Part shown: piece by piece, positions 1-64,000 of the stretch
How the letters are laid out: each line of letters begins with the position of its first letter
How positions within the stretch are numbered: position 1 is the stretch's first letter
The notes under the pieces: model-generated
What the model saw: the letters and a program-made list of their open reading frames with translations, nothing else
The model's database searches: none
Told to the model about the DNA's origin: nothing
Assembly: GCF_028728065.1 (NCBI RefSeq)
Contig: NZ_CP117811.1
Span: forward strand, 992,001-1,056,000
Reading direction: 5' to 3'
Source of the DNA: Lentisphaera profundi
Lineage (GTDB): Bacteria; Verrucomicrobiota; Lentisphaeria; Lentisphaerales; Lentisphaeraceae
Length of the DNA stretch: 64,000 bases
Made by a program: the position numbers and the translations under genes

Positions 1-2730
1 GGCTATGCTTAAAGCATCTTCGTAGATACTTTCGAAGCACTGAACACCATTTTCTCCATAGGGAAGTAAACCATCTGCCTGGGTTCTTTCGAGCAAAATA
101 TCATGTGCGCTATCAGCATCTTCGACAATGCTTTCTATGAACTGCTCCTTGAGTTTATACTGCTCAAGTTTATTCGCCTGCTCAAAGGCTTCGGTCTCGG
201 CTAATTCAGCTAGTTCTTCTTTCCAGAGAGTCGTACCAACTTGTGTCTTTAAAAAGGCCTTTGCCGGTGCTTTGAAAAAACTTGCAAATTCATCTAGAGT
301 GACATTTAAAATGCCATTGCTATCGAGAAGTTCAGTAGCTAAAGACAGCTTCTCAGGACAAAAGTCTTGAGTTCTGATTTTCTCTTCATTAGCTAAACTT
401 TGCGCTGCAGAGAAATGCAGTGGAGAGAAGGAGTGTAGTTGCTTTTCTTGATCATTGGCACGAGTGAAATAGCGAGCAGAAAAAGCCTGTAGGGCCTGCT
501 CTTTAACTTTGAAGCCATTCACACTTACATTTAAATATTCAATGAATTCCGCAAGCACGACTGAAGGAGGGATCTCACTATTATCCTTTTCATTCAGACC
601 TACATAGGAAGCATAAAAGTACTGGCGAGCGGAAAGTAGACTTTCCAAGAATAGGTAGCGATCATCCAAACTCATACTACGATCACCTTGTTTCCAATTC
701 ATTTTCATGAGGTCAAAGCCACTACGTTGATTTAAACGAGGGAATTGTCCTTCGTTTAGTCCCAGCATGCAAATGACTTTTACGGGAATACTACGCATCG
801 GTAGCAAGGAACAAAAAGTGATTCCTTTTGAAATAAAACCATGGGTGCTGCTTTCTTCCTCTAGCGATGAACTCAGTGTTTTTAGAACGATATCAAATTC
901 CAGCTTTTCTTCTAGCTCGAGTAATGTGCCCTGATTAATTAATTTTTGAAAGCTTTGATTAATGAGCCTATACTCATTGCCATTATCATCCGTTTTCTCA
1001 AAGCAGTCTTCGAGTACCGTGACTAAATACTCTCCCCATTCAAGTAAAGTTTTTTGCTGATGTTTTAATGTGTCGTGGATTTTGAAAAGCTTTTCAATGA
1101 GGCTTTTGAAGGAGCCTAAGATTATGCCATCACTTCCTATGGGGCAAGTGAGTGAGTCATTATAAATCAATTCATCATCAAAAGCATAACCTGCCATCAG
1201 TCGATCAAAACCAAACTTCCACGAATTTTGCTCAAATTCAGGTAAGCCCATTTCTTTTCGTTCTTGAGCATCCTGAGCCCAGCGAATGCGACTTTTTTCA
1301 ATCCATTCACGAATCAGAGGGATATTGTCCGGTTCTAATTGAAAGCTTTGAAGCAAGTCAGGGCTCTCAATGAGTTCAAGGATATCATTCGCACTTAAGC
1401 GTGTCTTGGGAAGATGAAGTAACTTCAGTAGGGAATTGACTAGAGCTTGAGCCGAAGCCATTTGATCGGCAATCGAGAACTCGATGGGATTATTATTCTG
1501 CTGAGAAAAAATATTCTGGATATGTGGTGCATAATCTTGGATATTGGGTGCCATGACCACGATATCATGGGGCCTGATCTGCTGCTCAGCGGGTCCTTGA
1601 TGACTCGCTTTTAAAATACTGAGTAAATAATCGTGAAGAACCTCGAGCTCACGACGTGGATTATGGCAAGAATTAATGGTGATGCTGGTATCATCTTTAA
1701 GCGTGGAATCAAAGTCAGAGCTCAGATTTAAGATGCCGTTTTGTATGTCATTTAGATTAGAAGCTAGATTTTGAACTGGGTAATGATCATCCGCATCAAA
1801 GGATGTTTTATCAATGAGTAGGTTCAGGAAATCTCGGCCCAATAAACCCCAAGATTTCAAGAGTGCATGAGCTAAGTCGGGAATCTCATCTTCTTGCGCA
1901 CGTTGCAGCGAGATCTCCGAATTTAAATACAGCGTATGACTTATTTTATCAAGGGCAGTAAAGCGTTCTTGCTCAAGGTCACCCCAATATTCCTGGCAGG
2001 GGCTAAAGTGGAAGAGGGTGACAGGAGTATGTTCTGATAGCGTTTCAAAAAAAGAGATAAAAACGGGAGGCATATTAGTGATACCAAAAATGGAGATGTT
2101 TTTTGGCAATTCGAGATCAATACTTCTAGGGGGACCCATTTTAATAAAGTCATGCAGGGCAGTTTGAAAGGATTTTGATTCACTTTTACACAGTTCTTGC
2201 CAGATCATTTTTTGCCAATTTTCATGATCGCGATCAAGGTAGCTCTCTTGGTTCTCGGTATTGACCCAAGTATAATTTTTGTTTTGAGCCCAGGCATTCA
2301 ACCATTCGTGACGATAGATCATATATTCGTCAAAGAGCGAGGCCAATTGTTCGGCTAACTGATGACGGCGAGTCACTTGCTCATTGACGTATTCTTTAAG
2401 GATATCAAAACGTTTTTCGATTTTCGGTAAAATTTGGAAAATTCGCCATTTTAAACTTTCACGATCCCAAATATCATCTTCTTTTGAATAGCCACAGCGA
2501 ACGAGAATAGTGGAGATAAAGGTACGAATGAAGGGGTAATCAATGCGAGTGGCAATATTATTTTCTTTTGCGACTTCAAGATTTATCCACTTGGCCATGC
2601 CCCGACTCTGGATAATGACCAAATCATTTTTTTGTCCAAATAACTGTGCGGGAGTTGATTTGTCATGATAGAGTGATTTTGCGAGCCTCTCTACTAATAT
2701 CTCAAGTTTATTACTGGCAAAAACGTACAT
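1..2730 (-). CDS. recC: Exodeoxyribonuclease V gamma subunit (RecC), 3' end cut by window
   Basis: The minus-strand frame is open from the ATG at 2730-2728 to the window edge (910 codons, no stop). The N-terminus MYVFASNKLEILVERLA matches the start of RecC, and a later segment reads MLGLNEGQFPR, the conserved RecC motif close to LGMNDGxYPR. RecC is the non-catalytic, Chi-recognising subunit of the RecBCD helicase-nuclease for double-strand break repair. E. coli RecC is about 1120 residues, so roughly 200 C-terminal residues lie outside. The start is supported by a GGAGGG Shine-Dalgarno 8 nt upstream. recB and recD would be expected beyond position 1, but this is not visible. The frame carries no interruptions. 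Confidence 0.9.
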   Translation of the reverse strand, partial: MYVFASNKLEILVERLAKSLYHDKSTPAQLFGQKNDLVIIQSRGMAKWINLEVAKENNIATRIDYPFIRTFISTILVRCGYSKEDDIWDRESLKWRIFQILPKIEKRFDILKEYVNEQVTRRHQLAEQLASLFDEYMIYRHEWLNAWAQNKNYTWVNTENQESYLDRDHENWQKMIWQELCKSESKSFQTALHDFIKMGPPRSIDLELPKNISIFGITNMPPVFISFFETLSEHTPVTLFHFSPCQEYWGDLEQERFTALDKISHTLYLNSEISLQRAQEDEIPDLAHALLKSWGLLGRDFLNLLIDKTSFDADDHYPVQNLASNLNDIQNGILNLSSDFDSTLKDDTSITINSCHNPRRELEVLHDYLLSILKASHQGPAEQQIRPHDIVVMAPNIQDYAPHIQNIFSQQNNNPIEFSIADQMASAQALVNSLLKLLHLPKTRLSANDILELIESPDLLQSFQLEPDNIPLIREWIEKSRIRWAQDAQERKEMGLPEFEQNSWKFGFDRLMAGYAFDDELIYNDSLTCPIGSDGIILGSFKSLIEKLFKIHDTLKHQQKTLLEWGEYLVTVLEDCFEKTDDNGNEYRLINQSFQKLINQGTLLELEEKLEFDIVLKTLSSSLEEESSTHGFISKGITFCSLLPMRSIPVKVICMLGLNEGQFPRLNQRSGFDLMKMNWKQGDRSMSLDDRYLFLESLLSARQYFYASYVGLNEKDNSEIPPSVVLAEFIEYLNVSVNGFKVKEQALQAFSARYFTRANDQEKQLHSFSPLHFSAAQSLANEEKIRTQDFCPEKLSLATELLDSNGILNVTLDEFASFFKAPAKAFLKTQVGTTLWKEELAELAETEAFEQANKLEQYKLKEQFIESIVEDADSAHDILLERTQADGLLPYGENGVQCFESIYEDALSIA

Positions 2731-3010
2731 TTATTAACCCTCCTAATCAAGCTATGAATATATTCTCTAATGACCTTTTATATGATGATTTTTCAAATTT
2801 ATTTTACAATGTCTCAGAGCCAAGATCTTGAAGATGGATGGGCACTATTTTAATCGATGGATGATGGTGATTAAACGAATCTATAGATAGAATTTCAAAA
2901 ACGGATAGTCGACAAAGGTCCTAGCGCTTACTTTATGGATAGGGAAAGCAGTACAAGGATTAATACTTATATAGCCTTTTCAAGCTTATATTTTTCACTG
3001 TGTAATAGGA

Positions 3011-5059
3011 TTATTTTGTAATTACTTCGATGTCTTTTCGCAGCCATTTGAATTGTTGTTTCTGAAATTGCCCTTGGTGAATATAGAGCTGTTTTAAAGA
3101 GGGTGTTTTTGGAACGAAGTTTAAGTACCTTATGGGGGTATGACTAATGTCTAAGCTGACAAGAGCGTATTCTTCTAAAGGGGATAAATCGTGAATGATA
3201 GTGCCAGAAATTTTCAGGTTTTTTAAATTTTGACATTTTAAAGTTCTGAGTTCCATCACATCAGTATTGCTGATGTCTAAATTTATCAGGTGTTTGTTAT
3301 AAAAATTTCCTCCATGCCTAATTGACGTGTTTGACGCGATAATTGTATCGGCAGGAAAGTTTTGTAAACAATGAGCGATCTTAATCCAGGGGTTATTGGA
3401 AATATCTAAAGTACGGCTTTTTGAGTCGTAGCGAAAATTAAAGACTTCATTATCGGCTCGTTTATTGCGAAGTCCAATGATATATCTACAGAGCTTTAGA
3501 CGGTCTACTAAAGGCAAGTCATTATGGACGATGTTATGCATGAAAAATGAAAAAGTTTTCATGTCTTTTTGACTATGTAAACGGGTGAGTTGATCCATGC
3601 GTTGCTGAAGTTTTTCTTTGGGTTCTGAAATTTGTTCAAGAAGCAGACTATTTTTTGCAAGAGCAATGATGCGTCCATTTTTTACGCCAGCTTTGGTAAA
3701 GGCATCGAGGCAATTCTGGTATTCTTCTTTAATAAAATGTAGGTAAGCTTTAAGCTTCCAGGCTGCTAGCATCTCTTGATCTCTTTCTAAGGCCTCATTA
3801 CAAAAGCGTAGGCTCGTATCGTAATCAAAAATCTTTAGGTTTTCCTGAGCTCTTTCTAAAAAGAGTGGCGCGGAATCCTTTCCTCGTTGACGATGAATTT
3901 CCTGTTCAAGTAATAATTTTTCATTTTCTTGCTCAATATTTGTTTTTGATAACTCCATATTGCGAAGTAAAAATAATGTTGAAATGGGAATCAGAAAAAA
4001 GAGCAGGCAAGCAAGGCTAAAGAGCATCTTATGACGGTAGATTAATAACTTCAAGAGTTTCAGAATTGAGGCTTTTTCTGCGTAGGTCGCAAAACCATTG
4101 CGGTAGGCCTCGAGGTCTTTTTGTAAAGCTTCAACACTCAGGTATCGGTCTTCTGGTTTAACTTGCATGGCTTTGAGACAGATAGCTTCTAAAGAAGCCG
4201 GAAGATCTGCTTTGAGCGTCGAAGGTTTAATGAAATTGCCTTTAGCAGTATTACTTAAAATATTTTCGAGTGAGTCGCCTTTGAAAGGTTTTTCTAAAGT
4301 AAGCAGGCTATAAAGTAGGGTGCCTAGAGCAAAGATATCAGTGTGTCGCCCTTTGCGGATTTTGACGATTGAGGTTTGTTCTGGAGCCATGTAACCAGGA
4401 GTACCCTTGACAGTTCCGTCAAGAGTTTGATGATCGAGGTCATATTCTAGGATTGTACAATATTCGAGGAGTTGTTCATCGCATATGGTGGCTTCAATAT
4501 CGGCTAAACCCCAGTCACAGACTACCACATCGCCATAATTACTAATACGAATATTATCAGGTTTTATATCGAGGTGAAGAACACCCAAGGAATGTGCATA
4601 GGCAATAGCATCACAGACTTTGTTGAAGACATCTAAGCGCTGGCTGAGATCGGCGAGTCGTGCAGGGCTCTCAGCGTTTAAATCTTCTATTATTTCGGCG
4701 AGTGAAGACCCCGCAATAAATTTCATGGCAAACCAAGGCTTTTTTTCATCTATTCCCATTTCGTAAATGGGCACAATATTGGGATGCTGAAGTGCGGCAT
4801 TAATTTTTGCTTCACGTAAAAAGGCTTCGGTTTTTTTAGTATCGGCCGTGTCTTTTAAAACAGCCATGGCAACGCGTCGGTTGGTGCGGCGATCACGGCA
4901 AAGGAAAATTTCTTTTATACCACCTTCACTGTAGTGCTCATAATCTACAAAGTTTTCTCCTTCAAATTGAAGGGAGTCTATGAGATTATTATCTTCGAGT
5001 TCAAAAGCTTGGGTAAAGAGCTCATCAATATTATCAAAATAGTTTTCTTCTTTACGCAC
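3011..5059 (-). CDS. Membrane-anchored serine/threonine protein kinase with TPR- and LRR-like C-terminus
   Basis: 682 residues. Kinase domain about 40-310: ATP-binding Lys in AMAVLK (69), helix C Glu (83), catalytic loop LHLDIKPDN (162-169), DWG in place of DFG (182-184) and GTPGYMAPEQ in the activation segment. The loop has HLD instead of HRD but keeps the catalytic Asp and Lys. One membrane segment follows near 340-360 (LFSLACLLFFLIPIS), then helical TPR-like repeats, and about 120 residues of leucine-rich-repeat-like sequence (LKISGT, LDISHT). The start is a GTG 9 nt after the stop of the sigma gene upstream, so the two are probably one operon. Sigma-kinase pairs are typical of planctomycete-type regulation. 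The kinase may gate the sigma factor, which is inference. Confidence 0.88.
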   Translation of the reverse strand: MRKEENYFDNIDELFTQAFELEDNNLIDSLQFEGENFVDYEHYSEGGIKEIFLCRDRRTNRRVAMAVLKDTADTKKTEAFLREAKINAALQHPNIVPIYEMGIDEKKPWFAMKFIAGSSLAEIIEDLNAESPARLADLSQRLDVFNKVCDAIAYAHSLGVLHLDIKPDNIRISNYGDVVVCDWGLADIEATICDEQLLEYCTILEYDLDHQTLDGTVKGTPGYMAPEQTSIVKIRKGRHTDIFALGTLLYSLLTLEKPFKGDSLENILSNTAKGNFIKPSTLKADLPASLEAICLKAMQVKPEDRYLSVEALQKDLEAYRNGFATYAEKASILKLLKLLIYRHKMLFSLACLLFFLIPISTLFLLRNMELSKTNIEQENEKLLLEQEIHRQRGKDSAPLFLERAQENLKIFDYDTSLRFCNEALERDQEMLAAWKLKAYLHFIKEEYQNCLDAFTKAGVKNGRIIALAKNSLLLEQISEPKEKLQQRMDQLTRLHSQKDMKTFSFFMHNIVHNDLPLVDRLKLCRYIIGLRNKRADNEVFNFRYDSKSRTLDISNNPWIKIAHCLQNFPADTIIASNTSIRHGGNFYNKHLINLDISNTDVMELRTLKCQNLKNLKISGTIIHDLSPLEEYALVSLDISHTPIRYLNFVPKTPSLKQLYIHQGQFQKQQFKWLRKDIEVITK

Positions 5060-5068
5060 AATGAGGGC

Positions 5069-5680
5069 TTACCAGCTGAGTTCATTATTTAAGCGAACGA
5101 TTTCTTTGGAGAGGGCTTTTTTTACTCGCATTTTATAGACGCGGACACTTGTTTCGGCAATGCCGTGCTTTTGCGCAAGTTCTGCGTTATTGAGTTCACC
5201 ACTAATTGAATCTTCAAATATTTGACAATTGGCTTCACTGAGGTCATTTTTTATATTGGCCCAAGCAAGATTGGCCACATAATTCTGCCATTCTTTTTCA
5301 GCAATTTTATCTACTTCAGCTTCGTTGATAAGATTCATTTGCTCAAGAGCTTCATTATAGGATACATTTTGTTTTGAATTTTTGACGGATTTGGATTTAA
5401 GGAAATTAAAAACAGTATTGCGAATGACACTACAAAGCCAGGTGCGAAATTTACTCCGCTTTTCACTTTGGTCATATTGACGTATACCTTTCCAGACTTT
5501 GATCAGAACATCTTGGAGCAGGTCTTCGGAGTCTTCGATATCGACACGAAAACTACGGATGATGACGTAAATATAGCCCGAGTAATATTCAACAAATTCC
5601 TCCCAACTACTTTCATTATTGGGGTCTTTTATTTTTTGTAGAAGGGTATGTCTTGTATTGTCAGTCTGCTTCACAATCAC
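5069..5680 (-). CDS. ECF-type RNA polymerase sigma-70 factor
   Basis: 203 residues. Region 2 contains DSEDLLQDVLIKVWKGIRQYD followed by FRTWLCSVIRNTVFNFLKSK. Region 4 is a helix-turn-helix near the C-terminus (LNNAELAQKHGIAETSVRVYKMRVKKAL). No anti-sigma gene is adjacent; instead the Ser/Thr kinase follows after 9 nt. The start codon is GTG (5680-5678), and a second GTG two codons later is equally possible. It resembles the larger ECF groups of Planctomycetes and Lentisphaerae. Targets are unknown, and the divergently unrelated prepilin gene at 5742 is too close upstream to allow a long promoter region. Confidence 0.88.
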   Translation of the reverse strand: MIVKQTDNTRHTLLQKIKDPNNESSWEEFVEYYSGYIYVIIRSFRVDIEDSEDLLQDVLIKVWKGIRQYDQSEKRSKFRTWLCSVIRNTVFNFLKSKSVKNSKQNVSYNEALEQMNLINEAEVDKIAEKEWQNYVANLAWANIKNDLSEANCQIFEDSISGELNNAELAQKHGIAETSVRVYKMRVKKALSKEIVRLNNELSW

Positions 5681-5741
5681 TCACTCGGTTTTAATTTGTC
5701 TGAAATTTAATATACCATGGTGAGACCTCAAAGCAATTTTA

Positions 5742-6419
5742 TTATTTATCAGGATCCCAGTAATTTTCAATTATCGTCTTTATAACAGGAAGAGCTTCCG
5801 CATGACCATCGGCCATTAGATAATTTGTCTTCTCTTCGTGGTGGCCTGAATTACCTAATAGTGGGAATTCCACGCCATATAACTTATCTTTTTGACTTGT
5901 GCCCGTGTAATCATCATTATTACCACCTAATCGAACATATAACCTTTCAGTATAAGCAATTGTAGATCCGGGAGAATTGACAGCTGTTAGTCTACCACCT
6001 GCGACAGCTCGGTTGATTGCATAATCGCGAACAAATGCATTTTGGAAAAATCTACGTTCTCTTCTGCTACTAAGGGGGACAGCAGGGTTTGTTGGGCATG
6101 TATATAGTCCAGTACTTTCTTGATAAGTTCTATTATCCAAATATGCTGCCGATTTTTCTGTATCAGTGAGTCCATCTCTGCCATCGTAACCAGCGAGAAG
6201 GTCATCATAAGAAATGTTACTTGAGCACCGAGTTGGATATTTATTTTCATTATCACCTGAAAAAGAATATGAAGCAACTCCAATCTGTTTTATATTATTC
6301 ATACAACTTACCCTTCTCGATGTGGCTCTAGCTCGACTTAGAGCAGGAAACATAAGACTGGCTAAAATAGCTATGATAGCAATAACAACTAATATCTCAA
6401 TTAACGTAAATTTTTTCAT
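5742..6419 (-). CDS. Prepilin-like protein, N-terminal cleavage/methylation domain and DGH motif
   Basis: 225 residues. [18 protein letters not shown] is a class III prepilin leader: basic start, cleavage before FTLIE and a hydrophobic helix. The C-terminal domain has the paired features shared by the other copies in the window: [11 protein letters not shown] near 70-85, TCPTNP near 108, and [15 protein letters not shown] near the end, the H-X9-DG motif known from PVC prepilin-like proteins. The ATG at 6419 has a good SD (AGGAG, 7 nt upstream). These proteins would be processed by prepilin peptidase and assembled through a type II/IV pilus-like machine. Their cargo is unknown. The gene stands alone, 61 bp before the sigma gene. 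Confidence 0.88.
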
Positions 6420-6613
6420 TCAATTCTCCTTTATATTTTATTAAATATAATGAGATTAGGTCTTATTAATTGAATATAAAAGTCTTTTTTTGAATATAAA
6501 AGTCATGGGTATTTTAATACTTAATATATTGATTATAAGATATTTATGAAAAATATTATTATCATTTTATCGGTGAGGATTAAATCGTTTTTTAGTTTGA
6601 ATAATGAAAGTAA

Positions 6614-6639
6614 ATAAGCAGCTCGCTAGAACTGCTTAT
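6614..6639 (-). terminator. Possible weak terminator after the propeller-dehydrogenase operon
   Basis: ATAAGCAG (6614-6621) pairs with CTGCTTAT (6632-6639) in an 8-bp stem with a 10-nt loop, 18 bp after the stop of the gene ending at 6657. Read on the minus strand, the tract after the stem is only moderately U-rich, so termination is uncertain. Confidence 0.35.
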
Positions 6640-6656
6640 TTTGATAGTGAAAATTC

Positions 6657-8075
6657 TTAATCTAGGGTGTTGATGATAGTATAATAAGCTTTTTTATTAC
6701 CTAAATTTTCGCCTTTAGAATTTAGCATTTGTGAGAAGTCTAGGCAGTACACTTTTTCTTTGATAAGGGGACATTTAATTATCAAGCTTTTTTTGTTATT
6801 ACTCAATGTAATCTCAGTGGCATCAATATCTTCGAGCTCACTTTTTGGAGCACCATACTTTCGTGAGTACTCATACCACCAACGTGAGATCTTAGTTTTA
6901 TCGAGAGATTTGGCATCGATTTCTTCTGTGAAATCTACTTTGAAACCATCTTTTGTGAGCTTCACATCTAGGATTTCAAAAGGCATGGTCTTCTTGTCCC
7001 AAACGACTTTTTGTAAGCCAAAAGTTTTGGAGCCACGTGCGGTCCAACCACGACTTGTTTGACCACTCCAGAGATCGCCATTTTTGTCAAACTTGAGGCG
7101 AATATTACCACATTGCAAGCCTGAAATAAAATCTATAACACAACCCTGATAACGACCTTTAACTTTTTGTAGGGTAATGCGAAAAATATTGGAACGGGTC
7201 TGATCACCCACAAAGAATTGATCTTTGAAGGGACCAAATTTTCCTGCATCAGCAATCCATTCGGGATTTCCGGGTGAGTTAGCGACTTCTTCTTGAGGAA
7301 TCCAAGCAACTGGTAGAGTGCGGAGCTTATCGAATTGCTCATCGGTCATTTTCTTGAGTTTATCGACGGTGAAATCATCGCGGTCCTGAAGAGAAACGGG
7401 GTGGCCGTAAAACTTCCCAGGTAAAATTTGATGAAAAGTAGAGGTCGCGACGTAATCACCTTGGTTGTCAGTGTAAAACATTTCGCCTTGTGGATTTCTA
7501 CCAATCCCAGCAGGTGAGCGCATACCCGATGCAATCGGGGTGAATTTACCTTCAGGTGAAACTTTGTAAGCCCAACCGCGCCAATTGCCTTGACTGGCCA
7601 TGGCACTGAGTTTGAGACCCTTGGCAGTCGGCCCAGCAGCCGTATTGAGTGTGCCGATAAAGTTGCCGTCATTATCTTTGATGCCACCAAAGTTAAACTC
7701 ATGGTAGTTATTGTGGAATTTAAATTCACGAGTGAGCGGAAGGTAAAGATCGGCTTTACCATCTTTATTAGAATCAACCAGACGAGTCATCTCTGGTTTT
7801 TGAGTCACAACAATGGAACCATCATCATCGATTACTAAACCACATGGTTCGTGCAAACCCTCGGCAAACTTGTGCCATTTCTCATTTTTATAAATCCAGA
7901 CATCACCATAACGCGTGGCAATATACATATTTCCATCTTTATCGGTGTCGAGTCCTGTGACGTGAAATAAAACATTTTTAGGTGTCTCGATTGTTTGGAT
8001 TTCGTAGCCTTTGGGATTAGCTATAAGTCCCATGGAGAGTGCAAAAAATAAGACTGAAGAGAGTAGGTATTTCAT
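6657..8075 (-). CDS. Secreted beta-propeller, PQQ/membrane-bound dehydrogenase-like protein
   Basis: 472 residues with a signal peptide (MKYLLSSVLFFALSMGLIA). Propeller-like repeats follow: GLDTDKDGNMYIATRYGDVW near 40-60, GLHEPCGLVIDDDG near 75-90, and calcium-loop-like repeats of the DSNKDGKAD type near 105. This matches the PVC putative membrane-bound dehydrogenase / sorbosone dehydrogenase-like proteins, but no cofactor residues are provable by eye. The start codon overlaps the upstream cytochrome gene's stop in TAATG, and an AAGGAG SD lies just upstream, so translation is coupled. It is the third gene of the operon running from 10398. Its closest relative in the window is the N-terminal part of the protein at 17738, with similar order but no DUF1080 tail. 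Confidence 0.82.
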   Translation of the reverse strand: MKYLLSSVLFFALSMGLIANPKGYEIQTIETPKNVLFHVTGLDTDKDGNMYIATRYGDVWIYKNEKWHKFAEGLHEPCGLVIDDDGSIVVTQKPEMTRLVDSNKDGKADLYLPLTREFKFHNNYHEFNFGGIKDNDGNFIGTLNTAAGPTAKGLKLSAMASQGNWRGWAYKVSPEGKFTPIASGMRSPAGIGRNPQGEMFYTDNQGDYVATSTFHQILPGKFYGHPVSLQDRDDFTVDKLKKMTDEQFDKLRTLPVAWIPQEEVANSPGNPEWIADAGKFGPFKDQFFVGDQTRSNIFRITLQKVKGRYQGCVIDFISGLQCGNIRLKFDKNGDLWSGQTSRGWTARGSKTFGLQKVVWDKKTMPFEILDVKLTKDGFKVDFTEEIDAKSLDKTKISRWWYEYSRKYGAPKSELEDIDATEITLSNNKKSLIIKCPLIKEKVYCLDFSQMLNSKGENLGNKKAYYTIINTLD

Positions 8076-9361
8076 TATTTTTTCTCCTTAACTGGTATCG
8101 CGAGTGTAAACTGCGTTTGTTTATTCGGATTGGGTATAAATACATTGTCATTTACGCGACCATCTTCTGAGCTGATTTTTAAGCCCGCGGGTATTTTAAG
8201 GCTTAACTTATCCTGATTTGCATTAAGAAAGCTGTAAGTCAGAAGCAGGGACTGGCCATTTAACTCACTAGATATTTCAAGTTTTGATTTATCATTTGAA
8301 AATAGGAATTTGGGCTGGGGATGTGAAGAATAACCACGGTAAGTCATTTTTGCGGCTTGTTGGTTGATTTGTGGAATGATGGCATCTCCAACTTTAATCT
8401 GAGTTTTCCCAAGTGGTAGAGAATCGTGTTGGCCACGTTCATTGATGTTGGGACCAATATCGAGTGATTGACCTTCCCAGAAAGCCGTAATTTGGGCATT
8501 GTCTGGATTGATGATATAGGTGCTGCGATCAGCATGATTCACGGCAATACTACCGGCAGCATAATTTTTAATACGCTTGCGTATGATCTTGAAGGAGTCA
8601 CCTGCATGAACAATATGCTGTTTCTTTATCGAGCTGCGATAAGAATCGATTGAGAGAGGGATTCTTACTTTGCCATGGAGATCCATATTGAAGCTTGCAA
8701 AGCGGAATATTTTAATGAAGCGGAGCTCAAAGTCATGGACTCCAGCACTGAGTTGGATCACCTCTTTAAAACGATTGCGTTTCTCTAATTTGATAGGGAT
8801 TTTTTCTCCATCAATAAAAAGTTCAAAGCCCTTATCTTGTCGAAACATTCCTACCAATTTGAAAGACCCTGCGGCGTGTGCCGGAATGATGATTTTGCCT
8901 TTATAGGACATAGCAAATTGATCGACTTCTGGAAGTTGGAAGTTGGGATAGGGGAGCTTGCTTTTACCAGTCTTATCGGGTTTTTGTGTATCCCAGTCAA
9001 TGCCAGATTCTATATCTACATCATGAAAAATTTTATACTCTACGTCTCTAAGACCTTCCTGGCGTGAAAGAATGAAGTTAGTGATATCCTTAATTTGTGG
9101 ATCCTTATAAATCGCCCCGAAAGCGATCATCCCCTTGTCGGGAAAACCCTTTTTAATTATTTCGCTGATTTGCTGTGGGTTATTACCGTGAATCCATTCG
9201 TGGTCTTTTAAATTAAAGCCGACGCCTCCTTCCAAGTTTTTTCCGTGGCAGGAAAAGCAGATGTTATCATAGAGGACTTTCCCTCGTTGAATGGATTGCG
9301 TATCCTGCGCTGATAGCGAGAGCAGCGATAAGCTGAGTATTGAAAATATTAATTTTAACAT
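8075..9361 (-). CDS. Secreted mono-heme cytochrome c protein with PA14-like middle domain
   Basis: 428 residues from the ATG at 9361, chosen because it begins a proper signal peptide (MLKLIFSILSLSLLSLSAQ). An in-frame TTG at 9388 would overlap the upstream gene and adds a poor N-terminus. One heme-binding CFSCH lies about residue 35 in a class I cytochrome c fold (GKVLYDNICFSCHGKNLEG...FPDKGMIAFG). Residues about 120-240 resemble a PA14-like sugar-binding beta domain (FELFIDGEKIPIKLE, AGVHDFELRFI). The remaining beta-rich C-terminus is unassigned. It sits between the DUF1080 gene (8 bp upstream) and the propeller gene (overlapping). It is probably the electron acceptor for the propeller dehydrogenase in the periplasm (inference). 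Confidence 0.8.
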   Translation of the reverse strand: MLKLIFSILSLSLLSLSAQDTQSIQRGKVLYDNICFSCHGKNLEGGVGFNLKDHEWIHGNNPQQISEIIKKGFPDKGMIAFGAIYKDPQIKDITNFILSRQEGLRDVEYKIFHDVDIESGIDWDTQKPDKTGKSKLPYPNFQLPEVDQFAMSYKGKIIIPAHAAGSFKLVGMFRQDKGFELFIDGEKIPIKLEKRNRFKEVIQLSAGVHDFELRFIKIFRFASFNMDLHGKVRIPLSIDSYRSSIKKQHIVHAGDSFKIIRKRIKNYAAGSIAVNHADRSTYIINPDNAQITAFWEGQSLDIGPNINERGQHDSLPLGKTQIKVGDAIIPQINQQAAKMTYRGYSSHPQPKFLFSNDKSKLEISSELNGQSLLLTYSFLNANQDKLSLKIPAGLKISSEDGRVNDNVFIPNPNKQTQFTLAIPVKEKK

Positions 9362-9369
9362 AATAAAAC

Positions 9370-10398
9370 CTATTTTTTGATTAGCCAAATATTGCGGTAT
9401 TGAATTTTGTTGCCGTGCCCTTGTAAACGGAAAGGGCCAGCTTCACCCTCAGGAGTTTTGCGTGAACCACCCGTCTTTGCGGGTATTTCGGTATTATCCT
9501 GTACAAGAACGCCATTGAGTTTCACCGTGATGTAAGCACTTTTGTTTTTTTTGCCATCTTTGAATACGGAATTAGTAAAATCTAAATCGTAAGTCTGCCA
9601 AGTGAGTGGTGGATAAGCCATATTAATTCTAGGGGCGGCAGTTTTATAAATGCCACCACATTCGCTATGTACGCCGTCCAAGCCAAATGAATCCAAGATC
9701 TGTAGCTCATAATCCCAGACATGATAAATGCCACTATTGCCTCTTTTAGCACCGCGATAAGAAGGCATATAAGGCGTCATGAATTCTAGGTGCATGCTAT
9801 AATTATTGAATTTTTCTTTGCTGTAAAGATCTCTGGCATCGGTATGAAGAGATTTAGTGACTTCATCAATGCGGCCACGAGTGAAAGCTTCGATATTGCT
9901 ACCATCAAATAGAACGATCGCATTGGCAGGAGCTTTAGCACCTAAAGTAGGACTCGTACGTTGTTGTTTTTGAAGCTTTAGAGTCTGATCCTTGATTTTC
10001 AGTGAAAGCAAAGACTTCTGAATGAAACCAGAGCAGTTTATTTGTCCTTTAGGGGGAAACTGTTTTACAGGAGTGAAGGTCTCTGCTTTTGGTGAGTAGT
10101 ACTTGCGGGCACCGGTACTTGACTTGAGAATGACTTTATCGGCCTCGAGGACACCATCTAAAACAATTTTATTTTTTTCGTCCCAACCATCGCCAGGAAG
10201 ACCGCCTTTATAGACAACAGTAGAAAAAGAACCTGAGCCCAGTGCAATGACCTGAGCGCCATAGCCGTTACCTTGATACTCTCCTTGGATTTGATAATCT
10301 TTGAGTGCTTGGGCTTCAGTGGGATTAGTCCAGACAGTTTGTGTCTCGGCCAGTAAGCCTAAGTTAAATAATGTTATGAGCAGGGCGATAAACTTCAT
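9370..10398 (-). CDS. Secreted DUF1080 (3-keto-disaccharide hydrolase-like) protein
   Basis: 342 residues. A signal peptide (MKFIALLITLFNLGLLA) is followed by about 120 residues of beta-rich sequence, then a DUF1080 domain (PF06439 type) from about 165 to the end: IVLFDGSNIEAF, RGNSGIYHVWDYELQILDSFG, WQTYDLDF, and GPFRLQGHGNKIQYRNIWL. DUF1080 proteins include glycoside 3-keto-sugar hydrolases with a concanavalin-like fold. This is the first gene of a three-gene operon with the cytochrome c and propeller dehydrogenase-like genes, which fits an oxidise-then-hydrolyse route for glycosides. An AAGG SD lies upstream of the ATG. Confidence in the domain is high; the substrate is unknown. Confidence 0.88.
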   Translation of the reverse strand: MKFIALLITLFNLGLLAETQTVWTNPTEAQALKDYQIQGEYQGNGYGAQVIALGSGSFSTVVYKGGLPGDGWDEKNKIVLDGVLEADKVILKSSTGARKYYSPKAETFTPVKQFPPKGQINCSGFIQKSLLSLKIKDQTLKLQKQQRTSPTLGAKAPANAIVLFDGSNIEAFTRGRIDEVTKSLHTDARDLYSKEKFNNYSMHLEFMTPYMPSYRGAKRGNSGIYHVWDYELQILDSFGLDGVHSECGGIYKTAAPRINMAYPPLTWQTYDLDFTNSVFKDGKKNKSAYITVKLNGVLVQDNTEIPAKTGGSRKTPEGEAGPFRLQGHGNKIQYRNIWLIKK

Positions 10399-10651
10399 AA
10401 TAAAAACCTTGTTTGAATAAGTATATAATTCTTAGACAAGATTTTGTGAAGCATTGTTACAAGTCTTAGCGAATAAAAGAGCTTTTTTTGAACATTTTAG
10501 TCAAATCATTGAATCTTAGCTATATTTATTGAGCTCCTTTACTTATTTAGATTTTTTTTGAAAGGATTAAATGCTTAGGGAATAATAAAAGTGTAACAAA
10601 ATATATTGGATTCTGTATAATATCTTAATAAGAAAATTTGGGAATATATTT

Positions 10652-12091
10652 ATGAATAAGATGATCATTGCGATAGGGCTCTGTGTACTCAGTAGTTTAA
10701 GTGACTATGCCTTGGCAAATGAGGGTGAGAGGCCGAATATCATTATCATCCTTGCCGATGATCTAGGGTATGGTGATTGCGGTGCGTTTAATCCTCAGTC
10801 AAAAATAAAGACACCACATATCGATCAGTTGGCAGAAGAGGGCATGAGCTTTACGGATGCTCATTCAGCGTCCACAACATGTACGCCTTCGCGTTATGGT
10901 TTATTGACGGGCACGAATCCCTGCCGTACGGGAGTTTTAAATACCTTACTCAAAACGGGGCATCCCATTATTGATGCGGATGAGTATACCGTGGCGGATT
11001 TTTTAAAGTCTCAGAATTATCAGACTCATATGGTGGGTAAGTGGCATTTGGGCTTTGAAATGGATAAAACAAAAAATAAGAAGGCCTTTGATTTAAGTCA
11101 GGATCTTTTAGGTGGCCCCGTAGATTGTGGCTTCGATTATTTTTATGGAGTGCATTCATCGGTGAGTGCTTCACCGATGTTCTATATCAAAAACCGTCAA
11201 GCCATTGGCAGGCCAGAAGTCATTGTAGAAGCAGATAAAATTAACGGGAGCGGAAAAAAATCGAAATTTAAAATTCAGCTTGCCCAAGGTATGGCACTAG
11301 AAAATATAAGTCCCGACTTATGTGCGGATGCCGTCAGACTGATAAAAGAGTATGCAAAGTCAGATCAAGAGCAGCCCTTCTTTCTTTATTACGCCTCCAC
11401 GATTCCACATCAACCCTGGGTTCCGAGCGCTGAGTTCAAAGGCAAAAGCGGGCTTGGTGTCTATGCCGATTTTGTGATGCAGTTTGACGACGAAGTCGGG
11501 CAGATCAATCAGGCCTTGAAGGATACGGGGCTGGATAATAATACAATCCTTATTTTCACCAGTGATAATGGTCCCGGTCCGGGCGCGAGTCGTAACATGG
11601 AAGAGCAGGGGCATGGCAGCACTGGAATACTTCGAGGCATGAAGTCAGACGCCTGGGAAGGAGGTCACCGAGTGCCCTTTATCGCTAAATGGCCTCATCG
11701 TATAAAAGCAGGCACTCAAAATCAAGCTATTATCAACGCCACCGATCTATTTGCGACTTTCGCAGCTTTACTTAAGGTGAATTTAGCAAGACTGAGCCCT
11801 CATGCGGCTCCCGATAGCGTGAGCTTCCTAGAGACACTTTTGGATGCTGACAAAAAATTCAAGCGGCCCGCAATGATTAATGGACGCCATGCGATTCGCA
11901 AGGGTGACTGGAAGCTTGTTTCAATTGCAAAGCATAGTGATGCCGCTAAACTTAAACCCAGTGATTTTAAATTATTTAACCTAGCCGAAGATATAAGCGA
12001 AAAAAGTGAGCTTACGCAAGAGAATCCCGAGCGACTTAGTGAACTTTATAAAGAATTCATAGACTTTGCCAATGAGAGAAAACTCAAGTAG
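10652..12091 (+). CDS. Secreted sulfatase, family S1, Cys-type
   Basis: 479 residues with a signal peptide ending near ANEGE. Sulfatase landmarks: ILADDLGYGDCG (metal-binding Asp pair, about 35-45), C77-T-P-S-R81 (the formylglycine motif CxPxR), GKWHLG near 130, and TSDNGPGPG near 300. It removes sulfate esters from sugars and would need a maturase encoded elsewhere. No SD is obvious, but a TATAAT lies at 10616-10621, about 30 nt upstream. The gene is monocistronic and divergent from the DUF1080 operon. Its last ~36 codons plus downstream sequence are duplicated at 48535-48718. Substrate is not deducible. Confidence 0.93.
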   Translation: MNKMIIAIGLCVLSSLSDYALANEGERPNIIIILADDLGYGDCGAFNPQSKIKTPHIDQLAEEGMSFTDAHSASTTCTPSRYGLLTGTNPCRTGVLNTLLKTGHPIIDADEYTVADFLKSQNYQTHMVGKWHLGFEMDKTKNKKAFDLSQDLLGGPVDCGFDYFYGVHSSVSASPMFYIKNRQAIGRPEVIVEADKINGSGKKSKFKIQLAQGMALENISPDLCADAVRLIKEYAKSDQEQPFFLYYASTIPHQPWVPSAEFKGKSGLGVYADFVMQFDDEVGQINQALKDTGLDNNTILIFTSDNGPGPGASRNMEEQGHGSTGILRGMKSDAWEGGHRVPFIAKWPHRIKAGTQNQAIINATDLFATFAALLKVNLARLSPHAAPDSVSFLETLLDADKKFKRPAMINGRHAIRKGDWKLVSIAKHSDAAKLKPSDFKLFNLAEDISEKSELTQENPERLSELYKEFIDFANERKLK

Positions 12092-12168
12092 AGATTCATG
12101 AATGTACTACGGTATGGGAGGTAGGGAACTTAAGGGATTTTACTTGTTTTTTCACCCGCCCGCGGAGG
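11983..12168. repeat. Sulfatase tail segment duplicated at 48535-48718
   Basis: The last ~36 codons of the sulfatase, its stop and 77 bp downstream recur at 48535-48718 with only a handful of mismatches. The shared block ends in the CCCGCCCGCGGAGG start of the larger repeat unit. Confidence 0.9.
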
Positions 12169-12760
12169 CATTGAATTCAAACACTAATTTTCATCATCCG
12201 CATTGGAATGCGGAGCTCCCAGGTTTAAGGGACAAGTGGACCGGTTAGGGACATGGGGACAAGTAAAACGGGGACAGGTTACTATGGGGATAGCTTAAAT
12301 TTTGAAGGGGAAAACTCTGTAAAAACTAACTAAAAAAGTGTCCTGTCCCCAAAACTCACAGGTCTTTCCACACGGGTGAATAGTTTTTTTTTACCCGCCC
12401 GCGGAGGCTCTCCGTCCGCCGGAGGCATTGAATTCAAACACTAATTTTCATCATCCGCATTGGAATGCGGATCTTCCAGGTTTAAGGGACAAGTGGACAG
12501 GTTAGGGACATGGGGACAAGTAAAACGGGGATAGGTTAAATTTTGAAGGGGAAAACTCTGTAAAAACTAACTAAAAAAGTGTCCTGTCCCCAAAACTCAA
12601 AAAAAGTGTCCTGTCCCCAGAGCTCCACCAGAGCTCCAGAGCTGTCGGAGTTAGGAATTGGTTCTCATAGTACTAAAAATCATTTCTGCTTGATTGTTAG
12701 AAGCCTAAGTGCTTATCTGGCTAGCTAATAGGATAGTTTCTCAACTTGAATATTACTTAT
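12092..12760. repeat. Intergenic repeat block: 115-bp-type units and GGGGACAGG/CCTGTCCCC elements
   Basis: No gene is visible. There are two copies of the unit with CATTGAATTCAAACACTA (from 12169 and 12426) and the palindrome CCGCATTGGAATGCGG, each followed by a GGGACAAGTGGAC...GGGGACAAGTAAAACGGGG stretch, TTAAATTTTGAAGGGG and AAAAAGTGTCCTGTCCCC (near 12335, 12577 and 12603). GGGGACAGG and CCTGTCCCC are inverted, as in REP/RAYT-type elements. The same units form the array at 48.96-49.6 kb. Confidence 0.85.
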
Positions 12761-12779
12761 ATGCGATATATTATAGATT

Positions 12780-13119
12780 ATGAATAAAAACAAAAAAAAC
12801 ATATTTAGCTCTCCAAAAAGTTAGAACGTTTATAGATGAACAAAGCGAAGAATCTAGGATCGAATATTTAAATCTCATAGATCGTTTAGAGAAAGAAGGC
12901 TATTTAATTGAGCCCTTTGCCAAAAAGATAGATTCAGACTTATTCGAAATTCGTATTCGAAAAGGTAAGCAAATTAGAGTTTTTTACTTTTATCATGAAG
13001 ATGATTACATTTTTGGTGTTCACGCCTTTGTTAAAAAAACGCAGAAAACTCCAAAACAGGAAATGCAGCAAGCTCAAAAAATCATATCTAAAATTAAGAG
13101 AGGAGAGTACAATGAATAA
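12780..13119 (+). pseudogene. HigB/RelE-type (Gp49-like) toxin, start frame broken at an A8 run
   Basis: The frame 12784-13119 encodes a clear phage Gp49-like/HigB toxin: FAKKIDSDLFEIRIRKGKQI, RVFYFYHEDDYIFGVHAFVKKTQKTPKQEM. That frame has no ATG, GTG or TTG at its beginning. The ATG at 12780 reads MNKNKK and would join the toxin frame (KTYLALQKVRTFIDEQ...) if the A8 tract at 12792-12799 were one base shorter, giving a normal ~112-residue protein. A second ATG at 12761 (MRYIIDYE) is also one frame away. So it is either a recent pseudogene, a slippage-controlled gene or a base-calling error. The stop overlaps the antitoxin start by 8 bp. The order toxin then antitoxin is as in higBA. Confidence 0.6.
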
Positions 13120-13408
13120 AGATATCCTCAATAAAATGAAAAAAGCTCAAGAAGCTCAAGCTAAAGAAATACGTCAACTTGATTCTTATGAGCAGGCTTC
13201 ACATGAGTTTAATCTCGAATACACACTAGCAAACGAGCTCCAAGATGCTCGTAAAAAAGCTAATCTAACACAGAAAGACATAGCAAGAATTATGGGAACG
13301 ACTCAAAGCGTTATTTCTCGTATTGAACATGGCTGTAATGTCTCAGTTAGTACCATCGAAAAGTATGCTCATGCTTGTGGTAAGCATGTTGAATTGCATT
13401 TAATTTAG
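13112..13408 (+). CDS. HigA-like antitoxin, Xre-family helix-turn-helix protein
   Basis: 98 residues from the ATG at 13112, chosen over an in-frame upstream ATG at 12995 because the latter lies inside the toxin coding region. A strong SD (GAGAGGAGAG) precedes 13112. The HTH_3 motif is about 55-85: KKANLTQKDIARIMGTTQSVISRIEHG. The N-terminal half is helical (KMKKAQEAQAKEIRQLDSYEQ). It should neutralise the adjacent HigB-like toxin and repress the operon. It is intact although the toxin frame appears interrupted. An intrinsic terminator follows after 16 bp. Confidence 0.87.
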   Translation: MNKDILNKMKKAQEAQAKEIRQLDSYEQASHEFNLEYTLANELQDARKKANLTQKDIARIMGTTQSVISRIEHGCNVSVSTIEKYAHACGKHVELHLI

Positions 13409-13424
13409 AAAAACATTCTTTTTT

Positions 13425-13451
13425 AGCCCGCTTTAATTAGCGGGCTTTTTT
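13425..13451 (+). terminator. Intrinsic terminator after higA-like gene
   Basis: AGCCCGCT (13425-13432) pairs with AGCGGGCT (13439-13446) around a 6-nt loop, followed by a run of six T. It lies 16 bp after the antitoxin stop. Confidence 0.88.
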
Positions 13452-13618
13452 GCGTCCAAGTTTCGAAAATCAGTGCTCTTATATTCAATACTGAAAAACA
13501 GGGATTAGTACTCAGAGCACTTAAGAAATATCTATATTAATATAATACTATTAGAGATAATTCATCGAGCCATTATTTTTGAAAAAGTGTCCTGCCCCCA
13601 AAACTTTTCCTTATTGAG

Positions 13619-14524
13619 TTATTTCCAAAGCAACTTACTTGGCTCGACAATAACGGCTTTATCTTTTCCTGGAAAATTAGCTGGCGCGGCAATAGTGACT
13701 TCGCCACGAGCAGCAAATTCAGTGCTACGGGCTAAGATAGTTTGAAAACCAACACACTGTAGAGACTTGCCGTTAGCGTGTCCCATTGGCAGGTGACAGA
13801 TAGTTCCTTTACCAAATTTCACGACTAGGATCATTGGTTCTCTTACCTTGGAGCCATTCTTTGACAAAGAACTGGCGATGACTTCGACATTTTCGGCAGG
13901 GCCACGGAGCGAATGATAAAGTTCGTCCTTGGCGTGCATCCACTCAGTAGGAAGACCAGCAACAATTGGGTGGTTTGGTTTATCGTGCTTAACTAAAAAG
14001 TCGCGTTGTGGACCATGACCGCCACTTTTTCCTTCCTTTTCACAACACTTGTTCCAGCTGCCATCCTGATCACGTAACAAAAATCCGGACTTACCAGCTT
14101 TGCGTCCACCCCAACCACCAACGGCAATCATCTTGTTGTAATTAAGCCAGTCAGATGACGAATTATCGGCAGCATGAACAGGGACAAATCCACCGCCATT
14201 GTTGACGAAGCTCTCGAAAGATTTCTGAGTCGCCTTAGACCAAAGTGTTTTGCCACCATCGTTAAAGTTACTGACGACAACTTCGTATTTTGAGAAATCT
14301 GGATTCCACTTGGCCCATTCTTCCTTTGAGGCCTTTTTGCCCGGAGATGTACTGACATCAACAGTAAATTTACCGGTTTGTAAAAGAGTTGCTTTGGTTG
14401 CTTTAGTAGTAGCGACCCAATTGTGATTGTTGACGCCATCAACAATAAGGACTTTGATTTGAGTGTCTTGAGACACACAACTAGTAATGAGAGCTAGCAT
14501 AAAAAAAGCAATAATTTTTTTCAT
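13619..14524 (-). CDS. ThuA-like domain lipoprotein
   Basis: 301 residues. The lipoprotein signal MKKIIAFFMLALITSC has a lipobox (LITSC, Cys16). The rest matches ThuA-like (trehalose-utilisation, PF06283) proteins with a glutamine-amidotransferase-like fold: IKVLIVDGVNNHNW at the start, VVVSNFNDGG, FVNNGGGFVPVHAAD near 115, HPIVAGLP near 195, KDELYHSLRG, and GKGTICHLPMGHA near 245. Such proteins accompany DUF1080 and propeller dehydrogenases in PVC genomes and are linked to sugar catabolism; the exact reaction is uncertain. The gene stands alone between repeat-bearing spacers. An AGGA SD precedes the ATG. Confidence 0.85.
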   Translation of the reverse strand: MKKIIAFFMLALITSCVSQDTQIKVLIVDGVNNHNWVATTKATKATLLQTGKFTVDVSTSPGKKASKEEWAKWNPDFSKYEVVVSNFNDGGKTLWSKATQKSFESFVNNGGGFVPVHAADNSSSDWLNYNKMIAVGGWGGRKAGKSGFLLRDQDGSWNKCCEKEGKSGGHGPQRDFLVKHDKPNHPIVAGLPTEWMHAKDELYHSLRGPAENVEVIASSLSKNGSKVREPMILVVKFGKGTICHLPMGHANGKSLQCVGFQTILARSTEFAARGEVTIAAPANFPGKDKAVIVEPSKLLWK

Positions 14525-15039
14525 TCTGATTCCTGTAGGATTATTATTAACATGAAATTCAACACTACAGCGAAAGGTGTTTTAATTCAAGGGGACAAAG
14601 GGGGACAAGAGGACAGGTTAAATTTTGAAGGGGGCAAGGGGATAGGTTAAATTTTGAAGCGATTTTTTATATTGATTTGGCAATTCGGCACTCTAAAGAG
14701 TGGACTACATACCTAGGGATTTATTTGAAGGGACAAGGGGACAGGTTAAATTGTGAAGCGCTGGTCAATTGTATTATTTTTATATCAGCGATGATGGACT
14801 TATAGTCAGATTATTGTGCAAAATTGCAGTCAATCAGCCTATTATATGATGGTTTATTAGGCAATGTCATTAATTGTCTTTTATTATTAACTTGCGCTAC
14901 TTGCTAAAGATTTAAGTTTGTTATATCATTACTTAATCAACTTGTAGATAATAAGATTGTAGATAATAAGCTAAAAAACACATCTTGGGGTGGCTTGAGC
15001 TGGCAAGTTTATTATTCATGTTAAATAGGATGACAAGAA
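14525..15039. repeat. Gene-free spacer with GGACAGGTTAAATTTTGAAG repeats
   Basis: Three copies of GGA(C/T)AGGTTAAATT(T/G)TGAAG lie at about 14612-14631, 14642-14660 and 14739-14758. They are the same word found at 12.3 and 12.5 kb. A 14-bp direct repeat TTGTAGATAATAAG sits at 14942-14955 and 14957-14970. No coding sequence was recognised. Confidence 0.75.
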
Positions 15040-15067
15040 TTGACGTGGTGATTTTCCATGGTATAGT
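15040..15067 (+). promoter_or_regulatory. Predicted sigma-70-type promoter for the 15134 gene
   Basis: TTGACG (15040-15045), a 16-bp spacer and TATAGT (15062-15067), 67 nt before the ATG at 15134. The layout resembles the promoters before the prepilin-like genes at 26645 and 43480. Confidence 0.65.
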
Positions 15068-15133
15068 ACTTTATTAAGTGAGTTGCTTAGGCTTGCGAAT
15101 TTCCGCAATTTTCATCAAAGAGGATTTAGTTTT

Positions 15134-15421
15134 ATGAAATCAAAGAAAAGTAATAAGTACACTCTTATTGAATGGCTTGCGGTGAAGGCGATTTCAGCCA
15201 GTTTTCTAGTGCCGACTTTAAAGAAAGTAGGGGCTAAAATGACGAGTTTCCTTGGCGATAAACGTTCTATAAGAATGAATACGCCAGGCAGCTTAGTCGA
15301 TGATTTTCACTCTGAGGGGGCTTGTGAATTCGATTTTCTCGATGCAGTGAAGCCGACTTATCGAGCTGATGACGTCACTAATTTTCCCTTCGGTCGAATG
15401 ATTAATTTTAATTTTGGATAA
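15134..15421 (+). CDS. Short degenerate prepilin-like protein
   Basis: 95 residues from the ATG at 15134, which has AGAGGA 7 nt upstream; a longer in-frame start at 15083 has no support. The N-terminus MKSKKSNKYTLIEWLAVKAI clearly derives from a prepilin leader ([12 protein letters not shown]), but F is Y, L is W and the hydrophobic stretch carries charged residues. After about residue 35 nothing resembles the other prepilin-like proteins, and the WDD, CPSD and DGH elements are missing. It may be a decayed remnant or a small leader. A good predicted promoter precedes it and the cytochrome gene starts right after, so transcription of that operon probably begins here. Confidence 0.55.
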   Translation: MKSKKSNKYTLIEWLAVKAISASFLVPTLKKVGAKMTSFLGDKRSIRMNTPGSLVDDFHSEGACEFDFLDAVKPTYRADDVTNFPFGRMINFNFG

Positions 15422-15425
15422 ACAA

Positions 15426-17741
15426 ATGTCAATAAATGTCCTTTTAGGTAAGTATTTAAAATATCGTAGCTCACCAGCCGTTATTCGGGGGTGGGGAAAA
15501 CAGCTTACTGGGCTGCTATCATTAGCGGTTTTATCACCCGTCTGCGTGGATGCACAAGAGCTACCCTCAAAAGAGCTCTACAACAAATCTTGTCTTGCTT
15601 GCCATGGGGCATCTGGAGCCGGGTTTCACGACAAAGAAATATCGGCTAATCTAACGGTACTCTCTGATCCCTATCTCAAGGATCAGTTTGAGGCGATTGT
15701 CAGTGGCAAACGCAAGTCAGTGGGAGCCAAGAAAATGGCCGAAGCGCTGAAGGCCTACTCGACACAGGATCAGTATCAGGCCATGCTCTATGCGACGCAG
15801 TTGCCCTTGGCCGATTCTCGTGAAACATTAAAAAAAGCTGACCATAAAAGAGGGAAGCAACTCTATGCTAGTTGTGTTCACTGCCATGGTAATACTGCGC
15901 AGGGCAATAGTAATCCAGCCTTGCCTGCACCGCGCTTAAAGGGACAAAGTGACGCGTACCTCTATCAAACGCTCAAAGATTTTAAGAATGGCCATCGCGG
16001 CGATGAGTCAAGTGCCGCGATGCAGATGAAAGCGATGACGGCGATACTGAGCAGCGACAAGGATATGCGCGATGTGATAGCCCACATCAAAACTTTTAAA
16101 GATAAAAAATCGACCTTGGTGAGTGAACTCAAGTACAAAGTTTATAAAGGCTCTCATGAGACTTTTCCAGATTTTTCTCAAATACAGGAACACGACTCGG
16201 GGCATATCCCACATGGCAAGATGGATATTAGCCTTAGTGCGATGGCGGCTAACTACGCGATGGTATTTGAGGGCCTGTTTGATGTGAAAAAACCAGCGAT
16301 GTACAACTTTAAGTTAGCTGCAGGTAGTAGCGCTAGAGTTTACTTGGATGGACAAGTCATTATCGAGAATATCAGTAAGCAAGAAAGTGAGACCCTGGAG
16401 TTAATTAGGCTCGAGCCTGGTAAAAAGAAAATTAGAGTTGAGTACCTTGCCGGAAAAAATAATAATTATTTAAAGCTAGCGCTATCAGCCACTGACTTAA
16501 AACGACAGTACTTGAGTTCTGAAAAGTTCACGGATCGCTATAACGATGGCGCTACAATCATGCTCGAAAGTCAAGATAAGCAGGCCGTGGTCTTTCGTAA
16601 CTTCCTCAAGGGCGAGGGCGCTCGTTCGATCTCCGTAGCCTTGCCTGGTGGCCTTAATTTCAGCTATGACGTCGCCAATATGTATCCCTCAAAAATGTGG
16701 ACAGGAAAGTTTCTCGATATTGGCCCCTCTAGGTATTTTCGGGGTATGAACCACAACGCGCTCATCAGTCATAGCTCGATTCAACTGCCCCTAGGAGCGC
16801 CGATTAGTCAATTAGCGACTGCCTTAAGCGCTTGGCCAAAGGATCTCAATCGCGACCCGAGCAAAATCAATAGTAGTCCCAATAAATTCGGTGGTTACAA
16901 AGTCGACGAACAAAATATACCGACCTTTATCTACCGTCACCAAGATGTCGAAATAGAGGATCGCTTCGATGCCATTCCAGATCAAGCAGGCTTGAGAAGA
17001 ACTCTTAAGTTCAACAGTACAGATACTCGCAAAAATCTCTACTTCAGAGTTGCTGCGGGTAAAGTGACTCAGCTAAAAGGCAAGCCAGATTTCTACACGA
17101 TAGACAATGACTATAGCGTACATGTGGCCAATGCTTTGCTGCGTTACCCACCGGCCAAAATTGTGCCCGCTGCCAAAGGCCAGATTGAAGCTTCAAAGGA
17201 CTTAGCATCCTTGGTAGCGAAGGATAGTGATGGAACTACACAGGGGCGCTATGTTCGCATTGAAATCCCCGGTAAGGGCAAGACGCTCACGCTCGCCGAG
17301 GTAGAAGTTTTTAGCGCCGGCGAAAACGTCGCCTTAAAAGGCAAGGCCTCTCAAGTGAGTCGCGCTCACGGTGGCCTAGCTAAGTACGCAATTGACGGAG
17401 TCGTCTCTCATAAAATAACTCACACCAAAGAACCCGGCAACGATGTATGGTGGGAACTTGACCTGCAAAAAATGACTTCTGTAGACCGGGTCGTCGTCTG
17501 GAACCGTAAAGTTCTTAGTAACCGCCTCGCCAATTTTCGTGTTTCGCTACTTGATGCTGAGCGTCGCGTGGTGTGGAAAAAAGATATTGCCGCGCCCCCA
17601 ATACCGAATATCGAGCTACATCCAAAAGCGAATGACGAGATCGAGATCCTCGTGCCGATAAAATTCAAGGATGGCAAAGCTGAGCTAGAAATCGATTATT
17701 TATACAAGAATAAAAAGCTTAAAAGAGGCCTTTCAATATGA
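15426..17741 (+). CDS. Secreted di-heme cytochrome c protein with PA14-like and F5/8-type C domains
   Basis: 771 residues from the ATG at 15426; a TTG four codons earlier overlaps the preceding gene. The export signal is GLLSLAVLSPVCVDAQ (about 30-45). Two heme sites follow: CLACH near 55 and CVHCH near 145. About 235-365 is PA14-like (AGSSARVYLDGQVIIE, LEPGKKKIRVEYLAG). A long beta-rich middle (380-600) resembles that of the cytochrome protein at 8075 (GPSRYFRGMNHNALISHSSI versus GPNINERGQHDSLP). The C-terminal ~140 residues form a discoidin/F5-8-type carbohydrate-binding domain (RYVRIEIPGKG, AIDGV, WWELDLQ). It overlaps the next gene in ATGA. It is likely the electron acceptor for the propeller dehydrogenase and may be glycan-bound (inference). 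Confidence 0.82.
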   Translation: MSINVLLGKYLKYRSSPAVIRGWGKQLTGLLSLAVLSPVCVDAQELPSKELYNKSCLACHGASGAGFHDKEISANLTVLSDPYLKDQFEAIVSGKRKSVGAKKMAEALKAYSTQDQYQAMLYATQLPLADSRETLKKADHKRGKQLYASCVHCHGNTAQGNSNPALPAPRLKGQSDAYLYQTLKDFKNGHRGDESSAAMQMKAMTAILSSDKDMRDVIAHIKTFKDKKSTLVSELKYKVYKGSHETFPDFSQIQEHDSGHIPHGKMDISLSAMAANYAMVFEGLFDVKKPAMYNFKLAAGSSARVYLDGQVIIENISKQESETLELIRLEPGKKKIRVEYLAGKNNNYLKLALSATDLKRQYLSSEKFTDRYNDGATIMLESQDKQAVVFRNFLKGEGARSISVALPGGLNFSYDVANMYPSKMWTGKFLDIGPSRYFRGMNHNALISHSSIQLPLGAPISQLATALSAWPKDLNRDPSKINSSPNKFGGYKVDEQNIPTFIYRHQDVEIEDRFDAIPDQAGLRRTLKFNSTDTRKNLYFRVAAGKVTQLKGKPDFYTIDNDYSVHVANALLRYPPAKIVPAAKGQIEASKDLASLVAKDSDGTTQGRYVRIEIPGKGKTLTLAEVEVFSAGENVALKGKASQVSRAHGGLAKYAIDGVVSHKITHTKEPGNDVWWELDLQKMTSVDRVVVWNRKVLSNRLANFRVSLLDAERRVVWKKDIAAPPIPNIELHPKANDEIEILVPIKFKDGKAELEIDYLYKNKKLKRGLSI

Positions 17742-19936
17742 GATTTTTAATCCTACTCAATCTTATTTTTATCACTAGCTTAGCCGCGGAAAAAGCTAGT
17801 CCCGAACTGATAAAAAAGGAAAGCGATTATTACCGTATCACTGATATTCCCCTTCCAGAGGGCAGCAATTTTGAACCCTCCTGTATGGTGGAGTTGCCCA
17901 ATGATAAAATTGCCGTTGGTTCACGTTTTGGCGATGTTTACATCATTGAAAATGCTTATGATGACGACACGACGAATGATCGTTGGAGACTCTTTGCCAA
18001 AGACCTGCATGAACCACTTGGCATGTCCTACTACAAAGGCGATATTTGGGTCGTTCAGCGCTCGGAAGTGACTCGCCTCCGCGACGAGAACAAAGATGGC
18101 AAAGCTGACTTTTACCAATGCGTCAGCGATGACTGGGGTATCATGGGCGATTATCATGAATACGCCTTTGGTTCACCGCACGATAAAGATGGCAAGATGT
18201 GGATTGTGCTTTGCCTCACGGGTTCTGTAAAATCGAGGGCTGATTATCGTGGTTGGGCGATTACGGTAGATGAACATGGCAAGATGGAGCCTGTTGCTAC
18301 GGGAATACGTTCACCAGGAGGCATTGGCTTCAACCAAGAGGGAGATGTTTTCTATTCTGATAATCAGGGCTTATGGAATGGCACTAGCTCGATCAAGCAT
18401 TTAAAAGTGGGTTCCTTTCAAGGTAACCCCAATAGTAATGCATCCTTGGAACTGCTTAAAAAGGGGGCGAAAAATTTTGAGCCTAGTGATGGTGGTCGTC
18501 TCGTTATTGATCGCCAGCGCATGCCTGAATTATTGCCACCAGCGGTCAATTTTCCCCACGCAAAATTAGGGCAATCGACAAGTGGCTTGGACTACGATAA
18601 ATCAAAGGGGAAATTTGGTCCTTTTGGCGGGCAACTATTTGTTAACGATCAGAGTTGGTCGATGGTCAGTCGAGTTTATATGGAAAAGGTCAAAGGCAAT
18701 TATCAAGGTGTGGCCTTTCCCTTTAAGTCGGGCTTTGATTCGGGCAATCTTTATATGCTGATGACTGAGCGCGGCTCAATGTTTACCTGTGGCACCAATC
18801 GCGGTTGGGGTTCCCTTGGTAAAAAAATCGGCGCCTTACAGCGAGTCGAATGGACGGGCAAAGTACCCTTTGAGATTGAACGCATGAATATCACCCCCAA
18901 AGGCTTTAAGCTAAGGTTCACCAAGAAGGTAGACCCTTCCACCATTAAAGCATTGGGCGCCTACCTCGTTGACGCCAATACGTGGATCTATCGTGCTGCT
19001 TATGGTAGCCCTGAGGTTGATAAAGAGACGATCAAAGTCACCTCGGCCAAGCTCAGTCAGGATCAAATGTCACTCGAGATTGAATTAGACAAGATCTTTA
19101 AGGGCCATACTTATAATTTTAAATTTCCACAAATTAAGACTGTCAAAGGAGAGTTTTTGCTTCACCAGGAAGCCTATTATAGCATCAACGAAGTACTCGG
19201 TGAAGAAATCATTCGCAAACCCGATGCTGATACGTTTGTTGAATATATCCCCAAAGTTGCTTTGGCAGCGGATCCCACAATAAAAGTCACGCCCCCGAAG
19301 GTCGTTGAGCCCAAGTATCAGGGCGAAATGCTTGCCGCACCCAAAGGCGCAAAAATTCTTTTTGATGGTAGCTCCCTTGAAGGCTGGAAGGTGAAGCCGA
19401 ATAAGCGCACAAAAGAAAGCAATCCGAAGTGGAAGCTACTCAGAAATGAGCAGGCGATGGAGGTGTTGAGCCCCACGGGAATAAATATTTTTCAAGAGTC
19501 TATTTTGACCGAAGGTCACTTACATATTGAGTGGGCCTCGCCGGCGAAAGTCCTTAACAAAGGTCAGGGGCGCGGCAATAGTGGTATTTTTATTGAGGGC
19601 TTCCCCGAAATTCAGGTTTTAGATTCTTATGAAAACCAAACTTACCCGGATGGGCAAGCGGGAGCTTTGTACAAGAAGTCAATCCCTCTCGTTAACGCCT
19701 GTCGTAAACCTGGTGAATGGCAATGTTATGATATTTATTTTGAGCGCTCGAAAATAAATCCAAAAAGTAAGAAGCTTAGTCTAGGTAGCCTCACGGTTTA
19801 TCACAATAATGTATTGATTCAGGATCACTTCAAAACTAGCACTAGCCAGGGGGGCGGAACACTAGGGATGCAGGATCACAATAACCCGGTTCGCTTTCGC
19901 AATATTTGGTTCCTTGAAAACAAAACTAAGCGCTAA
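17738..19936 (+). CDS. Secreted propeller dehydrogenase-like protein fused to DUF1080 domain
   Basis: 732 residues with signal peptide MRFLILLNLIFITSLAA. Residues about 25-490 are the beta-propeller/membrane-bound-dehydrogenase-like part: GSRFGDVYII, DLHEPLGMSYYKGDIWVVQR, DENKDGKADFY, YRGWAITVDEHGK, and GIRSPGGIGFNQEGDVFYSD. Residues about 535-730 are DUF1080: ILFDGSSLEGWKVKP, GRGNSGIFIEGFPEIQVLDSY, WQCYDIYF, and GGTLGMQDHNNPVRFRNIWF. It is translationally coupled (ATGA) to the di-heme cytochrome gene. The same three activities are encoded by three separate genes at 6657-10398, so this is a natural fusion supporting a shared pathway: oxidation of a glycoside and hydrolysis of the keto product. 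Confidence 0.87.
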   Translation: MRFLILLNLIFITSLAAEKASPELIKKESDYYRITDIPLPEGSNFEPSCMVELPNDKIAVGSRFGDVYIIENAYDDDTTNDRWRLFAKDLHEPLGMSYYKGDIWVVQRSEVTRLRDENKDGKADFYQCVSDDWGIMGDYHEYAFGSPHDKDGKMWIVLCLTGSVKSRADYRGWAITVDEHGKMEPVATGIRSPGGIGFNQEGDVFYSDNQGLWNGTSSIKHLKVGSFQGNPNSNASLELLKKGAKNFEPSDGGRLVIDRQRMPELLPPAVNFPHAKLGQSTSGLDYDKSKGKFGPFGGQLFVNDQSWSMVSRVYMEKVKGNYQGVAFPFKSGFDSGNLYMLMTERGSMFTCGTNRGWGSLGKKIGALQRVEWTGKVPFEIERMNITPKGFKLRFTKKVDPSTIKALGAYLVDANTWIYRAAYGSPEVDKETIKVTSAKLSQDQMSLEIELDKIFKGHTYNFKFPQIKTVKGEFLLHQEAYYSINEVLGEEIIRKPDADTFVEYIPKVALAADPTIKVTPPKVVEPKYQGEMLAAPKGAKILFDGSSLEGWKVKPNKRTKESNPKWKLLRNEQAMEVLSPTGINIFQESILTEGHLHIEWASPAKVLNKGQGRGNSGIFIEGFPEIQVLDSYENQTYPDGQAGALYKKSIPLVNACRKPGEWQCYDIYFERSKINPKSKKLSLGSLTVYHNNVLIQDHFKTSTSQGGGTLGMQDHNNPVRFRNIWFLENKTKR

Positions 19937-20075
19937 ATAGAGGGACATAGGGCGTAAAAAAAAAGATTTAAACCTAAGCTCTAAAAGAGCCTAGGACTGG
20001 ACTAATGCGCAGGTTTTTGCTCTGTTTGTTGTTTCTAAGTCACCAGATTTAATGTTAAAATAATTTTTTAGAAAT

Positions 20076-23024
20076 ATGAATAAATCATGCCTGATTACAA
20101 TCCTAGCCACTCTCTTAGGAGTCTTCACTCTGAGTGCGGCGGAATCGTCATTGAAATTAGAGACAGCGTCGCCGCTTTCCTTGGGGCTTTCCAATGTTAG
20201 CAAGTCCCGCTCTGCTGCAACTCAGGCGGTCGATCGGACGGTCGATGCAAATGTCGGCACGAAATGGTGCGTCCATCATGGTGGCATACCAGTAGTGTGG
20301 CAAATGGTTTACGAGCAAGCAAGCAGCACGCCCTTGCAAGGCTATTCCTTCACCTCTGCTGGAGATGCTCCGACACGTGATCCAATTGAATGGAGACTTG
20401 AAGGATCCAATGACGAGGGCAGCAATTGGCTGCTCCTCGATGAAAAGAACCTAGGCACACCATTTGAACGGCGTCGCATGACTAAGCGCTTTACTGTGGA
20501 TACTAAGCAGTCCTTTAAGGCATACCGTTTTGTGTTTAAGCCGCATGACTCGTCGCATTTTCAGGTCGCTGAAATCGAGCTAGAATTTGCGCAAGACTCA
20601 TCTTCGCTAGGGCCCTTGAGTTCATCGGCGGAATCGCCACTCAAGCTAGAATACGATCGTCCGAGTCGAAGCTGGGATGAATATTTGCCAGTGGGCAATG
20701 GCTCCATGGGTGCGATGGTCAGCGGACGCCCCGATATGGAGCACCTGCAATTGAACGAGATGACGCTGTGGTCCGGTGATCCCAATCCGGTCGATAAGAC
20801 CGCTGTCGTGGGTTCACCCGAAATTTTTCAAAAAGGGCATCAACTCTTCCGCGAAGGCCAGATTGATGAGGCCCAAAAGGTCCTCAATAAGGTCATGGGG
20901 CTACGCCGCAATCGCAGTTACGAGGCTTTGGGTGATCTGAAGCTGGCGTTCACGCATAGCCTAAGCCATGCGAAGAACTACCGCCGCGAATTGGACTTAA
21001 ACGACGCGATGGTGAGAATATCGTACGAAGACCAAGGCGCCACGTTCACCCGTGAGGTCTTTGCCAGCTACCCTGACCGGGCGATTGTGGTTCGTTTGAC
21101 TGCCAACAAAAAGAACAAGATATCTTTCGAGGCCAAGCTCGACCGCGAACGCGGCGCTTCGACTCAATCCATTGGTTCTGACACGCTGGTGATGCGTGGC
21201 CAAACGGCAGCCGACGGCCTCACCTTTGAATCTCGAGTGCGTATCGTCAGCACGGGTGGCACGGTAAAAGCCGATGCCAATCTCATTCGAGTGAGTGACG
21301 CGGACGAGGTATTGATCTTTATTGTCGCCGGAACCAACTACAAAGACCCCTACAGCCTGGGGGAGGACCCGGCGGTCGCCTGCGAAAAGAATTTATCCAG
21401 TGTCAGTGCGAAAGGGTGGAATGCTCTAAAGCAGCGCCACCTCAAGGATTACCAGGGACTTTTCAACCGAGTCACCCTTGATTTGGGCGGCGAAGAAAAG
21501 GCCGCCAAACCCATTAGTGAGCGACTTGCAGCCATGCAGGAGTGGGCCAAGACGTATAAAAGAAGCGGTTATCAAGACGGAGCGGTCTCGCCGGATCCGC
21601 AACTGATCAGCCTCTTGTTCCAGTATGGTCGCTATATCCTGATCAGCTGTTCTCGGGAAGGGGCGGTCCCCGCAAATCTCCAGGGGATTTGGAGTGAAGA
21701 CATCACCAATCCAGCCTGGTCGGCCAGTTACACACTCGATATCAATCTCGAACAGAACTACTGGCCGTCGGATGTCGCCAACCTGAGTGAATGTGCCGAG
21801 CCGCTTTACCAATTTATAGAGGCCTTCGTGCCCGCTGGCACAAAGATCGCCCGTGACGTATATGGCGCCCGTGGCTGGGTGCTGGGCCTGCGGACTGACG
21901 CCTTTGCGGGTGCGGTGATCGGAGGAGCACGCAGTATTATGACATGGACTTTTGGTTCGGGCTGGTTGTGCCGCCATCTGATGGAGCGTTACAACTACAG
22001 CGGCGACGCTGAGTTCTTGCGAAACCGCGCCTATCCGCTGATGAAGGGGGCGGCTCAATTCTATCTCGATACACTGGTCGAAGCTCCGCAGGGAACTTCC
22101 GTTGCCGGGAAACTGGTGATGTTCCCTTCGAACTCGCCCGAGAATACTTTCACCGACCGGGACGGCAAGAAAGGCCACGTCACCTATGGTTCGGCGATGG
22201 ATACCCAGATCATGATGGAGCTGTTCCAGAACTGCCTGGAATCACAGCAAATCCTGAAGATGGATTCGGCTGAAGAACTGGCCTTTAAGCGGGAATTAGA
22301 GCAGGCGATGGCAAAGCTGCAGCCCTATCAGGTTAGCAAGGCGGATGGGCGACTGTTGGAGTGGCCGGAAGAGTTCAAGGAACAGCATAGTGGACACCGC
22401 CACTTATCGCATCTCTATGCGCTTTATCCTGGTGACACGATCAATGCCTCCACCCCAAAACTCCTTGAGGCCGCCCGTAAATCACTGGAGGTACGCACCA
22501 GTGGAGGTGGCGGAGGTACCGGTTGGAGCGAAGGCTGGGTGGCACCGCTTTGGGCGCGACTGGGCGATGGAGACCGGGCTGCGTTCGCTTATGACCGTAT
22601 GCTGGGCACCCTGATGAACAACAATATGTTTAACCAATGTCCCAGTAGCAAGGGGGCCCAGCGCTACCCGGAGTATTGGTGGGAAGGTTTGGACTATGTC
22701 ATGCAAGTGGAGGGCAACCTGGCCGTTTCTGGGGGGCTGCCTGAATTACTGGTGCAAAGTCATCTGCGCAATCCGGATGGCTCATTTCTGATCGATCTGC
22801 TGCCGGCACTGCCGGACGGCTGGCCGACTGGTTCGGTCACTGGCCTGCGGGTCCGTGGCGGCTTTGAAATGGATATCGAATGGGCAGCCGGAAAGCTCAA
22901 ACAGGCCTCCGTCACCTCCATTGCGGGCGGCACAGGCACCCTGCGCTACGGTGATAAAGTCGTCAAATTGGATATGCAGCCAGGGCAGGAAATCAAATTT
23001 AACGCTAACTTAGAGGAACAATAG
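20076..23024 (+). CDS. Secreted GH95-family glycosidase (alpha-L-fucosidase type) with N-terminal F5/8 domain
   Basis: 982 residues. Signal peptide MNKSCLITILATLLGVFTLSAA. About 35-185 is a discoidin-like module (VDRTVDANVGTKWCVHHGG, YRFVFKPHDSSHFQVAEIEL). GH95 begins near 195 (WDEYLPVGNGSMGAMVSGR, LQLNEMTLWSGDPNP). Catalytic-region landmarks: NLQGIWSEDITNPAWSASYT, LDINLEQNYWPSDVANLSE, FPSNSPENTF (acid Glu region), and HSGHRHLSHLYALYPGD. The motif before NYWP reads DIN where many fucosidases have NIN. GH95 enzymes cleave terminal alpha-1,2-linked L-fucose, or L-galactose in some. The downstream sulfatase starts 1 bp after this stop. Base composition is clearly GC-richer than genes at 15-20 kb, suggesting transfer. 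Confidence 0.9.
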   Translation: MNKSCLITILATLLGVFTLSAAESSLKLETASPLSLGLSNVSKSRSAATQAVDRTVDANVGTKWCVHHGGIPVVWQMVYEQASSTPLQGYSFTSAGDAPTRDPIEWRLEGSNDEGSNWLLLDEKNLGTPFERRRMTKRFTVDTKQSFKAYRFVFKPHDSSHFQVAEIELEFAQDSSSLGPLSSSAESPLKLEYDRPSRSWDEYLPVGNGSMGAMVSGRPDMEHLQLNEMTLWSGDPNPVDKTAVVGSPEIFQKGHQLFREGQIDEAQKVLNKVMGLRRNRSYEALGDLKLAFTHSLSHAKNYRRELDLNDAMVRISYEDQGATFTREVFASYPDRAIVVRLTANKKNKISFEAKLDRERGASTQSIGSDTLVMRGQTAADGLTFESRVRIVSTGGTVKADANLIRVSDADEVLIFIVAGTNYKDPYSLGEDPAVACEKNLSSVSAKGWNALKQRHLKDYQGLFNRVTLDLGGEEKAAKPISERLAAMQEWAKTYKRSGYQDGAVSPDPQLISLLFQYGRYILISCSREGAVPANLQGIWSEDITNPAWSASYTLDINLEQNYWPSDVANLSECAEPLYQFIEAFVPAGTKIARDVYGARGWVLGLRTDAFAGAVIGGARSIMTWTFGSGWLCRHLMERYNYSGDAEFLRNRAYPLMKGAAQFYLDTLVEAPQGTSVAGKLVMFPSNSPENTFTDRDGKKGHVTYGSAMDTQIMMELFQNCLESQQILKMDSAEELAFKRELEQAMAKLQPYQVSKADGRLLEWPEEFKEQHSGHRHLSHLYALYPGDTINASTPKLLEAARKSLEVRTSGGGGGTGWSEGWVAPLWARLGDGDRAAFAYDRMLGTLMNNNMFNQCPSSKGAQRYPEYWWEGLDYVMQVEGNLAVSGGLPELLVQSHLRNPDGSFLIDLLPALPDGWPTGSVTGLRVRGGFEMDIEWAAGKLKQASVTSIAGGTGTLRYGDKVVKLDMQPGQEIKFNANLEEQ

Positions 23025-23025
23025 A

Positions 23026-24471
23026 ATGAGCCGATTGCTGAAAACGATAATTACCGCCCTGTTTGTCGCGGGAGTAAGCATGCTGCCCGTGATGGCAGGA
23101 CAGGCCAAGCCCAATATAGTTATTATTATTAATGACGATATGGGGTATGCCGATATCGGCTGTTTCGGGGCCCCAAAAATCAAAACCCCCCGTATTGACC
23201 AAATGGCTAAAGAGGGGCGCCGGTTCACGAACTTTTATATGGCTGCATCTGTCTGTTCCCCGTCACGGGCAGCGCTGATGACTGGATCTTACCCTCAACG
23301 AGTAGGAGTTGAGCATGTAATTTTTCCGGACAGTGGTCATGGTCTTGATCCGAGCCATTTCACCCTTGCAGAGCTTCTCAAGTCTGCTGGCTACGCTACG
23401 CTAGCTCCCGGGAAGTGGCATTTGGGGGATCAAGCAAAGTATCTGCCCACCAATCAGGGCTTTGACTCCTTTTATGGAATTCCCTATAGCAACGATATGG
23501 GGCCGGCAAAGAATATGAAATACGCCGATGACTGCACGTTTCGTGAAGGGCTTTCTCTGGAAAAGCTAGCGGAGGCATTTTTACAGTCGAAGGGAAAAAA
23601 GCGAGTTTTAGGTGGTAAAGTTCCACTGATGCGCGACGAGGAGTGTATCGAATTTCCGCTTGACCAGACCACGATCACCCGACGGCTTACCGACGAAGGC
23701 ATCAGCTTTATTGAAAAGAGTGTTAACGAGGATAAACCTTTTTTCCTCTACCTGGCTAACCCGATGCCGCACATTCCGCTTTATGTCTCACCTGAATTCG
23801 AAGGTAAAAGTGCGGGTGGAAAATATGGTGATGTTATTGAAGAGATCGATTTCAATACGGGACGCATTCTCGATGCCCTGAAAAAAAACGGTGTTGCCGA
23901 GAATACCCTCGTTATATTCACGTCCGATAACGGGCCATGGTTAATTATGCGCGATCGTTGTGGTTCGGCAAAACCATTCCGCGACGGTAAGGGATCAAGC
24001 TATGAAGGCGGGCAGCGGGTGCCCTGTGTGATGCGCTGGCCCGATATGATCCCGCGAGGAACCGAATCGGCAGAATTAGCAACAGCCATGGACCTGCTGC
24101 CAACATTTTCCGAAATGACCGGCGTTGCGCTTCCGCCCGAGCTGAAACCTGATGGGCATTCTATGTTAAAGCTGATGACAGGCGATCCGGAGGGCAAGAC
24201 GTCTTATGCAGCCTTTTACTTTGGCCACAGAAAGAATAATAGTGCGGTGCGGTGCAAAAATTGGAAATACAGGAAAGGACCTCGCAACGGAGTGTGGTCT
24301 GGCATCAAGACGAAAGATAACCCGTCTGTCGAGCAACTCTTTGATTTGGCCAAAGATCCTGGTGAGACCACTAACCTTATTAAACAGTACCCTGAAGTGG
24401 CCGAACGCTTAAAATCCAGCTATCACAGCTTCCGACTATACCTAAGCGACGATAGGCCATGGCGGCTATAG
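23026..24471 (+). CDS. Secreted sulfatase, family S1, Cys-type, paired with GH95
   Basis: 481 residues with a signal peptide ending near VMAGQA. Landmarks: IINDDMGYADIGCFG (metal Asp pair near 37-38), C77-S-P-S-R81, GKWHLGDQ near 133, TSDNGPW near 310, and SYEGGQRVPCVMRWP near 325. The ATG lies 1 bp after the GH95 stop with GAGGAAC upstream, so the two genes are one operon and probably act on the same sulfated fucose- or galactose-containing glycan. Activation needs a formylglycine-generating or radical SAM maturase not present in the window. GC-rich codon use matches its neighbour. Confidence 0.93.
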   Translation: MSRLLKTIITALFVAGVSMLPVMAGQAKPNIVIIINDDMGYADIGCFGAPKIKTPRIDQMAKEGRRFTNFYMAASVCSPSRAALMTGSYPQRVGVEHVIFPDSGHGLDPSHFTLAELLKSAGYATLAPGKWHLGDQAKYLPTNQGFDSFYGIPYSNDMGPAKNMKYADDCTFREGLSLEKLAEAFLQSKGKKRVLGGKVPLMRDEECIEFPLDQTTITRRLTDEGISFIEKSVNEDKPFFLYLANPMPHIPLYVSPEFEGKSAGGKYGDVIEEIDFNTGRILDALKKNGVAENTLVIFTSDNGPWLIMRDRCGSAKPFRDGKGSSYEGGQRVPCVMRWPDMIPRGTESAELATAMDLLPTFSEMTGVALPPELKPDGHSMLKLMTGDPEGKTSYAAFYFGHRKNNSAVRCKNWKYRKGPRNGVWSGIKTKDNPSVEQLFDLAKDPGETTNLIKQYPEVAERLKSSYHSFRLYLSDDRPWRL

Positions 24472-24904
24472 TGACATCCGTTACCAAGATGATCCTGAAT
24501 ATATCGAAATAGATTGATGGGCCCGGCGGTAGAGCAAAGGCCGTTCGGCGCATGATTGACAAGCTTAGAAAAAGTTTAACTCAATAAATAAGTGGTTCTT
24601 CGTAGATTTTCGTGGAGGAGCAGTGAGGTGCAGAGAACATTTCTAGACCGGATTACAGGATGGACAGGAAATTTTTCAAGTTCTCACAAGCATTTCATTC
24701 AAGCCAGGATCCTAAATCCACCCTGGAAAACCCAATAAAATAAACATATTGACATAAAGAGGCTTCGATTGACGGGATGCGATCTTTCTATTTTAAGAAT
24801 CTAGATGATCCTGTAATCCTGTCAAAAATATTTGAGAGAGGGGGCAATGCAGTCCTGTTCTCACTAAATTCTACGAAGAACCAAAGAACAAGGAGCTGAG
24901 CAAG
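24472..24904. repeat. Spacer with nested inverted repeats
   Basis: TGGTTCTTCGTAGA (24593-24606) is repeated inverted at 24870-24883, and inside it GGATTACAGGAT (24650-24661) is repeated inverted at 24808-24819. The outer pair encloses 291 bp with no gene. It resembles a short non-autonomous element or a decayed insertion between the sulfatase and the mutarotase gene. Confidence 0.7.
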
Positions 24905-25225
24905 ATGGTCATGGAAAATATCGCATTCAAAATGAAACTGAAGCCGGGGATGAAGGCTGAGTATATCAAACGCCATGCCGAGATCTGGCCCGAGCTGAAG
25001 CAGCTCCTGATTGATACAGGCGTTAGCGACTACACGATCTTCCTCGACGAGGAAAGCAACACGCTGTTCGCTGTGCAGAAGGCTTCTGGCGAAGAAGGTT
25101 CTCAGGATCTTGGCAAACTCGATATTGTGCAGCGATGGTGGAAGCATATGGCCGATTTGATGGAGACGAATCCCGATCATTCTCCGCTAATCGTGCCCCT
25201 GGAAAAAGTCTGGCATATGGATTGA
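24905..25225 (+). CDS. RhaM-type sugar mutarotase (L-rhamnose/L-fucose)
   Basis: 106 residues, the usual length of the RhaM/DUF718 family. Features: IAFKMKLKPGMKAEYIKRH near the start, the conserved HAEIWPELKQLL, YTIFLDEESNTLFAV in the centre, and WWKHMADLMETNPDHSPL with the terminal VWHMD. The enzyme interconverts alpha and beta anomers of L-rhamnose, and some relatives act on L-fucose. It is cytoplasmic (no signal peptide). An AAGGAG SD sits 9 nt before the ATG. It follows the GH95-sulfatase operon, fitting use of a released 6-deoxy sugar. The kinases, isomerases and aldolases of that pathway are not in the window. Confidence 0.9.
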   Translation: MVMENIAFKMKLKPGMKAEYIKRHAEIWPELKQLLIDTGVSDYTIFLDEESNTLFAVQKASGEEGSQDLGKLDIVQRWWKHMADLMETNPDHSPLIVPLEKVWHMD

Positions 25226-26098
25226 GGGGGGCTAATGGTAGGGAACTTAAGGGGTTTTAGGTGGGTTTTTGCGAAGCTAGTCCGCCCGCGGAGGCTCCTA
25301 ATGGTAGGGAACTTAAGTGTTTTTTAAGCTTGTGTACAAGATTTTAATTGGCCCGCGGGGGCTCCCCGCTCGCCGAAGGCATTTAAATATGGGGCTCCGC
25401 CCCAAACCCGCCTAAGAGTGCAAGCACCCTTAGGAATCCCGACGCTAGTCGCTTCGCGCCCGCGCTTAATTTTAACCTTAAATTTGCTTAAGTTCCCATC
25501 CATTAAGGGCTCCCCGCTCGCCGAAGGCATTAATAGATAGGGACTTTGTCCCTAACCCTACTCAAGGGCGCGTAGCGCCCTTAAGGATCCCAGCGCTTGT
25601 CGCTACGCTCCTACACTTAAATCTTAGCAGAAATGAGTACCGTACTATATTCAATTCACACTTAATCCATCCGCCTGGTCAAGGAGTGGCAGCTCCTTGC
25701 AGGGTTTGGGGCAGAGCCCCATATATAATTAAATAAAAAAAAGCTTAAGTTCCCATCCATTAAGGGCTCCCCGCTCGCCGAAGGCATTTACATATGGGGC
25801 TCTGCCCCACACCCCACTCAAGGTACTGCCGTACGGGCCAATAATTTTATCCGCCTGTGTGGCAACACCCCTTAAGAATCCCGACGCTAGTCGCTTCGCG
25901 CCTACACTTAAATCTTAGCAGAAATGAGTACCGTACTATATTCAATTCACACTTAATCCATCCGCCTGGTCAAGGAGTGGCAGCTCCTTGCAGGGTTTGG
26001 GGCAGAGCCCCATATATAATTAAATAAAAAAAAAGCTTAAGTTCCCTACCATTAAGGGCTCCCCGTCCGCCGGAGGTATTTATACTGGGGCAGAGCCT
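25226..26098. repeat. Dense repeat block with CTAATGG..GGGAACTTAAG ends
   Basis: No gene. CTAATGGTAGGGAACTTAAG occurs at 25232-25251 and 25298-25317; the inverted form CTTAAGTTCCCATCCATTAA occurs at 25487-25506 and 25744-25763, and a variant at 26036-26055. The 25298-25506 pair bounds a 209-bp element. A segment of about 130 bp starting at 25611 is repeated almost exactly from 25902. Small hairpins such as GGGGCTCTGCCCC and AAGGAGTGGCAGCTCCTT recur. Confidence 0.85.
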
Positions 26099-26329
26099 CT
26101 AATGCGTGGGAACTTAAGAGATATTTGAGCTCGAAGAGCTTAGCAATGTAGCCATGGACCTAAGTCCGTGGTGTTTGAATAAGAGCATTGTGCGTGCCGA
26201 AGCTACGCTGCAGAGCGTTTCCTTCATACCTTCGGCATGAAAATCATTTTTTTAACAATACCCACCGGATAAATCCGGTGGCTACCCAACTACATACCTT
26301 CGGCATGTGCTTAAGTTCCCACTCATTAG
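26099..26329 (+). mobile_element. 231-bp MITE-like element, copy A
   Basis: It is bounded by CTAATGCGTGGGAACTTAAG and its inverse CTTAAGTTCCCACTCATTAG, with no open frame of note. It is the same length as, and homologous along its whole length (reverse orientation) to, the copy at 48724-48954. No target duplication is seen here: the flanks CAGAGCCT and AGCGAGTA differ, so one side has recombined. Internal palindromes include CCACCGGATAAATCCGGTGG. Confidence 0.85.
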
Positions 26330-26387
26330 AGCGAGTACATGGGAAATTTCACTATTGTCGGGGCGAAAAATGAACGGGCAATCGCAA
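26330..26387. repeat. Deleted copy of a GntR-gene segment (compare 35314-35414)
   Basis: AGCGAGTACATGGG followed by AATTTCACTATTGTCGGGG matches two parts of the regulator gene at 35233-36315, with about 48 nt missing between them at a GGG microhomology. Confidence 0.75.
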
Positions 26388-26560
26388 GAATCTCCTGCCA
26401 TGTCAGCTGCTGTCCGCTAAGAACGGCGCAGTTCGTATGGCTGAGTAAATACAGTTAAGTTATCTTTGGTTTTCGGCTGAATTCGTGATTTGGCTTGAGG
26501 ATCAGGGCAGTAAACGTTGCATGAATTCGATAATAGCTGCATTTATATAAATGACATATA

Positions 26561-26589
26561 TTGACATGATGATAATTAGGTATTATACT
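26561..26589 (+). promoter_or_regulatory. Consensus sigma-70-type promoter for the 26645 gene
   Basis: TTGACA (26561-26566), a 17-bp spacer and TATACT (26584-26589), 56 nt before the prepilin-like gene ATG. Confidence 0.8.
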
Positions 26590-26644
26590 CTATATTATAA
26601 GATTCAGTTGATTAGTAATAGTGATTATTCAAGGATGTAAGTTT

Positions 26645-27376
26645 ATGAACACAAAAATACTTAAGCGTTTTACTCTGATTGAGCTACTGGTGGTTATAGC
26701 GATCATTGGCATTTTGGCGAGCTTGTTATTGCCTGTGTTAGGTCGGTCAAGGGATAAAGCTCGAAGTGCCACTTGCAAGAGCAACCTTAGGCAAATGGGC
26801 ATGGCGATCAATATGTATGCAGACGATAACGATGGTTTTTTTCCCCAAGCAACTAGGTTAGGTTCGGTATCATGGGACGACGATATAGCCACCTATATGG
26901 GGCGAGATATGCCTGAGGCCGCGATACTCCAGACCCCGTTGGATCACTCGACTTACAACATTAATGCACAGGCCCTCCAATGTCCCTCCGACGCCTCAGT
27001 GTCCCCGATAGCGCCCAATCCCAAGTGGCGTCAGCGTGGCTATATTGCTATAGGAGTAGAGGTGCCTGAAGCTCAATGGCTTAATTACGGCCCAATTGCC
27101 GTAGGCTACAAAGTCAGTATCTCGCAACTACCTGATCCTTCCGGGACATTCGTCCTTGGCGATTTTGACCATGCGGGCGGTTGGAACTTGGTAGGGTTCA
27201 ACGGTGTCTCATATAGGTGGAGGGGGAACCAATTTATGGAACATACTACTTCAAAGGGCCTTCATGGCTCGGGGAAATTCAATTATCTTTATGGCGATGG
27301 TCACGTCAAGCTAGAGTATATCGGCCACTGGGGTGCTAGTGAGGCAGGCCCCTGGACGGCTGAAGCCGGAGATTAA
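26645..27376 (+). CDS. Prepilin-like protein with DGH motif
   Basis: 243 residues from the ATG at 26645 (AAGGATG SD); a GTG eight codons earlier is in frame but unneeded. The leader [20 protein letters not shown] is a standard class III prepilin signal. Family features: [14 protein letters not shown] near 80-95, LQCPSDASV near 118, and [20 protein letters not shown] near the end. It is presumably cleaved by prepilin peptidase and anchored or assembled at the membrane. A near-consensus promoter directly precedes it. The next gene on the strand begins 428 bp later. Confidence 0.88.
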
Positions 27377-27803
27377 AAAATATCTTTACGAGCCATAAAT
27401 TATTATCCATAAGCTAGATATTATTGTCAGTTGTTAAGATAATCAGAATCATTTTTTTCAGTTAACGAATAGGTGGCTCTACCAGCTTTGGTCGAGCGCT
27501 ATTTTTGAAAAGCTCACTTTAACACGACGGGCTAAAAAAAAGCGACGACTGAAGTCGTGGGTGAATTATATACTAAGCCGATGAATCTTTAGTTCTTAAA
27601 TGCGGTTTCTCTAGGGATTATCAAGAGACTAAATGGGACTTCATCAGTTGGACTCAGCGGATGGCGAAAGGGTATAACTAATAGATCAAAATGTCCAAGG
27701 GCTTAGTACAGTTATTCAAGAAGGAATCACCCGTATGTGGTCTATGGATTTTTATTTTTCTAAGACGCGGATTTACACAATCAACAAAATTTAATGGGAA
27801 AAC
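27377..27803. other. Gene-free spacer
   Basis: No coding frame or repeat family was recognised. A small palindrome ACGACTGAAGTCGT lies near 27544-27557, after an A-rich tract. The sequence may include leader or promoter DNA for the 27804 gene. Confidence 0.5.
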
Positions 27804-30800
27804 ATGAAGAAACGATATCTGATTTTAATGGCGGCGGCTTTGAGTTTGAATACTGCAATAGCGCAGCAAGATAAAGCTGTAATTCTGCTTGAACCGGCAA
27901 GCAAAAGTAATAATCTGAAGATCACTAAAACAGCTGATAAGGCTTATGTATTTGAAACCACAGGTGGAGATCCACATGTGGGGCTGAAAGCGAGCATTGC
28001 TTATGAGAAGGAAAAGGCTTATGTACTGGCGTTTGAATATACCAAGCTAAAGGACAGTGGAACGCTCAATGTTTTCATAAATTTTAAAGGCTTGAAAGGA
28101 AAAAGGAAAGACGTGCCTTTAGTAAAAACTGAGGTATGGACAAAAGCCTATATCGACCTTACAGATGGTGGCAAGGCGTATGAGGCGGCGATTAAAGGCC
28201 TGCGCATTGATACTCCCCCGGCAAAAGGCAAAAGCATAAAAATCAGAAATTTACGGGTCGTTAAAGCGACCAAAGAGCTGTTACAGCGTTGTGCCATAGG
28301 TGATATGGTCGATATACTGGATACACTCGGCATTGAGCCTGGAAAGTTGACTGCTGACCCCTGCGGAATGGATACGGTTCGCTATTCAGACAATAGCAGT
28401 ACTGGTATTGTAAAAAGCGCCTACGGTCATCTGGATTTTGATGCGCGCACAAAGCAGGCGTCAAAGGAAGCGCAAAACAAAGCACTTGTTCCACTGGGTC
28501 CGATCATCGTGGCAGGTGAGGGGGAGCATGCTGATAATCACACCGTGGTAAGGATTTTCAGCAAATACCAGGTGCAGGAAGTTCAGTTTCTTGCGTATAA
28601 TCCATCGGTGAAAGGTGGTGTCGGCGTCAATTCGCTATCCATCGGCGAAGGCAAATACGGTTTTGTCTGTCATCCTCTGATAGATACAAAGACGAACTCT
28701 ATTAAGCTTTTCAACCGTTATGGAGGTCTTTTAAAAGAGATTAAAGTCGCTGGTATGCAGCCGCCTTATATTGTTGCAGCCGGGGAGTTTTATAAAGGTA
28801 ATTCCGGCAAGGAGATTGCGGTCGCATCGCGCTACGCTGCTGACGGCCTTGTAGTCTTTTCACTAAAAGGAAAACGCTTACTTAAAGTGTCTGCACCTGT
28901 AAACAAAAAAAGTACTGACGGTTACCACTTAGCTTTAATCAAAAAAGAAGGTTCAGCTAATCAGCTGGTGTATCAGGATATTAAGGCTCAAAAACTGTAC
29001 TCATTTGACGGCAAATCAAAATTCCTCTCTTATGCTGGTAGCTATACTCTTCCGGGCAAAGCGCGGGTGTTCAATAGTGCGTACCCAGATAAAAAAATGA
29101 CTGCCGGAGAAAAGCAGGATATTATATCTACCTTGTATAGCGTGAACAAAGATGGTGAAACAGTTGCACTGGATGCTGGTCTCCGCGAAAATACCTTCTT
29201 TTATAGCGTGCATAAGACACACGGAGGAGCCAAGGACCCGTGGCCCGATTTTCCCGATTCAAAATATATCAGAAACTGTGAAGATGTCAGTCTGTTTCAG
29301 GCACAAGACTGGGCTTCTTTGCCGAAGACTGGCAATATTAAAAATAGATCTCATCAAGAATGGCTGGCGGGAATGAACTGGGGAACACGTGATTTTATTC
29401 CCTTCCCCACAGTGAGACGCGAGCGCTCAATTGAACAATACGATGAAGGCCAGCCGGGAACATGGAATCTTAACTTTACTCACCGCTGGCGAATAAATCA
29501 GCAGCAAGCTCTGATGGATGTTGTTGGTGAAAAGGGGCTGCCGGAATATCTCTGCCTGAACAGAAAAAATGAAACACTCAGCAACGGCTATTTTGATAAG
29601 ATAAGCTTTACCTATGGATCATACAATTTTGAGCAAGCTGAACTACAGGACTTTTACCATCTTGTGCAGTGGGAATTCCATAAACGACTCGCTGTGCCCT
29701 ATAGGAAAAACCCGGAACACCTTACCATTGTAAAACCAAGCCATGAGAACGAGGTGAACTCCGAGGCGGGATCAATGGGCGATTACAACCTTCACAATAT
29801 CAAAGGTTTTTATCGCTATCTTCTGGCCCTTCACGGAAGTGTTGAGGCTATAAATAAACAATTTGGCACAAGTTTCAGCGATACATTCTTTGATGCTCCA
29901 AGGGATGCCTTAAGGGGTGACTGGGATAAGTATTCGTACGAGAATCCTTTTTACAAGGAATGGATCGAGTATAGCCGGGTATCTGTATACCGTCGTGTTG
30001 GTGAAGCCCAGCTGGGTGCGCTTCTAGCGGGGATTCCGCCACAACTTATACGTAGTCATCAGGTTCCAAGTAAATTTATCACCAAACAAAATATGGGACT
30101 TGAGGATAAAATCCGACGGATTTCACCCGTGGACTGGTTCATGACAGCCGGCACGGGGATGGGATATACTCGTTACGGAACATGGTTCAAGAATAAACAC
30201 ACGATGGCCGAAGCTGCATGGTCAAGTGGATTTGATGATTATTACAACGGTGAATATACCTCAAAAACCGGTGATCCTCAGCTGGCGTGGGAGCAGATGG
30301 AATTTGCTATTCACAAGGGTCTGAAAGGTGCATTGGTGATGGCGTGGCCTGATCCGAAGCACATCGGCTATAACACAACGATGATCTCGGCCTTGAAGCG
30401 ACTGCACGAAGAGTACGGCAATACGCCGCTACCGGGACTTGCAGGCGGTATCAGCCAGGTTCGCGCTTACAAAGGTAAAGAGCAGGCGTATGATATTGCC
30501 GCTCTCGGTTGCACTGAGAATAATACCGGCCTGATTAAGAGTTTAAGCGCGGATGGGAGTTTTGAAGGTACAGTATACGTATCGCCCTTCCACGCTCGAG
30601 TAGATGTTAAGACTCTGCTTGAGAAGAGCTCAATCAAAGTGAGTTCTGAGTTCGAGGAACTCTGCGAACTTAAGGATATTCGCCAGGGCTGTTTGGTCGA
30701 AGTCAATTTCACTATTCCGGAGGACGTCGATGCTGAAGAGCTCGAGATTGGTATATTCCGCAATAATGTAAAACTGCCGGGATTAAGATCTATTCTTAAG

Positions 30801-31046
30801 AATGTGTCGGGCGGTAAGAATGTTCGCCTGGTATATAAATTCCCGATCATCATGGATAATGTGACAATAAAGATCTCTTCGCCAGGCAGTGCTATGCCGT
30901 GGCTACTAAAGTGGATATCTTCTAGTGTTGAGATAAGAGATCTTGCGGTGTATCAACATCAAGATATGGCAATGAATCTGACTCGTGACATCTGGACCGG
31001 CGAACGCCACAAAGGCGGCGTGACATTTGACGTAATTCCCGAGTAA
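27804..31046 (+). CDS. Large secreted protein, possible clan GH-A/GH42-like glycosidase
   Basis: 1080 residues with signal peptide MKKRYLILMAAALSLNTAIA. The N-terminal ~150 residues look like a carbohydrate-binding beta sandwich (AYVLAFEYTKLKDSGTLNVF, WTKAYIDLTDGG). About 180-480 contains propeller-like repeats (GEFYKGNSGKEIAVASRYAA). About 490-880 could be a TIM barrel: HGSVEAINKQFGTSFSDTF followed by WIEYSRVSVYRRVGEAQL resembles the GH42 pattern of a short linker plus a helix carrying aromatic residues, and SHENEVNSEAG and YYNGEYTSK could hold acidic catalytic residues. The C-terminus is beta-rich. I do not recognise the family with certainty. It is flanked by a prepilin-like gene and a LamG protein. 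Confidence 0.5.
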   Translation: MKKRYLILMAAALSLNTAIAQQDKAVILLEPASKSNNLKITKTADKAYVFETTGGDPHVGLKASIAYEKEKAYVLAFEYTKLKDSGTLNVFINFKGLKGKRKDVPLVKTEVWTKAYIDLTDGGKAYEAAIKGLRIDTPPAKGKSIKIRNLRVVKATKELLQRCAIGDMVDILDTLGIEPGKLTADPCGMDTVRYSDNSSTGIVKSAYGHLDFDARTKQASKEAQNKALVPLGPIIVAGEGEHADNHTVVRIFSKYQVQEVQFLAYNPSVKGGVGVNSLSIGEGKYGFVCHPLIDTKTNSIKLFNRYGGLLKEIKVAGMQPPYIVAAGEFYKGNSGKEIAVASRYAADGLVVFSLKGKRLLKVSAPVNKKSTDGYHLALIKKEGSANQLVYQDIKAQKLYSFDGKSKFLSYAGSYTLPGKARVFNSAYPDKKMTAGEKQDIISTLYSVNKDGETVALDAGLRENTFFYSVHKTHGGAKDPWPDFPDSKYIRNCEDVSLFQAQDWASLPKTGNIKNRSHQEWLAGMNWGTRDFIPFPTVRRERSIEQYDEGQPGTWNLNFTHRWRINQQQALMDVVGEKGLPEYLCLNRKNETLSNGYFDKISFTYGSYNFEQAELQDFYHLVQWEFHKRLAVPYRKNPEHLTIVKPSHENEVNSEAGSMGDYNLHNIKGFYRYLLALHGSVEAINKQFGTSFSDTFFDAPRDALRGDWDKYSYENPFYKEWIEYSRVSVYRRVGEAQLGALLAGIPPQLIRSHQVPSKFITKQNMGLEDKIRRISPVDWFMTAGTGMGYTRYGTWFKNKHTMAEAAWSSGFDDYYNGEYTSKTGDPQLAWEQMEFAIHKGLKGALVMAWPDPKHIGYNTTMISALKRLHEEYGNTPLPGLAGGISQVRAYKGKEQAYDIAALGCTENNTGLIKSLSADGSFEGTVYVSPFHARVDVKTLLEKSSIKVSSEFEELCELKDIRQGCLVEVNFTIPEDVDAEELEIGIFRNNVKLPGLRSILKNVSGGKNVRLVYKFPIIMDNVTIKISSPGSAMPWLLKWISSSVEIRDLAVYQHQDMAMNLTRDIWTGERHKGGVTFDVIPE

Positions 31047-31186
31047 GGCTTGGTATTAAGCGCTGACTACAAAAAGGCAAAGATTAGCAGCGTGATAGGT
31101 AGTGGTGTTCGGGCTTATGCCGAGCACAGAACAACACAAAAAAACGTCACTCTTAGTTTTTTTAATTACTAAAGAAGAAAATAAAA

Positions 31187-32161
31187 ATGAATGTAGCATC
31201 AAAAATCATTAGCACTTTAATTGTCAGCCAAGTAAGTATTCTTGCTGGACAAGTAGCTGAATGGACTTTCGATAAGCGAAAAAACACCTTGGCCGATACT
31301 TCAATTAGTCAAAAGCATCAAGCAAAAATGCTTGGCAAAGCCGCTAGATTTGGTTTCAGAGGCTATGACAAAAGCACTAAGTATGCGGCTAAATTTGAAG
31401 GTAGGGAAGATAGTATGATCCTTGTTGATCCGCATCAGGATCTACAAAGTAAATCCTTTTCATGCCTCGTCCATACCAAGACGGCAGTCAAACGCGACGG
31501 CAAATACAGGGCTGTAATTTACTCAAGAAGGCAAGCAGGATTTTGCCTCTACCAAGGCCCCAGAGGCAATTGGCAAATATGGATAAAAGGCGATAATGCT
31601 ACTTGGAACAAGCATATCATTGCTGCTGTGAACGAAGACCAATGGATGCAATTTCTGATTTCATACAATGCAAAGGACATCAATCCTGAAAATGAAAATC
31701 AAGGACGATTACTTGTATGGCAAAATGGTGAGCTAAAAGTCGACACTTATAGCGAGTACTTACCGTCTATGACTAAACTAAGTATTGGCGCTAATAGTGT
31801 AGGCACCGCTAACTACAAAGGCTTAATTGACAACATTGAAATTTGGAACGAAGCCATCCTAACACTCAAAGAACAGCCTAAGCAGCTTTCTCCTCAAATC
31901 ACGGAAAAAGAAATTAAACTTGCGAAAATACGCTTAGCTGAACTCAATTTTGATAGCGACGCTAATATCACTTTATCGGGAGATGATGCCGCATCTTGTT
32001 TCATTAGGGATCATAGTGTTTTCTTGCACAAGGGCGTTGACCTAGAGGCTAAAAAACAGCTTTCAGTAAGCGTAAGTGTAAATGCAGGCTTAATTGCAAA
32101 ATCTTCTTCAATAGAATTATTGATCCCTATTTCTAGTCATATGATCACTAGAACCAAATAA
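31187..32161 (+). CDS. Secreted LamG/concanavalin-like domain protein
   Basis: 324 residues with a signal peptide (about 1-22, IISTLIVSQVSILAGQ). Residues about 25-225 form a LamG-type jelly roll: AEWTFDKRKNTLADTS, KYAAKFEGREDSMILVD, SFSCLVHTKT, WMQFLISYNAKD, GRLLVWQNGELKVDT, and YKGLIDNIEIWNEAI, where the last is the hallmark closing strand. The final ~90 residues are unassigned. It probably binds glycans and has no catalytic motif. It follows the 27804 gene after 140 bp and could be co-transcribed. Confidence 0.78.
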   Translation: MNVASKIISTLIVSQVSILAGQVAEWTFDKRKNTLADTSISQKHQAKMLGKAARFGFRGYDKSTKYAAKFEGREDSMILVDPHQDLQSKSFSCLVHTKTAVKRDGKYRAVIYSRRQAGFCLYQGPRGNWQIWIKGDNATWNKHIIAAVNEDQWMQFLISYNAKDINPENENQGRLLVWQNGELKVDTYSEYLPSMTKLSIGANSVGTANYKGLIDNIEIWNEAILTLKEQPKQLSPQITEKEIKLAKIRLAELNFDSDANITLSGDDAASCFIRDHSVFLHKGVDLEAKKQLSVSVSVNAGLIAKSSSIELLIPISSHMITRTK

Positions 32162-32399
32162 ACAAAGAAAGCATGCTGATGTATTTCTTTCACATTTTAT
32201 AATGCGATTAAGTAGATAAGGCCGTAGAATTTTTTACTGGGTGTGAGCACACGAAGGACTTTGCCCCTCTTTATGGGTAATCGTGATCTTTTTTTGTTTT
32301 CAATTTTGTCAATACATGTCTCTAGTTAGAGGTTTTTATTGAAGGTAGCAGGGAGATAAAATGTTATGAATTTTTTTAAATATGTAAAGGAAAGAATGG

Positions 32400-33566
32400 A
32401 TGTATTCAATGTGTTTTAATTTTCGAATAGTGCTCTGTCTCTTGTTTTCACTTAGTCTTCTGGGAGAAGAAGGGCTGGTGAATTTTGTTGATCTTAAGAA
32501 TCTTAAAGAGCGAAGTTCTAATAGATTTATTGATGAGATCAATACTCAGTTAATGAGGAATGAATCGCTTGTTTTTTGCAGTGATCTGCAGGCTAGAAAA
32601 GCCCGTTTGTTATTCGATCCGATCAAGCTCCTGAGTGTTAAGCGCGCCGATGGTTCTGCTGATTTTGTAGAGGGTGAGGATTACCTGGTCAGTGCGGATG
32701 GATGGTTGACGCTGACGGCGAATTCGCGAATTCCGGTTTTGAACTACTATTCGAAGACCATGGATCGTGTGCTCTATCGCTTTGTGGATGTAAAGGGAAA
32801 AGCCTTCTATTCACCTGGCGGCACTCGCAAGCATTCCGATTGGGATATTGTGGTGAGCTACACCCACGCGAAGGGGTCGCTGGATGAAATGGCTGCGGGC
32901 TCGCGGGCATCGAGTCTGACCGTGCCCTTAGAAAAATTGCGGGACAAGCTGCCCTTGAATGTTACGTTTTTTGGCGACAGTATCACCTTCGGTGCCCAGG
33001 CTTCATCGCTGGGCAAGGGTGTTTTTCCTTATGCTCCAGCTTACCCCATTCAGCTTGTAGACGCCTTAAAAAAACGTTTTGAGTACGAGGGAATTCACTA
33101 TGCAAATAAGGCAGTTGGTGGCAAAACTACCCTTTGGGGGGTGAAAGAAATTAAGCAGCTTATGGCAACTAAGCCCGACCTTGTGGTTCTGGCTTTCGGG
33201 ATGAATGACGGATCTGGGGGGGTAGCGACTTCAAAATACAAGGAAAATACTGAGACAATGATTGAGGCCTTACGTTTAGCTAATCCAGATGTCGGCATTG
33301 TCTTGGTCGCCGAATTTTCTCCAAACCCTGAATGGGGCAATGCCAATTATGAGCGCCGCAAGCAGAACCGCGACGCGCTTTATGAGCTTTACTCCAAATA
33401 CGACAACATGGCCTTTGTGGATGTCGGTGCGGTATCGCGGCAGATTGCCAGTCGCAAGAAGTTTCAAGATTTTAGTGGCAATAACATCAATCATCCCAAC
33501 GACTTTATGCATGCCGTCTACGCGTATCTGCTGGAAAGCGTCATTAGCACCAGCGCGCAAGAGTAA
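32400..33566 (+). CDS. Secreted SGNH/GDSL-family esterase
   Basis: 388 residues with a signal peptide (IVLCLLFSLSLLGEE). The N-terminal ~175 residues form a beta domain, common in sugar acetyl esterases with an N-terminal jelly roll. The SGNH blocks follow: FFGDSITFG (Ser nucleophile, about 198), KAVGGKTT (Gly), VLAFGMNDGSGG (Asn), and INHPNDFMHAVYA (His). It probably removes acetyl groups from polysaccharide side chains. AAAGGAAAG precedes the ATG. It is the last gene before a long repeat block and seems monocistronic. Confidence 0.88.
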   Translation: MYSMCFNFRIVLCLLFSLSLLGEEGLVNFVDLKNLKERSSNRFIDEINTQLMRNESLVFCSDLQARKARLLFDPIKLLSVKRADGSADFVEGEDYLVSADGWLTLTANSRIPVLNYYSKTMDRVLYRFVDVKGKAFYSPGGTRKHSDWDIVVSYTHAKGSLDEMAAGSRASSLTVPLEKLRDKLPLNVTFFGDSITFGAQASSLGKGVFPYAPAYPIQLVDALKKRFEYEGIHYANKAVGGKTTLWGVKEIKQLMATKPDLVVLAFGMNDGSGGVATSKYKENTETMIEALRLANPDVGIVLVAEFSPNPEWGNANYERRKQNRDALYELYSKYDNMAFVDVGAVSRQIASRKKFQDFSGNNINHPNDFMHAVYAYLLESVISTSAQE

Positions 33567-33575
33567 GCCTGCTAG

Positions 33576-33730
33576 CAGCCTGTCGGACTTCTCTCCGTTC
33601 GACTACAAAACAGTCGAACTTTGCCGGATCCATGCCCGAAAATCGTTGAATATGTCCATATTCGTCTCATTTCGGACAAAAACCTGCTTTATTCTGCCCC
33701 TTTTTCCTTACGAAGCTCAAAGTCCGACAG
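33576..33730. mobile_element. Short inverted-repeat element after the SGNH gene
   Basis: CTGTCGGACTT (33580-33590) and AAGTCCGACAG (33720-33730) are inverted. Flanks CCTGCTAG at 33568-33575 and 33731-33738 are direct 8-bp repeats; CAGCCTG at 33576 and 33728 is an alternative reading. No gene lies inside. It is compatible with a MITE-like insertion, but the exact boundary is ambiguous. Confidence 0.6.
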
Positions 33731-33780
33731 CCTGCTAGGATCCATTTAGCCCTAAGCATCAATCCGTCAGCAAGGGCCCT

Positions 33781-33820
33781 CATGGGTGGAACTTAAGAGA
33801 TATTTGAGCTCGAAGAACTT
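33781..33820 (+). mobile_element. Left-end fragment of the 231-bp element
   Basis: CATGGGTGGAACTTAAG and the following GAGATATTTGAGCTCGAAG match the first ~40 bp of the element at 26099, then switch to GntR-tail sequence at the shared word CTTAGC. Confidence 0.75.
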
Positions 33821-35231
33821 AGCGGACGATTAGTTCTGGCAATAATATAGAGTGAAAAAGTATTAGCTAATAATGCTGAAAGCATGAATTAATAAAGCCC
33901 AATGGCGTAAGCCTTGGGGAATATGATTGTCAATATATTATGAATGCTGTAAGCATGGATTAATGCTTTGATCCGTTCCTTCAGAACTCAGTTATTCAAG
34001 TATTTCTCACCCCTAGCTCTCACGAGCTAGGCTTGATTAAGCCATGGCTTCAGAATTCAAAAGTAAATCTAATTCATTGCCAAAGTAATAGGGCCGAAGG
34101 TCCGGCCGACCGAGAGCTGATAGAGAGCTTTCCGTGTCATTCCGTGATCTTCCGTACTTAAATAAATCTCTTGACTCCCAGATGGGCTTTAGGAAGTGCT
34201 GAATATGTCATTATATGACTTTTATAATATTCACAAGTAAATCAATTAAAGAGAATTCTAAAGCTTAGCGGACGATTAATCCGGCAATAATATAGAGTGA
34301 AAAAGTATTAGCTAATAATGCTGAAAGCATGAATTAATAAAGCCCAATGGCGTAAGCCTTGGGGAATATGATTGTCAATATATTATGAATGCTGTAGGCA
34401 TGGATTAGTGCTTTGATCCGTTCCTTCAGAACTCAGTTATTCAAGTATTTCTCACCCCTAGCTCTCACGAGCCAGGCTTGATTAAGCCATTCCTTCAGAA
34501 TTCAAAAGTATATCATTTTTTTAACAATACCCACCGGATAAATCCGGTGGGTACCCTACTACATAGCTTCGGCATGTGCTTAAGTTCCCACTCATTAGAG
34601 CGAGTGCATGGGCGATTTTTTCTGGATCGGGGCAAAAAATAGCTAGGGCCGAAGGTCCGACCGAGAGCTGATAGAAAGCTTTCCGTGCTTAAATAAATCT
34701 CTTGACTCCCAAGTTGTGCTTTAGGGAGTGCTGAATATGTCATTATATGACTTTTATAATATTCACAAATAAATCAATTAAAGAGAATCCTAAAGCTTAG
34801 CGGACGATTAATCCGGTAATAATATAGAGTGAAAAAGTATTAGCTAATAATGCTGAAAGCATGAATTAATAAAGCCCAATGGCGTAAGCCTTGGGGAATA
34901 TGATTGTCAAGATATTATGAATGCTGTAAGCATGGATTAGTGCTTTAATCCGTTCCTTCAGAACTCAGTTATTCAAGTATTTCTCACCCCTAGCTCTCAC
35001 GAGCTAGGCTTGATTAAGCCATGGCTTCAGAATTCAAAAGTAAATCTAATTCATTGCCAAAGTAATAGGGCCGTAGGTCCGACCGACCGAGAGCTGATAG
35101 AGAGCTTTCGGTGTCATTCCGTGCTTAAATAAATCTCTTGACTCCCAAGTTGTGCTTTAGGAAGTGCTGAATATGTCATTATATGACTTTTATAATATTT
35201 ACAAATAAATCAATTAAAGAGAATCCTAAAG
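33818..35231. repeat. Three tandem ~440-bp units derived from the GntR gene tail and downstream DNA
   Basis: Units start at 33818 (446 bp), 34264 (532 bp) and 34796 (436 bp). Each opens with CTTAGCGGACGATTA, the last codons of the regulator gene whose stop is at 35233-35235, then CAATAATATAGAGTG and conserved sequence up to AAAGAGAAT(T/C)CTAAAG. The middle unit is longer because MITE and GntR fragments replace part of it. Small hairpins recur in each unit. No gene is visible. Confidence 0.88.
34512..34598 (+). mobile_element. Right-half fragment of the 231-bp element
   Basis: ATCATTTTTTTAACAATACC through CTTAAGTTCCCACTCATTAG equals the right part of copy A at 26099-26329. It is followed, as in copy A, by the GntR fragment AGCGAGTGCATGGG. 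Confidence 0.85.
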
Positions 35232-35232
35232 C

Positions 35233-36315
35233 TTAGCGGACGATTAGTTCTGGACTAATGTAATCGAGCTGTTTGTAGTCTGCGCCCTCAATTTCTATGA
35301 CTCTGAGTTGATGAGCGAGTGCATGGGCGATTTTTTCTGGATCGGGGAATAAACTAGTGAGTTGATGGCTGCGGGCAATTTCACTATTATCGGGGCAAAA
35401 AATGAGCGGGCAAATTTTATCAACGCTGCTTAAACTCGAGATGAGGAACTGTGCATCTTTATCAGAGAGAGCAAAGTAGGCATCGCCTTCTTGGTGATCT
35501 TCGGCAACTTGTATCCATTGATCGATCATTTGATTGTAGTCCATGGGAAGGATTAGCTCTTCAATTTCGGCAAGATTCCGACCTTTCTCCAACCAGACTT
35601 TTTTAAATCCGGTAACGCGGAAACTGAATTGTTCATGCCAGAAATCTGGATAATTTTGACTAATACCAATGAGTTTCATGCGCTTTATTTTTGGGTTGTG
35701 ATGGTCGATGATGTGAGTAGCTAAAGCCTCGCCACCACAGACATTATCAATGCGCACACCTCTCGGGAGGTGAAAATTGATAGGGCTAAGACATGAAGTG
35801 ACTATTTTGTTTTGTTTTTGAAAATAGGCAAAGGCCTCGGGTATCCAATCAACATCGCCAGCTAAAATAATGGCGTCAAAAGCCTCGAAAGATTTTTTAA
35901 AAATTTCACTTTTATCAAAATAAATTTGGTAGTCGACTTCGAGGTTAAAGCTTTTTTTATGCTGCTCAAGAGCTTGATAAATGCGACCATAAAAATCATT
36001 GCCCAAGCCCTCTTTATTTTTTTCGCCAATAAAGCAAAGTTTGATAGGCTCACCAGTGTCAAGGCTATTGGGGACAAATTTGGGATTGGCTTTGTAGCGC
36101 CCATTAGTCATGGGGTAGATATAGTTCTCTTCATAAAGTCTTTTTAGGAGAGTCGAAATCGTTTGTCGCGAGATATTATACTGTTCGCCAAGAGTCCTTA
36201 CAGGAGGGATCGGCTTGTTGGTCGGGAAAGCGCCTGCAGCGATACTCTCTTTGAGTGATAGTAAGATGCTATCAGACTGAATTTGAACGGATTGAAAGAC
36301 TTTATCTTTAGACAT
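35233..36315 (-). CDS. GntR-type HTH regulator with LacI-like effector domain
   Basis: 360 residues. The winged helix is about 10-70: LKESIAAGAFPTNKPIPPVR, TLGEQYNISRQTISTLLKRL, and a short GRYKANPKF strand. The remainder (80-360) looks like a periplasmic-binding-protein/LacI-type sugar-sensing domain (IKLCFIGEKNKEGLGNDFYG, DAIILAGDVDWIPEAF, RGVRIDNVCGGEALATHII). Its ATG overlaps the stop of the paralogous upstream regulator by 8 bp. It probably controls nearby sugar-use genes. Its 3' tail and an internal segment are scattered as repeats at 33.8-35.2 kb and 26.3 kb. Confidence 0.85.
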   Translation of the reverse strand: MSKDKVFQSVQIQSDSILLSLKESIAAGAFPTNKPIPPVRTLGEQYNISRQTISTLLKRLYEENYIYPMTNGRYKANPKFVPNSLDTGEPIKLCFIGEKNKEGLGNDFYGRIYQALEQHKKSFNLEVDYQIYFDKSEIFKKSFEAFDAIILAGDVDWIPEAFAYFQKQNKIVTSCLSPINFHLPRGVRIDNVCGGEALATHIIDHHNPKIKRMKLIGISQNYPDFWHEQFSFRVTGFKKVWLEKGRNLAEIEELILPMDYNQMIDQWIQVAEDHQEGDAYFALSDKDAQFLISSLSSVDKICPLIFCPDNSEIARSHQLTSLFPDPEKIAHALAHQLRVIEIEGADYKQLDYISPELIVR

Positions 36316-37375
36316 TTAAATCACTCCCGAGAAGATTTTGTGGTGAGTTGCGTGTGATGACTTTGCCCGGAATGATACTTGGAGCTAAGTCATCTTGGCT
36401 ACGCAATTGCTGAATGAGTGCCGTGCAAAAGGCTTTTATATCTGAGCCTATACTTGAGACTGATAATTCGTCAAGGCTAGGGTGCTCATCAGCGATGGCG
36501 ACGACGGCCTGAGGGAACCATTGTTCTTGTTTAGCTAAAACATTGTGAAGTTCGGGCAGGTAATCGGGAGAGAAGACAATAAAAGCGTTCTTGTCATCGC
36601 TATCTTGAAGCTCATTTTTAAAGCTAGCTAATCGTTGAAAAAGGTCTTTTTCCACCGCAATAGTTTTTATGTCGCGCTCCAGTTTACCGGCGCGCAACCA
36701 AGCTTTTAGCAGACCTAAATAATAGAGTTGCTCGATGGATGAGTTTTCATCGCTAGATCTGACCACAACAAGCTTAGTGAAATGATCGCCACAGACTTGT
36801 TGGCCAGCTAATTCTCCATAGTGGAAATAATCAATTCTAACGAAGGGTGAATAGGGTGTATCGAGGGCTGGATTGAGGGCGACATTGGCAATTTGCTGAG
36901 TCTTTAATTGTGGCTGGATTTTTTGTGCCCAAGGAGCGGCGAGAATAGTGGCATTATAGCCGGAAAAATCTTTCACAGAAGAAGTGTATTCAGCTGGCTG
37001 AGCGCTGAGTGAGTTAGTGATTTTAAGACCTTCTTGGTGTTCACAGAGATACTGAAATATTTTCGCTTCAAGGGGATCTTCCAAGTAGCCCTTGCCCTGA
37101 CTAGCAAAGAGTAGATTTAGAGGTGCATCTCCTTCATTTCCAAAAATAAAGCGCGGGTGAACTTTGTAGCGACCCGTCTCGTTGCTGATCAAGTATTGCT
37201 CTTCGCAGAGTTGACTTACGGCATTCCAGATAGTGTGGCGTGAGCTACCAATGGCAGTCGCTAACGTTCGCAGGGGTGGTAGTAGTCCCGCGGTAGAAAA
37301 ATCACCTTGAACGATGCGTTCTTTGATGATCTGACTGACGTCTTTTTGGCCGAGGCGTTTTTTAGGTGTAGGCAT
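36308..37375 (-). CDS. GntR-type HTH regulator with LacI-like effector domain, paralogue
   Basis: 355 residues, with the same architecture as the gene it overlaps. HTH about 10-70: IKERIVQGDFSTAGLLPPLR, TLATAIGSSRHTIWNAVSQL, and GRYKVHPRF. A binding-protein-like domain follows (LNLLFASQGKGYLEDPLEA, YNATILAAPWAQ, FVRIDYFHYGELAGQQV). The two proteins differ widely in sequence, so the duplication is old. They may form a heteromer or sense two sugars (inference). It is the first gene of a two-gene operon. Confidence 0.83.
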   Translation of the reverse strand: MPTPKKRLGQKDVSQIIKERIVQGDFSTAGLLPPLRTLATAIGSSRHTIWNAVSQLCEEQYLISNETGRYKVHPRFIFGNEGDAPLNLLFASQGKGYLEDPLEAKIFQYLCEHQEGLKITNSLSAQPAEYTSSVKDFSGYNATILAAPWAQKIQPQLKTQQIANVALNPALDTPYSPFVRIDYFHYGELAGQQVCGDHFTKLVVVRSSDENSSIEQLYYLGLLKAWLRAGKLERDIKTIAVEKDLFQRLASFKNELQDSDDKNAFIVFSPDYLPELHNVLAKQEQWFPQAVVAIADEHPSLDELSVSSIGSDIKAFCTALIQQLRSQDDLAPSIIPGKVITRNSPQNLLGSDLNV

Positions 37376-37650
37376 AGGTAGAACTCTTTCATTAGCTTTA
37401 CTTATAAATTAGTTTATGATAGCTTAGCTATCAATGCTGATTTTCTTATAAAACCCAGATTAGCGTAAAAATAACAATGACAAAGATAATTTTTGTCAAA
37501 AAATGTCTATCTTGAGTTTAAATACAGCTCTTTTCAAGAGTGCGAGAAGCCAATGGCTAAGAAGCACGAGTCTGAATGGAGAGCTTTAGTAAGGACAGAG
37601 CTTAGGGGTTTCTGAGCGACACGAAGAAAAGCCTAAGCAGCTTAGTTGTT

Positions 37651-37941
37651 TTACAGTCTGTTATGCCAGTAGTTTGGACCTTGTTGTAATTGCATGATAG
37701 CAATGATAATAATTTCATCATCTTCTATTAGGTAAATTACACCATAAGGAAACCTATCGGTAATGCAACGACGTGTGTTTTTAGAGAGCTGTGCCCAAGC
37801 TTCAGGAAAGCCTAGTATGTGATCAATGCTTTTATAAACTTCAGATGCAAATTCAAAACCTAAATCTTCTTGACATTCATTGTAATAATCTACGGCCTGT
37901 TCAAATTCTTTTTCTGCTTGCGGGTCAAACGAAAAATTCAT
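37651..37941 (-). CDS. ParE/RelE-superfamily toxin
   Basis: 96 residues. Typical ParE/RelE pattern: MNFSFDPQAEKEFEQAVDYY, FASEVYKSIDHILGFPEAWA, RRCITDRFPYGVIYLIEDD, and the final IIAIMQLQQGPNYWHNRL, where the xRxPYxVxY core and the terminal W are classic. It would inhibit translation or gyrase. It overlaps the antitoxin gene upstream by 4 bp (ATGA), antitoxin first. No membrane or export signal. Confidence 0.88.
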   Translation of the reverse strand: MNFSFDPQAEKEFEQAVDYYNECQEDLGFEFASEVYKSIDHILGFPEAWAQLSKNTRRCITDRFPYGVIYLIEDDEIIIIAIMQLQQGPNYWHNRL

Positions 37942-38165
37942 TTTTTCATTTTGTTTTGGATTTTCCTAAAAACTTGATCGCCAGGAATAGTTTTCACTTC
38001 TCCTGACTTTATTTTAGAAACTCTTTGCTCTGCAACTTTTGCCCATTCAGCATCAATACTAGGATCAGGATGATTTAAACTTTCCAAGAGTCTGCTTGCT
38101 AGCATAGCTCTAATATCTACCGGAAGAGATACCATTTCTGAAATTAGTTCTTTTGTGTTTAGCAT
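37938..38165 (-). CDS. Antitoxin, putative addiction module component family
   Basis: 75 residues. It matches the PF09720-type addiction module component: a helical start (ISEMVSLPVDIRAMLASRLL ESL) followed by IDAEWAKVAEQRVSKIKSGE and a C-terminal IPGDQVFRKIQ, which usually blocks the partner ParE toxin. Its stop overlaps the toxin start in ATGA. It is the promoter-proximal gene, as usual for parD/parE-like pairs. Confidence 0.85.
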   Translation of the reverse strand: MLNTKELISEMVSLPVDIRAMLASRLLESLNHPDPSIDAEWAKVAEQRVSKIKSGEVKTIPGDQVFRKIQNKMKK

Positions 38166-38302
38166 CTGATTACCTTAGTGTTTGATCATGCTCTATAATA
38201 TGGAACTGGATTAAGTGTATTGCAATTTGGTTTCTAAATTTCTTTTTTAGCTAAGGAGCAGGATCAGCATTTGGCGCGTAAGTGGCAATAGACTGCATCC
38301 AC

Positions 38303-38596
38303 TTATTTGATGTTCCATGTCTTGTGTTTCGCTATCTTTGGAGGTTTTGCTTGCGGGTCGTGAAACCAAGTAGCTTTAGCTATGCGGAGGTAATCGCCAA
38401 GTGAGAGCTCAGTCTCCGTCATCCGTCCTTTGACAATCGCTAGATACTCGTCGGCTAGGTTTATCGTCTCATCGATAAATACTTGCAGCTCCTTAAGCCC
38501 GTCGATCATTCCCATGATCCCATCCACTTGGGTTTTGCCTGCAGTTATCTTACCGGGCCAGCGAATGAAAAAGGGAACATGGGGCCGTCTTTCCAT
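38303..38596 (-). pseudogene. Truncated sulfatase remnant
   Basis: A frame of 97 codons whose first ~25 (HVPFFIRWPGKITAGKTQVD, GIMGMID) match the mid-to-C-terminal part of S1 sulfatases (VPFxIRWPG). It is then joined to about 20 residues resembling the regulatory/leucine-rich tail and a sulfatase-like end (MTETELSLGDYLRIAKATWF). The catalytic N-terminal half with CxPSR is absent. It lies 35 bp after the intact sulfatase at 38631, suggesting leftovers of a deleted tandem sulfatase. Confidence 0.65.
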
Positions 38597-38630
38597 GATG
38601 CTATTAAAAGATCCTTTTTTATAGAATGAC

Positions 38631-40313
38631 TTACTCGCTTGTTTTGATTCTTGAGGTCCGTCCTAGTGGCCAAGGTGATTGATGTGCACTGAAAATATTT
38701 TTGAATGAGCGAGCTTGTTTGAGTTGAGCTTTATAATGGGGATTTCTGATTGGTATATAGCGCGTCTCTACCGTGCTGTTGATCCAGTGATTGAGTTTTT
38801 TGAAGAGTTGCTTGGTGCGTTCGGGCTCATGTTGCGATAGGTTGTTTGCTTCTGCTAAATCGGATTTCAAATTATAGAGCTCGAGGCCACCCTCCCAGTT
38901 TAAAATGAGTTTCCAATCACCTTGGCGAATAGCCGAGCGTGGTGCAGTGAGTGCGCCTTTTGTGAGGCCGACTTGAACATAAAAGGGGTAATGCCAGTAA
39001 AAGCTATCCCGTGAGTAGGCTTTGCTTTGGGGATCAGCTAGCAGGGGTACGAGTGATTGTCCATCGCCATAAGTCTTGTATGAATCTAAACTTTGACCAC
39101 TTAAATCGAGTAGGGTGGGGAAGATATCGTTGATGTCGACTGCACGATCACAGGTTTTTGCGGTGTACTTGCTTGGATACCAAACAAAGAGCGGGACGCG
39201 AATGCCGCCTTCGTAGAGCAGGGCTTTTTCGCCTTTGAGTGGAGTGTTATTAGTGATTGTTGCCTTGCCATTTTCGTCTGGGTGAACGATGCCACCATTA
39301 TCGGACATAAAAATAATAATAGTGTTGTCGAGTTGATTAGAGTCTTTTAAAGTCTGTATCATTGCACCGACGCAATCGTCCATCGCTTTTAGCATGCCGG
39401 CATAAGTGGGGTTGCTCTGCTGATTCCAGCCGCGAGTCTTTTTTTGAGCAAAATGTTTAATGTCGGCTTTTTTGGCTTGCAGAGGAGTGTGAACCGCAAA
39501 TTGACAGAAGTAGAGTAAGAAGGGCTTGTCAGATTTTTGATTTTGTTTGATGTATTGGCAGGCTTGCTCGGCGAGGTCGTCGGTGAGGTAGTCCTTGCCC
39601 GTTGCAGCTCCGCTTTTTCCTTGATGAAGTTCGCTTTGCGCCATTTTTTCGTGCTGTTTTTTCTTGAGATCCCAGCGTTTCCGCCAGTTAAAATAGGGTG
39701 AGCCACCGGCATCAAACCAAGCGATTTCTTCAAAGCCCTGATCGGCAGGTGCAAAGCCTTTTGAGCCGTGACCGCCCAAGTGCCATTTGCCGATAAAGGC
39801 CGATTTATAATCTGTCATAGCTTCCGCAAAAGTGACTTCGTCCAAGGGTAGAGCAATATTTGTCATTGCTTGAGTCAGGGGCCATGGAGCTCGATCGGTT
39901 TTGTTGAAAAAGCCATCTTGTGCAGCAAAGCCAGCAGGGGGTGTCTGTCCTTGGTTATAATAAGTTTCATAGAAGCCTGGGGTAGCGGTCATAAAGCCAT
40001 GTCTTGAGGAGTGTTTACCGGTGATTATACTCGAGCGGCTCGGGGAGCATAAGTTAGAGGCATAGGCCTGGGTGAACATGACCCCTTGATCGACTAATTG
40101 ATCAATGTGGGGCGTCTCGTAAAAAAGTTCAGATCTATCGATATTTTTGATTTTACTGGCATAGGCCGCCAAGTCCATATAGCCTAAGTCATCTGCTAAG
40201 ATAAAAATAATATTGGGCTTTGTCGATGATTCTTTAGACTGAAGTTGACTGCTATGGAGCATTAAGCAAGTACTTATCAGACTGAAAAATTGAAGTGTGG
40301 AAATGATTTTCAT
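38631..40313 (-). CDS. Secreted sulfatase, family S1, Cys-type
   Basis: 560 residues with a signal peptide (MKIISTLQFFSLISTCLML). Landmarks: ILADDLGYMDLAAYASKI (metal Asp pair near 41), C89-S-P-S-R93, GKWHLGGHG near 180, MSDNGGIVHPDENGKATITN near 330, and GGIRVPLFVWYP near 368. It is the third gene of the symporter-sulfatase-sulfatase operon and starts 30 bp after the upstream sulfatase. A long insert between CxPSR and GKWH (FYETYYNQGQTPPAGFAA) sets it apart from the other sulfatases. Substrate is unknown. Confidence 0.92.
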   Translation of the reverse strand: MKIISTLQFFSLISTCLMLHSSQLQSKESSTKPNIIFILADDLGYMDLAAYASKIKNIDRSELFYETPHIDQLVDQGVMFTQAYASNLCSPSRSSIITGKHSSRHGFMTATPGFYETYYNQGQTPPAGFAAQDGFFNKTDRAPWPLTQAMTNIALPLDEVTFAEAMTDYKSAFIGKWHLGGHGSKGFAPADQGFEEIAWFDAGGSPYFNWRKRWDLKKKQHEKMAQSELHQGKSGAATGKDYLTDDLAEQACQYIKQNQKSDKPFLLYFCQFAVHTPLQAKKADIKHFAQKKTRGWNQQSNPTYAGMLKAMDDCVGAMIQTLKDSNQLDNTIIIFMSDNGGIVHPDENGKATITNNTPLKGEKALLYEGGIRVPLFVWYPSKYTAKTCDRAVDINDIFPTLLDLSGQSLDSYKTYGDGQSLVPLLADPQSKAYSRDSFYWHYPFYVQVGLTKGALTAPRSAIRQGDWKLILNWEGGLELYNLKSDLAEANNLSQHEPERTKQLFKKLNHWINSTVETRYIPIRNPHYKAQLKQARSFKNIFSAHQSPWPLGRTSRIKTSE

Positions 40314-40343
40314 TTATTTATGACTCCGTGATTTACTCAATGA

Positions 40344-41801
40344 TTATTTGCCGATGCCAAAGTAGTGCTTGAACCAAGGGGCCTCGCGACCATAGGGCTG
40401 AGTGTAATCAGCTCTTAATTGGCTACGACTCCATTGACTAAGTTTTTTATGTAAACGGCTAGCAATTTCTGGGTGTGTAGCAATGAGATTATTAGATTCG
40501 GGTGTTGAGCTTTCCATATCAAAGAGCATTTGCACGCCATTTTCTAGTTCTAATAACTTCCATTTACTTGAGCGAATGGCTGATTGGCCCCAGAAACGCC
40601 AATACAAGAATTGGTGTGGATCTTTAGCGGATTTATGACTAAGGTGAGGGAGCAGGTTAACGCCATCAATTTCACCTGGGGCCGTCTTGATTTTTGCTAG
40701 TGCTAAGGCGGTGGCACCCGCATCCATGGTGCTTACGGGCTTATGATAAACTTGAGCGGGGATTTTACCTTTCCAGTAGACGAGATAAGGGACGCGCACT
40801 CCACCTTCGGAGATCATGCCCTTTTCGCCTCGCATAGGACCATTTATCGAGCCATCCCATCCAGGCTTATCAAAGGGCTCGTCGGCCATATGTATGTTAA
40901 GCGGTGCGCCATTATCAGCAAAATAAAAAATGATTGTATTTTCTTCGATTTCATATTTTTGCAAAGATTGCATGATCGCACCCACACCATCATCAATCGC
41001 GGCGAGTGATGCGAGGGCCCAGCGTCTGCGTTCAGCCATTTCAGCGGGAAAACGATCAAAATGTTTTTTGACGAATTCAATGGGAACGTGCGGAGCAAAA
41101 TAACTTAATTGGAGGTAGAAAGCTTGTTGATGATTGCGTTTGATGAAGGCTAAAGCGGCATCAGTTTGTTTATCGACGCGAAAAGTTTTTTGATCTATTT
41201 CACGTTCGTGCTTAATGGACTTGCCTTGCAGATCGTAATTCCTCAAATAAGAAGACATCGTACCATCATAATAATCTGTGTAGCCTCGGTTCATGGGCAG
41301 GTATGGATCAGCTAATTGATGCGGTATGCGTGGATTCTTTTGCTTAAGTCCTTGAGGCCAATTTTTTTTCATCCAGTGACGGCTATTTCTATTAGGTTCA
41401 AGGTGCCATTTTCCCACAAAGCCTGTTGTGTAGCCTACTTTTTTTAGGCGTTGAGCAATGGTAAGTTCTTTAATATCCATGGGGGCATAAGAGTTGCCAT
41501 CCAAGCCAAAACGAGTCTGGTATCGAGAGGTGACTATAGCGGCTCGAGAGGGGATGCATTGAGGGGCGGTGGCATAGCCATTGGTGATGACGGCTCCATT
41601 TTCTGAGAGCCGGTCTAAATTTGGTGTCATGATATCCTTTGAGAGGCCATAGGCGCCAAAGTCGGCATAGCCGTGGTCGTCGGTCAGGATGACGATGATA
41701 TTGGGAGGTCGAGTTTCTTTTGCCAAAATGTTATTAGCGCATAAGCCCAAAAGAAGTAGGGATAAAGTCTGTATCGCTTTTTGAGCTGAAGCCTGGGGCA
41801 T
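40344..41801 (-). CDS. Secreted sulfatase, family S1, Cys-type
   Basis: 485 residues. The signal peptide is near 8-28 (LLLLGLCANNILA). Landmarks: ILTDDHGYADFGAYG, C82-I-P-S-R86, GKWHLEPN near 125, FADNGAPLN near 295, and EGGVRVPYLVYWKGKIPA near 330. Ile at position 2 of the motif is less common but fits CxPxR. It sits 11 bp after the MFS gene, so transport and desulfation are co-expressed. A DAGATALALAK-like stretch near 350 matches the usual sulfatase C-subdomain. Confidence 0.92.
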   Translation of the reverse strand: MPQASAQKAIQTLSLLLLGLCANNILAKETRPPNIIVILTDDHGYADFGAYGLSKDIMTPNLDRLSENGAVITNGYATAPQCIPSRAAIVTSRYQTRFGLDGNSYAPMDIKELTIAQRLKKVGYTTGFVGKWHLEPNRNSRHWMKKNWPQGLKQKNPRIPHQLADPYLPMNRGYTDYYDGTMSSYLRNYDLQGKSIKHEREIDQKTFRVDKQTDAALAFIKRNHQQAFYLQLSYFAPHVPIEFVKKHFDRFPAEMAERRRWALASLAAIDDGVGAIMQSLQKYEIEENTIIFYFADNGAPLNIHMADEPFDKPGWDGSINGPMRGEKGMISEGGVRVPYLVYWKGKIPAQVYHKPVSTMDAGATALALAKIKTAPGEIDGVNLLPHLSHKSAKDPHQFLYWRFWGQSAIRSSKWKLLELENGVQMLFDMESSTPESNNLIATHPEIASRLHKKLSQWSRSQLRADYTQPYGREAPWFKHYFGIGK

Positions 41802-41812
41802 GATGAGTTTCC

Positions 41813-43222
41813 TTAAGTTAATGGATTAGCTGAATTTCTAGCATCTAGAAGACGTCGGGTTTCTGCTGATTTAGCTCGAGTGATGGGGTAAAAAATAAAA
41901 ATAATAATGCCGGCAACTAAACCGCTGGCTTGAATGATGATAAAAAGCTTATGGAGAGTGGCCGCCACTGCTACATCAACACCTTGTGTGGCATCGCTCA
42001 CACCAGCAAATTTGATAACTAAGCCGCCTGTAAGTCCGGTGATAGCGACACCCGATTTGAGTGCCAAGCTTTTGACGGCACCAAACATGCCTTCACGGCG
42101 CCTGTCGCTGCGCAGCTCGTCTTCGTCGCAGATATCTGCGGTCATCGAGTCGATGAGCAACCAGCAGCCTTGTTGGCCCATGCCATAAAAGAAAAAAGAG
42201 ATGGCTTGAGGATGGAATTTAAAGCCCCAGAATTCATGGACTTGGAAGCCTGCTTGCATCGTGAAAATCATGGAGCCCACGGAGATGAGTGCTAAGGATA
42301 GCCCAATAATCATGGTTTCTTTCTTGCCTGTCTTCGCTGAAATAATGGCGGCTAGGCGAACGCCCAAATAAGCTCCCACGACGGCGAGCATGCCACCGAG
42401 TGCCGAAACTTCCGCGGCTAATTTTTTATCGCCGGCAAAAACGTGATAGATATTGACGTAAAGGGCTAAGGCAGCAGAAGTGAGTAGGCCAGTTATAATA
42501 ATAACATAGCCACTGAGTAATAAGCGAAAGGGCCCATCTTTGATCGTTTCGATAAGGGCTTTTCCGAGTTTGAGTTTTTCTTGTTTCTTTGGAATGATGT
42601 TTTCACGACAAAGAATAGCGGGCAACAAACCCGTGATAAGCACTGTGACAGCGACAATGAGGCTAACCCAACGCGCGCCTTTGAGAATGTCGCCCTCAAA
42701 AATATCATGCTGACACCAAGCGTAAAGGTTGGGAATGCAAAGTCCAGCTAATAGGCCGATATACATTCTCCAGCTCATAGCTTTGGTGCGTTCATCATAA
42801 TCATTGCTTAATTCGAAGCCCAGAGCTGTGTAGGGTACGACAAACATAGTGTAGGTCAGCGCATAGACTGTGCTGACTATAGCAAAGTAGATGATCGAAG
42901 CTTCTTTGCCTGAAAAAGGTGGCATCCAAAGTAGGGGGAGTAAAATAGCGCTCAGTAGGGCGCCCACAAAAATCCACGGGCGTCTGCGGCCCCAGCGACT
43001 TCGAGTATTATCTGAAATGTTTCCCATGAGGGGATCAGTGATGGCATCAAAAAGGCGGGGTAGCATGAGCGCCATGCCGACCCAGACAGGATCTATGCCG
43101 AGTTCAATATTATAGATAGGGAGGGCGAGAATCATCAGCATTTGAAAGATGAAGTTGTCGGCCCAGCCGCCCATGCCCCAAGAGATGCGCGCCTTTAAGG
43201 GTACTAATTGATTTTGATTCAT
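41813..43222 (-). CDS. GPH-type (MelB-like) sugar:cation symporter, MFS
   Basis: 469 residues with about 12 hydrophobic segments. The family signature is near the start: GGWADNFIFQMLMILALPI, then PRLFDAITDPLMGNISDNTR and SRWGRRRPWIFVGA, the DPxxGxxxDxTxxxxGRRRP pattern of glycoside-pentoside-hexuronide symporters. Another conserved cytoplasmic loop carries DICDEDELRSDRRREGMFGA near 385. It imports a sugar or oligosaccharide using Na+ or H+. It is first in the operon with the two sulfatases, so the likely cargo is a desulfated saccharide. No SD is obvious before the ATG. Confidence 0.92.
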   Translation of the reverse strand: MNQNQLVPLKARISWGMGGWADNFIFQMLMILALPIYNIELGIDPVWVGMALMLPRLFDAITDPLMGNISDNTRSRWGRRRPWIFVGALLSAILLPLLWMPPFSGKEASIIYFAIVSTVYALTYTMFVVPYTALGFELSNDYDERTKAMSWRMYIGLLAGLCIPNLYAWCQHDIFEGDILKGARWVSLIVAVTVLITGLLPAILCRENIIPKKQEKLKLGKALIETIKDGPFRLLLSGYVIIITGLLTSAALALYVNIYHVFAGDKKLAAEVSALGGMLAVVGAYLGVRLAAIISAKTGKKETMIIGLSLALISVGSMIFTMQAGFQVHEFWGFKFHPQAISFFFYGMGQQGCWLLIDSMTADICDEDELRSDRRREGMFGAVKSLALKSGVAITGLTGGLVIKFAGVSDATQGVDVAVAATLHKLFIIIQASGLVAGIIIFIFYPITRAKSAETRRLLDARNSANPLT

Positions 43223-43407
43223 ATTTTATCAAATTTTTATTTAGTTAAATATTCACTACAATAGAGCCTATGTTATTTCTGTCAATAGAAGTCATTAACT
43301 ATACTGGCTTTAGCTGCCTTTTTTTTGTAATTTAGGCTCGTCTCCCTTCTTCTTAATTACCTTTAACTAGTAATAAAGTTGTTTTGGATAAAAAATAATG
43401 CCAAGTA

Positions 43408-43436
43408 TTGACATTTTTTAATAGAGCTATTATAAT
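43408..43436 (+). promoter_or_regulatory. Perfect sigma-70-type promoter for the 43480 operon
   Basis: TTGACA (43408-43413), a 17-bp spacer and TATAAT (43431-43436), 44 nt before the ATG. Confidence 0.85.
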
Positions 43437-43479
43437 ATAATCATTAAGACTCAATCAAGAGATTTAAGAGGACACTAAA

Positions 43480-44262
43480 ATGCAGAAGCGCTTTACTTTA
43501 ATCGAGCTCCTAGTTGTAATAGCAATCATAGGCATACTTGCGTCATTATTACTTCCAGTGCTAGGCAGCGCTAGGGAGAGGGCTAAACGTGCTGTTTGTA
43601 AATCTAATCTAAAGCAGATTGGTGTAGCCACTGTAATATATGCTGATGATAATGATGGTTTTTATATGACTCAGCTTAATGCTATATCCTGGGATGATAA
43701 GTTAAGTACTTATGATTCACGGAACTTAACAAGTATCCAAATGAGTCAAGATTATAATAACTTTGCTGCGGCAACGGGAACTTCTGCTGATATGCATAAA
43801 CTCTATGCCTGCCCATCTGATGATGTGCCGAGGGTGGGAGCACGTGTCACTAGGTCTTATGTTCCCAACGCTTACACTACAGGGGGATGGGCTAATATGT
43901 GGACAGGGATAGTGGGAGAAGGGGATGAATCACGACAAATAACGTCCGTGTCGGATCCAGCTAAAAGTATAGCTTTTTTTGAATGGCACCATGATGCGAA
44001 TGGGGTCGGTGGTACTGGTAATGGAGTAGGCAAGGGCTCGCCAGCAACACTTGTGTTAGATATAAATGCGGGCAAGGAATATACTAAGCATGCTTATGAA
44101 TTGTCGAATTATCTGATGGTAGACGGCCATGTTTCCTCTATGACGTACAGAAATAGTGTAGAGGTCCATTCTCAACGAACGGGCTATCGCACAGCGAGTA
44201 ATCCTTATAGCGTGGGTCTTGGTGGCAATAACCTCATAGGCACTTACTGGGATTGTAACTAG
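43480..44262 (+). CDS. Prepilin-like protein with DGH motif
   Basis: 260 residues. The leader [18 protein letters not shown] is a class III prepilin signal. Family marks: [20 protein letters not shown] near 68-88, [12 protein letters not shown] near 110, and [17 protein letters not shown] near 220. AGAGGA SD upstream. It has a perfect consensus promoter and is followed after 54 bp by the GH106-like gene, so a strongly transcribed prepilin gene leads a catabolic operon. Function is unknown beyond likely assembly by a pilus-type machine. Confidence 0.9.
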
Positions 44263-44316
44263 ATTTCTATACTTGATAATAGCTCAATTTAACGTGACTC
44301 AGAGAAAAGGATATTT

Positions 44317-47307
44317 ATGAATTTTAATGATTTGAAAAACCCCAAGATGCAATGGCGCGGAAAGCCCTTCTGGTCTTGGAATGGCAAGCTAGACAAAGAT
44401 GAACTTTTTCATCAAATAGATGTGATGAAAGAAATGGGCTTTGGTGGTTACTTCATGCATTCACGTACGGGCCTAGAGACTGAATACCTGGGTGAAGAAT
44501 GGTTTGACTTGATTAACGCTTGTGCTGATTACGGCGAGTCTTTGGGTATGGAGTCCTGGCTTTATGATGAAGATCGCTGGCCATCAGGTCTAGCGGGAGG
44601 TTTAGTCACCAAGCATCCCGAATTCCGTCAAAAAGCTATTTTACTTGAAATTGATCCGCTCACGGAAGCCAAAGATGTGCTTGCGGAATTTACTTGTGAT
44701 GTAGAGGGATCGACCTATACAAAGCTTGGTGCGGGCAAAAACCATTTGCGTTTTTCTATCGTCGAGCAGGGAAAAAGCGGCTTCTATAATGGCTTTACTT
44801 ATGTCGATACGATGAATCGCGATGCAACTGAAGCTTACTTGCAGTCGACTCATGAGAAGTATGCCGAGAAATGTGGTGATCGCCTCGGGAAATCGATCAA
44901 AGGGATCTTTACTGATGAGCCTCACCGCGGAGCTGTTTTGGATGGTTTTTCGATGTATCGCGAAGATGGTGCGAGTACTGTGCCCTATACGCAAAAGCTT
45001 TTCGAGGAATTCGAAAAGCGCTTTGGCTATGATTTGATTCCCAAGCTACCAGAATTATTTTTACAATTAAATGGCGAAGCCGTCTCACCCGTCAAATGGC
45101 ATTTCATAGAATTATTGCAGCAATTATTCATCGAAAATTTTGCTATCCCCTGTCAGCAATGGTGCACTAAGAACAAGCTGATCTTAACGGGTCATATTCT
45201 CCACGAAGACAATTTAACGAGCCAAACGGCGATGTCGGGCTCGATGATGCGCTATTATGAGCACATGGACCTGCCGGGAATTGACGTCTTGGGTGAACAC
45301 AATAAGAATTATTGGGTGGTGAAACAATTAGCTTCGACGGCGCGTCAAACGGGTAAGACTCAGATGCTGACCGAGACCTATGGTTGTACTGGTTGGCAAA
45401 TGCCTTTTGCGGGCCATAAGGCCGTAGGTGATTGGCAGGCCTTGTTAGGCATTAATTTACGTTGTCATCATCTCTCTTGGTATACCATGCGTGGCGAGGC
45501 TAAGCGAGATTACCCCGCGAGTATTTTACATCAATCGGCTTGGTACAAAGAATATAAGCATGTGGAGGATTATTTTGCCCGCTTTGGTATGCTTATGGCC
45601 GAGGGAGAAGCCGTATGCGATGTCTTGGTAATCAATCCAGTGGAGAGTGTTTGGGCGCAAGTTCATTTAGGCTGGTCAGATTGCCTCGCACTTCAAGATA
45701 AGAAAATACAAAAGGTCGAGGATGATTACCAAAAGCTTTTTACTGACTTACTCGAAAATCAGATCGATTTTGATTATGGTGATGAGGAGATGCTCAGTCG
45801 CTTAGCGAGCGTCGAAGGAGACTTATTTCGCGTTGGCAAAAGTACTTACCGCTCGATAGTAGTGGCGGGTATGGTGACGATGCGTTCCAGTACCGTGCAA
45901 TTATTAAAAGCCTTTGAGCAAGCGGGGGGACAAGTCATTGTGGCCGGTCAGGCACCGCAGTATATAGATGCCCTAAAAGCCGATTTCCCCTCATTTAAGA
46001 CTATTGATTTTGATAAAGAGGCCTTGTTAGCGGCCTTGCCTAAAGCCATTGCCCTTGTGGAAGCCGAGGATATTTTTGGGCAAGTCAGAAAAACGGATAA
46101 GGGGCTAGTTTTTGCCGCCTTAAATGTGAATCGTGATGAGCGTCGAGAAAATGTTTTGGTGAATATAGCCGCCGCAGGTCATGTCTGTGAGTTGGATTTA
46201 CAAAGTGGAGAAATACTTGCTGTGACTAGTGAATATGCCAATGGCGTCACAAGTTTCACTTGTGACTTTTCAAAAGCGGGAGAAAAGGTTTTTTTCATCA
46301 GTCCTGAGCCCTTAATTGAGGCGCGTGCTGAAGCCCCGCCGGAGGCACTAGAAGAACGCCCCCTCTCAGGTAATTTTGAGTATCGTTTAGGCGAAGATAA
46401 TATTTGTGTTTTGGATTTTGCCCGCTTTCGGATGAATCAGGGTGAATGGCAAAATGCGCAAGAAGTTTTAAAGATTGATCAGGCAATACGTGATCAGTAT
46501 CAAATCATGCGTCGCGGAGGCGAGATGCTGCAACCCTGGTTCGTCAAGCAGCAAGAGCTAAAAGAGCTTTGTGAATTAGAATTAAGCTATGAATTTGAAT
46601 TGACTTATGCGGCCAGAAAAGTGGACTTAGTCTTGGAAGAAGTCGATAAATTCCAGGTCTTTGTCAATGGCGTCGCCTTAGATACGTCTCACACTGAGCG
46701 CTGGATTGATATTGCCTTTCAGCGCCTTAAAATCCCCCATGACTTGTTGCGTCAAGGGCAAAATACCATAAGTCTAAAAACGATTTATAGCGAGATGAGC
46801 AATGTCGAAGCTATTTACCTCGTGGGTGATTTCGGAGTGGCGCTCAAGGGTATTCAACGTCAGCTCATCCCCTTGGTCGACAAAGTCAAAATCGGCGATC
46901 TTTGTGAGCAGGGCTTTCCTTTTTATTCAGGTTCTTTCAGCTACTTGGTCCCGGTGCCAGCAGGAAGTGAGAAATTGCGCCTTCCGCAAATTGCGGGGGC
47001 TTGTGCTAAGGTAAAGGGCCAGGTCTTAGGCTGGGATCCCTTTATAGCTGAACTCGATGGCAAGGAAGAATTGCTTGAAGTCGAAGTTATTTTAACGAGG
47101 CGAAACACTTTTGGTCCGCTTCACGATGCAGTAGAAGGACGTTATTGGGTCGGGCCGCAACATTTCACGACTGAAGGAGATGAATGGTCAGATCCATGTA
47201 TTTTTGTGGCCTCTGGACTTTTAGCGGCTCCGGTCATTTATTTAAATCAAAAGCAAGAGACAAAAATTTATGAAAAAAATACTCAGCTTAGTACTGCTGC
47301 TTTGTAG
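44317..47307 (+). CDS. GH106-like (alpha-L-rhamnosidase-type) glycosidase, no signal peptide
   Basis: 996 residues. The N-terminal signature PFWSWNGKLDKDELFHQIDV, GFGGYFMHSRTGLETEYLGE, and WLYDEDRWPSGLAGG is diagnostic of the GH106-like/unclassified rhamnosidase family. Further marks: KGIFTDEPHRGAVLDGFSM near 203 (likely catalytic Glu/Asp region), GHILHEDNLTSQ near 290, and TETYGCTGWQMPFAG near 350. The C-terminal third is beta-rich (carbohydrate-binding-like). The start MNFNDLKNPK has an AAGGA SD, and no export signal is seen, so the enzyme may act in the cytoplasm on imported oligosaccharides. It overlaps the next gene by 38 bp. Confidence 0.78.
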   Translation: MNFNDLKNPKMQWRGKPFWSWNGKLDKDELFHQIDVMKEMGFGGYFMHSRTGLETEYLGEEWFDLINACADYGESLGMESWLYDEDRWPSGLAGGLVTKHPEFRQKAILLEIDPLTEAKDVLAEFTCDVEGSTYTKLGAGKNHLRFSIVEQGKSGFYNGFTYVDTMNRDATEAYLQSTHEKYAEKCGDRLGKSIKGIFTDEPHRGAVLDGFSMYREDGASTVPYTQKLFEEFEKRFGYDLIPKLPELFLQLNGEAVSPVKWHFIELLQQLFIENFAIPCQQWCTKNKLILTGHILHEDNLTSQTAMSGSMMRYYEHMDLPGIDVLGEHNKNYWVVKQLASTARQTGKTQMLTETYGCTGWQMPFAGHKAVGDWQALLGINLRCHHLSWYTMRGEAKRDYPASILHQSAWYKEYKHVEDYFARFGMLMAEGEAVCDVLVINPVESVWAQVHLGWSDCLALQDKKIQKVEDDYQKLFTDLLENQIDFDYGDEEMLSRLASVEGDLFRVGKSTYRSIVVAGMVTMRSSTVQLLKAFEQAGGQVIVAGQAPQYIDALKADFPSFKTIDFDKEALLAALPKAIALVEAEDIFGQVRKTDKGLVFAALNVNRDERRENVLVNIAAAGHVCELDLQSGEILAVTSEYANGVTSFTCDFSKAGEKVFFISPEPLIEARAEAPPEALEERPLSGNFEYRLGEDNICVLDFARFRMNQGEWQNAQEVLKIDQAIRDQYQIMRRGGEMLQPWFVKQQELKELCELELSYEFELTYAARKVDLVLEEVDKFQVFVNGVALDTSHTERWIDIAFQRLKIPHDLLRQGQNTISLKTIYSEMSNVEAIYLVGDFGVALKGIQRQLIPLVDKVKIGDLCEQGFPFYSGSFSYLVPVPAGSEKLRLPQIAGACAKVKGQVLGWDPFIAELDGKEELLEVEVILTRRNTFGPLHDAVEGRYWVGPQHFTTEGDEWSDPCIFVASGLLAAPVIYLNQKQETKIYEKNTQLSTAAL

Positions 47308-48181
47308 TTCTTGTATTTTCGCAGAATCGAAAGATAGCAAGGATTCTTGGGCTTATCTCGATAATGGTACGGTTCGCATCGGTATTGACCGCTCACGCGG
47401 CGGCTGTATCGGGTTCTTTGGGCAGAGTAAAACTCAGCGCAATCTACTCAATCACTTCGATGAAGGGCGTTTTGTACAGCAGTCTTATTACGGTGATAAA
47501 GATGGCTCCAACTGGAATGGAAATCCATGGATTTATAATCCGGTTCAAGGCGGTAGTTGGGATAAGCAGCCATCGCGAATGCTCGATTTTAAAGTGAATC
47601 AAAAAGATCATAGTCTGTATTCCAAAGTTGAACCACGGCGCTGGTCGAGTGCTAAGCCTTGTCCTGAAGCGATTATGGAGCAGCAGATTAAACTCAAGGA
47701 TAATATTGCCAGTATCACTTTTACTATGAATTACAGTGGTGAAGATCATAATGATGAACGTCATCAAGAGATGCCAGCAGTATTTGTCGATGGCGCGCTG
47801 AAGAAATTTTATTACAGTAAAGAAGGAAAGTTGGTCAATGAAGCACCACTCATATTGGCTGAGGGCGCGAAAGCGGGAAAAAAAGGTTTAGGCCTGGGCA
47901 AATCCACTTCTGAGTGGGTGGCGTATGTCGATGATAATCAGTGGGGCGTTGGCATTTATACTCCAGGCACCACCGACTTTACAGTTTATAAAGCTTTGGG
48001 AGACGGCACGACCGGCCCCGATGGTTCGGCGTGTTCATACGTGGCTCCACTGCGTACCTTTACGCTAAAAAAGGGACTCAAAGTTGAGTACACAGTTTAT
48101 ATGACCATTGGTTCTCTCAAGCAAATAAAAAGTCGTTTTGAAGCACTCAAAGCCAAACAAAGCCTTCAAGAGAAGAAATAA
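47270..48181 (+). CDS. Secreted protein of unknown family (DNGTVRIGIDRSRGG type)
   Basis: 303 residues with signal peptide MKKILSLVLLLCSSCIFA. Conserved-looking stretches: YLDNGTVRIGIDRSRGGCIG, LLNHFDEGRFVQQSYYGDKD, NWNGNPWIYNPVQGG, and WVAYVDDNQWGVGIYTPGTT. This pattern occurs in secreted proteins of PVC polysaccharide clusters and looks beta-sandwich-like, but I do not recognise a named family. The start lies inside the end of the GH106-like gene (38-bp overlap), so it is probably translated together with it. It may bind or degrade the same glycan. Confidence 0.7.
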   Translation: MKKILSLVLLLCSSCIFAESKDSKDSWAYLDNGTVRIGIDRSRGGCIGFFGQSKTQRNLLNHFDEGRFVQQSYYGDKDGSNWNGNPWIYNPVQGGSWDKQPSRMLDFKVNQKDHSLYSKVEPRRWSSAKPCPEAIMEQQIKLKDNIASITFTMNYSGEDHNDERHQEMPAVFVDGALKKFYYSKEGKLVNEAPLILAEGAKAGKKGLGLGKSTSEWVAYVDDNQWGVGIYTPGTTDFTVYKALGDGTTGPDGSACSYVAPLRTFTLKKGLKVEYTVYMTIGSLKQIKSRFEALKAKQSLQEKK

Positions 48182-48534
48182 AGGCCGCGAACTTTTCGGC
48201 TCAATCATTCAAAATCCCCTGGGATCGCCAAGCACCAGCTTGGCCTTTTCGTCTTAGCTCAATCATTCAAAATTCCCTTGGTCAAGGGTCTTGCCCATAC
48301 GGCAGTATCTTGCTGGGGGAGCTCGTAATGAGTGGGAACTTAAAAGATTACAAGATTAAATTCGTGCTTAATCAGACCTTTGGGATTGTCAAGATTAAGC
48401 GCTGGAGCGGAGCCCCAGATATTTTTATCGCCTGTGTGGCAGCACCCTCCGGTGGCCGAGGAGCCCTCGGGGCCCTACTAAAAAAGGTGGCCGCAAAAAG
48501 TGTCCCGCAAAAAGTGTCCTGTCCCCAAAACTCC
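48182..48534. repeat. Repeat-bearing spacer
   Basis: Direct repeats of GCTCAATCATTCAAAAT occur near 48200 and 48257. A left-end word TAATGAGTGGGAACTTAA is at 48326-48343. REP-like AAAAAGTGTCC and CCTGTCCCC are at 48497-48530. No convincing gene. Confidence 0.75.
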
Positions 48535-48723
48535 AGCCGAAGATATAAGCGAAAAAAGTGAGCTTACGCAAGAGAATCCCGAGCGACTTAGTGAACTTTA
48601 TAAAGAATTCATAGACCTTGCCAATGAGAGAAAGCTCAAGTAGGGATTCATGAATGTACTACGGTATGGGGGCTAGGAACTTAAGGGATTTTACTTGTTT
48701 TTTACCCGCCCGCGGAGGCTCTC
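48535..48723. repeat. Copied tail of the 10652 sulfatase gene, ending in the 115-bp unit
   Basis: Near-identical to 11983-12168 and includes the last ~36 sulfatase codons and stop. Its left edge abuts the REP-like word CCTGTCCCCAAAACTC. Bases 48716-48723 (AGGCTCTC) are the left target duplication of the MITE-like element. Confidence 0.9.
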
Positions 48724-48954
48724 CTAATGATTGGGAACTTAAGCACATGCCGAAGGTATGTAGTATGGTAGCCATTGGATTTATCCGGTGGGTATTGTTG
48801 AAAAAATCATCGTGCATGCCGAAGGTATGAAGGAAACGCTCTGCAGCGTACCTTCGGCATGCACGATGATTTTTTCAAACACCACGGACTTACGTCCATG
48901 GCTACATTCCTAAGCTCTTTGAGCTCAAATATCTCTTAAGTTCCCAATCATTAG
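48724..48954 (-). mobile_element. 231-bp MITE-like element, copy B, with 8-bp target duplication
   Basis: Perfect 20-bp terminal inverted repeats CTAATGATTGGGAACTTAAG. It is flanked by AGGCTCTC at 48716-48723 and 48955-48962. The empty site GCGGAGGCTCTCCGTCCGCC is preserved at 12411-12430 region in the repeat unit there. Inside, 48800-48827 and 48849-48876 are a perfect 28-bp inverted repeat with a 21-nt loop. There is no transposase, so it is non-autonomous. Confidence 0.9.
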
Positions 48955-49605
48955 AGGCTCTCCGTCCGCCAGAGACATTGAAGTTAAACACTAATTTTCA
49001 TCATCCGCATTGGAATGCGGATCTCCCAGGTTTTGCCACACGGGCGAATAGTTTTTTACCCGCCCGCGGAGGCTCTCCGCCCGCCGGAGGCATTGAATTC
49101 AAACACTAATTTTCATCATCCGCATTGGAATGCGGATCTCCCAGGTTTTGCTACACGGATGAATAGTTTTTTTACCCGCCCGCGGAGGCCCTCCGCCCGC
49201 CGGAGGCATTGAATTCAAACACTAATTTTCATCATCCGCATTGGAATGCGGATCTCCCAGGTGTTGCGCTCACTGGTGAATAGTTTTTTTTACCCGCCCG
49301 CGGAGGCTCTCCGCCCGCCGGAGGCATTGAATTCAAACACTAATTTTCATCATCCGCATTGGAATGCGGATCTCCCAGTTTTTGCCACACGGGTGAATAG
49401 TTTTTTTTACCCGCCCGCGGAGGCATTGAATTCAAACACTAACTTTCATTATCCGCATTGGAATGCGGAGCTCCCAGGTTTTGCCACACGGGTGAATAGT
49501 TTTTTTATCCGCCCGCCGGAGGCATTGAATTCAAACACTAACTTTCATTATCCGCATTGGAATGCGGAGCTCCCAGGTTTTGCCACACGGGAGAATAGTT
49601 TTTTT
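48955..49605. repeat. Array of six ~99-118-bp units
   Basis: The word CATTGAATTCAAACACTA (first copy CATTGAAGTTAAACACTA) starts at 48976, 49091, 49207, 49325, 49424 and 49523. Each unit contains the palindrome CCGCATTGGAATGCGG, CCAGGTTTTGCCACACGG and a T-run before CCCGCCCGCGGAGG. Units lacking the second GGAGG word are 99 bp long. There are no unique spacers, so it is not a CRISPR. Confidence 0.9.
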
Positions 49606-49786
49606 ACCCGTAGTTTGAGCAGCCAATCCCAAAGCTAGTAGCTGTGCGCCCGGGCAAGAGTGCACTCTTTTGTGGGCCGTTTTCAGCACGCGCACCCGGC
49701 TTCATTTCGTCAGCTCCTGACGCAATATTAGACAGACATAGAGTTATAATAATGCTTAGCGACAATAGTTTTTGTAATGTTTTCAT
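49604..49786 (-). pseudogene. Truncated secreted protein (signal peptide plus linker)
   Basis: 60 codons: signal peptide MKTLQKLLSLSIIITLCLSN and a short polar segment (KPGARAENGPQKSALLPG), then a stop at the edge of the repeat array. It lies 8 bp after the tandem esterase and its signal peptide resembles that of the esterase (LCLSNIASGAD versus LCLSALASAAD). It is probably the stump of a further operon gene cut off by the array. Confidence 0.5.
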
Positions 49787-49794
49787 AATGTCAC

Positions 49795-51633
49795 TTATTT
49801 CAAAAGCAGCTTATTCAAAAACTGCTGCCGACTAATGGCAGGCTTCGGGCGACCTTCATCTTTTTGCCAATATTGCAGGTGACATTCCACGCCCATTTCC
49901 TGACAGGCTTCGAGCATGATTTCGCCAAAAATCGGGCTGTGAATTCCGTTCCCTCCCTTGGTCGTCGGGAACTCGCGCATAACGTTGTAGTAAAGGTGTA
50001 GCGGAGGATCATCCTTGCTGAGGTGGGTGATGGGTGAACATTTTTCTGAGAGCGCCTTATACGTGTCCCAGTTGTCCATCAGATCCTGAGCTGTTTCAGC
50101 ACCAAAAGCTTTGTAGGGCATTGGGTTATCGAAGGTTTTTGCTCCGATGCGTTGTTTGATCACAAAAGGATTCATCGTGGTCTGGGCGCCGGCAACCATT
50201 GCCCCGGCAACGCGCGATGAAAAGCGCTCCACCGGATCGCTGCTTTTTGGATTGGCCACGTCATCGTGCAAGGCCACCAGCAAGCTGGAGCAGCCTCCCG
50301 CCGAACCACCGGTCACCACAATCCGTTGCGGATTGATATTCCACTCTTTCGCCTTGTAGCGAAGAAACTGAACCGATCGCAAAGCTGCGTTCAGCATCTC
50401 GGGTTGTTGCGCTCCTTCGTTGACCAGTGGGTAGCTGATCGATGCCACACTGTAGCCATTTTTGATTTGATGAGGCCTTAGGGTTTCATCCTTGTTGCCC
50501 CCCATCCAGCCACCCCCATGAATCTGCAGGAGCACGCCGACCGGATTTTCTGATTTGAACTGCCAGAAATTCATCAACTCCTTTTTGTGGGCACCATAGC
50601 TTACATCCTTAAAGCTGGGCTCAACGGCATTTGCTTTCTTCGCCGGTTGGCTAGCCTGCGCATCGGGTTTATTTCCGTCAGTTGCTAACACAAGCGCTGG
50701 GTCGCCTTCGAGATATCCGAGCGAGCTGAGGAAGCGATCCATGCGAATCATGGTGTCTGCCAGCGCATTTCGATCTTCCCATATATTGTAAAACCCGTGT
50801 TTACGCCCCTCATAAAGATGCAGGTCGCAGCGGCGGCCGTTCTCTTTCATCAACCGTTCAAAGCGCTTGGCGGTTTCGACCGGAATATGTTTATCCTTCG
50901 TGCCGAGAATAACAAACGTAGGCGGCGTGTTGCCATCGATGTGATCGATTGGGGAAATATCTCTCCAATACTCGCGCACCAGGGAATTCCTGAAACCCTG
51001 CGGGCCGTTGTCAAAGACGGGGTTAAAAAGCACCAGCGCCCCCGGGCGGCAACTGACGGAAGCATCCTCCCCCGCTTCGTCAAACGCTTCGACCAGCGCC
51101 GTAGCCGCCGCAATATGTCCACCAGCCGATCCACCGCCTGCCACGATTCTGGAGGGATCAATCCCCAACTCGGCAGCATGGGTGCGCACCCAGCGCATCG
51201 CGGATTTCCCGTCTTTCACGCACTCTTTCGGCGTGGTTCCGAAGACTTTAATCGTCCGGTATTGCACAGAGATAGCGACCATGCCGCGCAGTGCTAAGTA
51301 TCGACACTGTGGATACATATGATCTGGCGTGCCGCCACGCCAACCCCCGCCATGAAAAAACACCGCAGCCGGCCGACGATCCGACGCCTGATGCCCCTTA
51401 GGCAAGAAGACCTGAAGCTTGAGCTCCGCAGGTTCGCCTTTGTTATCGACGGTTTTGTAAACCAAGCTTTTGTCGGGTCTTTGGCTGAATGTGCCTTTAC
51501 CGATTTCTTCCGGAGTCCATACTCGACTCTGTTGAGCCTGCGCATCCTGCAACTTCCCGTCAGCCGCTGATGCCAGCGCAGACAAACATAAAGTTACGAT
51601 GAGGATCGGTGATAGCATTTTTTGGTTCATCAT
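49795..51633 (-). CDS. Secreted tandem alpha/beta-hydrolase (two BD-FAE/esterase-like domains)
   Basis: 612 residues with a signal peptide (ILIVTLCLSALASAAD). Domain 1, about 50-310: oxyanion motif VFFHGGGWRGG, nucleophile GGGSAGGH, VILGTKDKHIP (Asp) and GRKHGFYN (His). Domain 2, about 345-610: LQIHGGGWMGG, VTGGSAGG, and a less typical C-terminus where the Asp/His pair is unclear (NGIHSPIFG). Two related catalytic domains in one chain suggest de-acylation of complex, perhaps acetylated or feruloylated, glycans. The GC-rich codon use resembles the sulfatase at 52091 but not the genes at 43-48 kb. Confidence 0.85.
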   Translation of the reverse strand: MMNQKMLSPILIVTLCLSALASAADGKLQDAQAQQSRVWTPEEIGKGTFSQRPDKSLVYKTVDNKGEPAELKLQVFLPKGHQASDRRPAAVFFHGGGWRGGTPDHMYPQCRYLALRGMVAISVQYRTIKVFGTTPKECVKDGKSAMRWVRTHAAELGIDPSRIVAGGGSAGGHIAAATALVEAFDEAGEDASVSCRPGALVLFNPVFDNGPQGFRNSLVREYWRDISPIDHIDGNTPPTFVILGTKDKHIPVETAKRFERLMKENGRRCDLHLYEGRKHGFYNIWEDRNALADTMIRMDRFLSSLGYLEGDPALVLATDGNKPDAQASQPAKKANAVEPSFKDVSYGAHKKELMNFWQFKSENPVGVLLQIHGGGWMGGNKDETLRPHQIKNGYSVASISYPLVNEGAQQPEMLNAALRSVQFLRYKAKEWNINPQRIVVTGGSAGGCSSLLVALHDDVANPKSSDPVERFSSRVAGAMVAGAQTTMNPFVIKQRIGAKTFDNPMPYKAFGAETAQDLMDNWDTYKALSEKCSPITHLSKDDPPLHLYYNVMREFPTTKGGNGIHSPIFGEIMLEACQEMGVECHLQYWQKDEGRPKPAISRQQFLNKLLLK

Positions 51634-52090
51634 ATTTCGTCTCTATTGTTTTCTTGTCGTTTTTCAGGCTTTAAGCTAATTGTGATTATCGTTGCTGTAG
51701 TCCCTATCGCGGTGCTGCTTGATTACGTTTACTTTCACTGTTAGATTATTACCCAGACCACCGTGGGTGTGGTAGCTCATGGTTAAGATTTTGGCTATTC
51801 GCGGTAAGCAGAAAGAATTAACCACCACTTATGCACTACGCCCTCACATTCACACTCCCGTCAGCGGGGAAATCTTATGGTTTATTCTGCAAAGAATACT
51901 CAGAGTCGTTTGCTTTGTGATGGCATTTAGCCATCCTCATCCGCTCCACATTTTCCTTAAAAACATGCAGGGTGAATGTTCGTTTCCTTATTCCCCATCG
52001 AACAAGCGGCAGGTTCATTACTTGCAACAATGAACTCGCAAAACTCATAAATGGGCGAGCACGATGAGTGACAGCCCGTTAAAGGCTCCG
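51634..52090. other. Gene-poor spacer
   Basis: A frame at 51779-52033 exists, but it has no recognisable domain and no SD. No repeat family was seen. The promoter of the esterase gene must lie here. Confidence 0.45.
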
Positions 52091-54145
52091 CTACTGCACC
52101 TTCTGGGGAGCTTCTGACCTTAACTTACGCCAGTTGGCAAGCTTCTCGGCACTCCATGGTATGAGTTCCCCGTCCTTCAGCCTAAAACCGTCAAAAGTAG
52201 TTGTGTAATCAGCGCTGTAAATGGTGACCGCCTTAATGACCGACCACTTGTCGCCTGCCATCTTGATGGTGTATTCTGGCTTGATCTGCCTGCGGCCCAT
52301 GCCTGCGCCACTCAACTCGGTGCCCATTGGCCCCGACTTATAGGTCAACACCTTGGAGCCATTGAGGAACACGTAAAATACGGTGTTCATGCTCTCGTCG
52401 GGAGGCGTCACCTGCTCCAGTATCTTGACACCTCCCCGGAAGGTGGTTGTCACGGTCATTTTGCCAAGAGCGGTTTCCTGCACGGTTTTCTTTTGCGTGA
52501 CCTTGAGGTTCTCCGCAACCTTGTCTGCTTCTGTTTCAGCGTTGTAGTGCCTAGTGCGGCCATCGTCGAGCTGCTTCTGTAACTCCCCTTTCAGGCGAGC
52601 GAAGATTTGAGCGTTCTGCTTGGCGACGTCCTTCTTCTCTGCAGGGTCATTATCCAGGTCGTAGAGAGAGAATTTCATTTTAGCGGGATCTTCGTTGGCA
52701 ATTTTTGTTTTGCGATCGAAAGCATTTTTGCGTTGGATTTTCCACTTACCTGAGCGGTAGCCAAACGAACTGAGAGTGCCGGCATTGCCGTTGTCTTGTT
52801 GGATCAGGTTATCGCGCCCCTTGGCCCCTTCTTTGCCGAGAAGGGCGGGCATCACATCGAGGCTATCCAGGCAGGCACCCTCTGGGATGGCAACGCCGAG
52901 GTGGGTGGCGAGGCTATTGGCCAAATCAATGGTGCAAACGATTTGCTCTGAGACACCAGGCTTGATCGTTCCCGGCCACCAGGTGATGAAAGGCGTGCGG
53001 GTGCCACCTTCCTGGATTGTGTATTTACCCCCGGAATAAGGACCAGCGGGCTGGTGGTCGTGCAGCTTTTCCACGGCGCCGTCTTTGTAACCATCATCGA
53101 GAACCGAGCCGTTATCCGAGCAGAAAACAATCATGGTGTTTTTCTCCAGCCCTTGCTCTTTCAGAATTCGGACGACTTCGCCGACAGTCCAGTCGAGCTG
53201 GACGATGGCATCACCGCGGAAACCGGTGCGGGATTTGCCATGAAAACGTTCATGCGGCATGCGTGGCACGTGGATATCGTGCGAGGCTAAGTAGAGGAAA
53301 AACGGCTTGTCTTTGTTTTGTTTAATCCACGCCTCGGACTTCTCCACCCACTTGTCTGCGAGGTCTTCATCGCGGAAACGGGCGGCGTGGCCACCGGTGT
53401 AGAAGCCGATCCGGCTAATGCCATTGTGGATGGTGCTATTGTGGCCGTGGCTCCAGTCCATCTTGAGCCCTTCGCGATGGTTGATGCCCGTTTTGTGATC
53501 TTCGCTTGGGCTTTTATGACCGACCCAGAGTGGGTCTTTGGGATCGAGGTTGAGCACCCGGTGGTTCTCCACATAGACTTGCGGCACCCGGTCATTGGTG
53601 GTGGGCAGGAGGAAGGAATAATCAAAACCAATTTCGAGTGGGCCAGGCTTGAGGTCACCATTCCAGTCTGGTTTTTTATCTCCCAGACCAAGGTGCCACT
53701 TGCCGATGGCCGCTGTTTTGTAACCCGCTTTTTGCAGCAGGTCAGGCATGGTCACCACATCCGGCCGGATCAGGGCGGGAGAACTCGGACCAGCGATCCC
53801 CGTGCCTTTGTTACGAAAGGCATAGGTCCCGGTGAGCAGGGAGTAACGCGTAGGGGTGCAAGTAGAGGCCGACGCATACCCACTGGTAAAGCGCAGTCCC
53901 CGGGCGGCCAATCGGTCAATGTGCGGCGTTTTTACATTCTTAGCTTTAGCGCCATAGCAGCCCACATCTCCGTATCCCAGATCGTCTGCCATGATGACGA
54001 TGATGTTGGGTTTTTCAATGCTCGTCGAACCTTTGTTTTCTGTAGCGTTTAGAGACGGTGAGACGCTGGCCAAGGAAATTATGACGGTTTTGGCTAGCAT
54101 TAGAGCAGTCCCCTTGCTTTTTATCGATCTTTTTAATTTTGTCAT
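52091..54145 (-). CDS. Secreted sulfatase, family S1, Cys-type, with C-terminal extension
   Basis: 684 residues. The signal region is about 12-35 (ALMLAKTVIISLASVSP). Landmarks: IMADDLGYGDVGCYG, C96-T-P-T-R100, GKWHLGLGDKKPDW near 148, CSDNGSVLDDG near 345, and EGGTRTPFITWWPG near 385. An extra ~150 residues after the usual sulfatase end (VFLNGSKVLTYKSGPM, MGRRQIKPEYTIKMAG) form a beta-rich tail of unknown function. GC-rich like its neighbour. A (CCGTT)4 tandem repeat sits about 45 bp upstream of the start. Substrate unknown. Confidence 0.92.
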   Translation of the reverse strand: MTKLKRSIKSKGTALMLAKTVIISLASVSPSLNATENKGSTSIEKPNIIVIMADDLGYGDVGCYGAKAKNVKTPHIDRLAARGLRFTSGYASASTCTPTRYSLLTGTYAFRNKGTGIAGPSSPALIRPDVVTMPDLLQKAGYKTAAIGKWHLGLGDKKPDWNGDLKPGPLEIGFDYSFLLPTTNDRVPQVYVENHRVLNLDPKDPLWVGHKSPSEDHKTGINHREGLKMDWSHGHNSTIHNGISRIGFYTGGHAARFRDEDLADKWVEKSEAWIKQNKDKPFFLYLASHDIHVPRMPHERFHGKSRTGFRGDAIVQLDWTVGEVVRILKEQGLEKNTMIVFCSDNGSVLDDGYKDGAVEKLHDHQPAGPYSGGKYTIQEGGTRTPFITWWPGTIKPGVSEQIVCTIDLANSLATHLGVAIPEGACLDSLDVMPALLGKEGAKGRDNLIQQDNGNAGTLSSFGYRSGKWKIQRKNAFDRKTKIANEDPAKMKFSLYDLDNDPAEKKDVAKQNAQIFARLKGELQKQLDDGRTRHYNAETEADKVAENLKVTQKKTVQETALGKMTVTTTFRGGVKILEQVTPPDESMNTVFYVFLNGSKVLTYKSGPMGTELSGAGMGRRQIKPEYTIKMAGDKWSVIKAVTIYSADYTTTFDGFRLKDGELIPWSAEKLANWRKLRSEAPQKVQ

Positions 54146-54498
54146 TTATTACTTTTAGTTTTATGTTTCAAGATTTTTTTAATTTGATTTCCGTTCCGTT
54201 CCGTTCCGTTCTTTCGGGGGCATACATTTATCTCGTTGCGGTAAATGTGGCGGTAGCGTCGAATAAGCGGTGTTAGTTTGCCTTGCTCAGTAGCTTTTAA
54301 AATTATAAGTCTTTGTTTTTCACGATTACCCAGAATAGAGGGCATTGTGCTTCGCACACGATAGGGACTTCGTCCCCCTCGAGCTCCCCCTACAAGGAAT
54401 TGCCATTCCTTGACCAGGCAATTCGGGGCTTTGCCCCGCTTTATGGGTAATCGTATTGTTTTTTAATCTATGCATGATTACAACTCTTGTGAAGGGCC
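54146..54498. repeat. Spacer with (CCGTT)4 and a cluster of small hairpins
   Basis: CCGTT is repeated four times at 54191-54210. Around 54345-54460 small palindromes are packed closely: TGTGCTTCGCACA, GGGACTTCGTCCC, CAAGGAATTGCCATTCCTTG, and GGGGCTTTGCCCC followed by GCTTTATGGGTAATCGT. The last word also occurs near 32268-32283 after CTTTGCCCC. No gene was recognised. Confidence 0.75.
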
Positions 54499-55266
54499 TT
54501 ACTCGCCGGCATCCCACATGCTTTCTCTTACGTCATTATTAGTCGCCATGGTGCCATCGGACCTAACCATGGTGGCGAGGAAGGTTAAAGAGCGTACACT
54601 ATTATCGCCTAAAAGGTAATTAGCACCAAATTGGCCATCATGGTTGATAATCGAGTTTTGATCAGGGTTCGGGGCAATACGTCCATCTCTAAATCCCACT
54701 AAATTTCCAGGGTTGGATTTTTCTGCCATAATTAGTGTTTCGGAGGGCTTGTTTAAATCAGTGATTTTTCGTGATGGCCCAGCGTGAGTGCCACCATCAA
54801 GTGCGGCACAGATTCCGCGAGCGTAGCTTCTTGGGCTTACTCCACTAACTAGAAATCTTTTAGACAAAGAATAACTCAAGGTTAAGACATCTGTGTTTCC
54901 CCAATAATCACGTTCAACGGTGTCACTCGGACAAGCGTAAAGATCAGCTTGAACACCTTCAGATGCAGCTAAAACACCTGCTTGTTTTTGAGTGTCAGTT
55001 AAGTAACGACCATCGTAATCCGAGAGCCTATCATCCCAAGAAATACCTGTAGACCAACCTTGAGTAGGGTAGGAAGAATTATTATCATCAGTATACATGA
55101 TTAACATAGTGCCTATTTGCCTTTGTTGGCTCTTACAGCTAGCCATCTTTGCTTTTTCCCTGGCTCTAGACAAGCTGGGAAGGAGAAGGCTTGCGAGGAT
55201 GCCGATAATGGCAACGACTACCAAAAGTTCGATTAAGGTGAAACTCTGATTGTTTAATTTTTTCAT
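54499..55266 (-). CDS. Prepilin-like protein, DGH motif altered to DNS
   Basis: 255 residues. Leader [20 protein letters not shown]. Family marks: [20 protein letters not shown] near 73-92, [12 protein letters not shown] near 110, and [20 protein letters not shown] near 225. Where the other copies read DGH it reads DNS, so the Gly and His are lost. AAGGA SD 8 nt before the ATG. It follows the FecR-LamG gene after 22 bp and is probably in the sigma operon starting at 57323. Confidence 0.9.
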
Positions 55267-55288
55267 TTTACAAGTTCCTTGTTAATTT

Positions 55289-56800
55289 TTATTGATTTGC
55301 GATAGACCACAAGGCACTGGGTTTACCCTTCTCAACCAGTGCTTTGATTTCTTCTTGATTGAGGCTGCGTTTCCAGATGGCGAATTCATCTATTTTACCG
55401 CGTAGGCCACGTATAGGAGCCTTGTCTTTTCTATCCCCCATGAACCAGTTGCCAATGCGTCCGAGACCAGGTTTGATTGAGCTGTCTTTGGTTTCGAGAT
55501 CTCTTATTTCAGTGAGTTCACCATTGATGTAAATACAGCTTTTCCCAGATCTTTTAGAAAGAGTTCCCGCGAGGTGAACCCACTGATTTGTTGGCAGAGT
55601 TTTAAAACTCATATTTGTTGTAGGTCTAGCGCCCTTGTAGCCAAGGCTTAAGGAACCATTGCGATGGATATTCCAGTGGACATCTCCCATGTCCCAGCTA
55701 TTTGAGTTAAAAATTGAATTGAGAGTATGATTAATATGATCTAATTTGATCCAGGTACTAAAAGTCAATTCCTGAAACTCTCCGGGTATATTCAACTCCA
55801 CAAAATCACTGTCGCGATCAAATAATAAGGCCCGCTTGTTTGGCCAACGCCCAGAAACCCAGCGGGCACCATGAATCTGGCCATCACTAGTGAGAGCATG
55901 GGGAGCTTCATTTTGAAGAGATTCAGATTCATTAAATGGGTAGAAGGCAATGAGATCGGGGTCATTTTTGCCAAATTCCGCACTCTCGAGCTCCCAGCGA
56001 AGGAAACCAATATCTCCAGGATTTGGGTAGGGTTCGGGGATTATTGAGCTTTTATGAGTCAGCTTGCCTTCTGTAAACTGTAGGGATTTGCCTTCAGTTA
56101 CTGAAGACAGTAGTTTTTTAGAATGAGGATCCCTTGCATCGACTTGACCATCGACTACAAAGAGTTGACTCGCGCCTGTTTTGGAGTCTACCGAGATCGT
56201 GAACTCAGTGCCGAGGTCTTCATAGTCGATGCCGGGAGTTGCTACAGTAAATCCCTGAGCACTTGGGGGTGCCATGGCCCAAATTTTTCCATGGTGCAGT
56301 CGCATATTAAAACCATCTTCAATTTCGAACGAGGCGGGAGCTTTCATGACCACGTCAGCCCCATTGGCAAAGCGCAGATGGATTGTTCCATTTTTAAGTT
56401 GGTGCGGACCTTTTTTAAAGCGAATGCCATTGGGTGCGTTATTATCAGTAAATTCGGCTCCTGCCTGGTCGACGAGTAAGGCGATAAATGAATCAGGGGG
56501 ATCAAGGGGTTTAGCTTGTGGTTGATGGCTATCAACCCAAGAAAAGCAGGCAACAAAGATTGCTACAGCGGCAACAGTCCATGGAATAAATGTATTCTGT
56601 CTAGAATTCTTAGTGATTAGGGGAAGAGCTTTATCATTAAAATCATGATTGGCGAGTCCTTCGCTAACTGTGGCGAGCATGCGCAATTTCTTTCTTGCCT
56701 CAGAACTTTTTCTAAGTAGTTCTTGGAGCTCGTTTTTGTCTTTTTCCGTGAGTCTGCCATCGAAATAGCGACAAAATAATTGATCTTGCTGAGGTGTCAT
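55289..56800 (-). CDS. FecR-type anti-sigma/sensor protein with C-terminal LamG domain
   Basis: 503 residues from the ATG at 56800, reached by a TAA-T-ATG junction with the sigma gene; the longer frame would need a TTG. N-terminal ~75 residues: cytoplasmic helical part (FCRYFDGRLTEKDKNELQEL). A membrane segment lies near 85-100 (VAAVAIFVACFSWV). FecR-like domain about 120-250: LRFANGADVVMKAPASFEIE, TVATPGIDYEDLGTEFTISV. LamG domain about 290-490: VSGRWPNKRALLFDRDSDFV, STWIKLDHINHT, GKIDEFAIWKRSLNQEEIKA. It probably senses an extracellular glycan and releases the adjacent ECF sigma factor. Confidence 0.87.
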   Translation of the reverse strand: MTPQQDQLFCRYFDGRLTEKDKNELQELLRKSSEARKKLRMLATVSEGLANHDFNDKALPLITKNSRQNTFIPWTVAAVAIFVACFSWVDSHQPQAKPLDPPDSFIALLVDQAGAEFTDNNAPNGIRFKKGPHQLKNGTIHLRFANGADVVMKAPASFEIEDGFNMRLHHGKIWAMAPPSAQGFTVATPGIDYEDLGTEFTISVDSKTGASQLFVVDGQVDARDPHSKKLLSSVTEGKSLQFTEGKLTHKSSIIPEPYPNPGDIGFLRWELESAEFGKNDPDLIAFYPFNESESLQNEAPHALTSDGQIHGARWVSGRWPNKRALLFDRDSDFVELNIPGEFQELTFSTWIKLDHINHTLNSIFNSNSWDMGDVHWNIHRNGSLSLGYKGARPTTNMSFKTLPTNQWVHLAGTLSKRSGKSCIYINGELTEIRDLETKDSSIKPGLGRIGNWFMGDRKDKAPIRGLRGKIDEFAIWKRSLNQEEIKALVEKGKPSALWSIANQ

Positions 56801-56801
56801 A

Positions 56802-57323
56802 TTAAAACGCCTTGTTTTGTTCAATACAGTTGACCAGGCTTAAGCGCAAACGCGAAAGGATCTGGTAAAGAGCATTAGGCTTTTTATTCATATTAGAGGC
56901 GAGTTCCTTTATTGTGGTATCAGGATGATAGGCCTTAAGTAGTAAGTCACGTCGGGACTCGGGGAATTTTGCTAGACAAATATCTAAGGCCTTGAGCCAA
57001 TGTTGACGCGATGAAGATTCCTCTATGCCTTCTTCGGCCAGTTTGTCGATGATATCATCATCTAGAACGAGGCGGTCTCTGGCTTTACCTCGACGAAATT
57101 TTAGGATTTCGTAACGGGCGATGGCACAAGTCCATTTAACAAAGGCATTTTCTGGATCATCCAAAGTCGAGAACTTTTTCCAAGCGATAATACAGACTTG
57201 CTGCATGACTTCTGCAAGATCCGATGAATTGGGGATAGATGCTCGGATATAGGATCGGATAGTGGGGTCATGCTTTGCTAGCAGTCTAACGAAAGCCTCG
57301 TTACTGTCATCAGTTTCAGCCAT
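56802..57323 (-). CDS. ECF sigma factor paired with FecR-LamG protein
   Basis: 173 residues. Region 2 is LRASIPNSSDLAEVMQQVCI-like (here SYIRASIPNSSDLAEVMQQV, CIIAWKKFSTLDDPENAFVK). Region 4 HTH near the C-terminus: TTIKELASNMNKKPNALYQI, LSRLRLSLVNCIE. It is first in an operon with the FecR-LamG and prepilin-like genes. The likely role is activating nearby catabolic and prepilin genes on glycan detection, by analogy with FecI/FecR systems. ATG at 57323-57321. Confidence 0.87.
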   Translation of the reverse strand: MAETDDSNEAFVRLLAKHDPTIRSYIRASIPNSSDLAEVMQQVCIIAWKKFSTLDDPENAFVKWTCAIARYEILKFRRGKARDRLVLDDDIIDKLAEEGIEESSSRQHWLKALDICLAKFPESRRDLLLKAYHPDTTIKELASNMNKKPNALYQILSRLRLSLVNCIEQNKAF

Positions 57324-57784
57324 AAAGTCACTTATTTTTTTATTTAGATAATAGGTTCTCTATTAGTATAACTCCCGCTTGATTAGGAATCTTACGTGAA
57401 AAAAAATAATATTTTGATAAAAAAGAAAGAAATAGTCATTTACTGGTAGTTAGTACGGACAAGGGATATTGGTTTTTGTGATTGTTTACTCGGTTTAGTT
57501 TTTAGATTAAACTTCGAAACAGCCCATCCTACAAGACTTTTGGTGGGCACTATATGGGCAAGTACTTAAGCGAATTATTTAATGAATACTCACTCACATT
57601 GCTAGAGGAAGTTAATTCCATTGCGGGCGATGTTTTCCTATCCTTCATCATAGTTGAAGACTTCGATTGAAAGCCATTTGGAATAATTAATTTTATTCAC
57701 AGCCATCCCATAAAAAAATAACTAAGATATGAAAAATCCAGCTTTAGATGTTTCTTTTAATAACGACAAAAAAAGGAGTCCATC
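57324..57784. other. Gene-free spacer between sigma operon and IS4 remnant
   Basis: No coding frame or known repeat was recognised. On the minus strand the sigma-operon promoter would lie within the first ~80 bp; a TATACT-like word is present but no convincing -35. Confidence 0.45.
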
Positions 57785-57918
57785 ATGAAGCCAGACAAAA
57801 GTAATGTATGTAGTCTTAAACAAATCTGCTAATTAATCCCTGGTCATTTAGTTCAATAACTTGCAAATAAGCATGAAATCAAAATTCGAAAATTTAGTCC
57901 TTGGAGTCCTGTGCTAAC
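57785..57918 (+). pseudogene. Remnant of IS4-type (DUF4372-like) transposase N-terminus
   Basis: After an AAAAGGAG SD the ATG at 57785 opens MKPDKSNVCSLKQIC, then TAA (57830-57832), LIPGHLVQ, TAA (57857-57859), LANKHEIKIRKFSPWSPVL. Reading through the two stops gives the typical start of DUF4372-containing IS4-family transposases (SLxQIxxLIPxHLxxKLAxKxG, FSPW). The fragment runs into the 3' end of the opposite-strand phosphodiesterase gene at 57894. Confidence 0.65.
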
Positions 57919-58703
57919 ACTACTTTAATTTTTTCGGGTAAGTCTGTAGTGATAGAATTGATCTTCCAAGCGACAAATTTCTTAGCGTGGCGGGTATCAT
58001 TAATTGTCCAGACATGGCAATCAGTCCCTTGTTTTTGGAGTGTTTGAATTATTTCTTGATTGAGTTGATTATATGAGGAGCTAAAACCATCGATTTGGCA
58101 TGCTTTGATAGTTTTCATGATGGATTCTAAAGAGGGCTTCATTTTGCCTCTCTTATCTTTTTTGAGACTGCAAAGCCAAGAAGTATATATGTGGGGCGCA
58201 TGCTTTTTGATGTCCAGAAGAATTTTTTCTTTAAATCCAATTATAGCAATTTGTTCCGGCTGAAGAGAACTCTGTTTTATTGCTTTTAGGAGGGGTTGAA
58301 CCGTTTCGGGGCCAGACTTGATTTCGATAAAAATCTTTTTTCCCTTTGGAATAGAGGCAAATACTTCCTCAATTGTCGGGATTCGCGTTCCCTTAAATTG
58401 TTTGCCCTTAAATAATCCAAAATCTAGTTTCTTTAGTTCACTCAAAGTAGACTTAGCAATGATTAAATTTTTATCGGCGGTTTTCTTTGTATTCGCATCG
58501 TGAATACAGACCACATGTCCATCTTTTGTCATACGAAAATCGGCTTCGATCGCATCCGCGCCCTGTTTCCAAGCTAGTTCAAAAGCGGGTAGGGTATTCT
58601 CTGGTGCTTGCTTAGAGGCACCGCGATGGGCGATAATGAGCGTATCAGCGAGCAGACTCAATTGAAGAAATAGAGTGAAGCTGAAAAGAAGAACTTTAAT
58701 CAT
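57894..58703 (-). CDS. Secreted glycerophosphodiester phosphodiesterase
   Basis: 269 residues with signal peptide MIKVLLFSFTLFLQLSLLA. GDPD signature: LIIAHRGASKQAPENTLPAF with HRG and ENT, then GADAIEADFRMTKDGHVVCIHD (metal Glu/Asp and HD pair), KIFIEIKSGPET near 135, and DCHVWTINDTRHAKKFV at the C-terminus. It hydrolyses glycerophosphodiesters to glycerol-3-phosphate and an alcohol in the periplasm. The last codons overlap the IS4-like remnant on the other strand, so the C-terminus may be partly insertion-derived. The gene is monocistronic. Confidence 0.92.
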   Translation of the reverse strand: MIKVLLFSFTLFLQLSLLADTLIIAHRGASKQAPENTLPAFELAWKQGADAIEADFRMTKDGHVVCIHDANTKKTADKNLIIAKSTLSELKKLDFGLFKGKQFKGTRIPTIEEVFASIPKGKKIFIEIKSGPETVQPLLKAIKQSSLQPEQIAIIGFKEKILLDIKKHAPHIYTSWLCSLKKDKRGKMKPSLESIMKTIKACQIDGFSSSYNQLNQEIIQTLQKQGTDCHVWTINDTRHAKKFVAWKINSITTDLPEKIKVVLAQDSKD

Positions 58704-58957
58704 GGCTTGTTTTTCCTAGTTTTTTTAGCATGAGCTCACTTGAGCTAAGGTCGATCATTTACAGTTTATATCCAGAGTGAACAGTTCGAAGGTCACCAAG
58801 GTCTTGCTTATCACGATAAGGAAACTCGGCGCACGGACTCAGTTTATGAACTCGCTAATATTAAACAAGATAAAAAATCCTTTGTTACATTTTTCAAAAT
58901 AAATATTAGATACTGGCGCTGTAAATAATTGTAGGGAGTCAACAGGTGAGTTCTGAT

Positions 58958-59671
58958 TTATTCCTTAGGAGCGCTGCATTCATCGAGAAGTTGCAGGATG
59001 CTGTTGAAGGGGATTCCGGAATGAGTTTTGAGGCCAATTTCACAACTGCGACTCGAGGAGTAGCCCTTGGTACATTTGCCCACTTGATCACGAAGGCTTT
59101 TGAGTGAAGAGCTATTGAGTTCGGGATGAGAGAAGCCACGATCGCCAGCAAAGCCACAACAGGTAATTTCTTCGACTTCTTTTAGCTTTTGACTACAGGC
59201 TTGGGCAATTTTGTTAAGAGCTGCAGATTCACCGGCTTTTTGTTGGCTGCAGACCGAGAAGGTGAGTAAAGAATTTTGAGTTTTTGTAATCTTAAATAAG
59301 TCGAGATGTTGAGCAAAAAAACTTGGGGCATCTAATACTTTTAATTTATCCGTGAGTGTATTGATCATGTGATAGCTACAGGGTGAGTTATCGCAGATGA
59401 TAGCAATGCGCCCTTGGTCGGATAATTGCCATAAGGAGTTTTGGAGTTCAAGAGTTTTATTCTTTGCGCTTTTGTCAAATCCCTTGCTCTCATAGGGCAT
59501 GCCACAGCAGAGTGACTTTGGTGACTCAGGCATCAATACGTGAAAACCTGCTTTTTTAAGTAAAGATAAAACACTTTTGGGAGTGCTTTTCCCTGATTCG
59601 GGAGCTAAGACGGAGTTGACACATGAACTAAAATAAATGACTTTAGGACCATCTCCTTGGGCTAAAGTCAA
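58958..59671 (-). CDS. Cysteine-rich (CCG domain) part of FAD-linked oxidase, downstream half of a split gene
   Basis: 237 residues from a TTG at 59671. It contains cysteine-rich repeats: YFSSCVNSVLAPESG, LCCGMPYESKGFD, CDNSPCSYHM, EEITCCGFAGDRGF, and GYSSSRSCEIGL, the CCG/heterodisulfide-reductase-like domain normally found at the C-terminus of D-lactate/glycolate-type FAD oxidases. The frame extends upstream of the TTG as IPPAAKNEVLTLAQGDGPKV, which reads naturally as the linker of a fused protein. It overlaps the preceding stop in TTGA. Probably one gene with 59668-61647, separated by a frameshift at a C5 run (59691-59695). Confidence 0.8.
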   Translation of the reverse strand: MTLAQGDGPKVIYFSSCVNSVLAPESGKSTPKSVLSLLKKAGFHVLMPESPKSLCCGMPYESKGFDKSAKNKTLELQNSLWQLSDQGRIAIICDNSPCSYHMINTLTDKLKVLDAPSFFAQHLDLFKITKTQNSLLTFSVCSQQKAGESAALNKIAQACSQKLKEVEEITCCGFAGDRGFSHPELNSSSLKSLRDQVGKCTKGYSSSRSCEIGLKTHSGIPFNSILQLLDECSAPKE

Positions 59672-61647
59672 GACTTCGTTTTTGGCTGCTGGGGGTATTT
59701 CCCTGTGACTTTAGCAAGCTTAAGCCCGGTCTTAATAAATGATTGACTTAAACTGAAATGCTTAGCACTGAATTGCGCTACTGAGCGAGTGAGGCTGCTA
59801 TGTTGCAGGGTGCGCAATTTTTTAATGAGTTGACCCGTATCTATATCGACGGGGCATTTTGTGGCACACATGCCATCGGCTGCACAGGTATCATTTCCTA
59901 AATATTGAAAATCCTTTAGCCAGTTTTTTGTATCTTCACCTGCGTTTTCTTGACGTTTAATCTCGCGCCATACAGCTATACGCTGACGAGGTGATAGGGT
60001 GAGATCCTTTGAAGGGCAGGCCGATTCACAAAAACCACACTCAATACATTGATCGACGAGTGCATCTGCCTGGGGGATGGGTTTGAGGTTTTGGAGGTGG
60101 AGTTGCGAATTCGTGGATATAATGACATCTGGATTGAGGATATTTTTAGGATCGAAAATATTTTTTACTTGCTGCATTAAACGATAGGCATTAGCCCCCC
60201 ATTCAGCTTCAATGAAAGGAGCCATATTACGTCCTGTACCATGTTCTGCTTTGAGTGAGCCGTGATATTGATCACAAACTAATTCGGACAAGTCATCCAT
60301 GAATGAGGCATAGCGTTGCACTTCGCTGGCTTGATTAAAATCCTGAGTGAAGACAAAATGTAAATTCCCTTCCAGTGCATGGCCAAAAATGATCGCCTTA
60401 TCATAGCCATGTTTGAGCAGTAAATTTTGTAGTGCCACAGTGGCTTGGGCTAATTCATCTAAGGGGAAGCAAACATCTTCGATGATAACGGTGGTTCCGC
60501 TGTCACGATTAGCTCCGACGATAGGGAATAAACCCTTGCGAATTTCCCATAAGTTGGCATAAGTTTTAGCATCGGAAGTGAAGTTATAGTCAAGCCCGTA
60601 ATCTTTTATACATAGCTGTACTTTTTCTATTTTTGTCTTTAATTCTTCGGAACTGCAAGCGCGTAGATCGACGAGAAGTGCAACCATGCCCGGAGCAATT
60701 TCATTGGGTACATTAGGTCGGCCCGCCATGCACTGAAGGGAGGCTTCGTCCATGAGTTCGACAGCTGCAACAGGGGATTTTTTAAGCTCGGCACTAGCTT
60801 GGCAAGCTTGTGCAATATTTTTGAATAAAATGAGCGAGCAAGACTTAAATTGCGGGTCAATAACAGTCTTGTAAGTAATGTCTGAGATGAAGGCTAAGGT
60901 GCCTTCAGAACCAATAATTAAGTGGAGGAGAATATCGAGGGGATCTTCAAAATCAATAAAACTATTGAGTCCATAGCCACTGGTATTTTTTATTTTGTAT
61001 TTTCTTTTGATGGTCTCATGTAGTTGCGAATCCGCCAGGATCTCCTGTCGAATTTTACTGAGTGAGTTCAAGAGACTAGCTTGCTGTTTTTTAAAGTTCT
61101 CTACAGAAGTCGAGTCGCGACTATCCAAGAGGGTTCCATCAGCTAAAATGAGGCGTATGCCGGCGAGAGTTTGATAGGAGTTTTGAGCGGTGCCGCAGCA
61201 CATACCGCTAGCATTATTCGCTGCGATTCCTCCAATCATGGCAGAATCAATTGAGGCGGGATCAGGGCCGATTTTACGCCCATAGGATTTCAGATAATGA
61301 TTGGCTCGTGAACCAATGATGCCGGGCTGTAAACGAATTAATGAACCCTCAGCCTCAATAGTATAATCATTCCAATCGTGACCAAGCTTTACTAAGACGG
61401 AGTCAGTGACGGCCTGACCCGATAGGCTGGTGCCAGCTGTGCGAAAAGTGAGTGAGACATCTTCTTTGTATGCATGGGTCAGCAAGCTTTGTATATGCTC
61501 TTCATTTGCCGCCTTTACAACAAGTTTTGGCGTCAGTCGATAAAAACTCGCATCGGTACCATGGGCTAAAAGTTCCATGGGCTTAGTGAGTAAGCGCGGT
61601 GATGAAATTTCTTTGCTTATCTGTTGGTAGAACTTTTTAAAGCTCAT
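59668..61647 (-). CDS. FAD-binding and 4Fe-4S part of D-lactate/glycolate-type oxidase, upstream half of a split gene
   Basis: 659 residues. FAD-binding PCMH domain about 30-230: LTFRTAGTSLSGQAVTDSVL, GRKIGPDPASIDSAMIGGIA, NNASGMCCGT. FAD-linked oxidase C-terminal domain about 250-500: HALEGNLHFVFTQDFN, KAEHGTGRNMAPFIEAEWG, IFDPKNILNPDVI. Two 4Fe-4S motifs: CIECGFCESACPS near 535 and CAADGMCATKCPV near 590. It ends after KLAKVTGKYPQQPKTKS, where the other frame takes over with IPPAAKNEVL. A membrane-peripheral respiratory enzyme for D-lactate or glycolate (exact substrate not proven). Weak SD. Confidence 0.88.
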   Translation of the reverse strand: MSFKKFYQQISKEISSPRLLTKPMELLAHGTDASFYRLTPKLVVKAANEEHIQSLLTHAYKEDVSLTFRTAGTSLSGQAVTDSVLVKLGHDWNDYTIEAEGSLIRLQPGIIGSRANHYLKSYGRKIGPDPASIDSAMIGGIAANNASGMCCGTAQNSYQTLAGIRLILADGTLLDSRDSTSVENFKKQQASLLNSLSKIRQEILADSQLHETIKRKYKIKNTSGYGLNSFIDFEDPLDILLHLIIGSEGTLAFISDITYKTVIDPQFKSCSLILFKNIAQACQASAELKKSPVAAVELMDEASLQCMAGRPNVPNEIAPGMVALLVDLRACSSEELKTKIEKVQLCIKDYGLDYNFTSDAKTYANLWEIRKGLFPIVGANRDSGTTVIIEDVCFPLDELAQATVALQNLLLKHGYDKAIIFGHALEGNLHFVFTQDFNQASEVQRYASFMDDLSELVCDQYHGSLKAEHGTGRNMAPFIEAEWGANAYRLMQQVKNIFDPKNILNPDVIISTNSQLHLQNLKPIPQADALVDQCIECGFCESACPSKDLTLSPRQRIAVWREIKRQENAGEDTKNWLKDFQYLGNDTCAADGMCATKCPVDIDTGQLIKKLRTLQHSSLTRSVAQFSAKHFSLSQSFIKTGLKLAKVTGKYPQQPKTKS

Positions 61648-61756
61648 TGATCGAATCCGTTTTATGGTGTTTGGAGCTAGCTATTGTATAGGGCCTTAAG
61701 TTCGCAGGGAGCTGTGGATGAAGGTTTATCATTATGATTGTTTCCAAACTGAATTA

Positions 61757-61781
61757 ACTTATTTATTTATTTATTTATTTC
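61757..61781. repeat. (TTAT)n microsatellite
   Basis: TTATTTATTTATTTATTTAT, at least five copies of TTAT, in the spacer about 150 bp upstream of the 61932 gene. Confidence 0.7.
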
Positions 61782-61931
61782 ACTCCAATTGTCTTATAAG
61801 CTGACTTAGTGATTGAATTATTGTCAGTGAAGTTTTGTATAAACTTATCATATCTGCTTGACGAATAGATTTCAAGCTGTTATGATTAATTGATTAATCA
61901 AACTTTCATTTAGTAATTTTGGAGAAGTAAA

Positions 61932-63356
61932 ATGATAAACAAAAAAATAATGCAGATCAGCCGTTTTGATCAAATTTTGGATCATGTGCGTGAAAGGATT
62001 GTACTACTTGAATTTCCAGTGGGCTCTAAGTTACCTAGTGAACGTCAGTTGGCTTTGGATTATCAATGCTCCCAGGCGACGATGAATAAAGTGGTCTCTA
62101 CTTTAATATCCGACAACTTATTGGAACGTACGGAAAAAAGAGGTGCCTTCGTTAAAAGAGCCAAACAAAACGAAATAAAATTTATGGGCTGGATGGCTTC
62201 AGAAAAATCTGGAGTTGAAGTTTGGGATCAACTTTTAGATGACTTTCAGGATGCGCAAAATAATTTAAAGATAGATGCACAGACTTTGCATTATAGTGAA
62301 ATGCAAGAAGAATTGACTCGCTCTGCAGGCAGGGGAGAGGCACCTGACTTAGCTCAGGTATCGCGCAACTGGACGGGTCACCTGGCTAGCTTAGGGGTAC
62401 TTGAACCTTTAGAAGACAAGTTATCGCAAAATATTGTGCAAGACCACTTAACATGGGCTGATGACAAAAAGCATTCTAAAGAAGAATTGTACTCTATCGA
62501 TTTTAGCTTAGTGCCGATGCTTTTATATGTCAATTGCGATATTCTCGAGCAATGTGGTTTGGCTAGCGATGCCGAACCACAAAACTTAGCTGAATTCGTT
62601 CAATTAATTGAAGCAGTTAATCAGGCCGGGCGTCAAAATGATCAAGGTCAAGATTACCATGGTTTTCTAGCTCCCAACCTGAGTGATGAAGTTACGGGGC
62701 AGTGGTTTTTGCCCTGGTTGTTTGCGGCGGGAGGCAATTTTTTCAATGCACAGGGCGAAATCGCTATTGGTGGTCAAGAAGCAAGAGAAACTTTGATTAG
62801 TTACAAAAAATGTCTTGCAAACTCACCTGAAAAAATCTCCATTTGGAATGTTCGTCAACTCTTTGAGCAAGGTCGATCGGCTTTCATTATTGATGGGCCA
62901 AGAGGTGAAGATTTCTTTAAAAATAGCAAGATGAAGATCAAGGCCATTAGCTTGCCAAAAGATGCGCAAGGTAAGTCTTCTTCACTTAATGCGAATCACG
63001 CTTTAAGCCTCTTTGCGCAATCAGAGAATCAATTACTGGGGAGCAAGTTGATTGATACGATTCTCAATGATAGTCAATTAGCGGAACTAAATTATAGAGA
63101 ACAGGGCTACCTACCTCCACGACGCAGTTTACTCGAAAATGAAATTTATCAAGAGCCCTTTGCGCAACTTGTTTTACAAGAAGCACTCGAGGGACGTCGA
63201 TCTTCGTCGTACTTGCCCTCGTATCAGTTGGCGATTGGCCTTTTGGGGCACGCCATTAGTCGTGCACTCAATGGTCAAGCTAAACTTGAGAATGTGCTCG
63301 AGGAAACGGCCGCCAATATTGACTACCTCATGAGTCACTCCAAGGGGTCTATTTAA
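61932..63356 (+). CDS. GntR-type HTH fused to extracellular solute-binding-protein-like domain
   Basis: 474 residues without a signal peptide. About 1-78 is a GntR winged helix: ILDHVRERIVLLEFPVGSKL, PSERQLALDYQCSQATMNKV, LISDNLLERTEKRGAFVKR. About 85-474 resembles ABC-type family 1 solute-binding proteins (MalE-like): APDLAQVSRNWTGHLASLGV, LYSIDFSLVPMLLYVNCDIL, FLPWLFAAGGNFFNAQGE, LFEQGRSAFIIDGPRGE, YLPPRRSLLENEIYQ. So a binding-protein fold serves as an intracellular effector domain. GGAGAAG SD. The symporter gene starts 3 bp after its stop, suggesting it senses the imported sugar. Confidence 0.88.
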   Translation: MINKKIMQISRFDQILDHVRERIVLLEFPVGSKLPSERQLALDYQCSQATMNKVVSTLISDNLLERTEKRGAFVKRAKQNEIKFMGWMASEKSGVEVWDQLLDDFQDAQNNLKIDAQTLHYSEMQEELTRSAGRGEAPDLAQVSRNWTGHLASLGVLEPLEDKLSQNIVQDHLTWADDKKHSKEELYSIDFSLVPMLLYVNCDILEQCGLASDAEPQNLAEFVQLIEAVNQAGRQNDQGQDYHGFLAPNLSDEVTGQWFLPWLFAAGGNFFNAQGEIAIGGQEARETLISYKKCLANSPEKISIWNVRQLFEQGRSAFIIDGPRGEDFFKNSKMKIKAISLPKDAQGKSSSLNANHALSLFAQSENQLLGSKLIDTILNDSQLAELNYREQGYLPPRRSLLENEIYQEPFAQLVLQEALEGRRSSSYLPSYQLAIGLLGHAISRALNGQAKLENVLEETAANIDYLMSHSKGSI

Positions 63357-63358
63357 TT

Positions 63359-64000
63359 ATGTTTGCGGCAATGGATAACCTGATAACAAATATAGATCTG
63401 CTCGTACTTGGGGCCTATGTCTTAGTTTTATGTCTCGTCGGTTGGTGGGCGGGGAAAAAAGAAAAACTGAAGGCGGATGATTATTTTTTGGCAGGTCGTT
63501 CTTTGCCGTGGTATGTGGTGGGAACATCACAAGTAGCGTCTAATATTTCAGCGCCAGAAATTGTCGGTGCCATTGGTGGAGCCTTCCTTTACGGTATTTG
63601 CATTGCCGTTTGGTCATGGGGCAATATCATGTCCTTTTCTTTATTGATCTGGCTATTTATTCCTTTCTTATTGGCTTCTCGTGTTTTCACCATTCCGCAA
63701 TTTTTAGAAAAGCGTTTCAATCCTTCGATGCGACTCTTTTTTGCGATCATCACGATTTTGGCAAATATCACAACATTTCTCGCAGCCGTTTTGTATATCG
63801 GTGGTCTCACTCTAAGGGAAGTGATGGGTATGAAGGTGGAAGCCTCTTCTTTCATGGGACTGACGATGGATTGGAACCTGCTCATTGGGATTATTGTGAT
63901 TGCGTTCTTTTCTGGTATTTGGGCAATATACGGCGGCTTACGCTCGGTGGCTTGGACTGACTTCCTCACACTCATTTTCATTATCGCTGGTATTACAGGG
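63359..64000 (+). CDS. Sodium:solute symporter (SSS family), 3' end cut by window
   Basis: 214 codons present, open at the window edge. Start MFAAMDNLITNIDLLVLGAY. SSS features: GWWAGKKEKLKADDYFLAGR, SLPWYVVGTSQVASNISAPE, GAIGGAFLYG, then several membrane segments (FIPFLLASRVFTIPQFLEKR, FNPSMRLFFAI) and IYGGLRSVAWTDFLT, the conserved GGxxAVxxTD-like motif. It imports a sugar or other solute with Na+. AAGGGG SD. It begins 3 bp after the regulator gene, so the regulator and transporter form one operon. The full protein is expected to be about 500-600 residues. Confidence 0.9.
   Translation, partial: MFAAMDNLITNIDLLVLGAYVLVLCLVGWWAGKKEKLKADDYFLAGRSLPWYVVGTSQVASNISAPEIVGAIGGAFLYGICIAVWSWGNIMSFSLLIWLFIPFLLASRVFTIPQFLEKRFNPSMRLFFAIITILANITTFLAAVLYIGGLTLREVMGMKVEASSFMGLTMDWNLLIGIIVIAFFSGIWAIYGGLRSVAWTDFLTLIFIIAGITG

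Follow-up and report, generated by a model that had tools for sequence, protein, structure and literature searches.

A 229-bp MITE with IS4-type ends in Lentisphaera profundi and its candidate driver in a related genome

Introduction

The window analyzed here, a 64,000-nucleotide stretch of the Lentisphaera profundi genome (NZ_CP117811.1, positions 992,001 to 1,056,000), contains a short element with inverted ends that is flanked by direct repeats and interrupts a repeat unit, raising the questions of whether it was moved by transposition and which transposase would recognize its ends. An earlier note on this window had described the element as MITE-like and left its driver unknown.

Here, we examine the boundaries, target sites, relatives, and possible driver of this element. 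Judged from its sequence, it is a real and well-supported non-autonomous transposon (MITE) with IS4-type ends. The MITE explains a sizeable set of the dispersed intergenic repeats in the genome and links a repeat that lacks a resident driver with an IS4-type element of a sister species. Cross-species mobilization in Lentisphaerae and the correction of a palindrome become testable with these data.

Boundaries of the element and its target duplication

The element was originally delimited at 48724-48954, and the identical 20-bp inverted ends, with AGGCTCTC on either side, are present as read. The element is real, but its dimensions of 20-bp ends, 231 bp, and an 8-bp duplication have to be revised to 19 bp, 229 bp, and 10 bp, respectively. 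An alignment of all copies shows C, T, G, or A at base 1 of the 20-bp ends, and this base is frequently not the same at the left and right ends of a single element. The outermost base thus varies among copies and belongs to the target, which gives the layout GAGGCTCTCC / TAATGATTGGGAACTTAAG ... CTTAAGTTCCCAATCATTA / GAGGCTCTCC (Table 1). Once base 1 is shifted into the flank, each perfect 8-bp duplication becomes a perfect 10-bp duplication; 8 bp seemed right, and 10 bp is right.

The same length emerges from 45 convergent end pairs, where a duplication of 10 bp with ends at TAATG gave z = 9.3, against 0.9 and 2.5 for the neighboring lengths of 9 and 11. In the shuffle control behind these values, right flanks were redistributed among elements, so that common base composition is accounted for. 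The 10-bp duplications comprise 7 perfect cases (one of which is a G run and uninformative by itself) and 7 at 9/10; a recognizable duplication is kept in only about one third of the end pairs. No open reading frame (ORF) of at least 120 aa overlaps the 229-bp element.

Table 1. Coordinates of the element and of related features in the window.
Feature	Positions	Strand	Remarks
MITE, corrected boundaries	48725..48953	+	229 bp
Left terminal inverted repeat	48725..48743	+	TAATGATTGGGAACTTAAG, 19 bp
Right terminal inverted repeat	48935..48953	-	19 bp, identical to left
Target duplication, left copy	48715..48724	+	GAGGCTCTCC, 10 bp
Target duplication, right copy	48954..48963	+	GAGGCTCTCC, 10 bp
Central hairpin	48798..48879 (approximate)	.	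perfect 30-bp arms, unique to this copy (n = 18 compared)
Tandem array adjoining the MITE	48954..49424	+	units of ~116 bp, the uninterrupted ones being paralogous empty sites; over 48954-49610, units of ~100-116 bp with palindromic GC-rich segments
Second uninterrupted copy of target unit	12381..12483	+
Second MITE copy	26100..26328	-	91% identity; no target duplication; right junction common to 34512-34640
Element of different interior class	25299..25505	+	207 bp, same ends
Repeat units with solo ends	25507..26055	.	passive duplication
Truncated MITE end in repeat array	34512..34598	-	87 bp

Other copies of the ends in the window

Allowing up to 3 mismatches, 11 occurrences of the end motif were counted in the window, where chance would give 0.04. 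The motifs reported at 25232, 25298, 25487, 25744, 26036, and 34579 are all present with 0-2 mismatches; the one placed at 48326 exists and starts at 48325, and the one given as 33781 lies inside a 46-bp degenerate end fragment (33779-33823). The second copy, described at 26099-26329, has the opposite orientation and, with the old boundaries, the length of 231 bp, as claimed; its sequence is identical to the focal copy at 91% of positions, and no target duplication flanks it.

Several of these other end motifs are passive repeat duplications rather than transpositions. Passive amplification, in which the end motif would be part of larger repeats, tandem or dispersed, that recombination or replication slippage had copied, fits the solo ends at 25507-26055, the truncated copy at 34512-34598 within repeat arrays, the right junction that the 26099 copy has in common with another repeat, and the roughly two thirds of end pairs without a clear duplication. 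The pattern that the earlier note had set against transposition, namely ends that lack duplications and sit inside larger repeats, holds for many solo ends at 25.2-26.1 and 33.8-35.3 kb and does not hold for the focal element. As an account of the MITE, passive amplification is extremely improbable, given that it can yield neither duplications of a constant 10 bp at unrelated sites nor the single-copy targets of uninterrupted paralogues described below, and for the focal copy it is already contradicted.

The Acido-Lenti-1 RNA family (RF01687) is matched four times in the repeat array at 33.8-35.3 kb (33872-34895), and the match at 34457-34502 lies ten bases from the truncated MITE end.

Empty paralogous sites and target preference

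An empty version of the target unit had been reported near 12.4 kb, and it was found there, at 12401-12420. The units at 49066-49085, 49182-49201, and 49300-49319 are likewise uninterrupted and provide better empty sites directly beside the element: the uninterrupted units (49051-49424) of the tandem array, one unit of which the element interrupts, are paralogous empty sites for the element at 48725, and uninterrupted paralogues cross its junction with one copy of the target. The repeat at 11983-12226 was rejected as a clean empty site because it is deleted around the target. Uninterrupted paralogues with a single target were also identified elsewhere in the genome for three further insertions (L051, L052, and L069), indicating, together with the element at 48725, that insertions frequently occurred repeat-into-repeat; for one element of a sister-genus metagenome (L114 in G005), the paralogue comparison did not cover the junction.

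Target preference was scored in the 16 best duplications (at least 8/10) from three genomes. The pattern RRRRNNYYYY reached 6.5/8 in the duplications compared with 4.0 in neighboring 10-mers, and GGGGNNCCCC reached 4.6/8 compared with 1.7; neither score was attained in 20,000 random draws. The insertions prefer GC-rich RRRRNNYYYY targets, often within other repeats, far above background.

The central hairpin of the focal copy

The focal copy has a predicted fold of -120 kcal/mol (z = -15). So strong a fold, and the location of both MITE copies in the window between predicted ORFs, would suit a regulatory or RNA-structure repeat under selection, such as a terminator or a stable hairpin RNA, that is mobile only incidentally. 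We consider this very unlikely, since palindromic structure is usual for MITEs, a comparison with Rfam gave no family for the element, and the copies vary freely; moreover, such a role would be compatible with movement by transposition and would not exclude it.

Whereas the longest perfect arm among the 17 other copies is 12 bp, that of the focal copy is 30 bp. The focal copy carries 15 differences from the consensus, 9 of them in the arms, and with these nine the arms become perfectly complementary; the changes form patches matching one arm or the other. The terminal repeats of this copy are identical as well. A tentative reading, to which we give somewhat less than even weight, is that the perfect 30-bp hairpin arose by arm-to-arm correction, that is, mutual correction of both arms. 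Template switching is known to homogenize the arms of imperfect inverted repeats (PMC7202029, PMC8604942), and the perfected hairpin could have arisen either by such a switch or by the mismatch repair of a hairpin that had been extruded. If the arms were corrected in this manner, an extruded cruciform or a single-stranded hairpin would have formed from the element and been copied or mismatch-repaired, and the sequence would have captured this intermediate.

The repeat family in the genome and in related genomes

With up to 2 mismatches, the end motif was found 136 times in the 5.46-Mb genome and 5 times for the reversed control. A search with one 231-bp copy produced 43 matches in its own genome, corresponding to about 40 related copies, and none in five relatives. 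Other interiors, of about 209, 247, 306, 317, and 337 bp by the old boundaries, have the same ends or are mosaics. The 209-bp class has a 90% identical relative in G001, a second genome from the genus, and the sister-genus metagenome contains elements that have these ends, 10-bp duplications, and unrelated interiors. Among public genomes outside Lentisphaerales, the end motif yielded single matches only, at about the chance level, and viral contigs gave 5 single matches. Most MITE copies have diverged, with 4 to 43 differences from the consensus, and activity in this host is therefore probably not recent.

One copy in the same genome (L069; 2.36 kb, duplication CGGGGAGCTC) is a 337-bp-class MITE that is split beside its left end. 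The inserted DNA is a single-copy IS110-type element nested in the MITE (L069 2190-4547; G000:C2:430690-433047). Its gene was rejected as the driver because it occurs in a single copy that sits inside the MITE, adjoining the left end. Ends and duplications of this sort are not known from IS110 elements, so the nested element is a passenger.

A candidate driver in the genus

The driver, given as unknown in the earlier note, now has an IS4-family candidate, which shares the MITE ends and comes from a different genome of the genus (G002). That genome contains two full elements of 1799 and 1798 bp, 99.94% identical and located at different sites (one a C run, the other a G run), along with a third that is interrupted by a contig end. 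Their ends are as in the MITE, with 10-bp duplications; only the ends are common to the MITE and this insertion sequence, and the interiors are not. Read through a frame break, the DDE transposase scores 132 bits against the NCBIfam IS4 model (cut-off 115) and contains the Y-x2-R-x3-E-x6-K signature (YREK), YRQRYLVEVAYRHLK. The frame is broken near the N-terminus in both full copies, and one copy has a second break. The absence of a frameshift is a hallmark of IS4 transposases (PMC2266710), which makes the break likelier to be damage or an assembly error than programmed frameshifting.

The shared ends and duplication length, together with the transposase, make this insertion sequence a strong candidate driver of the MITE, and an IS4-family transposase its most likely mover; the MITE ends are very probably recognized by a DDE transposase of that family. 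A counterpoint is that the candidate resides in another species, whereas the searches of the MITE's own genome revealed no transposase gene bounded by these ends. A protein-pattern scan of the genome_contigs set for the transposase gave no match, and a phylum-wide search of 289 genomes for the transposase returned one distant match.

The MITE might instead have been moved by a transposase from a different family, such as IS1 or ISPepr1, as the 8-bp duplication first read would suggest; the ends of IS1 also resemble TAATG...AACTTA. This alternative is quite unlikely: the duplication measures 10 bp, the genus contains an IS4-family element whose ends are exactly these, and IS1, tried as a driver for its similar ends, was rejected since no IS1 transposase (PF03400) was found in the genome. 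The same genome carries many other DDE_Tnp_1 elements, and none was observed to have the MITE ends. The two groups examined for clean boundaries end in different sequences (CACAGTCATCCC; GATGCACTCCGACA), other ends were also noted for a 519-aa group, and no convincing pair of end motifs was detected near the DDE_Tnp_1 singletons.

The CACAGTCATCCC ends belong to a 1.42-kb element present in 5 copies, and the GATGCACTCCGACA ends to an element of about 13 copies that encodes a 487-aa DDE transposase. Both transposons have been recently active (loci L126, L130, L134, L138, L142, and L156-L159).

That the MITE was moved by transposition, as first proposed, is borne out by the fixed-length duplication across the genome, the single-target paralogues, and the transposase-bearing insertion sequence of a sister species that shares its ends and duplication length. 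An IS4-family transposase would cut at the inverted ends TAATG...CTTAAG and insert the element at a staggered cut of 10 bp, repair of which would leave the 10-bp target duplication; with GC-rich RRRRNNYYYY targets being preferred, the element would often land in other dispersed repeats. The transposase may have been supplied in trans by the G002 insertion sequence or by a lost relative, and we infer by analogy that movement was probably cut-and-paste, a mode known in other IS4-family members.

Comparison with IS4 and other known elements

MIC231 and other non-autonomous relatives of IS231, an IS4-family element, are mobilized in trans in the Bacillus cereus group and, similarly to the MITE, consist of non-autonomous DNA between IS4-family ends. 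These cassettes may carry genes and have IS231 ends, whereas the window element is short and palindromic and belongs to another subgroup and phylum. Bacterial MITEs, such as those of Porphyromonas gingivalis (PMC4596501), are likewise short and non-coding, with inverted ends, target duplications, and many copies; in the present case, by contrast, the host genome yielded no cognate insertion sequence, and one set of ends is common to several unrelated interiors. All the features that define a MITE were observed: a short non-coding element with terminal inverted repeats, a fixed duplication, dispersed copies, and an autonomous counterpart bearing these ends, the last in another species and frame-disrupted.

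In Escherichia coli K-12, IS4 (insG) has the ends TAATGCCGATCAGTTAAG and a 12-bp duplication, CAGAACCAAGAT; these ends, TAATG...TTAAG, are of the same type as those of the MITE, in which TTAAG is offset by one base. The IS4 subgroup is characterized by -AATR ends and duplications of 10-13 bp (PMC2266710, Table 1), a range that includes the 10 bp of the G002 element. Compared with the pattern -AATR--------WTW----, AATG and TT match, and position 14 is C rather than W. The resemblance to the subgroup extends to the marked target preference that accompanies a duplication of about 10 bp and, in the putative driver, to a DDE transposase with the YREK signature. The G002 transposase departs from the single frame of the subgroup, and we therefore name the driver IS4-like and treat its subgroup membership as provisional. 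Further differences are that the window element has no gene, that the putative driver is longer (1799 bp compared with the 1400-1650 listed) and encodes an additional ORF, that it shares only 21% identity with InsG, and that its targets are GC-rich. The additional ORF, of the DUF6788 family (L111 2315-2623, L112 2269-2577), is located directly upstream of the transposase and overlaps its start, an arrangement unusual for the IS4 family.
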